Shown piece by piece: positions 1-49,668 of a stretch of 49,668 bases of DNA (the first letter of the stretch is position 1; the number at the start of each line of letters is the position of its first letter). The stretch is from Azotobacter chroococcum. GTDB lineage: Bacteria > Pseudomonadota > Gammaproteobacteria > Pseudomonadales > Pseudomonadaceae. The stretch spans positions 1-49,668 of the forward strand of contig NZ_SMMU01000026.1 of the NCBI RefSeq assembly GCF_004339665.1, in the 5' to 3' direction. A program made the position numbers and the translations under genes. The notes below the pieces were generated by a model, which saw nothing but the letters and a program-made list of their open reading frames with translations, was not told the DNA's origin and did not search any database.

Positions 1-106
1 ATTACCGGCGGATCGCCACACGTTATGAGAAGAAGGCCAGCCATTTCAAGGGAATGCTGGCCTTTGCGGCTGCTCTGCTATGGCTACGCTGATACTCAAC
101 AGAACC
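1..106 (+). mobile_element. 3' end of an IS5-type insertion sequence (transposase C-terminus)
   Basis: Positions 3-92 read in one frame as the last 29 residues of a transposase, ending at a TGA. The residues TRYEKKASHFKGMLAFAAAL are typical of the C-terminus of IS5/IS427-type DDE transposases. After the stop the sequence runs to CAACAGAACC at 106 and is followed by TA. Read inward this end is GGTTCTGTTG, nearly the same as the ends of the MITE copies at 45373 and 48796. The rest of the element lies left of the window. The family call comes from C-terminal motif recognition only. Confidence 0.75.
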
Positions 107-425
107 TAGTCCATTCAGCCAATCACTTTCGACAACCACCATAAAGAGCGGAATCAATATCAAAACGCCACCCTCCGGGGACGCACATGCCCAGCACTGT
201 CATGGCTCATGGCCAATCAAAAAGACAGGCCGGAGAATCTTTGCCAAGGCCCTTCGATGAAGTACGGTAAAAACAAGCTTTCGGAGCGGCGCCTCCTCGG
301 GCGTGGCGCCCGCGCGGACCGGCCAGCAAGGGGCGCTTGCCCGGCCCGTCGTGAAGAGCGACCGATATTTTTTTCAACGGCGGCCTACTATGGTTGACCG
401 ATCTTTCCCAGGAGCCTGTTCCCCA
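107..425. other. Intergenic stretch without a supported gene
   Basis: This is the flank between the IS5-type end and the first gene. Short ORFs exist but none has a ribosome binding site or a recognisable product. A T-rich run around 367-375 precedes the signal-peptide gene that starts at 426. I see no convincing promoter, terminator or RNA here. Confidence 0.5.
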
Positions 426-950
426 ATGCATTTGCTCAAGTCCCTCCCCCTGGCGCTGCTGCTGAGCGCTACCGCCCTCCCCGCCGCCGTTGCCGAGACG
501 TCCGAACCGGTCTTCGGCTGGATCGAGAAGGGGTTGATCCAGCCGGAAAACATTCCGGTGAAGATGAAGCTGGATACCGGTGCCCTGACCTCCTCCCTGG
601 ATGCCAAGGATCTGCAGCGCTTCGAGCGCGACGGCGACGAGTGGGTGCGCTTCAAGGTCGAGCTGACCGACGGTGACACCGGCAAGCTGGTCGACTCGCC
701 GTTCGAACGCCGGGTGGTGCGCAACGTGAAGCTCCGCGGCGCCGGCGGCGCGGAACGCCGGCCGGTGGTGATGATGCAGATCTGCATCGGCAAGCGGATC
801 TATGACGAGGAGTTCTCGCTGAAGAACCGCAGCAAGATGAACTACCCCGTGCTGATCGGCCGGCGGACCCTGGGGCGTCTCGGCCTGGTGGACGTTTCCC
901 GGACCTTCACCGTCGACCCCAAGTGCGCCCGGAGCAACGCGGCCCGCTGA
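426..950 (+). CDS. Periplasmic retropepsin-like protein (RimB/putative ATP-dependent zinc protease family)
   Basis: 174 residues. The ATG at 426 is chosen because it starts a classic signal peptide (MHLLKSLPLALLLSATALPAAVAE), although the frame is open further upstream. The mature part begins with FGWIEKG and carries the aspartic-protease motif KLDTGALTSS, with the catalytic-type Asp near residue 50, then a C-terminal VLIGRRTLGRLGLVDVSRTF segment. This order is typical of the family often labelled ATP-dependent zinc protease, which is really a retropepsin fold. RimB, its best known member, trims poly-glutamate from ribosomal protein S6. The signal peptide here argues for a periplasmic substrate instead, which is unknown. 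It stands alone upstream of a same-strand gene 170 bp away. Confidence 0.85.
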   Translation: MHLLKSLPLALLLSATALPAAVAETSEPVFGWIEKGLIQPENIPVKMKLDTGALTSSLDAKDLQRFERDGDEWVRFKVELTDGDTGKLVDSPFERRVVRNVKLRGAGGAERRPVVMMQICIGKRIYDEEFSLKNRSKMNYPVLIGRRTLGRLGLVDVSRTFTVDPKCARSNAAR

Positions 951-1122
951 AGGTCCGGCCGACACCGCCGCGTCCAGTCCTACCCCGGCCAAACGTCCGC
1001 TGACTCGCGGCGGTAACGCCACACCCCTATCCTGCCAGGGCAGATCGCGGTCGCGACGTCCTGGCCTCCCCCTGCCGGTGGGCGCCAACCCTTGCCTTCC
1101 AGCACCCAAGGAAAACACCGGA

Positions 1123-2076
1123 ATGCCTGTCCAGACGACCTCCCCCCGGCGGCTCATGCCTCGCCATCACCGCCTGTACCCGCTGCTGGCGATCGCCGTG
1201 CTGGCCGTGACGGGCCTGACCGGCGCCAGGCTCCCCGGCTACGAACTGCTTCACCTGCACCTCTTCGCTCATTGGTCCGGGAAACCGGCGACCGACGACA
1301 GCCTCTGGCTACCGAACTACCGGGTACGGATCGATGCCAAGCCCATTGCCGGGATCGAAAATCTGTCGGGAATCACCTACGACCACGACCGCAATCGCCT
1401 GCTGACCGTCAGCAACGGAGGGGCAGCGGAAATTCTGGCGCTCGACAGGAACGGCGAGGTGCTCGAGCGCTACCGGCTCGAAGGTTTCGTCGACATCGAA
1501 GGCCTGGCCTACCTGGGCAATGGGCGGCTGGTGCTGGCCGAGGAAATCGACCAGCGGCTGAGCTTCATCGACCTGCCGGCCGCGGGGGAAACCATCAAGG
1601 CCGCACAGGCCCGGACCCTGACCCTGGAGATCGATCCGAGCCGGCAGAACAAGGGGTTCGAGGGCATCGCCTACGCTGCGGACGGCGATCGCCTGTTCGT
1701 GGTCAAGGAGCGCGACCCGCTCCGGCTCTACGAGATCCGCGGCGCAGGCGCCGCCCTCGAGGGCAGGCTGCAGCTGCACGTGCGCGACCTGAGCGCCTGG
1801 CTCGAGCGCAGCGTGTCGGCCCGCGACCTGTCCGACGTCCACTACGACCCGCAAACCGGCCACCTGGTGCTGCTCAGCGACGAATCGAAATTGCTCGTCG
1901 AACTGGATGGCGAGGGCAACTTCGTGAGTTTCCGCTCGCTGCGCGGCCCGATCTCGGATCTCGGGGAAAGCGCGCCGCAGCCCGAAGGCGTGACGATGGA
2001 TGCCGAAGACAACCTCTACGTGGTGAGCGAGCCGAATCTGTTCTACGTCTTTCAGCGCGACGGCGCTTCCCGGTAA
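1123..2076 (+). CDS. SdiA-regulated-family beta-propeller-like protein, membrane anchored
   Basis: 317 residues. The ATG at 1123 is preceded by AAGGA about 10 bases upstream, and no better spaced start is visible. An N-terminal hydrophobic segment (LYPLLAIAVLAVTGLTGA) serves as signal anchor. The body shows the family pattern: NLSGITYDHDRNRLLTVSN, FVDIEGLAYLGNGRLVLAEE, NKGFEGIAYAADGDRLFVVKE and a late PEGVTMDAEDNLYVVSEPNLFYVF. Members fold as propellers and face the periplasm, and their biochemical role is not established. The gene ends about 125 bp before colR on the same strand, and a neighbour of this type is plausible beside colRS in pseudomonads. Function beyond the family is unknown. 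Confidence 0.8.
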   Translation: MPVQTTSPRRLMPRHHRLYPLLAIAVLAVTGLTGARLPGYELLHLHLFAHWSGKPATDDSLWLPNYRVRIDAKPIAGIENLSGITYDHDRNRLLTVSNGGAAEILALDRNGEVLERYRLEGFVDIEGLAYLGNGRLVLAEEIDQRLSFIDLPAAGETIKAAQARTLTLEIDPSRQNKGFEGIAYAADGDRLFVVKERDPLRLYEIRGAGAALEGRLQLHVRDLSAWLERSVSARDLSDVHYDPQTGHLVLLSDESKLLVELDGEGNFVSFRSLRGPISDLGESAPQPEGVTMDAEDNLYVVSEPNLFYVFQRDGASR

Positions 2077-2200
2077 CAGCGCCAGCCCCGGACCCGCCAC
2101 GCTGGGCGCGCACCAGCGCCGGCGGAACGCCCACTCTCGCATGCCCCCCGCCCGACGACTTGCTACAGTAACGGCCCCCCTTCGCCGAGAGCCCCCGACC

Positions 2201-2884
2201 ATGCGCATTCTGGTCATCGAAGACAACCGCGACATCCTCGCCAACGTGCTCGACTACCTAGAGCTCAAGGGCTATACGGTCGACTGCGCCCAGGACGGGC
2301 TGAGCGGGCTGCACCTGGCGGCCAGCGGGCAGTACGACCTGATCGTGCTAGACATCATGCTGCCGGGGATCGACGGCTACCAGGTCTGCGAGCGCCTGCG
2401 CCGCGGTGCCGGCAGCGAGACGCCGATCATCATGCTGACCGCCCGCGACTCGCTGGACGACCGCCTGCAGGGCCTCAACAGCGGCGCCGACGACTACCTG
2501 CTCAAGCCCTTCGCCCTGTCCGAGCTGGTGGCGCGCATCGAGGCGGTGCTGCGCCGCACCCAGGGCAGCCGCAAGCGTCAGCTGCAGGTCGGCGACCTGG
2601 TCTACGACCTCGATACCCTGGGCGTCAGCCGGGCCGGCAAGCCGCTGCGGCTGAACCCGATCGGCTACAAGCTGCTGGCCATCCTGATGCAGAAGAGCCC
2701 GGCCGTGGTGCGCCGCGAATTCCTGGAAAACGCCCTGTGGGGCGACGACCTGCCGGAGAGCGACAGCCTGCGCAGCCACATCCACCAGCTGCGCCAGGCA
2801 CTCGACAAACCCTTCGACAAACCCCTCCTGCACACCATCCATGGCGTCGGCTACCGCCTGACGGAGCAGCCGGATGCTGCTTAA
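2201..2884 (+). CDS. colR: OmpR-family response regulator ColR
   Basis: 227 residues: receiver domain about 1-115 with the acidic pair (E7, D8), phospho-acceptor D51 in LIVLDIMLPG, T in MLTARD and K in LLKPF. It is followed by a winged-helix DNA-binding domain (about 125-220) ending in HTIHGVGYRL. Sequence and context match ColR: the 3' end overlaps the kinase gene by 11 bases, and a methyltransferase and a Kdo/WaaP-like kinase follow, as in the colRS-orf222-inaA loci of Pseudomonas. ColR is known to answer excess zinc and other metals by adjusting lipopolysaccharide and membrane genes. The ATG at 2201 gives the normal MRILVIEDN start. Confidence 0.92.
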   Translation: MRILVIEDNRDILANVLDYLELKGYTVDCAQDGLSGLHLAASGQYDLIVLDIMLPGIDGYQVCERLRRGAGSETPIIMLTARDSLDDRLQGLNSGADDYLLKPFALSELVARIEAVLRRTQGSRKRQLQVGDLVYDLDTLGVSRAGKPLRLNPIGYKLLAILMQKSPAVVRREFLENALWGDDLPESDSLRSHIHQLRQALDKPFDKPLLHTIHGVGYRLTEQPDAA

Positions 2885-4136
2885 GCAACCCTTCGCCCGC
2901 CGCATCGTCATCGCCTTCACGCTGATGACCCTAGTGGTCAGCGGGTTCTTCTCCCTGAGCATCGTCGCCATCGTCCACTTCGTCGAGAAACACCTGGTTT
3001 CCCAGGAGCTCAAGAGCGAACTGGACATCGTGGTGAACAAGGACATCCGCCAGGGCCTTGCCCCGCGGCTGGATGCCACCACCCGCTTCTTCGCCTCAGA
3101 CCTGCCGCAATACGCCATTCCCGAGTCGCTGCAGCAGGTCGAGAAAGGCTTCAGCGAGCTGCGCGAGGACGACCGCGCCTACTACGTCTACGCGATCAGG
3201 AGCGACGGCCAGACCTACATGCTGGTGGAGGACCAGAGTGAATTCGAGGAGCGCGAGCAGCTGCTCTTCAACGTGATCCTGTTCTGCTTCCTGCTGAGCG
3301 TGATGGGCGCCTGGCTGCTCGGCCTGCTGCTGGCGCGCAAGGTGATCGCGCCGGTGACCCGCCTGGCCCGCCAGGTCCGCCACCGCGACCAGCTGCTGCC
3401 GCTGGCGCCGCCGCTGGCGCCGGAATACCCCGACGACGAGGTCGGCCACCTGGCGGCGGCCTTCGACAGCACCCTCGGCCAGCTGCGCCAGAGCCTGGAG
3501 CGCGAGCGCCTGTTCACCAGCGACGTGAGCCACGAGCTGCGCACCCCGCTGATGGTCATCCAGGGCGCCTGCGAGCTGCTCGACGAGGCCGACCTGCCGC
3601 CCCAGGCTCACCGGCAGGTGGCACGGATCGGCCGGGCCGCCCAGGAGATGCACGAGCTGGTGCAGACTTTCCTGATCCTCGCCCGTGCCCGGCGGGAGGA
3701 AGCCGCCATCGGCGGCAGCGCCAGCCTGGCCAGCGTGGCGGAGGAGCAGAGCCAGCGCTGGGGAGCGCCGATCCGCGCCAAGGGCCTGGACTTCGAGCTG
3801 GTCGTGGAGGACACCGACAGCGCCTCCTACAACCTCACCTTCCTGCGCACGGTCCTCTCCAACCTGCTGCGCAACGCCCTGCACTACACCGAGAACGGCA
3901 CGGTACGGCTGATCCTGGAGAACGGCGGCTTCCGTGTCGAGGACAGCGGCGCGGGCATCCCCGCCGACCAGCGCGAGCGTATCTTCCAGCCCTTCGTGCG
4001 CGGCGAGCAGGCTCGCGGCGAGGGCCTCGGCCTCGGACTTTCGCTGGTCAAGCGGATCTGCGCTCACCAGGGCTGGCAGGTCCGGGTGAGCAATCTGGAA
4101 TCAGGCGGCAGCTGCTTCCGGGTCCGCCTCAAGTAA
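2874..4136 (+). CDS. colS: Sensor histidine kinase ColS
   Basis: 420 residues. Two membrane segments (about 11-34 and 131-152) enclose a periplasmic loop of roughly 100 residues. The cytoplasmic part holds a HAMP-like linker, a HisKA box with H220 in SDVSHELRTPL, then N-box NLLRNALHY, G1 DSGAGIP and G2 GLGLGLSLV. The loop keeps acidic ExxE patterns at 123-128 (EFEERE) and H35/E38 next to the first membrane segment; in P. putida such acidic residues of ColS sense zinc and ferric iron. The start codon lies inside colR, so translation is probably coupled. A perfect-armed hairpin follows at 4142-4175. Confidence 0.92.
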   Translation: MLLKQPFARRIVIAFTLMTLVVSGFFSLSIVAIVHFVEKHLVSQELKSELDIVVNKDIRQGLAPRLDATTRFFASDLPQYAIPESLQQVEKGFSELREDDRAYYVYAIRSDGQTYMLVEDQSEFEEREQLLFNVILFCFLLSVMGAWLLGLLLARKVIAPVTRLARQVRHRDQLLPLAPPLAPEYPDDEVGHLAAAFDSTLGQLRQSLERERLFTSDVSHELRTPLMVIQGACELLDEADLPPQAHRQVARIGRAAQEMHELVQTFLILARARREEAAIGGSASLASVAEEQSQRWGAPIRAKGLDFELVVEDTDSASYNLTFLRTVLSNLLRNALHYTENGTVRLILENGGFRVEDSGAGIPADQRERIFQPFVRGEQARGEGLGLGLSLVKRICAHQGWQVRVSNLESGGSCFRVRLK

Positions 4137-4141
4137 CCGGT

Positions 4142-4175
4142 GGTGGCGTGCCGTTCCGACGAACGGGACGCCACC
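4142..4175 (+). terminator. Hairpin after colS
   Basis: Arms GGTGGCGT and ACGCCACC pair, and inside them CCGTTC pairs with GAACGG around a short loop. No T tract follows directly, so it may act as a weak or factor-assisted terminator or as an mRNA-stabilising stem between colS and the methyltransferase operon. Confidence 0.5.
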
Positions 4176-4185
4176 TGCGGCACCC

Positions 4186-4240
4186 TTGACTTTTTATCAA
4201 CATGTTTTTGACAACTAGTCGTTACATTTCGCGATACTAT
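4186..4240 (+). promoter_or_regulatory. Promoter and candidate ColR box for the methyltransferase-kinase operon
   Basis: At 4197-4212 the 16 bases TCAACATGTTTTTGAC fit the reported Pseudomonas ColR consensus (YYNASNNYTTTTTCAC, quoted from memory) at 14 of 16 positions. A second weaker half match starts at 4186. A perfect -35 TTGACA lies at 4208-4213 and GATACT at 4233-4238 could be the -10 with a 19-base spacer. Location between colS and its expected target operon supports the call; overlap of box and -35 is unusual for an activator site. Confidence 0.45.
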
Positions 4241-4274
4241 CGCCATCATTCCCAGCCCCAACGAAATCCTTGCC

Positions 4275-4970
4275 ATGTCAAGAACACGCATCAGCGGACT
4301 GGAACTGCCGCGCCAATTCGGCCAATCCCAGGCCGCCCAATGCCTGGCCAGGCATTGCGATCGTCTTGTCCGGCAGCTTTCCCACTGGCGCGACGGACAG
4401 CTGGCCCGGCGAGCCCTGCAGCAGGCCGGCAATCCCAACCTGGTCCTGGACCTGCCGTGCGGTGCCGGCCGCTTCTGGCCCCTGCTGACCGAACAGCCCA
4501 ACCGGGTGGTGCTCGCCGCCGACAGCTCGGAAGAAATCCTGTCGATGGTCAAGGCCAACCACTCCGACGAGGTGCTGGCCCGGGTGCGGACCTTCCAGAC
4601 CTCTCCCGTCGCCATCGACCTGCCCGACAACGCGGTCGACAGCATCTTCTGCATGCGCCTGCTGCATCACGTCGCCGACCGCGAGAGCCGCCTGGCCGTG
4701 CTCCGCGAGTTCCACCGGGTCAGCCGCGACAGTCTGATCGTCTCCCTGTGGGTGGACGGCAACTTCAAGGCCTGGCGGCGCCGCTATCTGGCGCGGCTGC
4801 GCGCGGCGCAGGAAGGCCGCGAGGAGAAGCGCAACCGCTTCGTCATCGAGCGGGCCACCATCGAGGCCGAATTCCGCGAAGTCGGCTTCGACATCGCCGG
4901 CCATCACGACGCCCTGCCCGGCTATGCCATGCGTCGCATCTACGTGTTGCACAAGAGGACCTCCGCGTGA
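4275..4970 (+). CDS. Class I SAM-dependent methyltransferase of the colRS locus (Orf222/WarA-like)
   Basis: 231 residues. Motif I is VLDLPCGAGRFWPLL, motif II-like VVLAADSSEEILSMV and motif IV/post-I region DNAVDSIFCMRLLHHV, giving a complete Rossmann methyltransferase core followed by a helical lid and a C-terminal strand pair. The last codons overlap the next gene (GTG within GTGA), so the two are translationally coupled. In Pseudomonas the equivalent pair downstream of colRS is ColR-activated and affects lipopolysaccharide and outer-membrane permeability. The methylated substrate is not known, but an LPS core or lipid-linked sugar is the usual inference from the kinase partner. Confidence 0.85.
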   Translation: MSRTRISGLELPRQFGQSQAAQCLARHCDRLVRQLSHWRDGQLARRALQQAGNPNLVLDLPCGAGRFWPLLTEQPNRVVLAADSSEEILSMVKANHSDEVLARVRTFQTSPVAIDLPDNAVDSIFCMRLLHHVADRESRLAVLREFHRVSRDSLIVSLWVDGNFKAWRRRYLARLRAAQEGREEKRNRFVIERATIEAEFREVGFDIAGHHDALPGYAMRRIYVLHKRTSA

Positions 4971-5677
4971 ACGAATCGATTGCCTTGCAGCCGTTGGACT
5001 CCTTCGCCGAAACCTTCCAGTGCTGGTGGAACCGCCAGGGGGAATGGGTCGAGGAGCCCAACGTCCGCCGGGCCGGGGAAAGCGGCGTGCAGCGTCTGAG
5101 CGCGACCAGCGTGCCGCTCTACAGCAAGCGCCAGACCGGGCACCTCTATCACTCGCTGCGCTATCCCCTCGGCCGGCCCACCGTATTGCGCGAGCAGGAT
5201 GCCCTCGAGGCCGTCGAACGCCTCGGCGTGCGGGTGCCGAAGATCGTCTTCTGCTCGGCGCGCAAGACCGACGGCAAGTGGCAGGCCCTGCTGGTCACCG
5301 AGTCGCTGGAAGGCTTCGTCAGCCTGGACGACTGGTATCGCGGCGAGGCGCGCCAGCGCTGGGGCGAAGCGGTCCAGCGGCAGATGCTCGAAGAGCTGGC
5401 CCTGACCCTCAGCCGCCTGCACCAGGGCCACTGGCAGCACGGTTGCTGCTATCCCAAGCACATCTTCGTCAAGGTCGAGGAAACCGCTGGCCGCCCGCAG
5501 GTGGAGATCGCCCTGATCGACTTGGAGAAGAGCCGCCAGCGCCTGCGCGTTGCCAGCGCCTCGCGCCGCGACCTGGACCAGCTGCACCGCCACTGCCCGG
5601 CGATGTCGCCGGCCGAGTGGGAGTTCTTCAAGAGCGTCTACGACAAGGCCCTGGCCGCCCCGACCGCAGGCGCCTGA
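4967..5677 (+). CDS. Kdo/WaaP-family lipopolysaccharide kinase-like protein (InaA/WapQ-like)
   Basis: 236 residues. The GTG start at 4967 overlaps the methyltransferase stop by four bases. Protein-kinase-like features are visible: an N-lobe basic strand (LYSKRQTGHLYHSLRYP), an acidic helix (LREQDALEAVERLGVRVPKIV), the catalytic-loop-like HWQHGCCYPKHIFV where a His/Asn pair replaces the usual HRD, and the metal-binding ALIDLEKSR. These match the PF06293 family of LPS core kinases and the pseudomonad InaA/WapQ proteins encoded after colRS. It probably phosphorylates LPS core heptose from the cytoplasmic side. The symbol is left open because core kinases are hard to separate by sequence alone. 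Confidence 0.82.
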   Translation: MNESIALQPLDSFAETFQCWWNRQGEWVEEPNVRRAGESGVQRLSATSVPLYSKRQTGHLYHSLRYPLGRPTVLREQDALEAVERLGVRVPKIVFCSARKTDGKWQALLVTESLEGFVSLDDWYRGEARQRWGEAVQRQMLEELALTLSRLHQGHWQHGCCYPKHIFVKVEETAGRPQVEIALIDLEKSRQRLRVASASRRDLDQLHRHCPAMSPAEWEFFKSVYDKALAAPTAGA

Positions 5678-5684
5678 GCATGCG

Positions 5685-5716
5685 GGAGAGGGCGCCAGCC
5701 CTCTCCTCTCTTCCTC
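5685..5716 (+). terminator. Hairpin terminator of the methyltransferase-kinase operon
   Basis: Eight-base arms GGAGAGGG (5685-5692) and CCCTCTCC (5699-5706) with a six-base loop, followed by a pyrimidine run TCTCTTCCTC, seven bases after the kinase stop codon. Confidence 0.6.
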
Positions 5717-6165
5717 TGAAGGCGGCACCCCCACCTCTGCTCCAAGGCGCCCGCTGCCCCCCTCCATGATCCCTGATACGAATACCTGGCCCCACCTGGC
5801 CGTATCCTTCGCTGCCGTCGCCCCCTGTCGGCCTGAAAGGCTACGTCGGCACCTGTAACGGATGCGCCTCCCGTCTCTCCTCCCGCCCTGCCACCCCTTG
5901 CCGGCAACCGGCACACTCGGCCTCTCGAACAATGCGCCAAGTGTAAATAAATATTTTAGTGCCGAAACTTATCCAATCGAAAAGAACCCGCAGCAACTGA
6001 CTGGAAAGAAGTAACACGTCGGTTGCATTCAGTTTCATTTACCCAATGGACTCAACATTTCAACTTCATTACCTTGTAGTCGTACATCACACTTGACCAT
6101 GCATTGAGCAAACAGCCCCTGGAAGATCAACCCTTGCCAGACGCTTGATTGCTCAGGAGGACTAC
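5717..6165. other. Intergenic stretch with falling GC; start of an accessory patch
   Basis: The first 220 bases are C-rich with no gene. From about 5935 the base composition drops sharply (AAATAAATATTTTAG at 5945-5959), marking the entry to a 2.2 kb region unlike its neighbours. No ORF here has a credible start signal. The AT-rich part could contain promoters for the two small genes that follow, but I cannot assign -35/-10 elements. Confidence 0.4.
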
Positions 6166-6297
6166 ATGAACAACCCGCACTCCAGAACAGTGCGTGCCGC
6201 GCGCAAAAGCCGAGACTTATATGCGCGAGGCGAATGCCCCTGCCCATCGGAAGCGCCCGTCCATGGCGTGGCCCGCCAACATATAAGTCCTATCTGA
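6166..6297 (+). CDS. Possible 43-residue protein, no recognised family
   Basis: An ATG at 6166 stands five bases after a perfect AGGAGG (6155-6160), the strongest ribosome binding site in this patch. The frame runs 43 codons to TGA and encodes a basic peptide with a CPCP motif near residues 24-27 and no hydrophobic segment. It is not homologous to anything I recognise. It lies about 110 bases ahead of the DUF2790 gene on the same strand. The case rests on the Shine-Dalgarno sequence alone; it could equally be a leader peptide or a decayed gene start. Confidence 0.35.
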   Translation: MNNPHSRTVRAARKSRDLYARGECPCPSEAPVHGVARQHISPI

Positions 6298-6407
6298 CAC
6301 AGGGCGCCGATCAGCCCGGAAGGGTTTCCATCAACCTTGCAGAGATCGTTGCCGAGTTCAAAAACTCTGCATCTTCGGACACTTATTGCCTGCGAAAATC
6401 ATTCGAT

Positions 6408-6689
6408 ATGAACGTGAACATGAAAACCATGAAGCTGATCCTTGCCATGACTGTATTCGCGAGCGCCGCTACCGCCATGGCCGAAACCAATAACGCCGAC
6501 CCCCCCGAAGTCAAACCCTATAGATACTCCATGAATCTGGACATTGCCGAACTGATAAAGGTCGAATATCTCCGCTCCGCGCCCGCCCATTGCGGCGTCA
6601 TTCCGGCCAGGATGACTTACAAGGACTCGAGCGGTGCTATCGGGGTCATTGAATATTTGTATCCGGATACGACTGGCTGTACGGATTAG
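6408..6689 (+). CDS. Small secreted DUF2790 protein
   Basis: 93 residues from the ATG at 6408; ATGs at 6420 and 6429 are equally possible since none has a clear ribosome binding site. The signal peptide is MKLILAMTVFASAATAMA, and the mature domain carries the DUF2790 signature: PYRYSMNLDIAELIKV, a single Cys, VIPARMTYKDSSGAIGVIEY and a final GC. These are short periplasmic proteins, often in paralogue sets in Pseudomonas, with no assigned biochemical function. The stop codon TAG (6687-6689) coincides with the TA at which an IS5-type remnant begins, so the last residues may have been fixed by that insertion, although TTGC near the end is where the family normally stops. Confidence 0.8.
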   Translation: MNVNMKTMKLILAMTVFASAATAMAETNNADPPEVKPYRYSMNLDIAELIKVEYLRSAPAHCGVIPARMTYKDSSGAIGVIEYLYPDTTGCTD

Positions 6690-6840
6690 GTTTTGCACGA
6701 AAAGTACTAGCGTAGACATCGCAGCGCGCAAGCCAGCGAGACCATCGCAGCAAAACCTCTTGCCAGCCTGTCGTAGCGAGTGCCAATCCTGCGGCTCTCC
6801 TTCAGCCAGCCGAATATCCGCTCGATGATGCTGCGTGCCG
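6689..6840 (-). mobile_element. IS5-type remnant: transposase C-terminus and one end
   Basis: On the minus strand 6707-6842 reads as the last 40 or so residues of an IS5-family transposase (RSIIERIFGWLKESRRIGTR, then RLARGFAAMVSLACALRCLR and a stop at 6707). Beyond it the element end reads GGTTTTGCACG starting right after the TA of the DUF2790 stop codon. The upstream part of the transposase is missing: after about 6850 the sequence changes to a MITE fragment. This is a dead fragment of a different IS5 member from the one at the window start. Confidence 0.8.
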
Positions 6841-6857
6841 GTACTTCGGGGGTCGAA

Positions 6858-7017
6858 GCATGGCGGCATTTGCCGCGCAACCCTCAGGGACGGGGCCCGT
6901 TTGGCGCAGCACGGCGTCTCTCGTCGCTCATTTGGAATGACCAGACTTCTCTCCTCGTTCCTTGTTCTGCGCCAAACGGCGCCTCTGTCGCGGCCTACGC
7001 CAAAACGTCAACAGGCC
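6858..7017 (-). repeat. Truncated MITE copy 1 (inverted relative to copy 2)
   Basis: The reverse complement of this stretch matches the left 160 bp of the full copy at 45373-45637, including the TIR that here ends ACGTCAACAGGCC at 7017, the central stem with GCGCCAAACGG, and the tract GGTCATTCCAAATGA (here with a few changes). The other end is missing, apparently lost at the junction with the IS5 remnant at about 6850. Confidence 0.75.
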
Positions 7018-7182
7018 ATAACTTCGCCGTTCGTAGAATTTCGTTGCTCATGCGCCACTTTGTGCTTTCGTTGATGTGTGCAGATAAAAATATCGTGGTA
7101 GCAAATGCATGTCAGTTGAAGAGCGAGGGGTAGTTTAGCAAGGGCTCCACACAACTATCGAGACGGCACTGAGGAGACAATC

Positions 7183-7926
7183 ATGGAAAACATCAACCAA
7201 TGCCTGAAAGGATTCCAGGAGCAGCTGGAGCACCTTCAGAACAATGCGGCGCTGAAAGCGCTCCAGGAGCAGATGGAGAACTTTCAGACGAATGGAGCAC
7301 TGAGGGCGATCCAGCAGCAGATGGAGCATCTACAGAAAAATTCGATGCTGAAAACGCTCCAGGAGCAGCTAGAGCACCTTCAGAACAATCCGGTGCTGAA
7401 GGGATTTCAGGAGCAGATGGAAAAATTCCAGAACAATCCGGCGCTGAAGGAGTTTCAGGAGCAGATGGAGCAATTTCAGAACGACCCGGAGCTGAAAGCG
7501 CTCCAGGAGCAGATGGAGCAACTTCGAAACAATCCGGTGCTGAAGGGATATCAGGAGCAGATGGAGTACTTTCAGAACAATAGGGAGCTGAAAACGATCC
7601 AGGAAGAAATGGAGAAACTTCAAAACAATCCAGTAATGAAAGCGTTCCAGGAGGAGATGGAACACTTGCAGAACAATCCGGCGCTGAAAGCGATCCAGGA
7701 GGAAATAGAGCAATTTCAGAATACTGCGGCACTGAAAGCGATCCAGGAGGAGATGGAGCACTTTCAGAACAACCCGGCGCTGAAAACGTTCCAGGACCAG
7801 ATAGAGCACCTTCAGAACAATCCGGCGCTGAAAACGATTCAGGAGGAGATGGAGCACTTTCAGAACCATCCGGCACTGAAAGCGATTCAGGAACAGATGG
7901 AGCAAATTCAGCAAAGACCGGCCTGA
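7183..7926 (+). CDS. Protein built of fifteen 16-residue helical repeats, unknown function
   Basis: 247 residues, composed of a 7-residue leader (MENINQC) and exactly fifteen uninterrupted 16-residue units, 7 + 240. The consensus unit is LKAIQEQMEHLQNNPA. Invariant or near-invariant positions are L1, K2, Q5, E6, M8, E9, Q12, N13; positions 4 and 11 alternate F/L/I/Y, and ten units have Pro at 15. Hydrophobics at 1, 4, 8 and 11 give one amphipathic helix per unit, broken by NNP, which suggests an alpha-solenoid or helical array. Estimated net charge is about -18. There is no signal peptide or membrane segment, and one Cys. GAGGAGA stands seven bases before the ATG. GC content (about half) is far below the neighbours. 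The units faintly recall the NP-containing helices of STI1-type domains, but I do not recognise a family. Confidence 0.8.
   Translation: MENINQCLKGFQEQLEHLQNNAALKALQEQMENFQTNGALRAIQQQMEHLQKNSMLKTLQEQLEHLQNNPVLKGFQEQMEKFQNNPALKEFQEQMEQFQNDPELKALQEQMEQLRNNPVLKGYQEQMEYFQNNRELKTIQEEMEKLQNNPVMKAFQEEMEHLQNNPALKAIQEEIEQFQNTAALKAIQEEMEHFQNNPALKTFQDQIEHLQNNPALKTIQEEMEHFQNHPALKAIQEQMEQIQQRPA
7204..7923 (+). repeat. Fifteen tandem 48-bp repeats inside the repeat-protein gene
   Basis: The 48-bp unit starts at each CTGAAA-type codon pair and continues as an in-frame variant of CCAGGAGCAGATGGAG and CAGAACAATCCGGCG. There are no spacers and no indels in 720 bp, while synonymous and non-synonymous substitutions occur between units. 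This indicates tandem expansion under selection for frame and unit length. Because of the repeat, other frames stay open too; those are artefacts. Confidence 0.9.
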
Positions 7927-7967
7927 ACCGTAGTACGGAGCGACAGCCCACCGGTTGAACAACCTGT

Positions 7968-8007
7968 GGCATTTATCCACGGAGTTATCGCTCCGTGGAT
8001 AAATGCC
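7968..8007 (+). terminator. Perfect 17-bp stem-loop after the repeat-protein gene
   Basis: GGCATTTATCCACGGAG (7968-7984) is perfectly complementary to 7991-8007, with the loop TTATCG. It starts 42 bases after the stop codon. There is no T run, so it may be a factor-dependent terminator, a 3'-end protecting stem or a protein-binding palindrome. The remaining bases to 8246 hold no supported gene. Confidence 0.55.
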
Positions 8008-8246
8008 AGCCCTCGCCCCCTTCCGGGCCCACTTGCACTGCACACTTTCGTAGTTACGAGGCTAAAAGCGATTCTTTTCAAACAGACGCTGGAGCATCGC
8101 CCGAAACTCGGCGCAGCCTGAAAAGGGCGCCTCCAATCAGGTGAAATACATCCCTTGCCGATTCCGGACAGGCTACCCGGCTCAGGCCCTCCCTGGCCCG
8201 GAACCCAGTAGCCGGCGGTCACATCGCACGAAAATGCGCCGCGGAA

Positions 8247-9461
8247 TCATGCCCCGCTCAGATCGACCAGCGGCGTCTCGCGCACCTCGGTCGGACGCCC
8301 GTCCTGGATCTCGTCGATCCGCTGCAGGGCCTGCTCCACGTCCGCCTTGCCGGCGAGCAGCGTGAAGCTGAGCTGGAAGTGGCGCTGCTCCCTGGGACCT
8401 ATGGTCGGCACCAGGCCCAGCGGGCGCTGGTAGCGGCGGTTGTAGGAGAAGCTGGTGCCAGGTTCCAGGCCGGTGACGTAGCCCTGGCGCTCGGTATCGG
8501 TATTCTTCCACAGGGAGAACACCGGCAGTTGGCCGATATTGAAGCCGACCGCCACGCCGCGGTCGCCGGCGCGATTGTGCAGCACGGCCAGGCTGTCGCC
8601 CAGCGCGTCGCCGTAGGGAATCAGGTTGTAGACGGTCTCGTCGTAGCCCTCGGTCGGACCGCGGTAGCTCTGCCACTCGTCGAGCTCGCCGCGGGCCCGC
8701 TCGTTGAACGGCGACACCTGCTTGACCGGGGCGGCGAAGCGCGCGCCCTGCTCCAGCAGCGGCGTGCCGAAGTTGTTGTGGTAGAGCGCCTGGTATTCCC
8801 TGGGATAGTCACCGCGGTTGGTCAGGCTGTCGTCGAGGGTGAAGCTCTGCGCGCCCGGCTCGGTGCTCAGCTCGCTGACGATGGCGAAGTCGATCTTCTT
8901 GAACGCCTGCTCCTTCAGCTCGCCGCGCAGACGGATGCCGTACGGCGGCTTCGCGTCGATGCTCAACACCACCCGCGACGCCGGGATGTTCGACAGCCGC
9001 CCGTGCAGGCTGAGCAGCTCGCCATTGTCCACGCCGGGATGGCCGACCCACTCGTAGCCGCAGCGGGTGACCAGCTCGTTGAAGCCCTCCAGCCAGCCGA
9101 GGCCGCCACGGCCGCCGAGTTCGATGAAGGCCGGGTTGACCACCTCGCCGACCGGCGAATCCCAGCCCAGGCGGACGTCGCCGGCGACCGCGCGCAGCAC
9201 GTTCATGCCGCGGGTCGGCACCACGGTGATGGTCATCGCGCCGGTGTCGATGTCGACCAGGCAGACGCCTTCCTGGCGGCCGCCGTGCAGGGTGCGCAGG
9301 CTGACCGAGAACGGCCTGTCGGTCTCGATGCCCAGCTGCCGGCTGTCGATGCTCCAGTTCTGCGGGGCCTTGTCGCTGTCGAGCAGGACAAACTCATGGA
9401 CCGGCGCGGGCGTGGCGCTGGCAATGGCGCCCGGGCCGGCGAGGCCGGAATGCTTCTTCAT
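8247..9461 (-). CDS. DUF4432 aldose 1-epimerase-like protein
   Basis: 404 residues. The start at 9461 follows AGGGA six bases upstream; the frame is open a little further but without a start signal. The protein has the mutarotase-like beta fold of DUF4432: TITVVPTRGMNVLRAVAGDVRLGWDSPVGEV near the N-terminus, RCGYEWVGHPG, a central SLHGRLSNIPA with a likely active-site His, and YHNNFGTPLLE. It is the last gene of the minus-strand zwf-pgl-pgi-permease-kinase operon, which suggests that it interconverts anomers of the imported hexose. The exact sugar is not predictable. It lies 142 bp downstream of the kinase gene. Confidence 0.8.
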   Translation of the reverse strand: MKKHSGLAGPGAIASATPAPVHEFVLLDSDKAPQNWSIDSRQLGIETDRPFSVSLRTLHGGRQEGVCLVDIDTGAMTITVVPTRGMNVLRAVAGDVRLGWDSPVGEVVNPAFIELGGRGGLGWLEGFNELVTRCGYEWVGHPGVDNGELLSLHGRLSNIPASRVVLSIDAKPPYGIRLRGELKEQAFKKIDFAIVSELSTEPGAQSFTLDDSLTNRGDYPREYQALYHNNFGTPLLEQGARFAAPVKQVSPFNERARGELDEWQSYRGPTEGYDETVYNLIPYGDALGDSLAVLHNRAGDRGVAVGFNIGQLPVFSLWKNTDTERQGYVTGLEPGTSFSYNRRYQRPLGLVPTIGPREQRHFQLSFTLLAGKADVEQALQRIDEIQDGRPTEVRETPLVDLSGA

Positions 9462-9603
9462 GATGAATCCCTGTGCATTTGATCGGGTTGTCGGCCGCAC
9501 GGGCCGAAAGGGGAGCGAGGGAGACGGGGACGCGCAGGCGGCGCCCCCTCTCCCCGCTCCTCCGGAATCAGCGCGCGCCGATCCGGACCACGCTGAATAC
9601 AGG

Positions 9604-10575
9604 TTAGACGACCGGCTCCGGCTGGCCGGCCGGAGCCGCCAGCTCGTGGCGGCGCGGCAGGTCCGGACCGCGACGCTGGCAGGTCAGCGCCGCCGCCGCC
9701 TGGGCGAAGGCGAGCATCTGCTCGAGGTGGGACTTCTCCAGGCCGTCGAGCGCGGCCGGGCGGTCGAAGCCCTGCTCGGCCAGGTAGGTGATCAAGGCCG
9801 CCTGGAAGGTGTCGCCGGCGCCCACGGTATCCACCATGGTGATCGCGTTGGCCGGGCGCGACCAGCTGCCGTGGGCGCGGCTGAACACGGTCACGCCGTT
9901 CTCGCCGCGGGTGAGGAACACCAGACGGCACTGGTGCTGCAGGAAACGCTCGGCCATCGCCGCCGGGTCCTCGCCCGGATAGAGCAGCTCCAGGTCCTCC
10001 TCGCTGACCTTGACCAGGTGGGCATGCCGGGCGAAGGCGCCGATCCGCTCGCGCCAGACGTCGAGGTCGGGCTCGACGTTGAGGCGCACATTCGGATCGA
10101 GGGTGATCAGCAGTTCCTGCGAAGCCTTCTCCACCACCCCGTAGAGGGTGTCCGCGGTCGGCTGCACGACCAGCGAGTAGGAGCCGACATGGATGCCGCG
10201 CACCTCGCCATCCAGCGCCGGCACCTGCTCCGGACGCAGCTGGCGATCCGCCCCGGAATGCCCGTAGAAGCTGTAGTGGGGCACGCCCTGCGCATCCACG
10301 GCGACCAGACTCAGGGTCGTGGTGGCCGCATCGAGCGGGACGAGGTAGCGGGTCGACACGCCCTCGTCCTCCAGCACCTGACGCAACTGCAGGCCGAGAA
10401 AATCGGTGGAGATCCCGGTCAGCAGGGCGGAGTCCACCCCCAGCCGGCTGAGCCCTACCGCCACGTTGAAGGGGGAGCCGCCGGCAATCGCCTTGAAGCC
10501 TACCTGGCGGGGCAATTCACTGTGCGCTGGCTCGACGAACAGGTCGAACAGCGCTTCGCCGCATACTAGAAACAT
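9604..10575 (-). CDS. PfkB-family sugar kinase, probably fructokinase
   Basis: 323 residues. PfkB signatures are complete: the N-terminal GEALFDLF and GGSPFNVAVGLSRLG (substrate-binding Gly-Gly motif) and the C-terminal DTVGAGDTFQAALITYL with catalytic Asp near residue 255. The start at 10575 has AGAGGTG five bases upstream. It stands directly downstream of the sugar permease and in the same operon as pgi and zwf, so phosphorylation of an imported hexose, most simply fructose to fructose 6-phosphate feeding Pgi, is the natural reading. Ribokinase or 2-keto-3-deoxygluconate kinase are alternatives within PfkB. Confidence 0.82.
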   Translation of the reverse strand: MFLVCGEALFDLFVEPAHSELPRQVGFKAIAGGSPFNVAVGLSRLGVDSALLTGISTDFLGLQLRQVLEDEGVSTRYLVPLDAATTTLSLVAVDAQGVPHYSFYGHSGADRQLRPEQVPALDGEVRGIHVGSYSLVVQPTADTLYGVVEKASQELLITLDPNVRLNVEPDLDVWRERIGAFARHAHLVKVSEEDLELLYPGEDPAAMAERFLQHQCRLVFLTRGENGVTVFSRAHGSWSRPANAITMVDTVGAGDTFQAALITYLAEQGFDRPAALDGLEKSHLEQMLAFAQAAAALTCQRRGPDLPRRHELAAPAGQPEPVV

Positions 10576-10603
10576 TGCGCACCTCTTGTTCTCGGATTTC
10601 GAC

Positions 10604-10632
10604 GGCGCCGGAAAACCCGTTTTCCCGGCGCC
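10604..10632 (-). terminator. Intercistronic hairpin between permease and kinase genes
   Basis: Arms GGCGCCGG and CCGGCGCC flank an A/T-rich inner part (AAAACCCGTTTTC). Seen from the minus strand it follows the permease stop codon by 8 bases and precedes the kinase start. It probably sets relative expression or mRNA stability rather than ending transcription. Confidence 0.45.
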
Positions 10633-10639
10633 TGCCGGC

Positions 10640-11929
10640 TTATTCGGCCTCGGCGGCCAGACTGGACGCGGAAGATTCGGCCGGCTTCTGGGAAAGCCCG
10701 TACAGCGCCACCACCACACAGCAGGCGAACGGCACGATGAAGGACGTCGCCATGCCGGAGGCATCGGCGATCGCGCCCATGACCAGCGGCAGGACCGCGG
10801 CGCCGACCAGGGTCATCACCAGGATCGAGCCGCCCCGGTTGGTCTGCCGGCCCAGGCCCTGCACGCCCATGCCGAAGATGGTCGGGTACATGATCGACAT
10901 GAAGAAGTACATGCCGATCACCGCGATGACCGAAACCTTCTCCACCGCCAGCATGGCGACCACGCTCAGGAAGGCGCAGGCGATGGCGTTGAACACCAGC
11001 AGGTTGCGCGCCGGGATGCGGCGCATCAGCCAGGTGCCGGAGAAGCGGCCGATCATGTAGCCGATCATCGCCACCGAGAGCAGGAAGGAACAGAACTGGG
11101 GCGTGCTGCCCTGCCAGTGCTCCAGGGCGAAGTTGATGAAATAGGCGCCGACGCCGACATAGGCACCGATGTTGCAGAACTGCGCCAGCAGGGCGAAGGT
11201 GAAGTTCTTCTGGCGCCACAGCGAGACACTCTCCCCGGCCGGCGCCTCGGCAGCCTCGTCGCCCTCGACCTCGCTGCCGACCTCGGGGAAGGCGGTGCGG
11301 GCGAAGACCACCATCAGCCCCACCACCAGCACGGCGAGCGACACGTAGATCAGCGAGGTCGGCGCGATGGTGCTGCCGGCGAGCTCGAACGGCGGCGCGT
11401 AGAGCACCGCACCGCCGATCATCGGCCCGAGGAACACCCCTAGGCCGTTGAAGGACTGGGCGAAATTCAGGCGCTGCACGGTCTTGTCCGGATTGCCCAG
11501 CGCGGCGGCGTAGAGGTTGGCCGACACTTCCAGGCAGGCCAGGCCGCAGGCGAGCACGAACAGCGCGATCAGGAAGGCGTTGAAGGTCGCGGCCATGGAC
11601 GCCGGCACGAACAGCAGCGCGCCGATCGCGAACAGGGCCAGGCCGAGCAGGATGCCGGCCTTGTAGCCGCAGCGCTCCATGAACAGGCCGACCGGCAGCG
11701 CCATGATGAAGTAGGCGCCGAAGTAGGCGGTCTGGATCAGGCCGGACTTGGCCCGGGAGATGTTCAGGGTTTCCTGGAAGTGGTGGTTCAGGACGTCCAG
11801 CAGGCCATGGGACAGCCCCCACATGAAGAACAGCGCCGTCACCAGGGCAAAGGCGAAGGTCGTGGAAATGGGAGCGGTCTTTCCGGCCGTGGCTTGCGAG
11901 CGCTCCTGCAGACTGACTTCGATGTTCAT
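10640..11929 (-). CDS. Major-facilitator hexose:H+ symporter, FucP/GluP (FHS) family
   Basis: 429 residues with about twelve membrane segments. FHS family marks include FFMWGLSHGLLDVLNHHFQE in helix 1, QTAYFGAYFIMALPVGLFMER with the charged loop GYKAG, QSFNGLGVFLGPMIGG in helix 5, and SIMYPTIFGMGVQGLG in helix 10. Members carry fucose, glucose, galactose, mannose or fructose with protons across the inner membrane. Gene order (zwf, pgl, pgi, permease, PfkB kinase, epimerase) indicates an uptake route for unphosphorylated hexose, an alternative to the PTS or to periplasmic gluconate oxidation. The start at 11929 is preceded by AAGAGGAAAGG. Confidence 0.88.
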   Translation of the reverse strand: MNIEVSLQERSQATAGKTAPISTTFAFALVTALFFMWGLSHGLLDVLNHHFQETLNISRAKSGLIQTAYFGAYFIMALPVGLFMERCGYKAGILLGLALFAIGALLFVPASMAATFNAFLIALFVLACGLACLEVSANLYAAALGNPDKTVQRLNFAQSFNGLGVFLGPMIGGAVLYAPPFELAGSTIAPTSLIYVSLAVLVVGLMVVFARTAFPEVGSEVEGDEAAEAPAGESVSLWRQKNFTFALLAQFCNIGAYVGVGAYFINFALEHWQGSTPQFCSFLLSVAMIGYMIGRFSGTWLMRRIPARNLLVFNAIACAFLSVVAMLAVEKVSVIAVIGMYFFMSIMYPTIFGMGVQGLGRQTNRGGSILVMTLVGAAVLPLVMGAIADASGMATSFIVPFACCVVVALYGLSQKPAESSASSLAAEAE

Positions 11930-12017
11930 CTAACCTTTCCTCTTGGAGTTATTGTTCAGGTACGGACAGGCCCGCGCCCTGCGGCGCAGGCCTGCCGGGT
12001 GCAACACCCCGCAGGGA

Positions 12018-13685
12018 TCAGCCGCGGTGACGGCCGCGGAAGTAGTCGATCAGGCCCTGGGTCGAGGAGTCCTCGGCCGGCGGTGCCTCGTAGCTGGTCA
12101 GGCGGCCGTAGACGTTCTTGCCGAGCTCCTTGCCCAGCTCGACGCCCCACTGGTCGAAGGAGTTGATACCCCAGACCACTCCCTGGACGAACACCTTGTG
12201 CTCGTACAGGGCGATCAGCGCGCCGAGGCGGCTGGGGTTGAGGGTTTCCACCACCAGGGTGTTGCTCGGCCGGTTGCCGGGGATCACCTTGTGCAGCGCC
12301 AGGCGCTTCACTTCCGCTTCCGGCAGGCCCTTGCCGCGCAGCTCGGCCTCGGCCTCCTCGCGGCTCTTGCCACACATCAGCGCCTGGCTCTGCGACAGGC
12401 AGTTGGCGTACAGCCACTGGTGGTGGTCGGCCACCGGGTTGTGGCTGACCACCGGCACGATGAAGTCCGCCGGGATCAGCGGGGTGCCCTGGTGCAGCAG
12501 CTGGTGGTAGGCGTGCTGGCCGTTGCAGCCGACGCCGCCCCAGATCACCGGGCCGGTGCCGCAGGACACCGGGCTGCCATCCTGGCGCACGCTCTTGCCG
12601 TTGGACTCCATGTCCATCTGCTGCAGGTGCTTGACGAAGTTGCGCAGGTAGTGGTCGTAGGGCAGGAAGGCGTGGGTCTGCGCGCCCCAGAAGTTGTGGT
12701 ACCAGATGCCGAGCATGGCCAGCAGCACCGGCATGTTGTTCTCGAACGGCTCGTTGCGGAAATGGCAGTCCATGGCATAGGCGCCGGACAGCAGGTCCTT
12801 GAAGTTGGCCATGCCGATGGCCAGGGCGATCGGCAGGCCGATGGCCGACCACAGCGAATAGCGCCCGCCGACCCAGTCCCACATCGGGAAGATGTTCTTC
12901 TCGCGGATGCCGAACTCGATCGCCGCCTGCTTGTTGCTGCTCACCGCGATGAAGTGGCGATAGAGCTTTTCCTCGGTGCCCCCCTTGGCCAGGTACCAGG
13001 TGCGCGCGGCCTGGGCGTTCTTCAGGGTCTCCAGGGTGCCGAAGGTCTTGCTGGAGATGATGAACAGGGTGGTCTCGGCGTTCAGCCGGGCGGTCAGCTC
13101 GCGGAACTCGCTGCCGTCGATGTTCGCCAGGTAGTGGCAGCGCACGCCGGACTGCTGGGTATAGGGCAACAGCGCCTCGGAGACCAGCTCGGGGCCGAGG
13201 TAGGAGCCGCCGATGCCGATGTTGACCACGTCGGTGATGGCCTTGTCGTTGTAGCCGCGCCACAGCTTGTTGTGGATGCGCCCGACGATGTCGGTCATCT
13301 GCGCCAAGGCGGCGTGCACGTCGCGCATGATGTTGTGGCCGTCGATGACCAGGCTGTCGCCCATCGGGCGGCGCAGCGCGGTGTGCAGGACCGGGCGGCC
13401 CTCCGAGGCGTTGATCCGCTCGCCGGCGAACATCGCCCGGGTGGCCTCGGCGAGGCCTGCCTCGCGGGCCAGGTTGACCAACAGGTCGCGGGTTTCCTGG
13501 GTGACGAGGTTCTTCGAGTAGTCGAGGAAGAGGCCGCAGCTGGCGGTGGAGAAATCGTCGAAACGCCCCGGGTTGGCCAGGAATGCCTCGCGCATGTGGA
13601 AGTCCTGCATGGCCAGGCGATGCTCCTGCAGCGCCTTCCAGGCAGGCAGGCTGGTGACGTCGAACGCTTGCTGGTAGTAGCTCAT
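12018..13685 (-). CDS. pgi: Glucose-6-phosphate isomerase
   Basis: 555 residues, the usual bacterial Pgi length. Hallmarks are [30 protein letters not shown], the long [17 protein letters not shown] phosphate-binding segment, the C-terminal [17 protein letters not shown], and the active-site AVSSNKQAA / [10 protein letters not shown] regions. It interconverts glucose 6-phosphate and fructose 6-phosphate in the cytoplasm. Position between pgl and a hexose permease/kinase pair places it at the junction where fructose carbon is turned to glucose 6-phosphate for Zwf. The start at 13685 has AAGGAGG ten bases upstream. The 123-bp gap from pgl contains two copies of AGTCTGTCTTG. Confidence 0.95.
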
Positions 13686-13808
13686 GGAGTTATGGCCTCC
13701 TTAGTCTGTCTTGATCTTGTAATGCGGCTAATTGGGCCATCCCGATTGGCAGTCCGCGTCCGGAGCGGGGCGTTCCTTCGTGTCAGTCTGTCTTGCTCGC
13801 GAGCCCCT

Positions 13809-14508
13809 TCAGGGGCTCCAGTGGATTTCCAGCCCGTCGCCGAGGAAGGCGCGGATCGGCATCCGCAGCGGATCGGCACGCAGGGCCTGGCGCAAGGTCT
13901 CCAGCTTGGCCGGGCCCTGGATGGCCAGGCAGCGCAGGCGCGCCCGGGCCAGCAGCGGCCAGGTCAGGCTGATCCGCGGGTGCGGGGCGACCGGCGCGAG
14001 CATCGCCATGCACGGCTCGGCGCAGGTGCCGGCCAGCGCCAGGGCGAGGTTCGGGCTGCCGGGGAACAGCGAAGCCGTGTGGCCGTCCTCGCCCATGCCC
14101 AGCACCACCGCATCGATCGGCCGCTTGAGCGCCGCCAGCGCCCGGCCGGCCAGGCGGGCTGCCTCCTCCAGGCTGGCCGCCGGCTGGTAGAGGCCGAGGA
14201 AGCTCGCCGCGGCGGCCGGGCCCTGCAGCAGATGGTGGCGCACCAGCGCCTCGTTGCTGCCGTCCTGGTCCGGCGCCACCCAGCGCTCGTCGACCAGACC
14301 GACCTGCACCCGCTGCCAGTCCAGCTCACGCGCGGACAGCGCCTCGAAGAAGGGAATCGGGCTGCGCCCGCCCGACACCAGCAGGCTGGCCTGGCTGTCG
14401 GCCTCGATGGCCTGGCGCAGCACCTCGGCCACGCGGTCGGCCAGTCCCTCGGCCAGGGCCGTGCCGTCGGCCAGGGTCCGGGCCAGCACCCCGGCGGGCA
14501 GATCGAGT

Positions 14509-14522
<14 letters not shown>
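13809..14522 (-). CDS. pgl: 6-Phosphogluconolactonase
   Basis: 237 residues from the ATG at 14522, which lies within the last codons of zwf (14-base overlap), so it is translationally coupled. Family motifs are [42 protein letters not shown] and [19 protein letters not shown]. It hydrolyses 6-phosphogluconolactone from the Zwf reaction and feeds the Entner-Doudoroff route. An upstream in-frame start at 14540 exists but would bury it deeper in zwf. In Pseudomonas zwf-pgl is normally followed by eda; here pgi follows. Confidence 0.94.
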
Positions 14523-15975
<1,453 letters not shown>

Positions 15976-16044
15976 GGCGCTTGTTCTTTTTGTAAAAGAA
16001 GGCGCAATAAAACCACCATTGAATCGATTCATCAACAGTAAATG

Positions 16045-16059
16045 TTGTTATAAAAACAA
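16045..16059. promoter_or_regulatory. HexR-type operator in the zwf / shikimate-dehydrogenase-like divergent region
   Basis: TTGTTATAAAAACAA fits the Pseudomonas HexR operator TTGT-N7-ACAA exactly. It stands about 70 bases ahead of zwf and 74 ahead of the divergent gene, in the most AT-rich part of the gap. HexR represses zwf in pseudomonads and is released by 2-keto-3-deoxy-6-phosphogluconate. The hexR gene itself, usually adjacent to zwf, is not in this window. Confidence 0.65.
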
Positions 16060-16132
16060 ATTTTATAGTAGAAAGACACCCTATCGGATCGGGCCTGCCG
16101 GCTGCCAGCGCCCACTCTCGGAGGACTTCCGG

Positions 16133-16954
16133 ATGCCCCACGCCATCGACAAGGACACCCAGATCTGCATGTCCCTCGCCGGACGCCCCGGCAACACCGG
16201 CACGCGCTTCCACAACTACCTCTACGAGGCCCTCGGCCTGAACTACGCCTACAAGGCCTTCACCACCCAGGACCTGCGCGCCGCCATCGGCGGCATCCGA
16301 GCCCTCGGCATCCGCGGCTGCGCCATCTCGATGCCATTCAAGGAAGCCTGCATCCCGCTGCTCGACGCGCTCGATCCGTCGGCGACAGCCATCGACTCGG
16401 TGAACACCATCGTCAACGATCAGGGCTGGCTCACCGGCTACAACACCGACTTCCTGGCCATCGCCCAGCTGCTCGACAGCCACCGGATCTCGCCCGAGCT
16501 GAGCTTCGCCCTGCGCGGCAGCGGCGGCATGGCCAAGGCGGTGGCCTTCGCCCTGCGCCAGGCCGGCTTCCGCCAGGGACACATCATCGCCCGCAACCCG
16601 GCCAGCGGGCAGGCGCTGGCCCGCTCCATCGGCTTTGGCTGGGCAGCGGAGCTGGGTGCGCTGCGCCCGCAGTTGCTGATCAACGTGACCCCGATCGGCA
16701 TGGCCGGCGGCCCCGAGGCGCAGGACCTGGCCTTCCCGGAGGACGCCATCGCGCAGGCGGAAGTGGTCTTCGACGTGGTGGCGCTGCCAGCGGAAACGCC
16801 GCTGATCCGCCATGCCCGCGCGCAGGGCAAGACGATCATCAGCGGGGCGGAAGTGGCCACCCTGCAGGCGCTCGAACAGTTCGTGCTCTACACCGGCCGG
16901 CGCCCGACGCCGGAGCAGGTCGGCCAGGCCGCGGCCTATTCGCGCCAGGGCTGA
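16133..16954 (+). CDS. Shikimate 5-dehydrogenase-like protein (SdhL/HI0607 type)
   Basis: 273 residues. GGAGG stands eight bases before the ATG at 16133. Family marks: SLAGRPGNTGTRFHNYLYEALGL, ISMPFKEACIPLLDAL (the catalytic Lys region), SVNTIVNDQGWLTGYNTDF (substrate-binding Asn/Asp) and a Rossmann Gly motif ALRGSGGMAKAVAFALR, then VTPIGMAGG. The first motif differs from AroE (SLSxSPxxHN becomes SLAGRPGNTGTRFHN), which is characteristic of the SdhL/HI0607 paralogues that have weak shikimate activity and poorly known substrates. It is divergent from zwf and shares the HexR-like operator, which hints at control by the hexose state. Confidence 0.8.
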   Translation: MPHAIDKDTQICMSLAGRPGNTGTRFHNYLYEALGLNYAYKAFTTQDLRAAIGGIRALGIRGCAISMPFKEACIPLLDALDPSATAIDSVNTIVNDQGWLTGYNTDFLAIAQLLDSHRISPELSFALRGSGGMAKAVAFALRQAGFRQGHIIARNPASGQALARSIGFGWAAELGALRPQLLINVTPIGMAGGPEAQDLAFPEDAIAQAEVVFDVVALPAETPLIRHARAQGKTIISGAEVATLQALEQFVLYTGRRPTPEQVGQAAAYSRQG

Positions 16955-16978
16955 ACGCACTCGGACTGTAGAGCGGGA

Positions 16979-17109
16979 AACGGCCGCAGGCCTTGATCGT
17001 GCCCACGCTCCTGCGTGGGCACGTTGCAGTGGACGCTTCGGCACCCCCGGGGCGCCGGGCCCCCACGCCCAAGCGTGGGAGCCATCAAGTAGGAACGGCC
17101 GCAGGCCTT
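16979..17109. repeat. REP-like cluster: two palindromes between 16-bp direct repeats
   Basis: GTGCCCACGC-TCCT-GCGTGGGCAC (16999-17022) is a perfect 10-bp stem, and a related stem CCCACGC-CCAA-GCGTGGG lies at 17062-17079. They are bounded by direct repeats AACGGCCGCAGGCCTT at 16979-16994 and 17094-17109. The same stem type recurs at 25828 and 28015. It sits between convergent genes. Confidence 0.75.
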
Positions 17110-17128
17110 TCCCACCGGCAACCGGCCC

Positions 17129-17887
17129 TCAGCGCCCCTCGAACCTCGGCGGGCGCTTTTCCCTGAGCGCGCGCAACCCTTCCTGGAAATCCGCCGAGGC
17201 CGAGCAGCGCCGCACGTCCTCCTCCACCGCCGCAGGGTCCAGCGCACCACGGGCGACCGCGTTCAGGTGGCGCTTCATGCCGGCCACTGCCAGCGGCGCC
17301 AGCTCCGCCAGGTTCGCGGCCAGCGCCTCGCTCGCCTCGGCCAGGCGTTCGGGGCTGTCGTACAGGTGGGTGAGCAGGCCGGCCTCCAGCATGCCCTGCG
17401 CGTCGAGCCTCTCGCAGGCGAGGATCAGCCGCTTGGCGGCGTTCAGCCCGAGGCGCGACACGTAGCGCTCGAACAGCCCGGCATAGAGGTGCAGGCCGAA
17501 GCGCGCCGCCGGCATCAGCATCTGCGCCGCCGGGCCGCCGATGCGGAAGTCGCAGGCCAGGAGGAGGTCGGTGGCGCCGCCGAACACCCCGCCCTGCACC
17601 TCGGCGATGGTCAGGGGGCGCAGGTTCTCCAGGGCGTCGGCCACCGCCTCGAAGTGCCCGCCGTCGCCGGCCGCGGCCAGGTCGTCGAAGCTGTAGCCGG
17701 CGCAGAAATGCCTGCCCGAGGCGCGCAGCAGCACCACCCGCACCTGCGGCGCCGCCTCGATGCGCGCCAGGCACTCCAGCAGTGCCGTCAGGTCCGCCTC
17801 CTCCAGGCGGTTGGCCTTGTCCGGCCGCTGCAGGCGCAGGGTCGCCAGGACGCCGGAAATCTCCAGGGAAGGGATGCTGCCACTCAT
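17129..17887 (-). CDS. Crotonase-family protein (enoyl-CoA hydratase/isomerase-like), atypical active site
   Basis: 252 residues from the ATG at 17887, with CAGGAG eight bases upstream. The oxyanion-hole segments are visible: [16 protein letters not shown] and [20 protein letters not shown]. The position normally held by the first catalytic Glu (GGG-x-E-L) reads GGATD, and the second (PE near residue 140) reads MPAARFGLH, so the two hydratase glutamates are missing. The protein is therefore more likely an isomerase, hydrolase or lyase of the superfamily than a true hydratase. It is divergent from the sigma-54 activator of the hydroxybutyrate cluster, but a functional link is unproven. Confidence 0.75.
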
Positions 17888-18048
17888 GAAATCACTCCTG
17901 ACCGAACCGATCGATCCGGCCATTCTCGAACCGCGCCGGCTCGGCCTCAAGCCGCCGATGGTCGCCCCCGCGCCGACCGTCCGGCTTGCCGCGGAGCCGC
18001 TCTTGAGCGAACGTCCGCAGCAGGACCACCGCACGTACAGGAGCGCCC

Positions 18049-19455
<1,407 letters not shown>

Positions 19456-19463
19456 CAGGAAAA

Positions 19464-19547
19464 ATCCCATAAATGGGAATAGCCTGACTTCGCTACCAAT
19501 CGGCCATTCAGCCCGCCCCGCGCGCCAATCCTTCCCAAATCTGGGAA
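19464..19547. promoter_or_regulatory. Two activator dyads TCCCA-N4-TGGGA
   Basis: TCCCATAAATGGGA at 19465-19478 and TTCCCAAATCTGGGAA at 19532-19547 share the inverted arms TCCCA/TGGGA with four central bases. Their centres are about 67 bp apart. They lie 60-140 bp upstream of a sigma-54 promoter and just after the activator gene, the expected layout for enhancer sites of a sigma-54 activator. Confidence 0.65.
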
Positions 19548-19599
19548 AACACGCCCGAACGCCACGAAAAAATCCTTGCAAATCAACGTCAAGCGCTGA

Positions 19600-19615
19600 T
19601 GGCACGGAATTCGCC
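19600..19615 (+). promoter_or_regulatory. Sigma-54 promoter of the GntP-bdhA-atoE-CoA transferase operon
   Basis: TGGCACGGAATTCGCC keeps the -24 TGGCAC exactly and the -12 GC at the right spacing (consensus TGGCACG-N4-TTGC; one mismatch in the -12). Its end is 116 bp ahead of the GntP start codon. The local activator gene and dyads support it. Confidence 0.75.
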
Positions 19616-19731
19616 ACAAGAACTGCGCGGCTCGCCGCAACCCATAAAAACAATACCCCTGCCGTGACCATCCTCAGCGCAAGCCATTGACGGCTCGCCG
19701 CTCGCCACCGGCAGGCTCAAGGAGATGTTCA

Positions 19732-21123
19732 ATGAGCGTCATCGTCGCCCTCGCGGCCCTGGCCCTGCTCATGCTGGCCGCCTACCGCGGCTACAGCGTG
19801 ATCCTCTTCGCCCCCGTCGCCGCCCTCGGCGCTGTGCTGCTGACCGACCCCGGCGCGGTAGCCCCGGCCTTCAGCGGGGTGTTCATGGAAAAGATGGTCG
19901 GCTTCATCAAGCTGTACTTCCCGGTGTTCCTGCTCGGCGCGGTGTTCGGCAAGCTGATCGAGCTGTCGGGCTTCTCGCGCTCCATCGTCAGCGCGGCGAT
20001 CCGTCTGCTCGGCACCCGCCAGGCGATGCTGGTGATCGTGCTGGTCTGCGCCCTGCTCACCTACGGCGGGGTGTCGCTGTTCGTGGTGGTGTTCGCGGTC
20101 TATCCGTTCGCCGCCGAGATGTTCCGCCAGAGCGACATCCCCAAGCGGCTGATCCCGGCGACCATCGCCCTCGGCGCCTTCAGCTTCACCATGGACGCGC
20201 TGCCCGGCACGCCGCAGATCCAGAACATCATCCCCAGCGCCTTCTTCGGCACCAACGCCTGGGCCGCCCCCTGGCTGGGGCTGATCGGCGCACTGTTCGT
20301 CATCGCCGTCGGCCTGCTCTACCTGCAGCGCCAGCGGCGCAGGGCCCACGCCGCCGGCGAAGGCTACGGCAGCAACCTGCGCAACGAGCCGGAAACCGCC
20401 GAGGACATCGTTCTGCCCAATCCCTGGCTGGCGCTCTCCCCGCTGTTGCTGGTGGGCGCCGCCAACCTGGTGTTCACCCGCTGGATTCCCGGGCTGTACG
20501 GCAAGACCCACAGCCTGCAGCTGGCCGGCATGGCTGCGCCGGTGCAGACCGAGGTGGGCAAGATCACCGCCATCTGGGCGGTGGAGGCAGCGCTGCTGCT
20601 AGGCATCCTGCTGGTGCTGGTCAGCAGTTTCCGCGTGGTGCGCAGCCGGCTCGCCGAAGGCACCCGGACCGCCGTCGGCGGCTCGCTGCTGGCGGCGATG
20701 AACACCGCCTCGGAATACGGCTTCGGCGCGGTAATCGCCGCGCTGCCGGGCTTCCTGGTGCTGGCCGACACGCTGAAGAGCATCCCCAATCCACTGATCA
20801 ACGAGGCGATCACCGTCACCCTGCTGGCCGGCATCACCGGCTCCGCCTCGGGCGGCATGAGCATCGCCCTGGCGGCCATGTCCGACACCTTCATCGCCGC
20901 CGCCAACGCCGCACAGATTCCCCTGGAGGTGCTGCACCGGGTCGCCGCCATGGCCAGCGGCGGGATGGACACCCTGCCGCACAACGGCGCGGTGATCACC
21001 CTGCTGGCAGTCACCGGCCTGACCCACCGGGAAGCCTACAAGGACATCTTCGGCATCACACTGATCAAGACCCTGGCCGTGTTCGTGGTGATCGGCGTGT
21101 TCTACGCCACCGGCCTGGTCTGA
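19732..21123 (+). CDS. GntP-family permease, probably for 3-hydroxybutyrate
   Basis: 463 residues with roughly twelve membrane segments. GntP-family marks include GYSVILFAPVAALGAVLL, the central LLTYGGVSLFVVVFAVYPFA, AFSFTMDALPGTPQIQNIIP and the C-terminal GSASGGMSIALAAMSDTF and GGMDTLPHNGAVITLLA. Family members carry gluconate and related hydroxy acids; members next to bdhA in pseudomonads are taken to import 3-hydroxybutyrate. AAGGAG stands eight bases before the ATG at 19732, and the next gene starts 19 bases after the stop. It is first in a five-gene sigma-54 operon. Substrate is inferred from context. Confidence 0.85.
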   Translation: MSVIVALAALALLMLAAYRGYSVILFAPVAALGAVLLTDPGAVAPAFSGVFMEKMVGFIKLYFPVFLLGAVFGKLIELSGFSRSIVSAAIRLLGTRQAMLVIVLVCALLTYGGVSLFVVVFAVYPFAAEMFRQSDIPKRLIPATIALGAFSFTMDALPGTPQIQNIIPSAFFGTNAWAAPWLGLIGALFVIAVGLLYLQRQRRRAHAAGEGYGSNLRNEPETAEDIVLPNPWLALSPLLLVGAANLVFTRWIPGLYGKTHSLQLAGMAAPVQTEVGKITAIWAVEAALLLGILLVLVSSFRVVRSRLAEGTRTAVGGSLLAAMNTASEYGFGAVIAALPGFLVLADTLKSIPNPLINEAITVTLLAGITGSASGGMSIALAAMSDTFIAAANAAQIPLEVLHRVAAMASGGMDTLPHNGAVITLLAVTGLTHREAYKDIFGITLIKTLAVFVVIGVFYATGLV

Positions 21124-21142
21124 CAACAACGGAGACAATCCC

Positions 21143-21916
21143 ATGACGATCCTCAGCGGCAAGACCGCCCTGGTCACCGGCTCCACCAGCGGCATCGGCC
21201 TCGGCGTCGCCCACTGCCTGGCCGCCGCCGGCGCCAATCTCGTGCTCAACGGCTTTGGCGACGCGCAGCAGGCGCTGGAGGCGGTGCGCCAGCACGGCGG
21301 CCAGGTGCGCCACCACCCGGCGGACATGAGCAAGCCGGAAGAAATCGCCGCATTGATGGCCTTCGCCGAGAGCGAGTTCGGCGGCGTCGACATCCTCGTC
21401 AACAACGCCGGCATCCAGCACGTGGCGCCGGTCGAGGAGTTCCCGCCGGAGCGCTGGGACAGCATCCTCGCCATCAACCTGTCCTCGGCCTTCCACACCA
21501 TCCGCCTGGCCCTGCCGGGCATGCGCCAACGCAACTGGGGACGGATCGTCAACATCGCCTCGGTGCACGGCCTGGTCGGCTCGGCGCAGAAGTCCGCCTA
21601 CGTCGCCGCCAAGCACGGCCTGCTCGGCCTGACCAAGGTGGTCGCCCTGGAAACCGCGCAGACTCCCATCACCTGCAACGCGATCTGCCCCGGCTGGGTG
21701 CTGACCCCCCTGGTGCAGCAGCAGATCGACGCCCGCGCCCAGGCCAGCGGCGACTCTGTCGGCGCCCGCCACGACCTCCTGGCCGAGAAGCAGCCGTCGC
21801 TGGAATTCGTCACCCCCGAGCAGCTCGGCGCGCTGGTGCTGTTCCTCTGCGGCGACGCGGCCAGCCAGGTGCGCGGCGCGGCCTGGAACATGGACGGCGG
21901 CTGGGCGGCGCAGTGA
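21143..21916 (+). CDS. bdhA: D-3-hydroxybutyrate dehydrogenase
   Basis: 257 residues, short-chain dehydrogenase. Cofactor motif TGSTSGIGLG, NNAG at about 90, catalytic Ser in NIASVHGLVGS, YVAAK with catalytic Tyr/Lys, and the substrate-loop ICPGWVLTPLVQQQI followed by AEKQPSLEFVTPEQLG. The last two segments are specific to 3-hydroxybutyrate dehydrogenases. It oxidises D-3-hydroxybutyrate to acetoacetate with NAD. Its position between a GntP permease and the AtoE/CoA-transferase genes gives a complete route to acetoacetyl-CoA. GGAG stands eight bases upstream. Confidence 0.93.
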   Translation: MTILSGKTALVTGSTSGIGLGVAHCLAAAGANLVLNGFGDAQQALEAVRQHGGQVRHHPADMSKPEEIAALMAFAESEFGGVDILVNNAGIQHVAPVEEFPPERWDSILAINLSSAFHTIRLALPGMRQRNWGRIVNIASVHGLVGSAQKSAYVAAKHGLLGLTKVVALETAQTPITCNAICPGWVLTPLVQQQIDARAQASGDSVGARHDLLAEKQPSLEFVTPEQLGALVLFLCGDAASQVRGAAWNMDGGWAAQ

Positions 21917-21973
21917 CGCGCCTCACCGTCGACGTGCAATGACGACCCGAACGACAAGAACGGTGCAACGACA

Positions 21974-23356
21974 ATGGCCACGACAACGGCAATAACAAGA
22001 ACAAGGAACTCGCTGTTCGCCAGGATCACCCACCTCTGCGTGCTGCTGGTGCAACGCTACCTGCCCTCGCCCTTCGTGTTCTCCGCCCTGCTCACCCTGC
22101 TGGTGCTGGCCGCCGGCATGCTCTTCACCGGGCAGAGCCTGCCGGCCATGGTCGGGCACTGGAACGGCGGCTTCTGGACCCTGCTGGCCTTCGCCATGCA
22201 GATGGCGCTGATCTTCGTCACCGGCCATGCCCTGGCCAACGCGCCGGCGGTCAGCCGCCAGCTCGACCGCCTGGCCGGCCTGGCGCACAGCCCCGGCCAG
22301 GCGGTGGTGCTGGTCACCCTGGTGGCGCTGGCCGGCTGCTGGCTCAACTGGGGCTTCGGCCTGGTGGTCGGCGCGGTGTTCGCCCAGGCACTGGCGCGCC
22401 GGGTCGCAGGGGTCGACTATCCGCTGCTGGTGGCGGCCGCCTACTCGGGCTTCCTGGTCTGGCACGGCGGGCTGTCCGGCTCCATCCCGCTGGCCCTGGC
22501 CAGCGGCGGCGCCGATCTTGCGCGCGTCTCCGGCGGCGTGCTCAGCGAGGCCATCGGCATCCAGCACAGCCTGTTCACCCCGCTCAACCTCGCCATCGTC
22601 GCCGGCCTGGCGATCGGCCTGCCGCTGCTCAACCGCGCCATGCACCCGCAGGAGGGCGCCCGGGTCGCCGATCCCTCCCTGCTCGCCCAGGTGCGTCCCG
22701 AACCGCCGCGCCGCGACACCCCGGCGCAACGCCTGGACGACAGCCGCCTGCTCGCCCTCGCCCTGGTCGGCATGGCGCTGGTGTATCTCATCGGCCACTT
22801 CGCCAGCCAGGGCTTCGCCCTCGGCCTGAACGTGGTGATCGCCCTGTTCCTGTTCGCCGGCCTGCTGCTGCACGGCACCCCGGAACGCTACATGCGTGCC
22901 ATGGACGAGAGCGTGCGCGGCATCGGCGGCATCGTCCTGCTGTTCCCGTTCTACGCCGGGATCATGGGCATGATGATGGGCGCCAACGCCGAGGGCATGT
23001 CCCTCGGCCGGCAGATCAGCGAGGTCTTCGTCGCCTGGTCCAGCGCCGAGACCTTCCCGCTGCTGACCTTCCTCAGCGCCGGGGTGGTCAACATCTTCGT
23101 GCCCTCCGGCGGCGGCCAGTGGGCGGTGCAGGGACCGATCATGCTGCCGGCCGGCCAGGCCCTCGGCGTCGCCCCGGAAGTCACCGCCATGGCCATCGCC
23201 TGGGGCGACGCCTGGACCAACATGATCCAGCCGTTCTGGGCCCTGCCGCTGCTCGGCATCGTCGGTCTGGGCGCCCGCGACATCATGGGCTATTGCTTGA
23301 TCATGCTGCTCTATTCCGGAGCGGTGATCTGCGCGGCCTTCTATTTCCTGACCTGA
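21974..23356 (+). CDS. atoE: Short-chain fatty acid transporter AtoE
   Basis: 460 residues, polytopic. AtoE-family marks are [18 protein letters not shown] near the N-terminus, [34 protein letters not shown], and the strongly conserved [28 protein letters not shown] and [20 protein letters not shown]. It is taken to import acetoacetate or butyrate across the inner membrane. The ribosome binding site is weak, unlike the other genes of the operon, and the start at 21974 was chosen because the next in-frame methionines lie inside the first conserved region. It is flanked by bdhA and the CoA-transferase genes on the same strand. Confidence 0.9.
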
Positions 23357-23393
23357 TCCGCGCCCGCCCCGGACGCAACCAGAGAGGTATTCC

Positions 23394-24092
23394 ATGAACA
23401 AGCTCTACCCCAGCGCCCACGCCGCCCTCGACGGGCTGGTCGAGGACGGCATGACCCTCGCCGTCGGCGGCTTCGGCCTGTGCGGCATTCCCGAGGCACT
23501 GATCGCCGCCCTGCGCGAGTCCGGCAAGAAGCACCTCACCGCGATCAGCAACAACGCCGGCGTCGACGGTTTCGGCCTCGGCCTGCTGCTGGAGACCCGG
23601 CAGATCCGCAAGATGATTTCCTCCTACGTCGGCGAGAACAAGGAATTCGAGCGCCAGTACCTGGCCGGCGAACTCGAGCTGGAGTTCACCCCGCAGGGCA
23701 CCCTGGCCGAGAAGCTGCGCGCCGGCGGCGCCGGCATCCCCGCCTTCTACACGAAGACCGGCTACGGCACCCTGGTCGCCGAAGGCAAGGAAACCCGCCA
23801 GTTCGACGGCGAGTGGTACGTGCTGGAGAAGTCGCTGACCGCCGACGTGGCGCTGGTCAAGGCCTGGAAGGCCGACAAGGCCGGCAACCTGCTGTTCAAC
23901 AAGACCGCGCGCAACTTCAACCCGCTGGCGGCGATGGCCGGCAAGGTCTGCGTGGCCGAGGTCGAGGAACTCGTCGAGACCGGCGAGCTGGACCCCGACC
24001 AGATCCACCTGCCGGGCATCTACGTGCAGCGCCTGGTGCTCAACCCCAACCCGGAAAAACGCATCGAACAACGTACCCTGCGGAGTGCCTGA
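23394..24092 (+). CDS. 3-Oxoacid/acetoacetate CoA-transferase subunit A
   Basis: 232 residues. Type I CoA-transferase alpha subunit: [19 protein letters not shown] at the N-terminus, [29 protein letters not shown], and [19 protein letters not shown]. It pairs with the next gene product. It moves CoA from succinyl-CoA or acetyl-CoA to acetoacetate, giving acetoacetyl-CoA for thiolysis. Acetoacetate:succinyl-CoA (ScoA/PcaI-type) and acetate (AtoD) specificities cannot be separated here, so no symbol is given. Stop and next start are only two bases apart. Confidence 0.9.
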
Positions 24093-24093
24093 C

Positions 24094-24723
24094 ATGGCCT
24101 GGACTCGTGAACAGATGGCGCAGCGCGCCGCCCGGGAGCTGCAGGACGGCTTCTATGTCAACCTCGGCATCGGCCTGCCGACCCTGGTCGCCAACTACAT
24201 CCCCGAGGGCATGGAGGTCTGGCTGCAGAGCGAGAACGGCCTGCTCGGCATCGGCCCCTTCCCCACCGAGGCCGAGGTCGACCCGGACCTGATCAACGCC
24301 GGCAAGCAGACCGTCACCACCCTGCCCGGCAGCAGCTTCTTCGACAGCGCCGCCTCCTTCGCCATGATCCGCGGCGGGCACATCAACCTGTCGATCCTCG
24401 GCGCCATGCAGGTTTCCGAGCACGGCGACCTGGCCAACTGGATGATCCCCGGCAAGATGGTCAAGGGCATGGGTGGCGCCATGGACCTGGTCGCCGGGGT
24501 CAGGCGCGTGGTGGTGCTGATGGAGCACTGCGCCAAGGGCGGCGCGCACAAGATCCTCGCGCGCTGCGACCTGCCCTTGACCGGCGTCGGCGTGGTCGAC
24601 CGGATCATCACCGACCTTGCGGTGCTCGACGTCACCGACCAGGGTCTGAAGCTGGTCGAGCTGGCCGAGGGCGTGAGCTTCGAGCAACTGCAGGAAGCCA
24701 CCGGCTGCCCGATCCGGCGCTGA
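24094..24723 (+). CDS. 3-Oxoacid/acetoacetate CoA-transferase subunit B
   Basis: 209 residues. Beta subunit marks: [19 protein letters not shown], the catalytic Glu in [13 protein letters not shown] (SENG), [28 protein letters not shown] and the C-terminal [13 protein letters not shown]. It forms the active site of the A/B enzyme; its Glu takes CoA as a thioester during the ping-pong reaction. It is last in the operon and followed by a strong terminator at 24791. The ATG at 24094 is preceded by GGAGTG in the end of subunit A. Confidence 0.92.
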
Positions 24724-24790
24724 CGGCCTGCCTGTCCCGTTCCCTTCAGGTGTGGCTGTGTGGTGACCCGACCCATGCCCCATGCCTCTT

Positions 24791-24822
24791 GCGCGGCTGC
24801 CTTCGGGCGCCGCGCTTTTTTA
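24791..24822 (+). terminator. Rho-independent terminator of the hydroxybutyrate operon
   Basis: Stem GCGCGGC / GCCGCGC continued inside by GCC-TTCG-GGC with one bulged T, followed by TTTTTTATT. It lies 68 bases after the subunit B stop. Confidence 0.88.
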
Positions 24823-24907
24823 TTCCGAACAGGCGCCCCTGTGCAGCGACACGGCCCAGGGGTTAGCCTTGGCCAGGCGATCACAACAACAAGGAAGGAT
24901 CCATCCC

Positions 24908-25774
24908 ATGCGTACCCTGACCACCCTGCCCGGCAACAGCCAGAAACTCGACGGCGGCGCCATGTTCGGCAACGCCCCGCGCGCCATGTGGGAGCGCTGG
25001 ATGCCGGCCGACGAACTGCACCGCATCGACCTCGGCTGCCGCGCCCTGCTGGTACGCGAGGACGGCCGCAACGTCCTGGTGGAAACCGGCATCGGTGCCT
25101 TCTTCAGCCCCGAGCTGAAGGAGCGCTACGGCGTGCAGGAAAGCCGCCACGTGCTGCTCGACAACCTCGCCGCGCAGGGCCTGTCCGACGCCGACATCGA
25201 CGTGGTGGTGCTCACCCACCTGCACTTCGACCACGCCGGCGGCCTGCTCGCCGCCTGGGAGGAAGGCCAGCCGCCGCGCCTGCTGTTCCCCAACGCGCGC
25301 TTCGTCAGCGGCCGCCGCCAGTGGCTGCGCGCCTGCCAGCCGCACGCCCGCGACCGCGCCTCCTACATTCCCGAGCTGCTGGAGCTGCTCGAAGCCAGCG
25401 GCCGCCTGGAACTGCTCGACGACGGCCAGACCTCCGAAGCGCTCGGCCCGGACTGGCGCTTCCACGTCAGCGACGGCCACACCCCCGGCCAGCTGCTGCC
25501 CGAGGTGGCGATGCCTGGCGGCCCGGTGCTGTTCGCCGGCGACCTGGTCCCCGGCGCGCCCTGGGTGCACCTGCCGATCACCATGGGCTACGACCGCTTC
25601 CCCGAAGGCCTGATCGAGGAAAAGACCGCCCTGCTCGAAGACCTGCTGGCCCGCGGCGGCCGCCTGGTCTTCACCCACGATCCCAGGGTCGCCATGGGTC
25701 GCCTGAGCCGCGACGCCAAGGGCCGCTTCGGCCTCGGCGAAAGCCGCGGCGAGGTGGTGCAACTGGCCGAGTGA
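24908..25774 (+). CDS. MBL-fold metallo-hydrolase
   Basis: 288 residues from the ATG at 24908, with AAGGAAGGA upstream. The metal-binding motif [10 protein letters not shown] (H104, H106, D108, H109) is intact, a later His lies in [14 protein letters not shown], and an Asp ligand in LFAGDLVPG, with a final His in LVFTHDP. This full set makes an active dinuclear zinc hydrolase of the lactonase/glyoxalase II-like branch likely. N-acyl-homoserine lactonases share this outline, but the substrate cannot be read from sequence. It follows the hydroxybutyrate operon across a terminator and so is probably transcribed separately. Confidence 0.8.
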
Positions 25775-25790
25775 GCCAGGTTGATACCGC

Positions 25791-25857
25791 TGTAGGAGCG
25801 AATTCATTCGCGACGCTTCCGGTTTCGATGGTGCCCACGCTCCCGCGTGGGCACCAT
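25791..25857. repeat. REP-like palindromes between convergent genes
   Basis: TGTAGGAGCGAATTCATTCGCGA starts at 25791 (stem GCGAAT/ATTCGC), followed by ATGGTGCCCACGC-TCCC-GCGTGGGCACCAT at 25828-25857, a perfect 13-bp stem. The second hairpin touches the stop codon of the minus-strand gene and probably ends transcription from both sides. Confidence 0.75.
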
Positions 25858-26072
25858 CAGCCGCCCTCCTGCAGACGCTGCAGCTCCCGCCGCACCATGC
25901 TGGCGTACTGCGGCGGGCTCAGCGCATACAGCTCCCCCGCCACCCAGCCCAACCAGCGCCCGCCGAGTCGCTCGCGCTCGGCCAGAAGCCGCTCGGCCTC
26001 GGCCACGGCGCGCGCCCGGTGGGTGCGGTGGTAGTCGGCACGGGAGGTTTTTTCATGGTCGTGGTCGTGCAT
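25857..26072 (-). CDS. Small His-rich hypothetical protein
   Basis: 71 residues, starting MHDHDHEKTSRADYHRTHRA. The N-terminus is rich in His and charged residues, the middle is an amphipathic Arg/Glu helix (AVAEAERLLAERERLGG), followed by WLGWVAGELYALSPPQYASMV. No family is recognised. GGGAGA precedes the ATG. It lies 37 bases downstream of the next minus-strand hypothetical gene, so both are probably one transcript. The His cluster could bind metal, but this is speculative. Confidence 0.6.
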   Translation of the reverse strand: MHDHDHEKTSRADYHRTHRARAVAEAERLLAERERLGGRWLGWVAGELYALSPPQYASMVRRELQRLQEGG

Positions 26073-26109
26073 GGATTCTCCCGAAAGGATCGACAGCGCA
26101 CGACGGCGC

Positions 26110-26571
26110 TCAGAGCAGCACCTCGTCGTCGCGGATCAGCACGCAGCGCCGGCCCTGCTCGTCCTCGCTGCAGTCGTACACGTAGAACATCACCACCTCG
26201 CCCGACTCCAGCGTGGCCGCCAGGTAATCGCCGGGCTCGACCGTGAAGAAGCCGCGCGACGCCGATGCCGCCTCGCACTCGACGAGGGCGGTGACGAACA
26301 GCGCCGGATCGTTCTCGTCGAAATAGTCGGCGCGCATCTGCTCGTCCCATTCCTCCGGCGCGTGGAATGGCCCGGTGAAGAGGACTCTGGCATCGCCCAG
26401 ATCCTCCTCCTCGGCGTCCGGGTCGCGCTCGTCCGGCCGGTAGACCGTGCAGTCCTGCGCCGCCTCGCCTTGCAGGATCGCCTGCCGCGCCGCCAGCCGC
26501 CGCTCGGGGTCCAGCCCGGCGGCCCGGCACATCTGCGTCCATACCGCGTCCGCCTGATCGTTCTGTTTCAT
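26110..26571 (-). CDS. Acidic hypothetical protein, 153 residues
   Basis: The protein is highly acidic, especially at ERDPDAEEEDLGD and YDCSEDEQGRR, with no membrane segment, signal peptide or known motif. It seems to be a cytoplasmic globular protein. GGAGA stands nearby before the ATG at 26571, and the region is divergent from the nucleoside transporter gene 174 bp away. It is the first gene of a likely two-gene unit with the His-rich protein. No function is proposed. Confidence 0.6.
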   Translation of the reverse strand: MKQNDQADAVWTQMCRAAGLDPERRLAARQAILQGEAAQDCTVYRPDERDPDAEEEDLGDARVLFTGPFHAPEEWDEQMRADYFDENDPALFVTALVECEAASASRGFFTVEPGDYLAATLESGEVVMFYVYDCSEDEQGRRCVLIRDDEVLL

Positions 26572-26745
26572 GGAAATCTCCGTTGTCGTGGGGCTGCTGC
26601 GCCGTATTGTCCCGCATTCGGAAGGAGCGGATCAGCCCCGGCATCGCTCCGCGACCGAAGCGGTGCGAGCAACCAGGCCCGCACCACGGATACACTGGCG
26701 GCCCCCACAGACGACGGGGAGATCGATCACCGGGAGTGCGAGCGC

Positions 26746-28008
26746 ATGTTCACCCTATTTCAGGGACTTTTGGGGCTGGCCGTGATGGTTCTGCTGGCCT
26801 GGATGATCAGTGAACGGCGCTCGCGGGTGCGGGCCCGGGTGATCGTCGCCGGACTGTTGTGCCAGTTCGGACTGGCGGCCGTACTCCTGAAGTTTCCCGG
26901 CGCCAGCCGGCTGTTCGAGCCCCTGACCGCGCTGGTGCAGGCCCTGCAACAGGCCAGCGCGGCCGGCAGCGCCTTCGTCTTCGGCTTCATCGGCGGCGGT
27001 GCGGCGCCCTATGCCGTCACCAGCCCGGCCAACGGTTTCGTTCTGGCCTTCCAGGCCCTGCCGCTGGTGCTGGTGATCAGCGCCCTGTCGGCGCTGCTGT
27101 TTCACTGGCGCATCCTGCCGCTGATCGTCAGGGGATTTTCCTGGCTGCTGCAGAAAACCTTCGGCATCGGCGGAGCCGTGGGATTCGCCAGTGCCGCCAA
27201 TGTCTTCGTCGGCATGACCGAGGCGCCCCTGCTGATTCGCCCCTACCTGTCGGGCATGTCGCGCAGCGAACTGTTCGCCGTGATGGTCACCGGCATGGCC
27301 ACCATCGCCGGCACCGTGATGGCGCTTTACGCCACCTTTCTCGAAGGCAGCATTCCCGATCCGGTCCGCCATCTGCTGATCGCCTCGCTGATAAGCGCGC
27401 CGGCGGCCCTGCTGATCGCCCATGTGATGATTCCTCCCGGGCAGGACCCGGCAGAACCGCAAGCCGCCCCCCTGCCAGCGCCGGAGCAGCTCCGTTACCA
27501 CAGCGCCATGGATGCCGTGACCCGGGGCACCCTGGATGGCCTGCAACTCTGGCTCAACATCATCGCCATGCTGCTGGTGCTGGTCGCGCTGGTGCATCTG
27601 GTCAATCTGGGACTGGCCTGGCTGCCGGCGGTCGATGGCGCGCCGCTGACCCTGGAGCGCCTGCTGGGCTGGGCGATGGCCCCCATCGTCTGGCTGACCG
27701 GCATTCCCTGGGCCGAGTCCATGACCGCCGGGGCGCTGATGGGCGTCAAGACGGTCCTGAACGAGTTCATCGCCTACCTGCAGCTCGCCGGCCTGCCGGA
27801 AGGCGCGCTGAGCGAGCGCAGCCGGCTGATCATGACCTATTCGCTGTGCGGATTCGCCAACATCGGCAGCCTGGGCATCCTGATCGGCGGCCTCGGCGCG
27901 CTGGCGCCAGAGCGTCGCGGCGAAATCGTGGCGCTCGGGCTGCGCGCGCTCTACGCCGGCACCCTGGCGACCCTGATGACGGGCGCGGTGGTCGGGCTGA
28001 TTATCTGA
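26746..28008 (+). CDS. Concentrative nucleoside transporter (NupC/CNT family)
   Basis: 420 residues with ten or so membrane segments. CNT signatures: the N-terminal RSRVRARVIVAGLLCQFGLAAV, GSAFVFGFIGGG, ALPLVLVISALSALLFHWRILP, the core GGAVGFASAANVFVGMTEAPLLIRPYL, and SLCGFANIGSLGILIGGLGAL near the end. Family members import nucleosides with protons or sodium. The ATG at 26746 follows GGGAG. The gene is monocistronic in context: divergent hypotheticals upstream and a REP-type hairpin at 28015 downstream. Confidence 0.9.
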   Translation: MFTLFQGLLGLAVMVLLAWMISERRSRVRARVIVAGLLCQFGLAAVLLKFPGASRLFEPLTALVQALQQASAAGSAFVFGFIGGGAAPYAVTSPANGFVLAFQALPLVLVISALSALLFHWRILPLIVRGFSWLLQKTFGIGGAVGFASAANVFVGMTEAPLLIRPYLSGMSRSELFAVMVTGMATIAGTVMALYATFLEGSIPDPVRHLLIASLISAPAALLIAHVMIPPGQDPAEPQAAPLPAPEQLRYHSAMDAVTRGTLDGLQLWLNIIAMLLVLVALVHLVNLGLAWLPAVDGAPLTLERLLGWAMAPIVWLTGIPWAESMTAGALMGVKTVLNEFIAYLQLAGLPEGALSERSRLIMTYSLCGFANIGSLGILIGGLGALAPERRGEIVALGLRALYAGTLATLMTGAVVGLII

Positions 28009-28014
28009 TGGCTC

Positions 28015-28030
28015 CCACGCAGGAGCGTGG
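28015..28030. repeat. Single REP-type hairpin
   Basis: CCACGC-AGGA-GCGTGG, the same stem class as at 16999 and 25828 but in the opposite orientation, seven bases after the transporter stop codon. It may end or stabilise that transcript. Confidence 0.55.
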
Positions 28031-28238
28031 CACGATCACGGGGATACCGGCGCGCCCTGCCCTCTCGCCAGACCAGCGGCACACCCGGCCGCCATGCTGC
28101 GCCACACGTCGGGAGACAGGACGGGCGTCACAAAATGGCCATACTTGTCCTGAAATTCCGCCGGAACGCGGAGTCTGTTCAGAAGAGCGATTCTCTTCAC
28201 TCGGCATGGAGCGGCCAGGTCCAGGCGAGTTCCAGGAG

Positions 28239-29330
28239 ATGACGCGATTGAAGATTGCCCAGGTCGTTCCGCTCTACGAATCCGTACCGCCACGGCTGTA
28301 CGGCGGCACCGAACGGGTGGTCGCGCACCTGACCCAGGCGCTGGTCGAACAGGGTCACGAGGTGACCCTGTTCGCCTCGGCCGACTCGTGCACCAGCGCC
28401 CGGCTGGTGGCGATGCGCAAGCAGGCGCTGCGGCTGGACCCCGCATCGCTGAAGTCGGACCTGGCGAGCCACCTCGTCCTGCTGCATGAAGTCCGGCGCC
28501 ATGCCGACGAGTTCGATGTCCTGCACTTCCACACCGACCTTCTGCACTTCCCGTTCTTCGAGGACATGGCCGGGCGGACGCTGACCACCGTGCATGGACG
28601 GCTCGACATGAAGGACCTGCCCGAGGCCTACCGGCGCTGGAGCGCCTTCCCGCTCGTCTCGATCTCCGAGGATCAGCGCCGCCCCCTGCCGTTCGCCCAC
28701 TGGCACGGGACGGTGCATCACGGCACCGACGGCGAGCACTTCCGCTACCACGAGGCCTCCGACAACGGCTACCTGGCCTTTCTCGGACGCATCTCGCCGG
28801 AAAAACGGCCCGACCGCGCCATCGCCATCGCGATCCGCGCCGGCATGCCGCTCAGGATCGCCGCCAAGGTCGATGCGGCGGACCGCGAGTATTTCGAGCA
28901 GCGCATCCGCCCGTTGCTCGACCATCCGCTGATCGAGTTCCTCGGCGAGATCGGGGACGACGACAAGGCGGAATTCCTCGGCAATGCGAGCGTGCTGCTG
29001 TTCCCCATCGACTGGCCGGAGCCCTTCGGGCTGGTGATGATCGAGGCGATGGCCTGCGGCACGCCGGTCGTCGCCTGGCGCTGCGGGTCCGTGCCGGAAG
29101 TGGTCGAACAGGGCGTGACCGGGCTCATCGTCGACAGCGACGAGCAGGCCGTGGCGGCGATCCACGAAGCGCTGACGCTCGACAGAGGACGCGTGCGCGC
29201 CGCCTTCGAACGGCGCTTTTCTTCGAAGATCATGGCGAGCACCTACCTCGAGCTCTACCAGCGGTTGCCCGCCTTCGGCAGCCGCGGCCCGGCGCCCGAC
29301 GCTCTCCCGCCAGGAGGCCCGAATCCATGA
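28239..29330 (+). CDS. GT4-type glycosyltransferase
   Basis: 363 residues from ATG 28239. The TTG at 28248 is a serious alternative, because AGGAG touches the ATG but is nine bases from the TTG, and LKIAQVVPLYE is the normal family start. Marks are YGGTERVVAHLTQALVEQGHEV, the central LHFHTDLLHFP, YLAFLGRISPEKRPDRAI (donor binding) and the EX7E-type PEPFGLVMIEAMACGTPVVAW. It transfers a nucleotide-activated sugar with retention. The stop overlaps the next start (ATGA), pairing it with an amylo-alpha-1,6-glucosidase-like gene; the product may be a glycogen-like or compatible-solute glucan. Acceptor unknown. Confidence 0.85.
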   Translation: MTRLKIAQVVPLYESVPPRLYGGTERVVAHLTQALVEQGHEVTLFASADSCTSARLVAMRKQALRLDPASLKSDLASHLVLLHEVRRHADEFDVLHFHTDLLHFPFFEDMAGRTLTTVHGRLDMKDLPEAYRRWSAFPLVSISEDQRRPLPFAHWHGTVHHGTDGEHFRYHEASDNGYLAFLGRISPEKRPDRAIAIAIRAGMPLRIAAKVDAADREYFEQRIRPLLDHPLIEFLGEIGDDDKAEFLGNASVLLFPIDWPEPFGLVMIEAMACGTPVVAWRCGSVPEVVEQGVTGLIVDSDEQAVAAIHEALTLDRGRVRAAFERRFSSKIMASTYLELYQRLPAFGSRGPAPDALPPGGPNP

Positions 29331-31489
29331 CTCAGGGGATGACCCGGGAACCGGCACTCGCCGAGCTCGATATCGAGGAAGTACTGGAGCGCACCCCGCA
29401 GCGCCTGCTCGTGCTCAAGGAGGGCGATACCTTCCTGGTGGCCGACACCTACGGCGACGTGACCGGCGAGGCCGACGGACTGTTCCACAACGATACCCGC
29501 ATCCTCTCGACGTTCCGCTTGCGCTTCGGTGGCCAGAAGCCGTCGCTGCTGTCGGGCATGGTGAGCCAGGACAATGTGTTCTTCACCGCCCACATGACCA
29601 ATCATCCGCTGTCGCCGATGGAAAGCGCTGCCACGCCCAAGGGTGTCATTCACCTGGAGCGCAAGCGCTTTCTCTGGGCGGGCCGGATCTTCGAGCGCAT
29701 CAGCCTCTTCAACTACGGCGATCAGCCACTGCAGGCGCCGCTGACGCTGCAGTTCGCCGCCGATTTCCACGACATGTTCGAGGTGCGCGGCGAGAAGCGC
29801 CTGCAGCGCGGCCAGCAGCATCCGTCGCAGGTCAGCGAGCGGGTCGTGCAATTGAGCTACACCGGGCTGGACCAGCTGCTGCGCACCGTCTGCATCGAGT
29901 TCTCGGAAGTCCCCGGGCAGTTGGACGAAAAGCATGCCGAATTCCTGGTCGACATCCGGGAGCGCTCGTCGTGGACGCTGCATGTGGAAATCGGCACCGG
30001 CGTGGCAGCGGAGCCCGGCAGCGTCCGCTACCGGACGGCGGCGGCCGCGGCGCGGCGCAGCATGCGCGGCCGCCAGCGCCGGGGCGCGCGGCTGCAGTCC
30101 TCGGCACGCCTGTTCCAGGCGTGGCTGGACAAGTCGCGGGCCGACCTGGCGCTGCTGACCACCGACCTGCCGACCGGCCCCTATCCCTATGCCGGCATTC
30201 CCTGGTTCTCGACCCCCTTCGGCCGCGACGCCATCGTCACCGCCCTGCAGACCCTGTGGCTCGATCCGTCCCTGGCGTACGGCGTGCTGGCTTTTCTGGC
30301 CCGGCACCAGGCCGAGCAGACTTCGACCTTCCGCGACTCCGAGCCTGGCAAGATCATGCACGAGATGCGCAAGGGCGAGATGGCCGCGGTCAACGAGCTG
30401 CCCTTCGCCCAGTACTACGGCGGCGTCGACACCACGCCCCTGTTCATCGTGCTGGCCGGAGCCTACGCCGACCGAATGGGCGACGTGCAGACGCTCGATC
30501 CCTTCTGGCCGGCCCTGGAGGCCGCCGTCCGCTGGATAGAGCACAGCTCCGCCAACGATTCCGGCTTCCTCAGCTATGCGCGCGGCGAAGCCAGCGGCTT
30601 GGCCAACCAAGGCTGGAAAGACAGCCACGACTCGGTGTTCCACCAGAACGGCAGCACGCCGGAAGGGCCGATCGCGCTCATCGAGGTCCAGGGCTATGCC
30701 TACCGGGCCTACCTGAGCATGGCCAAACTCGCCGAATGGCGCGGCGCCGCCGACGCGGCCTCGCACTGGCGGCAGTGCGCGCAGGAACTGCGCACAGCGG
30801 TCGAGCGGCACTTCTGGCAGGACGACCTGCGCTTCTACGCGCTCGCCCTGGACGGGACCGGTCGGCCGTGCCGCGTGCGCGCCTCGAATGCCGGCCATCT
30901 GCTGTACGTGGGCCTGCCCTGTCCGGAGCGCGGACAGGCGCTGGTGCGCCAGCTGCTGTCGAGCGCGTTCAATTCCGGCTGGGGTATCCGCACCCTGCCG
31001 CCCGAGGCCGTGCGCTTCAATCCCATGTCCTATCACAACGGCTCGGTCTGGCCGCACGATGTCGTCCTGTGCGCCGCCGGAATGGCGCGCTACGGAGAGC
31101 GCGAGGGCATCGTGCATCTGATGAGCGGCCTGTTCGAGGCCGCCACGCAGTTCGGCATGCGCCTGCCGGAACTGTTCTGCGGCTTCGAGCGCGCCTCCGG
31201 CGAGGCGCCGATCGCCTACCCGGTCGCCTGCCTGCCCCAGGCCTGGGCCGCCGGCTCGGTGTTCATGCTGCTGCAGGCCTGCCTCGGCCTGCGCATCGAC
31301 GCCCGCCGCCTGACCATCCTCGTGGAACAACCGCGCCTGCCGACCGAAATCGACTGCCTGCAGGTCCGCCACCTGCACGTCGGTAAACAGCGCGTCGACC
31401 TGAACTTCCAGCGGCTGGGCCAGCGCGTGGTGGCCTTCATCGAACAGCAGCACGGCCCGCAGCCGGTGCGGCTGTCGGTGCAGTTTTGA
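29327..31489 (+). CDS. Amylo-alpha-1,6-glucosidase / glycogen-debranching-like protein
   Basis: 720 residues. N-terminal domain (about 25-215) with GDTFLVADTYGDVTGEADGLFHNDTRIL, the glycogen-debranching N-terminal type, and a C-terminal (alpha/alpha)6 hydrolase domain (about 265-690) with GIPWFSTPFGRDAIVTALQTLWL, GKIMHEMRKGEMA, NQGWKDSHDSVFH and GSVWPHDVVLCAAGMARYG; acidic residues in these stretches are the likely catalysts. CAGGAGG precedes the ATG, which overlaps the glycosyltransferase stop. Related proteins next to GT4 enzymes are common in proteobacteria but few are characterised. Cytoplasmic, no signal peptide. Confidence 0.85.
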   Translation: MTQGMTREPALAELDIEEVLERTPQRLLVLKEGDTFLVADTYGDVTGEADGLFHNDTRILSTFRLRFGGQKPSLLSGMVSQDNVFFTAHMTNHPLSPMESAATPKGVIHLERKRFLWAGRIFERISLFNYGDQPLQAPLTLQFAADFHDMFEVRGEKRLQRGQQHPSQVSERVVQLSYTGLDQLLRTVCIEFSEVPGQLDEKHAEFLVDIRERSSWTLHVEIGTGVAAEPGSVRYRTAAAAARRSMRGRQRRGARLQSSARLFQAWLDKSRADLALLTTDLPTGPYPYAGIPWFSTPFGRDAIVTALQTLWLDPSLAYGVLAFLARHQAEQTSTFRDSEPGKIMHEMRKGEMAAVNELPFAQYYGGVDTTPLFIVLAGAYADRMGDVQTLDPFWPALEAAVRWIEHSSANDSGFLSYARGEASGLANQGWKDSHDSVFHQNGSTPEGPIALIEVQGYAYRAYLSMAKLAEWRGAADAASHWRQCAQELRTAVERHFWQDDLRFYALALDGTGRPCRVRASNAGHLLYVGLPCPERGQALVRQLLSSAFNSGWGIRTLPPEAVRFNPMSYHNGSVWPHDVVLCAAGMARYGEREGIVHLMSGLFEAATQFGMRLPELFCGFERASGEAPIAYPVACLPQAWAAGSVFMLLQACLGLRIDARRLTILVEQPRLPTEIDCLQVRHLHVGKQRVDLNFQRLGQRVVAFIEQQHGPQPVRLSVQF

Positions 31490-32007
31490 GGAGCAGGCCT
31501 TTCAGGGTCTTGCACTTTCCCAGTGGGGGTAGCCCGGGAAGTGAGGTCGATAGCGCTTCGGTAGGAGTGAATTTATTCGCGATGCTTCTGGTTTTGCCAA
31601 TGATCGCAGATAAATCTGCTCCTACAGCCCTGCTGGCAAGCAGCCGATTGGCCTTCAGCCGAAGACCTTGAAAGGGCTGCCCCTTAAAGCCGACATTACC
31701 CCGCCCTGACCTCCCAGAACACACCAGCAATGGCTACCACCGACAACAGGGCCCAAAACTCAAGCTCTACATCCATCGCAGACCTCCAGCAACGCTACTG
31801 AGCGATCACCATTAGCTTCTACGCCGAAGATTCAAGTAACGGAATTGAGATTGGTAAATCGATTCAGCAATACTGATAGACAAGGCTGCTCGGGCCGGGG
31901 ATCCGGGCTCGGCCATAATGGCCGAGCCGACGAATGCCGGTGCGAGTTTTGAGGAAATACGCTGCTTGATCGGGTGCTCCGCCCGGCCGCGATAGCCGGT
32001 CAAGACA
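31490..32007. other. Intergenic region with REP pair and palindromes, no gene
   Basis: Contents: an inverted REP pair at 31561-31627 (TAGGAGTGAATTTATTCGCGA and its partner ATCTGCTCCTACAG), an outer imperfect inverted repeat CCTTTCAGGGTCTT (31499) / AAGACCTTGAAAGG (31665), and a perfect palindrome at 31906-31928 (GGCTCGGCCAT-A-ATGGCCGAGCC) about 80 bases beyond the end of hsdR, possibly its terminator. The stretch 31680-31900 is plain and I see no ORF with a start signal. Confidence 0.6.
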
Positions 32008-35000
32008 TCAAACCGCCTGCTCCCCCACGGTCGTCAGCATCTTGTAGATCACCATCGCAAACGCCCGGCTCTTCGCCTCGTTGTCCAGCACCTCCAGCGA
32101 CAGTTTCTCGTGGTCGGTCATGGCGTCCAGCACGGTATCGAGTACCCGCCTGGGCAACAGGCCGTGCATCACCTGATCGGCCGGCTGGCTGTTGACCTGG
32201 GCCATCACGTCCTCCTGGCGGCGGATGCGCTGGGCGATGCCGGTGAGGAAGTGCAACTGGTCCTCGTCGCTGGTTTCCGCGCCGAAGATGCCGTTCAGCG
32301 CCTCGATGATTTCCGACAGGCGCTTCTTCTGCGGATCGTGGGCCTTGCCGGTGCCGACCGCGCTGGCAGGCTCCAGGCCATACTCACCCTCCTCCTCGCT
32401 CAGGCGCAGTTGATGCTCGGCGCGCTTGGTCAGGCGGTAGTGGGTCAGTTGCAGCTCGGAAACGTCGATGTCGTCCTCCTGCAGGCGGTCGATGCGCAGC
32501 AGCGGGTGCAGATGCCTGGCGTAGACGCACAGCTGCTCCAGCTCGCGGTCCTCGTAGGGCACGATCTGCGAGAGGAACTCGTACAGACGCACGAAGCTCT
32601 GCAGGTTCTTCCTGAACAGGTCGAGCTGGTCGACCTGCTCGCCGGCCTCCTTGAGCGCGTGCTCGGCCTTTTTCAGACCGGCGCCGTCGCCATTGGCTTC
32701 GGCGCTGCGCTTGAAGTCCCTGGCCTGCCGGCGAGCTTCCCCGGCGAGCTGGTAGCGCCTGGCGAAGCGCTCCCTGGCCGGCTGGCAGCAGTAGCTGAGC
32801 TTGCTGGCCGCGGCCTTGGGATCGAAGAAGGCCAGGGCGAACGCCTCGACTTCCTGCCAGTGGTAGATGCCCTCGGCATCCAGCCTCTTCTGCAGGTCGT
32901 AGATGATCTGCGGATCGGTCACGTCGGTCAGCTCGGCCCTGGTGTAGTACGGCAGGAAGGCGTCGAGGATGTCCTGCGGCTCGTTGAAGAAATCAAGGAT
33001 GAAGGTCTGCTTGCCGGGGAAGGTGCGGTTCAGGCGCGACAGGGTCTGCACGCAGTCCACACCCTGCAGCTTCTTGTCCACGTACATGGCGCACAGCTTG
33101 GGCTGATCGAAGCCGGTCTGGTACTTGTTGGCGGCGATCATCACGTTGAAGTCCGGGCTGTCCAGCGCCTCCGCCAGGTCGCGGCCATTGACGCCGGCAT
33201 TCAGCAGGCTGCTGCTTTCGGTCACTTCCTCGGGGATCACCTCATCGGGTAGCACGCTGCCGGAGAAGGCCACCAGCGGGTGCACGTCGGCATAGCCCTG
33301 CTGCCTGACGTACGCCTTGACCGCCAGTTGGTAGCGCACCGCTTCCTGGCGGCTGCCGGTCACCACCATGGCCTTGGCCTGGCCGTCCAGCAGGTGGCGG
33401 ATGTGCTCGCGGAAGTGCTCGACGATCACCTCGACCTTCTGGCCGATGTTGTAGGGATGCAGGCGCACCCAGCGGGCCAGCTTGCTGCGCGCCTTCTTTG
33501 AGTCGACTTCCTCGTCGCCGCCGTCAGGGTGGGCGATCTTCCAGGCGGCGCCATAGGTGGTGTAGTTCTGCAGCACATCGAGGATGAAACCCTCCTCGAT
33601 GGCCTGGCGCATCGAGTACAGATGGAAGGCTTCGGGCTTGTTGTCCTTGCCCGGCGACAGCGCCGGGTTGGCGGGGCGGCCGAACAGCTCCAGGGTCTTG
33701 GCCTTGGGCGTGGCGGTGAAGGCGTAGTAGCTGATCCGCTCATTCGGCCGGCGCGCCGCCACGGCGGCATCCAGCAGCTCTTCGGCGCTGACTTCCTCTC
33801 CTTCCGGCAGGTCGCTGCCGAGAATCGCCTTGAGCTTGCCGGCCGACGAGCCGGTCTGCGAGGAATGCGCCTCGTCGGCGATCACCGCATAGCGCCCGGC
33901 GGCCAGCCTGGGGTACTTGTCCAGCGCCTCGAACAGCGCCGGGAAGGTCTGGATGGTGACGATGATGATCCGCGTCTGCTCGGCCAGCGCCTCGGCGAGC
34001 TGCTCGGACTTGCTCTGGTTGCCGATGTCGCGGGTGATCGGCCGCACCACGCCCTGGGCGTGCTCGAACTGGTAGATGGTGTTCTGCAACTGGCTGTCCA
34101 GCACGGTGCGGTCGGTGACCACGATCACCGAGCTGAACAGCTTCCGGCCCTCGCCGTCGTACAGCGAGGCGAGCTGGTGGGCGGTCCAGGCAATCGAGTT
34201 GGACTTGCCGGAGCCGGCGCTGTGCTGGATCAGGTAGCGCCGGCCGGCGCCCTCCTGCCTGGTGGCCTCGATCAGCTTGTTGACCACTTCCCACTGGTGA
34301 AAGCGCGGGAAGATCATGCTTTCCCGGGTGGTCAGCCTGCCGTCGAAACCTTCAGAGGTTTTCCTCTCCAGGTGCAGGAAGCGGCCCAGCACCCTGAGCC
34401 AGGCATCCGGCTGGAACAGCCGCTGCCACAGGTAGCCGGTGGCGTACTGGCTGTCGTCCTCCGGCAGCGGGTTGCCGGCGCCGCCCTCCTCGCTGCCCAT
34501 GTTGAACGGCAGGAAGAAGGTGTCCTTGCCGGCCAGCTTCGTGGTCATCGCCACTTCCTGCTGGCTGACGGCGAAATGCACCAGCGCGCCGCGCTTGAAG
34601 GTCAGCAGCGGCTCGGGCTTGCGGGTCAGCGGGTCCTTGACCGGGCGGTCGTGGCGGTACTGGCGCTTGGCGTTCTCGACCGACTGCTTGAACTCGCTTT
34701 TCAGCTCCAGCGTCGCGGTGGGAATGCCGTTGACGAACAGCACCAGATCGAGGCGCGGGTTATAGCTTTGCGAAGCGCTGCCGCCTTCGCGCAAATGCGC
34801 CGAATAGGACACCTCCGGCACCACCCGCAGGCGGTTGCACTGGTAACGGCGCAGGGTGTCCGGGTTCATGCCGTGGTCGGGCTGGAAGCTGCACAGCTCG
34901 ACCTTCACCCCCGGCAGCTTGAAGCCGTGGCGCAGCGCATCCAGGGTGCCGTCCTGCTCCAGCGCGCGCACCACCTTCTGCACCAGCACGGTTTCCGGGT

Positions 35001-35187
35001 CGTTGGGATTGGCCTTGGCGAACTTGTCCCAGCGCTCCGGCCAGGCTTCCTTGAAGTACGCCAGCAGGTCTTCGGTATACAGCGCCGTGCGCCGGTCGTA
35101 GCCGCTGGCCGGGCCTGTGAGCCAGCCCTGGGCGGTCATGGACTTGATGATGTCCTGCTGGAACTGGGCTTCCTTGCTGTCGGCCAT
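32008..35187 (-). CDS. hsdR: Type I restriction enzyme R subunit
   Basis: 1059 residues, full length. Order: N-terminal nuclease with NPRLDLVLFVNGIPTATLELK (the D and E-x-K of the PD-(D/E)xK site), motor domain with Walker A QHSAGSGKSNS, DEAH box VIADEAHSSQTG, YYAFTATPKAKTLELFG (motif III), TGSRQEAVRYQ, and KYQTGFDQPKLCAMYVDKKL with LSRLNRTFPGK (motifs V and VI), then a C-terminal helical region. With HsdM and HsdS it cuts DNA lacking the methyl mark after ATP-driven translocation. The start overlaps the hsdS stop by one base (TAATG). Confidence 0.95.
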   Translation of the reverse strand: MADSKEAQFQQDIIKSMTAQGWLTGPASGYDRRTALYTEDLLAYFKEAWPERWDKFAKANPNDPETVLVQKVVRALEQDGTLDALRHGFKLPGVKVELCSFQPDHGMNPDTLRRYQCNRLRVVPEVSYSAHLREGGSASQSYNPRLDLVLFVNGIPTATLELKSEFKQSVENAKRQYRHDRPVKDPLTRKPEPLLTFKRGALVHFAVSQQEVAMTTKLAGKDTFFLPFNMGSEEGGAGNPLPEDDSQYATGYLWQRLFQPDAWLRVLGRFLHLERKTSEGFDGRLTTRESMIFPRFHQWEVVNKLIEATRQEGAGRRYLIQHSAGSGKSNSIAWTAHQLASLYDGEGRKLFSSVIVVTDRTVLDSQLQNTIYQFEHAQGVVRPITRDIGNQSKSEQLAEALAEQTRIIIVTIQTFPALFEALDKYPRLAAGRYAVIADEAHSSQTGSSAGKLKAILGSDLPEGEEVSAEELLDAAVAARRPNERISYYAFTATPKAKTLELFGRPANPALSPGKDNKPEAFHLYSMRQAIEEGFILDVLQNYTTYGAAWKIAHPDGGDEEVDSKKARSKLARWVRLHPYNIGQKVEVIVEHFREHIRHLLDGQAKAMVVTGSRQEAVRYQLAVKAYVRQQGYADVHPLVAFSGSVLPDEVIPEEVTESSSLLNAGVNGRDLAEALDSPDFNVMIAANKYQTGFDQPKLCAMYVDKKLQGVDCVQTLSRLNRTFPGKQTFILDFFNEPQDILDAFLPYYTRAELTDVTDPQIIYDLQKRLDAEGIYHWQEVEAFALAFFDPKAAASKLSYCCQPARERFARRYQLAGEARRQARDFKRSAEANGDGAGLKKAEHALKEAGEQVDQLDLFRKNLQSFVRLYEFLSQIVPYEDRELEQLCVYARHLHPLLRIDRLQEDDIDVSELQLTHYRLTKRAEHQLRLSEEEGEYGLEPASAVGTGKAHDPQKKRLSEIIEALNGIFGAETSDEDQLHFLTGIAQRIRRQEDVMAQVNSQPADQVMHGLLPRRVLDTVLDAMTDHEKLSLEVLDNEAKSRAFAMVIYKMLTTVGEQAV

Positions 35188-36557
35188 TACGCGGTCTCTT
35201 GTTCGCGGAGGGGGGCAGGTGTATTGGCCGGCGGCTGCCAGCCGCGCAGGTCGATCTTGCCGGTGACGGCGGCGGAGATCAGGGCGGAGCGGCGCTCATA
35301 AAGTAGCGCAGTACTTACTTCCGACTGTTTTATTAGAGTCTCGTATTGGCGCTTTAACTCACCCACCAACTTGTCGATGCTATCCCTCTCACTTTCTGGC
35401 GGAACAACAAGAGGGATGTTATAGACTTGCTCGACTCTGAGGTGAACCACAGTACTACCAGACGCCTCACTTTCAATATATTTAGTAAGGCAATCAGAAG
35501 TGAGGAAATCAAAGATGAACGGAGTCATGCTCGAGTCGCTCGGAATGATATTCATCATTCGCTGCCCCATACAAAGAGGAACATCATCAGGAACAATGCA
35601 AACCTCTCCAGAAGGTGCCTCCCGCGTAAAGAAAATTGACCCTGGCGGAGGCACGCCTCTCTCCGTCCATATCTCGAAGTTATTACGATCCGTATAAAGA
35701 GCGCTCTCTAAACTTAACTGCTGCTTTTTGATATTAGAGGTTCTCACCACCAAGTAATCGCCATCATCAACATATTCTGGAGTTCGGTTTTTACAGTCCA
35801 CGATGCGAGAGATATTCTTGAGTCGCACAACATCCCAATGCGCCGGCACCTCCCCCAGCCACTCCACCCCGGAATCCTTCATCGGCACGCTCGGGTCGAG
35901 GCCCTTGGTCACCGCATGGGAGATCACCGCCTGGCGCTTTTCCTTGAGCAGCTCGATCAGGCGCTGCTGCTCTTCAATCAGCGCGTCGATGCGGGCGGTT
36001 TCGTGGTCGAGGAAGCGGGCGATCTGGGTTTGCTCAGGCAGCGCAGGAGCTGCCACTTTGAAGTTATTGATCACATCGGCCGGCACCCGCTTGAGACCTC
36101 CAGCGCCGATCATGCTGGAAGTGCAGACGCTCATGTAGCTATCTTCCTGTACGCGGTAATACAGGAATCCCGAGATAATGCTGTCGTAGGGCCTGAGTAC
36201 ACTTATTTCAGTAGACCCGAAACCAATGCCATTGGTTAGTCCTTTGGCGATGGCGACATTCTTGTTTTCAAAGCACGGCGTAACCTTGGCTTGCAGAACA
36301 TCTCCGTCCTCAAAGTAGGTGTACCCGCCAATAACTACATTGATGGGGCGTTCCTCATCCAGTAGCACGCACCCTGTCTTCAGTTTCTCCATGGGGACAA
36401 AGCTGCACAGCTGCTCAGGGTCGCCATAAAACTCCGACTTTCTCGGGTTGAGCAGTGCGAGATGTTTGATCGGCGCCAATACCCAATGCTCCGGCACCTC
36501 CCCCAACCACTCCACCCCGGAATCCTTGTACGCCGGGTACGGCTTGAACTGGCTCAT
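35187..36557 (-). CDS. hsdS: Type I restriction-modification specificity subunit
   Basis: 456 residues with two target-recognition domains. Each begins with the repeated DSGVEWLGEVP-x-HW (residues about 12 and 226) and ends in a coiled-coil spacer (HETARIDALIEEQQRLIELLKEKR; the second ends YETLIKQSEV-type helix). The repeat is conserved at DNA level too. The variable parts, especially 35300-35800, are clearly AT-richer than the rest of the operon, as expected for domains exchanged by recombination. It sets the DNA target of the complex. It overlaps the upstream DUF1016 gene by four bases and hsdR by one. Confidence 0.93.
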   Translation of the reverse strand: MSQFKPYPAYKDSGVEWLGEVPEHWVLAPIKHLALLNPRKSEFYGDPEQLCSFVPMEKLKTGCVLLDEERPINVVIGGYTYFEDGDVLQAKVTPCFENKNVAIAKGLTNGIGFGSTEISVLRPYDSIISGFLYYRVQEDSYMSVCTSSMIGAGGLKRVPADVINNFKVAAPALPEQTQIARFLDHETARIDALIEEQQRLIELLKEKRQAVISHAVTKGLDPSVPMKDSGVEWLGEVPAHWDVVRLKNISRIVDCKNRTPEYVDDGDYLVVRTSNIKKQQLSLESALYTDRNNFEIWTERGVPPPGSIFFTREAPSGEVCIVPDDVPLCMGQRMMNIIPSDSSMTPFIFDFLTSDCLTKYIESEASGSTVVHLRVEQVYNIPLVVPPESERDSIDKLVGELKRQYETLIKQSEVSTALLYERRSALISAAVTGKIDLRGWQPPANTPAPLREQETA

Positions 36558-37170
36558 GGCTCCTCTCCTTGCGCCGTATTCAGGGCATAGAACTCGTGCA
36601 GCTTGGCCTGCAGCAGCGCCTTGTCCGGCAGGCGGGTCTGGTATTCGGCGATCAGCGCCGGCGACAGCGTTTGTCTCGGCACTGCCGAGACTTTTGCCGG
36701 CTGGGTAACGCTGCGCTCGAACAGCGCGGCCTTGAACTGGCGCTCCAGCTCGCGCTTCGACCACTTTTCCTGGATCGCCATGTGCAGGTAGAACTCGCGC
36801 TCTTCCGGGCGCTTCTTGCTCTGGCTGAGGATGATCAGGTTGTGGGTCCAGGGCAATTGTCTCACCAGTGGTGAGACTTTTTCGTCGTGCCGGTAGGTCT
36901 CGTAGAACTGGCGCATGCGGAACAGATTCGGCCGGGTGAAGCCGCGCAGCCCCGGCTGGGTGCGGGCCAGGTACCCGGCCAGCTGGCTGACCACCGCATC
37001 GCCCCACTCGGCCTGCTCCAGCTTGCGGCTGATGTAGGCGCCGACCTGCCAGTACAGCTCGATCAGCCGGGTATTCACCGCCTGCACGGCCTGCTGGCGG
37101 GCGCTGTGGATCAGCGCGAGCACTTCGCCGAAGTGCTCGTCGGTGACGCTGCGGGGTGCGCTTGGCTCGC

Positions 37171-37174
<4 letters not shown>
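36554..37174 (-). CDS. DUF1016 (YhcG-like) protein with its PDDEXK nuclease core deleted
   Basis: 206 residues; family members are usually about 340-370. The N-terminal DUF1016 domain is intact ([66 protein letters not shown]). It then jumps from [16 protein letters not shown] directly to [20 protein letters not shown], which corresponds to the extreme C-terminus of full-length members. The intervening PD-(D/E)xK nuclease, normally marked by FALDLLF and ExK, is missing. The junction coincides with a 19-bp palindrome at 36673-36691. The frame is kept, with ATGA overlaps to hsdM and hsdS, so it is still translated inside the RM operon. What the residual protein does is unknown. Confidence 0.85.
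36673..36691. repeat. 19-bp palindrome at the DUF1016 deletion junction
   Basis: GTCTCGGCA-C-TGCCGAGAC, perfect 9-bp arms. A second palindrome of equal length and with the same outer GTCTC/GAGAC occurs 186 bp away in the same gene (36859-36877, GTCTCACCA-G-TGGTGAGAC). Both are flanked by TT and TTTT and encode KVS-x3-RQ in the same frame. Confidence 0.8.
36859..36877. repeat. Second 19-bp palindrome in the DUF1016 gene
   Basis: GTCTCACCA-G-TGGTGAGAC, sharing outer arms and length with the palindrome at 36673. It encodes KVSPLVRQ, a normal family sequence, so this copy is probably ancestral. Confidence 0.75.
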
Positions 37175-39147
<1,973 letters not shown>

Positions 39148-39360
39148 GAAACAGTTCCTTGGCGGGAAAAAACAAAGGCGCAAGCCTACCCGCCGGGACT
39201 GGGCCCCGAACAGCCTTGCTCTGGCAGGTCGCTATCAAATACGCAAGCTTGGGCGGGCACAAAACATGAGCCTGGGGCGGAAAAACACGACAGGCGAAGC
39301 GGTGAGCCGATCTGGCGCCGTTTTCTTTGGAAAACGCAACCCTGGTGTAACCCCACCCCG

Positions 39361-39393
39361 AAAACGAAAAAGGCCCGCATCGCTGCGAGCCTT
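39361..39393 (-). terminator. Rho-independent terminator after tRNA-Thr
   Basis: Minus-strand stem AAGGCTCGCA / TGCGGGCCTT (one mismatch) with loop GCGA followed by TTT and further T residues, nine bases beyond the CCA end of the tRNA. Confidence 0.8.
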
Positions 39394-39401
39394 GATCTGA
39401 T

Positions 39402-39477
39402 TGGTGCCGGTGAAAGGAATCGAACCCTCGACCTTCTCATTACGAATGAGCTGCTCTACCGACTGAGCTACACCGGC
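39402..39477 (-). tRNA. tRNA-Thr (anticodon CGT), CCA encoded
   Basis: Minus strand: acceptor 5' GCCGGTG pairs with CACCGGC, then D-loop AGCTCAGTCGGTAGAGC, anticodon stem CTCAT with loop around CGT and closing ATGAG, T-arm GAGGGTTCGATTCCTTT-like, and encoded CCA. 76 bases. The CGT anticodon reads ACG (Thr). Its 3' end faces the type I RM operon. Confidence 0.95.
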
Positions 39478-39584
39478 GTAAGACGGCGCACATTATTCAA
39501 ATTCGGCCGCTTGAGCTCAAGCCCCGCAGCGCCGAATCCGGAAACTTTTTTCCGCGTTTCAGGCAGTTGCGGCATCCGGCGGCG

Positions 39585-40421
39585 TCAGAGCCGTTCGATG
39601 CGCTCGTCGTGGATGGCGATCAGGCCCTGCTTGTAGAGGCCGCCGATGGCCTTCTTGAAGCTGCCCTTGCTGACGCCGAACAGCCGGGCGATCAGTTCCG
39701 GCGGGCTCTTGTCGCCGAGCGGCAGCACGCCGCCCTCCTCGTCCAGGCAGGCGAGGATACTGTCGGCCAGCTCGTCGCGGGCAGCCTGGCCGACCGGTTG
39801 CAAGGTCAGGCTGATCTTGCCGTCGTCACGCACTTCCTTGATATAGCCCTGCTCGCGCATGCCGCCGCGCAGGAACTTGAATACCTCGTTCTTGTGGATC
39901 AGCCCCCAGTGCTGGCCGTCGATGATTGCCTTGAAGCCCAGCGGGGTGGGCTCGACCACCAGCAGGTCCACCGCCTGGCCGGGCAGGTAGTGGGCCGGGG
40001 TCTTGTCCAGGTAGCGGTCGAGCCGCGCGGTGGCGACGATGCGCCGGGTGCGCGGGTCGAGGTAGACGTGGACCACGCAGTAGTCGCCGACCTGCAGCGG
40101 GCGCTTCTCTTCGGAATGGGGCAGCAGCAGGTCCTTGGGCAGGCCCCAGTCGAGGAACAGGCCGACGCGGTTGATCTGCACCACCTTGAGGCTGGCGAAG
40201 CCGCCGACCTGGATCTTCGGCCGCAGAGTGGTGGCGATGAGCCGGTCGTCGCTGTCCAGGTAGACGAAGACGTTCAGCCAATCGCCGACCTCGCTCGGCG
40301 AATCCTTGGGCACGTAGCGCCGGGGCAGGAGGATCTCGCCGTCCGCACCGCCGTCGAGATAGAGGCCGAAGTCGGTGTGCTTGACCACCTGCAGGGAATT
40401 GAACCGCCCAATGAGTGCCAT
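39585..40421 (-). CDS. CvfB/YitL-type S1-domain RNA-binding protein
   Basis: 278 residues. The architecture is tandem S1-like beta barrels (about 1-65, 70-140 and 145-215: IGRFNSLQVVKHTDFGLYLD, GGFASLKVVQINRVGLFLDWGLPKDLLLP, VVEPTPLGFKAIIDGQHWGLIHKNEVF) and a C-terminal winged helix (SPPELIARLFGVSKGSFKKAIGGLYKQGLI). This is the standard CvfB layout. In Staphylococcus CvfB affects virulence factor mRNA levels; the role in pseudomonads is not defined. The start at 40421 has AAGG nine bases upstream and fits the family N-terminus. It is a stand-alone gene between a tRNA and a PQQ enzyme gene. Confidence 0.87.
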   Translation of the reverse strand: MALIGRFNSLQVVKHTDFGLYLDGGADGEILLPRRYVPKDSPSEVGDWLNVFVYLDSDDRLIATTLRPKIQVGGFASLKVVQINRVGLFLDWGLPKDLLLPHSEEKRPLQVGDYCVVHVYLDPRTRRIVATARLDRYLDKTPAHYLPGQAVDLLVVEPTPLGFKAIIDGQHWGLIHKNEVFKFLRGGMREQGYIKEVRDDGKISLTLQPVGQAARDELADSILACLDEEGGVLPLGDKSPPELIARLFGVSKGSFKKAIGGLYKQGLIAIHDERIERL

Positions 40422-40452
40422 CTTGAATACCTTGCTTGCCGGGGGTGGCATT

Positions 40453-41589
40453 CTACTCACGAGGCGCCAGGCCGAGGCGCAACAATTTACCGTCGGTCTC
40501 GTCGGTCAGCAGGTAGAGGTAGCCGTCCGGGCCCTGGCGGACGTCGCGGATGCGGGTGTCGAGGTCTTCGAGCAGGCGTTCCTCGTGGACGATGCGGTCG
40601 CCGTCCAGCTCCAGGCGGATCAGGCAGCGGTCGACCAGGGCGCCGATGAACAGGCTGTGCTGCCAGGCCGGGAAGCGCCCGGCATCGTAGAAGGCCATGC
40701 CGCTGATCGCCGGCGACTTCTCCCAGACGTAGTGCGGCGGCTCGGTGCCCTCGACGGTCTTGCCGCGGGCCTCGGGGATCGGCAGGAAGGAATAGTTGAT
40801 GCCGTGGGTGGCCAGCGGCCAGCCGTAGTTCCTGCCGGGCTCGGGGATGTTGATCTCGTCGCCGCCGCGCGGGCCGTGCTCGTGGGTCCAGAGCCGGCCG
40901 GTCCAAGGATTGAGCGCGGCGCCCTGCTGGTTGCGGTGGCCGTATGACCAGATTTCCGGGCGTGCGCCCTGGCGGCCGACGAAGGGGTTGTCCTCGGGCA
41001 CGCGGCCGTCCGGATACAGGCGCACCAGCTTGCCCTGCAGCTTGTCGAGATCCTGGGCGGTCGGCCGCTGGTTGTTCTCGCCGAGGGCGATGAACAGGTG
41101 GCCGTCGCGGTCGAACACCAGCCGCGAGCCGAAGTGGATGCCGGTGGAGAGCTTCGGCTGCTGGCGGAAGATCACCCGGAAATCCTCCAGCCGGCGCAGG
41201 TCCGCGGACAGCCGGCCGCGGCCCACGGCGGTGCCGGCCTGGCCGTCGTCCCCCGCTTCGGCATAGGAGAGGTAGACCAGCCGGTCCGCGGCGAACTGCG
41301 GCGACAGCGCCACGTCGAGCAGCCCGCCCTGTCCGCGGGCAAAGACCTTCGGCAGCCCGCCCAGCGGCCCGGACAATTGGCCGTCGGCGAGCAGCCGCAG
41401 GCGGCCGGGGCGCTCGGTGATCAGCATCCCCTGCCCGTCCGGCAGAAAGGCCAGGGCCCAGGGATGCTCCAGGCCGCCGGCCATCTGGTCGACCTGCAGC
41501 GGGCCCTTCTCGCTGGAATATTGGGCCGCCTGGACGGCCGGGGTCAGCAGGAGCGTGCAGAGCAGGGCGAGCAGGCAAAGACGAGGCAT
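40453..41589 (-). CDS. PQQ-dependent sugar dehydrogenase, soluble periplasmic type
   Basis: 378 residues with signal peptide MPRLCLLALLCTLLLTPAVQA. The Asd/GdhB-type propeller is marked by LEHPWALAFLPDGQGMLITERPGRLRLL, GQGGLLDVALSPQF, LFIALGENNQRPTAQDL, SYGHRNQQGAALNP, WTHEHGPRGGDEIN (PQQ and calcium region) and SPAISGMAFYDAGRFP. It oxidises aldose sugars in the periplasm using PQQ and passes electrons to the respiratory chain. AAGGAA precedes the ATG. It is monocistronic, with a REP-like hairpin upstream at 41639. Confidence 0.88.
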   Translation of the reverse strand: MPRLCLLALLCTLLLTPAVQAAQYSSEKGPLQVDQMAGGLEHPWALAFLPDGQGMLITERPGRLRLLADGQLSGPLGGLPKVFARGQGGLLDVALSPQFAADRLVYLSYAEAGDDGQAGTAVGRGRLSADLRRLEDFRVIFRQQPKLSTGIHFGSRLVFDRDGHLFIALGENNQRPTAQDLDKLQGKLVRLYPDGRVPEDNPFVGRQGARPEIWSYGHRNQQGAALNPWTGRLWTHEHGPRGGDEINIPEPGRNYGWPLATHGINYSFLPIPEARGKTVEGTEPPHYVWEKSPAISGMAFYDAGRFPAWQHSLFIGALVDRCLIRLELDGDRIVHEERLLEDLDTRIRDVRQGPDGYLYLLTDETDGKLLRLGLAPRE

Positions 41590-41630
41590 GGTCGAGTTCC
41601 TTTCGTGAAAGAGGGGCGCAGCCACTATTA

Positions 41631-41654
41631 CTGTAGGAGCCCGCTTGCGGGCGA
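41631..41654. repeat. REP-like hairpin
   Basis: CTGTAGGAGCCCGCTTGCGGGC begins at 41631; the stem GCCCGC/GCGGGC is perfect (41639-41652). It has the TGTAGGAGC lead seen at 25791. It separates divergent genes. Confidence 0.65.
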
Positions 41655-41758
41655 TGCCTTTTCGCGGCGACGAATCGCCAGCACGCTGGCGCCTATGGGG
41701 CGGGCTCTGCGGCCACGCAGGCGAGTACAATGCCTGCCCGATTCCGAGTGCCTTCGCC

Positions 41759-42469
41759 ATGACCGATCCCATCCGCCTGTCCAAACGCCTGGTCGAGCTG
41801 AGCCACTGCTCGCGCCGGGAAGCCGAGCTGTATATCGAGGGCGGCTGGGTCAGCGTCGACGGGCGGGTCGTCGATGAGCCGCAGTTCAAGGTCGGCGACG
41901 AGGCGATCGTCCTGCATCCGGACGCCGTGGCCGCGCCGGTCGAGCCGGTGACCCTGCTGCTGCACAAGCCGGCCGGCGAGACGCTCGAGCAGGCGCTGCA
42001 GCGCCTCGGCCCGGCGACCTGGGCGGAAAGCGATCACGGCGCGCAGCGTCCACTTTCCCGACACTTCCGCAAGATCACCGCGCTGCTGCCGCTGGAACCC
42101 GCCGCCAGCGGCCTGCAGGTGTTCAGCCAGCAGCGCGGCGTGCTGCGCAAGCTGGGCGAGGAGGCCGACACGCTGGAGCAGGAGTTCGTCGTCGAGGTCG
42201 CCGGCGAGCTGGCCGCCGGCGGCCTGGAGCGGCTCAGCCACGGCCTCGACTACCGGGGCCGGGCGCTGCCGCCGTGCAAGGTCAGCTGGCAGAGCGAACG
42301 GCACCTGCGCTTCGCCCTCAAGGCGCCGCAGGCCGGGCAGATCGCGCACATGTGCCGGAGCGTCGGGCTCGAGCTGCTGGCCCTCAGGCGCATCCGCATC
42401 GGCCGCCTGGCGATGGCCAGGCTGCCGGCGGGACAGTGGCGCTACCTGGGCGAGCGCGAGCGCTTCTGA
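41759..42469 (+). CDS. S4-domain pseudouridine synthase-like protein, catalytic motif degenerate
   Basis: 236 residues. N-terminal S4 RNA-binding domain (about 5-60, RLSKRLVELSHCSRREAELYIEGGWVSVDGRVV) and a RluF/RsuA-like domain (about 70-230). The place where RluF-type enzymes have GRLDxxTxGLLLL reads LPLEPAASGLQVFSQQ: the catalytic Asp is absent, while the following SGLQVF is retained. Similar degenerate versions appear to be conserved in Pseudomonas, so it may be an RNA-binding factor rather than a synthase. It starts where the family does. Confidence in the fold is high, in catalysis low. Confidence 0.82.
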   Translation: MTDPIRLSKRLVELSHCSRREAELYIEGGWVSVDGRVVDEPQFKVGDEAIVLHPDAVAAPVEPVTLLLHKPAGETLEQALQRLGPATWAESDHGAQRPLSRHFRKITALLPLEPAASGLQVFSQQRGVLRKLGEEADTLEQEFVVEVAGELAAGGLERLSHGLDYRGRALPPCKVSWQSERHLRFALKAPQAGQIAHMCRSVGLELLALRRIRIGRLAMARLPAGQWRYLGERERF

Positions 42470-42488
42470 GTCATGGCGGCGCGACCTC

Positions 42489-43334
<846 letters not shown>

Positions 43335-43448
43335 TTACCGGGCATGCGCGGAAAGCCCCGTACTTCTAGTGCGGGGATGAATAGCGCGGAGCGCGCAGCG
43401 CTCCCTCCGTGGCTTGCCCTCCAAGCATGTCTTGTATATATAAACAGT

Positions 43449-44516
43449 ATGAAGCAGACCAAGACCCTGAAGGTTCGTGTTCGAGACAAGCACGCGCCGC
43501 TGCTGCGCCAGATGGCCCGCAGCGTGAACTTCATCTGGAACTATCTGAACGAACTCAGCTGCCGAGCCCTTCGAGAGCGCGGTCTGTTTCTGTCTGCCTA
43601 CGACATGGACCGCTACACCCAGGGCTCCGGCAAAGCGCTGGGGCTCCATTCCCAGACGCTGCAAGAGGTGTCGCGGGAGTACGCCACGCGCCGCAAGCAG
43701 TTCCGGAAGGCTCGCCTCAACTGGCGCAAGTCAGGGGGTGTCCGTTGCTCGCTGGGCTGGATTCCCTTCAAGTCGGGCGCCGTTCAATGGAAGAGCGGGC
43801 AGGTCTGTCACAACGGCCACTGCTTCAAGGTCTGGGACAGCTACGGCCTGGGCCAATACCGTTTTCGCTCGGGCAGCTTCAGCGAGGATGCGCGGGGCCG
43901 CTGGTACTGCAATGTCGTCGTCGAGGTCGATGTTCGCCCGTCGCTCGGGCAGGGGGCGGTCGGCATCGACCTGGGGCTCAAGGACGTGGCCACCTGCAGC
44001 GATGGCACGAAACTGGAGAATGGCCGCTTCTACCGCGATCTGGAGGCGAAGCTGGCAATTGCCCAGCGCGCCGGCAAGAAGGCCCGTACCCGAGCGATCC
44101 ACGCCAGGATCGCCAACCGCCGCCAGGACGCCTTGCACCAATTCAGCCGGCAACTGGTGAACCGCTACGGCGAAATCCACGTGGGGGATGTATCGCCCAC
44201 GAAACTTGTGAAGACCCCAATGGCCAAGTCGGTGCTCGATGCCGGCTGGGGCCAGTTGAAGACGCTGCTGGAATACAAGTGCGCTCACGCAGGCATCGTC
44301 TTCAGGGTGGTCGACGAGCGCTACACCTCCCAAGCCTGTTCGAATTGTGGCTGTCTGCCCGATTCGAGGCCGAAAGGTATCGCAGGACTTGGAGTAAGGG
44401 AGTGGACTTGCAGTGAGTGTGGTGTCACTCACGACCGCGATGTGAACGCGGCCAGGAACATTCTCGCGGCCGGGCATGGCCGTCCAGTAGTGGGAATCCC
44501 CTTCCTTTCCGCCTAG
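43449..44516 (+). CDS. tnpB: TnpB RNA-guided nuclease-like protein
   Basis: 355 residues from the ATG at 43449. N-terminal OrfB helix-turn-helix-like region (about 1-60, KTLKVRVRDKHAPLLRQMA), then a RuvC domain: D174 in GIDLGLKDVAT (RuvC-I), Zn finger CSNCG / CSECG (about 300-325) and D331 in HDRDVNAARN (RuvC-III). The RuvC-II Glu that usually begins the ExLN motif is not there: the strand reads IHVGDVSPTKL. A subset of TnpBs has the catalytic Glu relocated, and this protein may belong to it; the following SVLDAGWGQLKTLLEYK helix holds a Glu that could serve. No ribosome binding site is obvious. Confidence 0.85.
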   Translation: MKQTKTLKVRVRDKHAPLLRQMARSVNFIWNYLNELSCRALRERGLFLSAYDMDRYTQGSGKALGLHSQTLQEVSREYATRRKQFRKARLNWRKSGGVRCSLGWIPFKSGAVQWKSGQVCHNGHCFKVWDSYGLGQYRFRSGSFSEDARGRWYCNVVVEVDVRPSLGQGAVGIDLGLKDVATCSDGTKLENGRFYRDLEAKLAIAQRAGKKARTRAIHARIANRRQDALHQFSRQLVNRYGEIHVGDVSPTKLVKTPMAKSVLDAGWGQLKTLLEYKCAHAGIVFRVVDERYTSQACSNCGCLPDSRPKGIAGLGVREWTCSECGVTHDRDVNAARNILAAGHGRPVVGIPFLSA

Positions 44517-44552
44517 GGCGGCGAGCGTTAGCGAGAGGGAGGGGAGGATGCC
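44480..44552 (+). ncRNA. Candidate omega-RNA scaffold at the 3' end of tnpB
   Basis: TnpB systems use an RNA from the 3' end of the gene and right end. This region has a 5-bp hairpin with the stop codon in its loop and an outer pairing of pyrimidine (AATCCCCTTCCTTTCC) and purine (GAGAGGGAGGGGAGG) tracts. The guide would be the sequence just downstream of the element end, near 44550. Structure and boundaries are by eye. Confidence 0.4.
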
Positions 44553-44623
44553 AACTCTTGGCAATCCTGTCTGCTTGCCAGCGGATCTGCGCCCATCGCC
44601 GCCCCGGCTGCCATACTGTCGGC

Positions 44624-45373
44624 ATGGTCAGCGCCACTTTCCGCTTCTACGAGGAGCTCAACGATTTCCTGCCGTCCGAGCGGCGGCGGCAGGCGTTCAC
44701 CTGCGGCTGTGCGCGGGCGGCGACGGTCAAGCACATGATCGAGGCGCTCGGCGTGCCACACACCGAGGTGGAGCTGGTGCTGGTCAACGGCGAGTCGGTG
44801 GACTTCACCCGGCAGCTGCGCGACGGCGACCGGGTGGCGGTCTACCCCCGCTTCGAGGCGCTGGACATCACCCCGCTGCTCAAGGTGCGCCCCCATCCGC
44901 TGCGGGAGCTGCGCTTCATCGCCGACGCCCACCTCGGCGGGCTGGCCAACCTGCTGCGCATGTGCGGCTTCGACACCCTCTACGACAACCATTACGAGGA
45001 CAGCCAGATCGCCACCCTCGCCGCCGAGCAGCGGCGCATCGTGCTGAGCCGCGACCGCGAACTGCTCAAGCGGCGCATCGTCGACCACGGCTGCTACGTG
45101 CACGCCCTGAAGCCGGCCCTGCAGCTGCGCGAGCTGTTCGAGCGGCTGGACCTCGCGCGCAGCGCACGGCCGTTCAGCCTGTGCCTGCACTGCAACCTGC
45201 TCCTGCACGAGATCGCCGCGGAACAGGCCAGGCCGCGTTTGCCGCCGCGGATCGCCGCCCTCTACTCGCGCTTTTTCGCCTGCGATGCCTGCCAGCGTCT
45301 TTACTGGGAGGGTTCACACTGGCGCAGCATGCGCGTGCTGCTGGCCCCCCTGCTGGACGCCCCGCCGGCTTAG
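44624..45373 (+). CDS. Mut7-C RNase-domain protein with N-terminal ubiquitin-like domain
   Basis: 249 residues. N-terminal ubiquitin/ThiS-like domain (about 1-80; RATVKHMIEALGVPHTEVELVLVNGESVDF) and C-terminal Mut7-C PIN-like RNase (about 95-240) with FIADAHLGGLANLLRMCGFDTLYDN, VLSRDRELLKRR and a Cys cluster CLHCN / CDACQRLYWEGSHW. The paired Asp residues fit a metal-dependent ribonuclease. Substrate unknown. The stop codon TAG is made from the TA target of the MITE at 45373, so the original C-terminus may have been different. No strong ribosome binding site. Confidence 0.85.
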   Translation: MVSATFRFYEELNDFLPSERRRQAFTCGCARAATVKHMIEALGVPHTEVELVLVNGESVDFTRQLRDGDRVAVYPRFEALDITPLLKVRPHPLRELRFIADAHLGGLANLLRMCGFDTLYDNHYEDSQIATLAAEQRRIVLSRDRELLKRRIVDHGCYVHALKPALQLRELFERLDLARSARPFSLCLHCNLLLHEIAAEQARPRLPPRIAALYSRFFACDACQRLYWEGSHWRSMRVLLAPLLDAPPA

Positions 45374-45637
45374 GGTCTGTTGGCGTTTTGGCGTAGGCTG
45401 CGACGGCGGCCCGTTTGGCGCAGAACAAGGAACGAGGAGAGAAGTTTGGTCATTCCAAATGAACGACGAGTGACGCCGTGCTGCGCCAAACGGGCCCCGT
45501 CCCTTCGGGTTGCGCGTCAAATGCCGCCATGCGGCGTTGCGGGTCTTGGCAAGGGAGTGACCATTGCCGGCGCCCCGCGCCTTGCCTGGCGGCATTTGAC
45601 GCGGCAACGCGGCTCACGCCAAAGCGTCAACAGACTC
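45373..45637. mobile_element. Full-length MITE copy 2, TA-flanked
   Basis: 265 bp. Terminal inverted repeats GGGTCTGTTGGCGTTTTGGC (start) and GCCAAAGCGTCAACAGACTC (end) match in 17 of 20 positions and are flanked by TA on both sides (45371-72, 45638-39). An internal stem CCCGTTTGGCGCAG / CTGCGCCAAACGGG encloses about 60 bp. The element is non-coding. Its GGGTCTGTTG end resembles the IS5-type end at 97-106. The remaining gap to 45726 holds only the upstream region of the patatin gene. Confidence 0.82.
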
Positions 45638-45726
45638 TAAGGTACGCTGTTGGTCTGCTGCCGGGTGAAAGAAGCGGATTTTGCCTGTCTGAAGCGGATA
45701 CCTTTTTTCAAGCGCAGGGAGGCACC

Positions 45727-46749
45727 ATGTTCTTTCGTTCGCGCAACAACCGCCCATCCGTGGGCCTCGCCCTGCAGGGCGGCGGCGCCCACGGCGCCTT
45801 CACCTGGGGCGTCCTGGACGCGCTGCTGGAGGACGGCAGACTCGACTTCGCGGGCGTCAGCGGCACCAGCGCCGGGGCGATGAACGCGACCGTGCTGGCC
45901 CACGGCCTGCTGCAGGGCGGGCGCGACGGCGCGCGCGAGGCGCTGGCCAGCTTCTGGCAGGCGGTGGCCGGCAGCGCGCCCCTGCTCAACGCCGGCGCCA
46001 ACATCCGCAGCGGCTATCCAGCGACCAGCCTGAAGATGATGCTTTACTGGACCCAGGTGCTATCGCCGCGCCAGCTCAATCCGCTGAACGTCAATCCACT
46101 GCGCGACATCCTCGTCTCGCTGGTCGATTTCGAGCGCCTGCGCGCGGCCTGCCCGGTCGAGCTGTTCATCGCCGCGACCAATGCCAACACCGGCCGCCTG
46201 CGGCTGTTCCGCAGCCATGAGCTGAGCGAGGACTGCGTACTGGCCTCGGCCTGCCTGCCGACCTACCACCATACCGTGGAGATCGACGGCGAGCCGTACT
46301 GGGACGGCGCCTTCTCGGCGAATCCGGCGGTGTTTCCGCTGGTCTACGAGTGCAGCGCGAGCGACATCCTGCTCGTCCTGCTCACGCCCATGGCCCACGG
46401 CCGGACGCCGCAGAGCGTCGAGGAGATCCGCCGCCGCGCGCAGGAGCTGGCGTTCAAGTCCACCTTCCTGCGCGAGATGCACAGCCTCGCCCAGGCCCGC
46501 GAACACGCCGCCCGCACGCTGCTGCCCCTGGGCCGCCTGGAGCGGCGCCTGAACCAGACCCACCTGCACATGATCGCCGACGACGCGCTGATGGGCCGGC
46601 TCGCCGCGGAATCGAAGATGACCACCAGCCAGCCCTTTCTGGAAATGCTCCGCGACCAGGGCCGCCTACAGGCCATCGCCTGGCTGGAAAGCCATTACCG
46701 AGCAGTGGGACGGCGTTCCTCGGTGGACATCGCCGCCGTGTTCCTCTGA
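45727..46749 (+). CDS. Patatin-like phospholipase
   Basis: 340 residues. Oxyanion GLALQGGGAHGAF, catalytic Ser in GTSAGAMN (S48), and catalytic Asp in YWDGAFSANP (D193) form the complete Ser-Asp dyad. There is no signal peptide or membrane segment. GGGAGG stands before the ATG at 45727. The C-terminal 140 residues are helical and basic (RLERRLNQTHLHMIADDAL) as in bacterial patatins such as RssA-type. It is likely an acyl hydrolase with unknown lipid. The 3' end overlaps the convergent SBP-like gene by 84 bases. Confidence 0.9.
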   Translation: MFFRSRNNRPSVGLALQGGGAHGAFTWGVLDALLEDGRLDFAGVSGTSAGAMNATVLAHGLLQGGRDGAREALASFWQAVAGSAPLLNAGANIRSGYPATSLKMMLYWTQVLSPRQLNPLNVNPLRDILVSLVDFERLRAACPVELFIAATNANTGRLRLFRSHELSEDCVLASACLPTYHHTVEIDGEPYWDGAFSANPAVFPLVYECSASDILLVLLTPMAHGRTPQSVEEIRRRAQELAFKSTFLREMHSLAQAREHAARTLLPLGRLERRLNQTHLHMIADDALMGRLAAESKMTTSQPFLEMLRDQGRLQAIAWLESHYRAVGRRSSVDIAAVFL

Positions 46750-47589
46750 GTGGCCATGGTGCGGGCACGCCGCGTGCGGCACGGCGCTTTCCTTGCGGAC
46801 GGCCCGCTTGCGCGCGGAGGCGGACAGCTCCAGCTGGTAGCGCTGGAAGATGGCGCCGATGGTGCCGTCGGCGATCAGCTCGTCCAGGCCCCGCTCGAAG
46901 GCCTCGAACTTTTCCGGCGAAACCCGCTCCCGGGAGAAGGCGATGGCGTAGCCCACCTCCTTGAACAGGCCGACCTCGCGGACGTTGCGCAGCTGGTGCT
47001 GCTCGATCAGGCGGCGGGCGATGCTGGGATTCATGACCACCATGCCATTGCCGAAACGCCCCGCATCGAGCTTGCGCATCAGCCGCAGGTTGTCGCTCTC
47101 CAGGTAGACATGGGCCGAGGGAACCCCCTGGATATGCTGGCGTACCACATTGGCCGTGCCGGAGGGCCCCAGCGTGTAGAGGTCGCGGCGTTCCCCGGGC
47201 TGCGGGCGCCAGCCCTGCGCAGAATTGGAGCGATGGGCATAGAGGTTGAGGCTGGAGTCGATCAGCACCGGACCGAAGCGTAAATCGATCGCCCGCTCGT
47301 GGGTGGGAATGACGGCGAAGACGGCATCGGTCTGCCCCTGCTCGAGCATCGCCAGGGAACGGCGCCAGGGCACCAGACCGATCGGGCAGTCGAAGTGGAT
47401 GCGGGCACAGACCGCCTGCACCGTCTCGACGAAGGGACCGCGGGCGACCGGCGGCTTCGCCCCGCTGTCGGCCTCCTTGCTGGAAAAGTCGAAAGACAGG
47501 AATTCACCGGTCACGAAGCGCAGCTCCGTGGCTTTGGCCGGCCAGGACAGCAGCAGCGTCCAGACCATCAGGAATACACGTATCGACAT
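46666..47589 (-). CDS. Periplasmic substrate-binding-like protein (SBP family 3)
   Basis: 307 residues from ATG 47589, signal peptide MSIRVFLMVWTLLLSWPAKA. An alternative TTG at 47646 would overlap the sRNA terminator and is rejected. SBP-3 pattern: ELRFVTGEFLSFDF, a domain GPFVETVQAVCARIHFDCPIGLVPWRRSLAMLEQGQTDAVFAVIP (ligand domain and the W-R pair) and FGNGMVVMNPSIARRLIEQHQL. No permease genes are adjacent, so it is an orphan that may sense rather than transport. The C-terminus beyond the fold is rich in His/Cys (PHAACPHHGHSEEHGG) and lies in the overlap with the patatin gene; it may be unselected read-through. Confidence 0.8.
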   Translation of the reverse strand: MSIRVFLMVWTLLLSWPAKATELRFVTGEFLSFDFSSKEADSGAKPPVARGPFVETVQAVCARIHFDCPIGLVPWRRSLAMLEQGQTDAVFAVIPTHERAIDLRFGPVLIDSSLNLYAHRSNSAQGWRPQPGERRDLYTLGPSGTANVVRQHIQGVPSAHVYLESDNLRLMRKLDAGRFGNGMVVMNPSIARRLIEQHQLRNVREVGLFKEVGYAIAFSRERVSPEKFEAFERGLDELIADGTIGAIFQRYQLELSASARKRAVRKESAVPHAACPHHGHSEEHGGDVHRGTPSHCSVMAFQPGDGL

Positions 47590-47644
47590 CGACTGACTAC
47601 CCAACCACGGGCCGAAGACGGGGGAGTCTACTTTTTCTGCGCGC

Positions 47645-47672
47645 AAAAAAAGAGGCGAGGATGACCTCGCCT
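47645..47672 (-). terminator. Rho-independent terminator of the sRNA
   Basis: Minus strand stem AGGCGAGG (47665-47672 complement) with loop TCAT and arm CCTCGCCT, followed by CTTTTTTT. It lies 56 bases ahead of the SBP-like start. Confidence 0.9.
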
Positions 47673-47782
47673 ACTCTTTCCAATCCCTTTCCCTTTTTTC
47701 CTGGCTCATCGTCCTGATGGTTCGCCATCCTGCGAAGTCCCTAGCCGTCCTCCGTGGCAGCCTGCGTCAGTCCGTCGACACG
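47645..47782 (-). ncRNA. rgsA: Probable RgsA small RNA
   Basis: Minus strand, about 138 bases by estimate: a -10-like TTAATAT (complement of 47789-47795) is followed by a GGA-rich sequence (GGCTAGGGACTTCGCAGGAT, GAACCATCAGGACGATGAGC, AGGGAAAGGGATTGGA) and a strong terminator AGGCGAGG-TCAT-CCTCGCCT-CTTTTTTT. The core AGGGACTTCGCAGGATGGCGA is what I recall as the conserved part of RgsA (Rfam P16) of Pseudomonas. RgsA depends on RpoS and indirectly on GacA, and a GacA box is present at 47946, as reported for rgsA loci. Identity rests on memory of the family; that an sRNA is here is more secure. Confidence 0.7.
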
Positions 47783-47878
47783 GGGGAGATATTAACGCGC
47801 AGCCCGGGCTGGACAAGAGAGCGAAGTGCCGCCCCTGCATCGCAGGCCGAGCCAGGAACACGGTTGAAAATTATTATT

Positions 47879-47891
47879 TTTCAATAATTTG
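47879..47891. promoter_or_regulatory. Candidate IHF site upstream of the sRNA
   Basis: TTTCAATAATTTG fits WATCAA-N4-TTR with one mismatch. It sits in the AT-rich block (47863-47902) between the GacA box and the -10-like element, as IHF does in rsmZ-type promoters. Confidence 0.35.
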
Positions 47892-47945
47892 CAAATTAGA
47901 TAGCATTTTGCCTTCATGCTTGGCAACCACCCGACCTACAAGCCC

Positions 47946-47963
47946 TGTAGGCAATGGCTTACA
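47946..47963. promoter_or_regulatory. GacA upstream activating sequence
   Basis: TGTAGGCAATGGCTTACA matches the palindrome TGTAAG-N6-CTTACA at 11 of 12 fixed positions. It lies about 165 bp upstream of the predicted sRNA start on the minus strand. No sRNA with a terminator can be seen on the plus side. Confidence 0.7.
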
Positions 47964-48122
47964 CAGCGCAACGCAATCGAAGCGTTTTTCAGCAGGGGAA
48001 TGGGCGATGGACACCTGAAGCGGAGCCGTCCGGCAAACGGGCATCCCGCTGGTCCTGCATGAAAAAGACCACTGGTCGGAAAGTTGCGCGTCGGTCGCTA
48101 CAGGGCATGAAGCAGGGTATCG

Positions 48123-48260
48123 TCAACCCGACATCCGGCGCGACTCGGGCTTTGCCTTGACCTCGACCGTGTGCGGTCGCGTCAGACGCTCCACATAGAG
48201 ACCGGCCGCGAACAGCGCACAACCTGCCAGCGCGAGAAGAAAGATGTTGTCGATCGACAT
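48123..48260 (-). CDS. 45-residue single-pass membrane protein
   Basis: ATG at 48260 with GGAGGG about nine bases upstream; 45 codons to TGA. Residues 5-22 (NIFLLALAGCALFAAGLY) form one membrane helix, and the C-terminus is charged (RLTRPH, EVKAKPESRR). I recognise no family. It lies between the GacA box region and a second tiny minus-strand gene. The good ribosome binding site and the clean helix support a real gene. Confidence 0.6.
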   Translation of the reverse strand: MSIDNIFLLALAGCALFAAGLYVERLTRPHTVEVKAKPESRRMSG

Positions 48261-48411
48261 AGGATCGCCCTCCGTGGCGATGTGATGGAACAGCTCTGGC
48301 GAACAGCCGCAAGGCTGCAGGCCAGCCCGGGTGGAGCCGGGCTTTCATATAGCGTCCCGCGGCGCAGTCAGGCCATCCGGCCATGGTCGAACAGGTGACC
48401 GGGACGGGACC

Positions 48412-48564
48412 TCAGAAGAGCAGTCCCAGAAAAGCCGCGCCGTACGCCAGAACCATCCCCACCTCGAGACAGCGGGTGAAAACCGCCTCCCAACGGCTGC
48501 GTTTATCCGTCTCTTTCTCTTCCCTGGTCTCAAGGCAGGAATCGCCCTCGTTGACATGCTGCAT
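48412..48564 (-). CDS. 50-residue hypothetical protein with C-terminal membrane helix
   Basis: ATG at 48564, 50 codons. The N-terminal half is hydrophilic and acidic (EGDSCLETREEKETDKRSR), followed by a hydrophobic end EVGMVLAYGAAFLGLLF. This is a tail-anchored layout. Ribosome binding is weak (AGGG about ten bases upstream). It precedes the other small membrane gene on the same strand by about 150 bp with a GC-rich hairpin between (48317-48344). Not recognised. Confidence 0.5.
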   Translation of the reverse strand: MQHVNEGDSCLETREEKETDKRSRWEAVFTRCLEVGMVLAYGAAFLGLLF

Positions 48565-48795
48565 GCGCAAAAGGCCCTCGTTCTTCTTTCAGCTTCCCAG
48601 CCAGCGGCCTGCCGAGCTGCAAAGGCCTCTCCAGCCCTTCTTGCGAAGCACTGGACAAAAGAGGAACGACCATCGGCCTGCCCTACCCCACAGACAAGTA
48701 AGGTGAGGCATCGCGCAACGGTCAAGGTCGGCACGCAAAAACAACCCGCGCCGCGGGTTCGCGCCCACCTACCCGACTGGATGGGTCCTGCACAA
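48565..48795. other. Intergenic stretch upstream of the small minus-strand genes
   Basis: About 230 bases with no supported gene. It likely holds the promoter of the two tiny genes on the minus strand, but no clear -35/-10 is visible. The GC-rich palindrome CCGCGCCGCGG-like near 48749 and a MITE follow. Confidence 0.4.
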
Positions 48796-48896
48796 GGGTT
48801 TGTTGGCGTTATTGGCGCAGGCCGCGACGGAGGCCCGCGCCTTGCCTGGCGGCTTTGACGCGGCAACGTGGCTCACGCCAAAACGTCAACAGGCCC
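48796..48896. repeat. Internally deleted MITE copy 3
   Basis: 101 bp with ends GGGTTTGTTGGCGTTATTGG and CCAAAACGTCAACAGGCCC, flanked on the right by TA. Compared with copy 2 it lacks the central 165 bp: the left 40 bases are joined directly to CGCGCCTTGCCTGGCGG-like sequence of the right part. It lies just before the alcohol dehydrogenase gene. Confidence 0.8.
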
Positions 48897-48968
48897 TAGA
48901 CTGCTCTCCGACAACACGGCCCCATCGTGAGCGCTATAGCGTCCCCCCCCCAGCCTGAGAGGAAAGAC

Positions 48969-49577
48969 ATGAGCATCCGCACCCTCCGTGTACAGCCCGG
49001 CGGCGGCTTCGAGCGCGTCGTCCTGGAAACCAGCGAGCCGCTCGAGCCGCAGGCCGGCGAGATCGTCGTGCGCGTCCGCGCCAGTTCGCTCAACTATCAC
49101 GACTACCTGGTGGTCAGCGGCGCCTGGGGTCCGGTCGAGCCGCGCATCCCCCTCTCGGACGGCGCCGGTGAAGTCCTCGCCGTGGGCAGCGGTGTCGACG
49201 AATTCAAGCCGGGCGACCGGGTGGTCAGCACCTTCTTCCCTACCTGGCTGGACGGCGAGCCCGAGGTCGAGGGCTTCGCCACGGTGCCGGGCGACGGCAT
49301 CGACGGCTTCGCCCGCGAGCAGGTGACCATGCCGGCGAGCGCCTTCACCCATGCGCCGCGCGGCTGGAGCCACGCCGAGGCGGCGACCCTGACCACCGCC
49401 GGGCTGACCGCCTGGCGCGCGCTGATGGCCGACGGCAACCTCAAGCCCGGCGAAACCGTGCTGGTGCAGGGCAGCGGCGGGGTTTCGGTGTTCGCCCTGC
49501 AGTTCGCCAAGCTGGCCGGGGCGACGGTCATCGCCACCTCCTCCAGCGACGACAAGCTCGCCCGCCTCGAGGCCCTA
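48969..49577 (+). pseudogene. Zinc-type alcohol dehydrogenase gene, cut by an IS630-type insertion
   Basis: About 203 residues of an MDR-family oxidoreductase remain: MSIRTLRVQPGGGFERVVLE, the N-terminal GroES-like domain with SLNYHDYLVVSGAWG and IPLSDGAGEVLAVGSGVDEFKPGDRV, and the start of the Rossmann domain VLVQGSGGVSVFALQFAKLAGATVIATSS. At 49577 the frame leaves the family (SSSDDKLARLEAL is normally followed by GAD) and meets a stop at 49584. The classic zinc Cys is not seen in the expected place, so it may be a zinc-free quinone-oxidoreductase-like member. The 3' half should be beyond the window behind the insertion. AGGAAAG precedes the ATG. Confidence 0.85.
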
Positions 49578-49668
49578 GTGTTATGACACAGCTAAATCTG
49601 CGTCATGCATAATGTCGGCATGGAACATTACAGAATCATCCTCAGTCCTCAAGAAAGAGCGCGGTTGC
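49578..49668 (+). mobile_element. 5' end of an IS630-type element (partial at window edge)
   Basis: The dehydrogenase frame breaks at CTAG (49575-49578). From there a new sequence TGTTATGACACAGC leads to an ATG at 49620 that starts MEHYRIILSPQERARL, an N-terminus typical of IS630-family transposases. The rest is outside the window. CTAG is a known IS630-type target. Confidence 0.7.

Follow-up and report, generated by a model that had tools for sequence, protein, structure and literature searches.

Most helical repeat proteins, including the TPR, Sel1, PPR and HEAT proteins, are built from two-helix units of approximately 30–40 residues. STI1/DP helices occur in co-chaperones and ubiquilins, and LEA group 3 proteins have a period of 11. 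Bacterial ice nucleation proteins consist of 16-residue repeats and are reported to form beta-solenoids with Thr and Tyr arrays (PMC9418140). The papers found on helical 16-residue repeats concerned ice nucleation or related solenoids, apart from a review of staphylococcal biofilms. In the Azotobacter chroococcum genome paper, insertion sequences are reported to be numerous, and a coiled-coil protein with repeats of 54 residues is described (PMC4465626), which differs from the protein reported here. We analyzed a 49,668-nucleotide stretch of A. chroococcum DNA (the window), which is one entire contig of a 99-contig genome and carries a gene for a protein made of 16-residue units.

The open reading frame comprises 247 codons and a TGA stop codon (Table 1), and GAGGAG lies 6 bases upstream of its ATG. 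As an earlier note on this DNA had stated, the protein consists of seven leader residues and 15 units of 16 residues each and nothing else, without an indel, Pro occupies unit position 15 in 10 of the 15 units, and a ribosome binding site is present; the protein has no prolines elsewhere. The repeats, which the note called exact, are exact in length and not in sequence. Tandem Repeats Finder detected a 48-bp period with 15.1 copies (score 642) and, with higher scores, periods of 96 bp (759) and 144 bp (763). Residue identity reached 0.61 at lag 16 and 0.60 at lag 32 but did not exceed 0.11 at any other lag between 5 and 39, which supports the strict 16-residue period noted earlier. The consensus of the 45 units from three species, taking the most frequent residues at each position, is L-K-A-I-Q-E-Q-M-E-H-L/F-Q-N-N-P-A, where position 4 has I/F/L and position 11 has L/F; hydrophobic residues alone occupy positions 1, 4, 8 and 11, apart from Tyr at position 4 in 3 of 45 units. 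The hydrophobic moment (0.42–0.65) points in the same direction in all 15 units, and the mean helix hydrophobicity is below 0.

The protein is very hydrophilic (GRAVY −1.10; 46 Gln, 37 Glu, 26 Asn and 4 Gly of 247 residues) and net negative (21 K+R vs 39 D+E; pI 4.87). Its highest 19-residue hydropathy is −0.22, indicating that it has no membrane segment, and no other domain was recognised in it. The low GC content reported earlier was confirmed: GC and GC3 are 0.50 and 0.70, compared with 0.66–0.68 and 0.90–0.96 in six other window genes. The low GC is partly due to the Gln/Glu/Asn/Lys-rich composition, but GC3 is low too, and its value points to a foreign or unusual origin.

Table 1. Features of the repeat-gene locus (window positions) and related array proteins (positions in the loci named).
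Feature	Position	Strand	Basis or remark
Stretch present where G001 has approximately 84 bp; repeat gene and mobile-element sequence	6690..8233	.	Site comparison
Copy of approximately 163-bp interspersed element abutting the conserved block	6858..7022	+	Sequence comparison
5' block conserved with the gene at both sites	7020..7182	+	Sequence comparison
GAGGAG ribosome binding site	7171..7176	+	Read from sequence; AGGAGACA present in both orthologs
Repeat-protein ORF	7183..7926	+	Intact, equal length in two other Azotobacter genomes
Leader MENINQC, seven residues	7183..7203	+	1 residue differs in A. vinelandii
Array, fifteen 48-bp units (16 residues each)	7204..7923	+	Tandem Repeats Finder, unit comparison, selection test
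Right-hand end of the shared block: short conserved stretch 3' of the gene	7927..7957	+	Sequence comparison
Hairpin after the gene, own genome only	7967..8008	.	38/42 positions self-complementary
Pseudomonad and proviral array proteins	L059-L064		Membrane and SH3-type parts
Pseudomonad and proviral array proteins	L070 3960-5096; L071 5338-6372; L072 6010-7356		Membrane and SH3-type parts

Among 57 genomes searched, the repeat gene was found in three of the four Azotobacter genomes (G000, G001 and G003; G002 is without it) and was absent from the remaining 53; A. vinelandii CA was the only named match among the genome contigs searched. All three copies encode 247 residues with the same 15 units in register, with 90 and 89 percent identity between the window protein and the other two. 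The earlier note had proposed comparing unit number between strains and held that frame-breaking indels would show the gene not to be maintained; the three copies are intact and of equal length, each with 15 units, and the gene is maintained. The unit with the same number was the closest match for 15 of 15 window units in A. vinelandii and for 14 of 15 in G001. Mean DNA identity was 0.72–0.76 between units within one array and 0.83–0.98 between orthologous units, indicating that the array was built before the species split, without turnover since.

The dN/dS ratios of the sense frame were 0.19, 0.16 and 0.08 in the three ortholog pairs; to judge from these ratios, this frame is under purifying selection. 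Four of the other five frames gave ratios above 1 in all three pairs, and frame −2 gave 0.36, 0.28 and 0.16 but contained 19–21 stop codons. A long antisense frame is open through the array in all three species (7193–7972 on the minus strand of the window; L008 12555–13370, minus; L009 7945–8760, plus). It was rejected as a gene and is regarded as a by-product of the repeat, since antisense frames show either dN/dS above 1 or the 19–21 stop codons. The dS of the repeat gene (0.26–0.30 over 247 codons; 0.28–0.34 with the in-frame upstream extension) falls within the range of core genes in the same pairs (0.16–0.40 for hpf-like, U32-peptidase-like, CAP-domain-like and galM-like genes, named by eye from translations), indicating that the array predates the species split and is no recent arrival. 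We conclude that the array of the repeat protein is real, old and under selection, and that its relatives were few in the samples searched.

Searches of Pfam, NCBIfam, PADLOC and PHROGs gave no convincing curated-family match for the repeat protein. The matches in these libraries, among them 23 in Pfam with E of 1 or less and those in PHROGs (E down to 1.9e-6), were set aside as repetition effects, with DUF6757 kept as a doubtful candidate, because they are short and scattered and because reversed or unit-permuted controls also collect matches: among four control sequences in Pfam, the reversed one passed a cut-off (DUF2730) and one permuted sequence reached E 6e-11 below its cut-off. DUF6757 (PF20542) scored 33.7 bits vs a cut-off of 27, with the best stretch spanning positions 24–48 of 54 only, and GlutR_dimer scored 24.4 vs a cut-off of 22.9, but no single stretch passed alone. 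No STI1, TPR, Sel1, PPR, HEAT, phasin, apolipoprotein, LEA, SH3 or ice-nucleation family appeared in Pfam at E up to 1. With controls run, these results agree with the earlier statements that no described family of this form is known to the writer of the note and that TPR and HEAT do not fit the period of 16, and they give no support to the faint resemblance to STI1-type helices mentioned there. E-values mislead for repeats, since the antisense strand of the repeat gene scores to 1e-12 and a microsatellite scores 8e-9. The latter, a Bradyrhizobium plasmid match, was rejected as a relative as it is a 10-bp microsatellite; the gene there (L042 2755–3789), largely made of it, is annotated as a hypothetical protein.

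AlphaFold2, given the three orthologs, predicted 15 helices that are broken at the turns and are mostly 14 residues long (mean pLDDT 63.1, pTM 0.22). A second model of seven units, whose input was ten seven-unit rows, four of them pseudomonad, predicted one helix per unit with packing no better (pLDDT 50.1, pTM 0.24). One helix per unit is credible as a prediction, in agreement with the helical repeat of the earlier note; as for the alpha-solenoid suggested earlier, the helices were predicted, but packing was reliable in neither model. Foldseek with the repeat-protein model found no PDB matches and seven BFVD matches, headed by tape measure proteins, none with an E-value better than 0.059. By helix geometry, a 16-residue step turns a continuous helix approximately 160 degrees; therefore, the stripes of successive units could not form one seam.

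We propose, with a probability of about 0.5, that the repeat protein is a soluble multivalent helical scaffold based on an unnamed 16-residue repeat. The predicted product would be an acidic soluble chain of 15 short amphipathic helices of approximately 14 residues; a tight turn, in most cases Asn-Asn-Pro, would close each helix, and all would display the same hydrophobic stripe (unit positions 1, 4, 8 and 11). The chain would break between helices, which would pack laterally against one another or against the equivalent stripes of partner molecules, and this packing may create a multivalent platform for the assembly of the repeat protein or of a partner. In pseudomonad relatives, an array in the same register precedes a membrane segment and an SH3-type part; the Azotobacter gene encodes the array alone. 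The strict period, the register over three species, the dN/dS ratios, the hydrophobic stripe, the predicted helices, the moment and the same-register arrays in ten pseudomonad or proviral proteins argue for the scaffold. Against it stand the unreliable packing in both models (pTM 0.22 and 0.24) and the fact that no partner gene travels with the repeat gene, which occupies two sites without a common neighbour. In view of its hydrophilicity, the protein could also be largely disordered alone.

The relatives were found with two profiles and with patterns. A profile of the three orthologs matched 7 of 398 Pseudomonadaceae genomes, i.e., three Azotobacter and four Pseudomonas (genus name inferred). 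A profile of mixed four-unit windows, whose alignment of 80 columns for 64-residue rows implies at least one shifted row, matched 6 of 398 Pseudomonas genomes (also inferred) at E 1e-4, G387 not among them; the two profiles together yielded seven Pseudomonas genomes (G122, G312, G373, G387, G479, G588 and G647). At E 1e-6, the four-unit profile matched 1 of 369 genomes of the class (own) and 2 of 398 of the phylum (own and G122), and matches were confined to Pseudomonadaceae in the samples searched. The window protein had no match in viral contigs, phage records or PDB sequences; patterns from outside the array led to three IMG/VR proviral contigs. For P38, nothing was found in plasmids or phages, and for P35 nothing in plasmids.

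The ten array proteins are open frames of 345–449 residues with an N-terminal array followed by a membrane segment, which forms a single hydropathy peak of 1.57–2.21 vs −0.22 in the window protein. SH3_3 (PF08239) was matched by all four of the ten relatives that were given to Pfam, once below the cut-off, and a C-terminal SH3 is absent from the window protein in Pfam. The C-terminal parts divide the ten into two groups; the array sequences change far more than these parts. The best repeat period was 16 or 32 in 8 of 10 (L046 judged from listed units, L071 weak at 0.17), 15 in L070, and 19 or 38 in L036, with L037 and L047 repeating better at 32 than at 16 residues. The proteins with array, membrane and SH3-type parts apparently constitute an unnamed family, and the window protein is outside this SH3-bearing group, having the array alone in common with it.

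Kinship was examined with an Azotobacter-only window model on eight of the ten arrays (L046 and L071 left out), each compared with 4000 versions in which unit positions were permuted with period and composition kept, a treatment that also destroys amphipathicity. The number of versions reaching the true score was 0 for P47 and P36, 1 for P48, 2 for P35 and P37, 6 for P70, 8 for P72 and 96 for P38. An earlier run with 2000 permutations gave 1, 4 and 59 for P35, P37 and P38, and none of 1000 full shuffles reached the true score for each of these three. The reversed P35 array scored 32.2 bits vs 35.8 for the true one, while the other seven dropped by at least 4.5 bits or went unreported. What the permutation test demonstrates is a pattern in common and not, strictly, common descent. 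An N-terminal tandem helical unit in the same register is found in the pseudomonad proteins, with reversed P35 and P38 as counter-results, and homology of the Azotobacter and pseudomonad arrays is likely from these comparisons.

The pseudomonad arrays may instead be convergent amphipathic repeats, which would leave the Azotobacter protein an orphan; this account concerns kinship, not the scaffold. The score of reversed P35, the 96 permuted P38 versions and the misleading E-values of repeats (antisense strand and 10-bp microsatellite) all speak for convergence and make it a possibility of some weight. However, at most 8 of 4000 permuted versions reached the true score in the other seven of the eight arrays, including P70 and P72, which had been found through parts outside the array, and matches stayed within Pseudomonadaceae in the samples searched; we consider convergence the less probable account.

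The surroundings of the relatives could point to a role in phage defence. Ten chosen neighbours were searched in Pfam and ten in PADLOC, nine of them common to both; 3 of 10 and 4 of 10, respectively, had no match. AbiJ_NTD4 (PDC-S32) and Fic (SoFic) genes adjoin a relative, and PDC-M21B and a DUF4435 protein with an AriAB match lie within 5 kb of relatives. Other neighbours were a UvrD-type helicase, DUF4238, a JmjC-type protein and a phage integrase; the helicase matched many GajB models, as helicases do, and a PglW match was weak (2e-7). Together with the presence of relatives on the three IMG/VR contigs and of the Azotobacter gene at two sites, the defence-type neighbours would fit relatives that are anchored defence proteins and an Azotobacter array that is a regulator, sensor or domesticated descendant. 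We regard this as doubtful, as the Azotobacter neighbours look housekeeping at both sites (names by eye), where no defence genes were recognised by eye, three L070 neighbours match no PADLOC family, the relatives themselves match none convincingly (E 0.011 or worse), and location in an island proves no defence role. A broader and equally speculative proposal is that a 16-residue helix with an Asn-Pro cap, new to the libraries searched, is common to the Azotobacter gene and a mobile, rapidly changing, membrane-anchored SH3 family of pseudomonad defence islands and proviruses; the anchored arrays would act in recognition or assembly within an unrecognised anti-phage system, of which the Azotobacter array would be the soluble domesticated form.

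Azotobacter stores polyhydroxybutyrate granules, and proline-punctuated amphipathic helices could lie flat on such a lipid or polymer surface as a phasin- or apolipoprotein-like coat. Each helix is amphipathic with one face, and proline breaks occur in 10 of the 15 units. A coat is nevertheless unlikely: the net charge and the mean helix hydrophobicity are both negative, none of the 23 Pfam matches (E up to 1) is to a phasin or apolipoprotein family, and no neighbour was recognised as a granule gene.

Azotobacter is also a cyst-forming genus, and a LEA-type desiccation or stress protectant, folding into helices on drying, would fit its cysts. The presence of the gene in three of four genomes of the genus, the hydrophilic composition rich in Gln, Glu and Asn, and the amphipathic helical repeats are compatible with such a protectant, but the period is 16 rather than the 11 of LEA group 3, there are only 4 Gly, no LEA family was matched at E up to 1, and the region's one AlgU-dependent tag probably belongs to another gene. 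We therefore judge this role improbable. A list of AlgU-dependent proteins includes Avin_18160 (PMC10651043), and Avin_18010 is dctB (PMC6979010). Tags were counted from Avin_17860 (CHAD) and from the ORF read as dctB, which placed Avin_18160 near a YebC-like ORF and the repeat gene some 7–13 tags later. As this count is rough, the list was not used as evidence, and Avin_18160 was rejected as the repeat gene, being probably another gene. The tag stems Avin_182 to Avin_185 (four of six tried) had no mention in the main texts searched.

In a comparison of the first 26 kb of the window with the 20-kb regions surrounding the gene in G001 and A. vinelandii, only window positions approximately 7000–7957 matched, i.e., the gene with approximately 160 bp upstream and 30 bp downstream. 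In the conserved 5' block, neither a sigma-70-type promoter on the plus strand nor an Rfam family was recognised, two sub-gathering-score Rfam matches being taken as chance. In G001 and A. vinelandii, the repeat gene lies between CAP-like and hpf-like genes, which in the own genome and G002 are separated by a short gap without it (L022 9322–9413 and L023 10644–10676). At the window's site, the sequences of G001 that correspond to window 6687 and 8234 lie approximately 84 bp apart; A. vinelandii carries approximately 4.5 kb of other sequence, and no second repeat gene in its genome; and in G002, of the 6 kb examined, the right-hand side alone matches. This comparison of flanks indicates that the repeat gene occupies two sites; they have no neighbour gene in common, and no terminal repeats or target duplications were recognised by eye. 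The gene may have moved long ago, or two old copies may have been lost in different lineages. The lateral acquisition proposed earlier is plausible given the low GC3 and the two sites, but divergence as in core genes places any such event before the species split.

In the window, the 163-bp interspersed element runs directly up to the conserved block, and this mobile-element sequence directly upstream of the repeat gene agrees with the IS-rich surroundings described earlier. The element carries the inverted pair GTTTGGCGCAG/CTGCGCCAAAC, and a second window copy lies at 45370–45532 on the minus strand. Nine copies align closely; a 1583-bp query holding the element gave 31, 33, 12 and 29 matches listed in the four genus genomes, most of them to the element. 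Between the neighbouring small gene and the element, approximately 6690–6850 on the minus strand resembles by eye the broken 3' end of an IS5-type transposase gene, a candidate remnant. Where the conserved block begins in A. vinelandii, a short stretch resembling two places in the far part of the window lies beside a transposase-like gene. The hairpin after the gene is strong, consisting of GGCATTTATCCACGGAG and its complement without a T tract, and was not listed as a terminator. Window 7927–8240 had no match in the other three genus genomes; this and the missing T tract place the hairpin outside the conserved part, so that the stem-loop attributed to the gene is real but not conserved with it. 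A relict or selfish repeat without cell function, to which the low GC3, the mobile-element surroundings and the absence from G002 might point, is highly improbable in view of sense-frame purifying selection and the constant number and order of units in three species.

A one-helix unit whose length is mostly 16 while its sequence varies widely between arrays points to a geometric rule that would aid the understanding and design of repeat proteins. Tandem arrays often gain or lose units, whereas the fifteen units here are unchanged over three species, which makes the question "why fifteen" testable. For phage biologists, the anchored relatives beside defence-type genes are a concrete family to examine.

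The window protein works like a tandem helical repeat protein, yet no test placed it in any of the known families tried. It shares tandem short helices with TPR, Sel1, PPR and HEAT proteins, and the 32-residue repeats of L037 and L047 would suit helix pairs; unlike these families, it has a one-helix 16-residue unit and no Pfam match to them at E up to 1. The strict 16-residue, 48-bp period is also that of ice nucleation proteins, known from Pseudomonas, but the window protein is rich in Gln, Glu and Leu, predicted to be all-helical with low to medium confidence, and without a Pfam match to them. Short helices opened by Asn-Pro recall STI1/DP, from which the strict long array and the lack of an STI1 family at E up to 1 distinguish it. 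The pseudomonad array proteins are longer, anchored, SH3-bearing and located on mobile islands, unlike the window protein; like it, they have hydrophobic residues at the four same spacings and an Asn/Ser-Pro turn, with a period of 16 in 8 of 10 (one 15, one 19).
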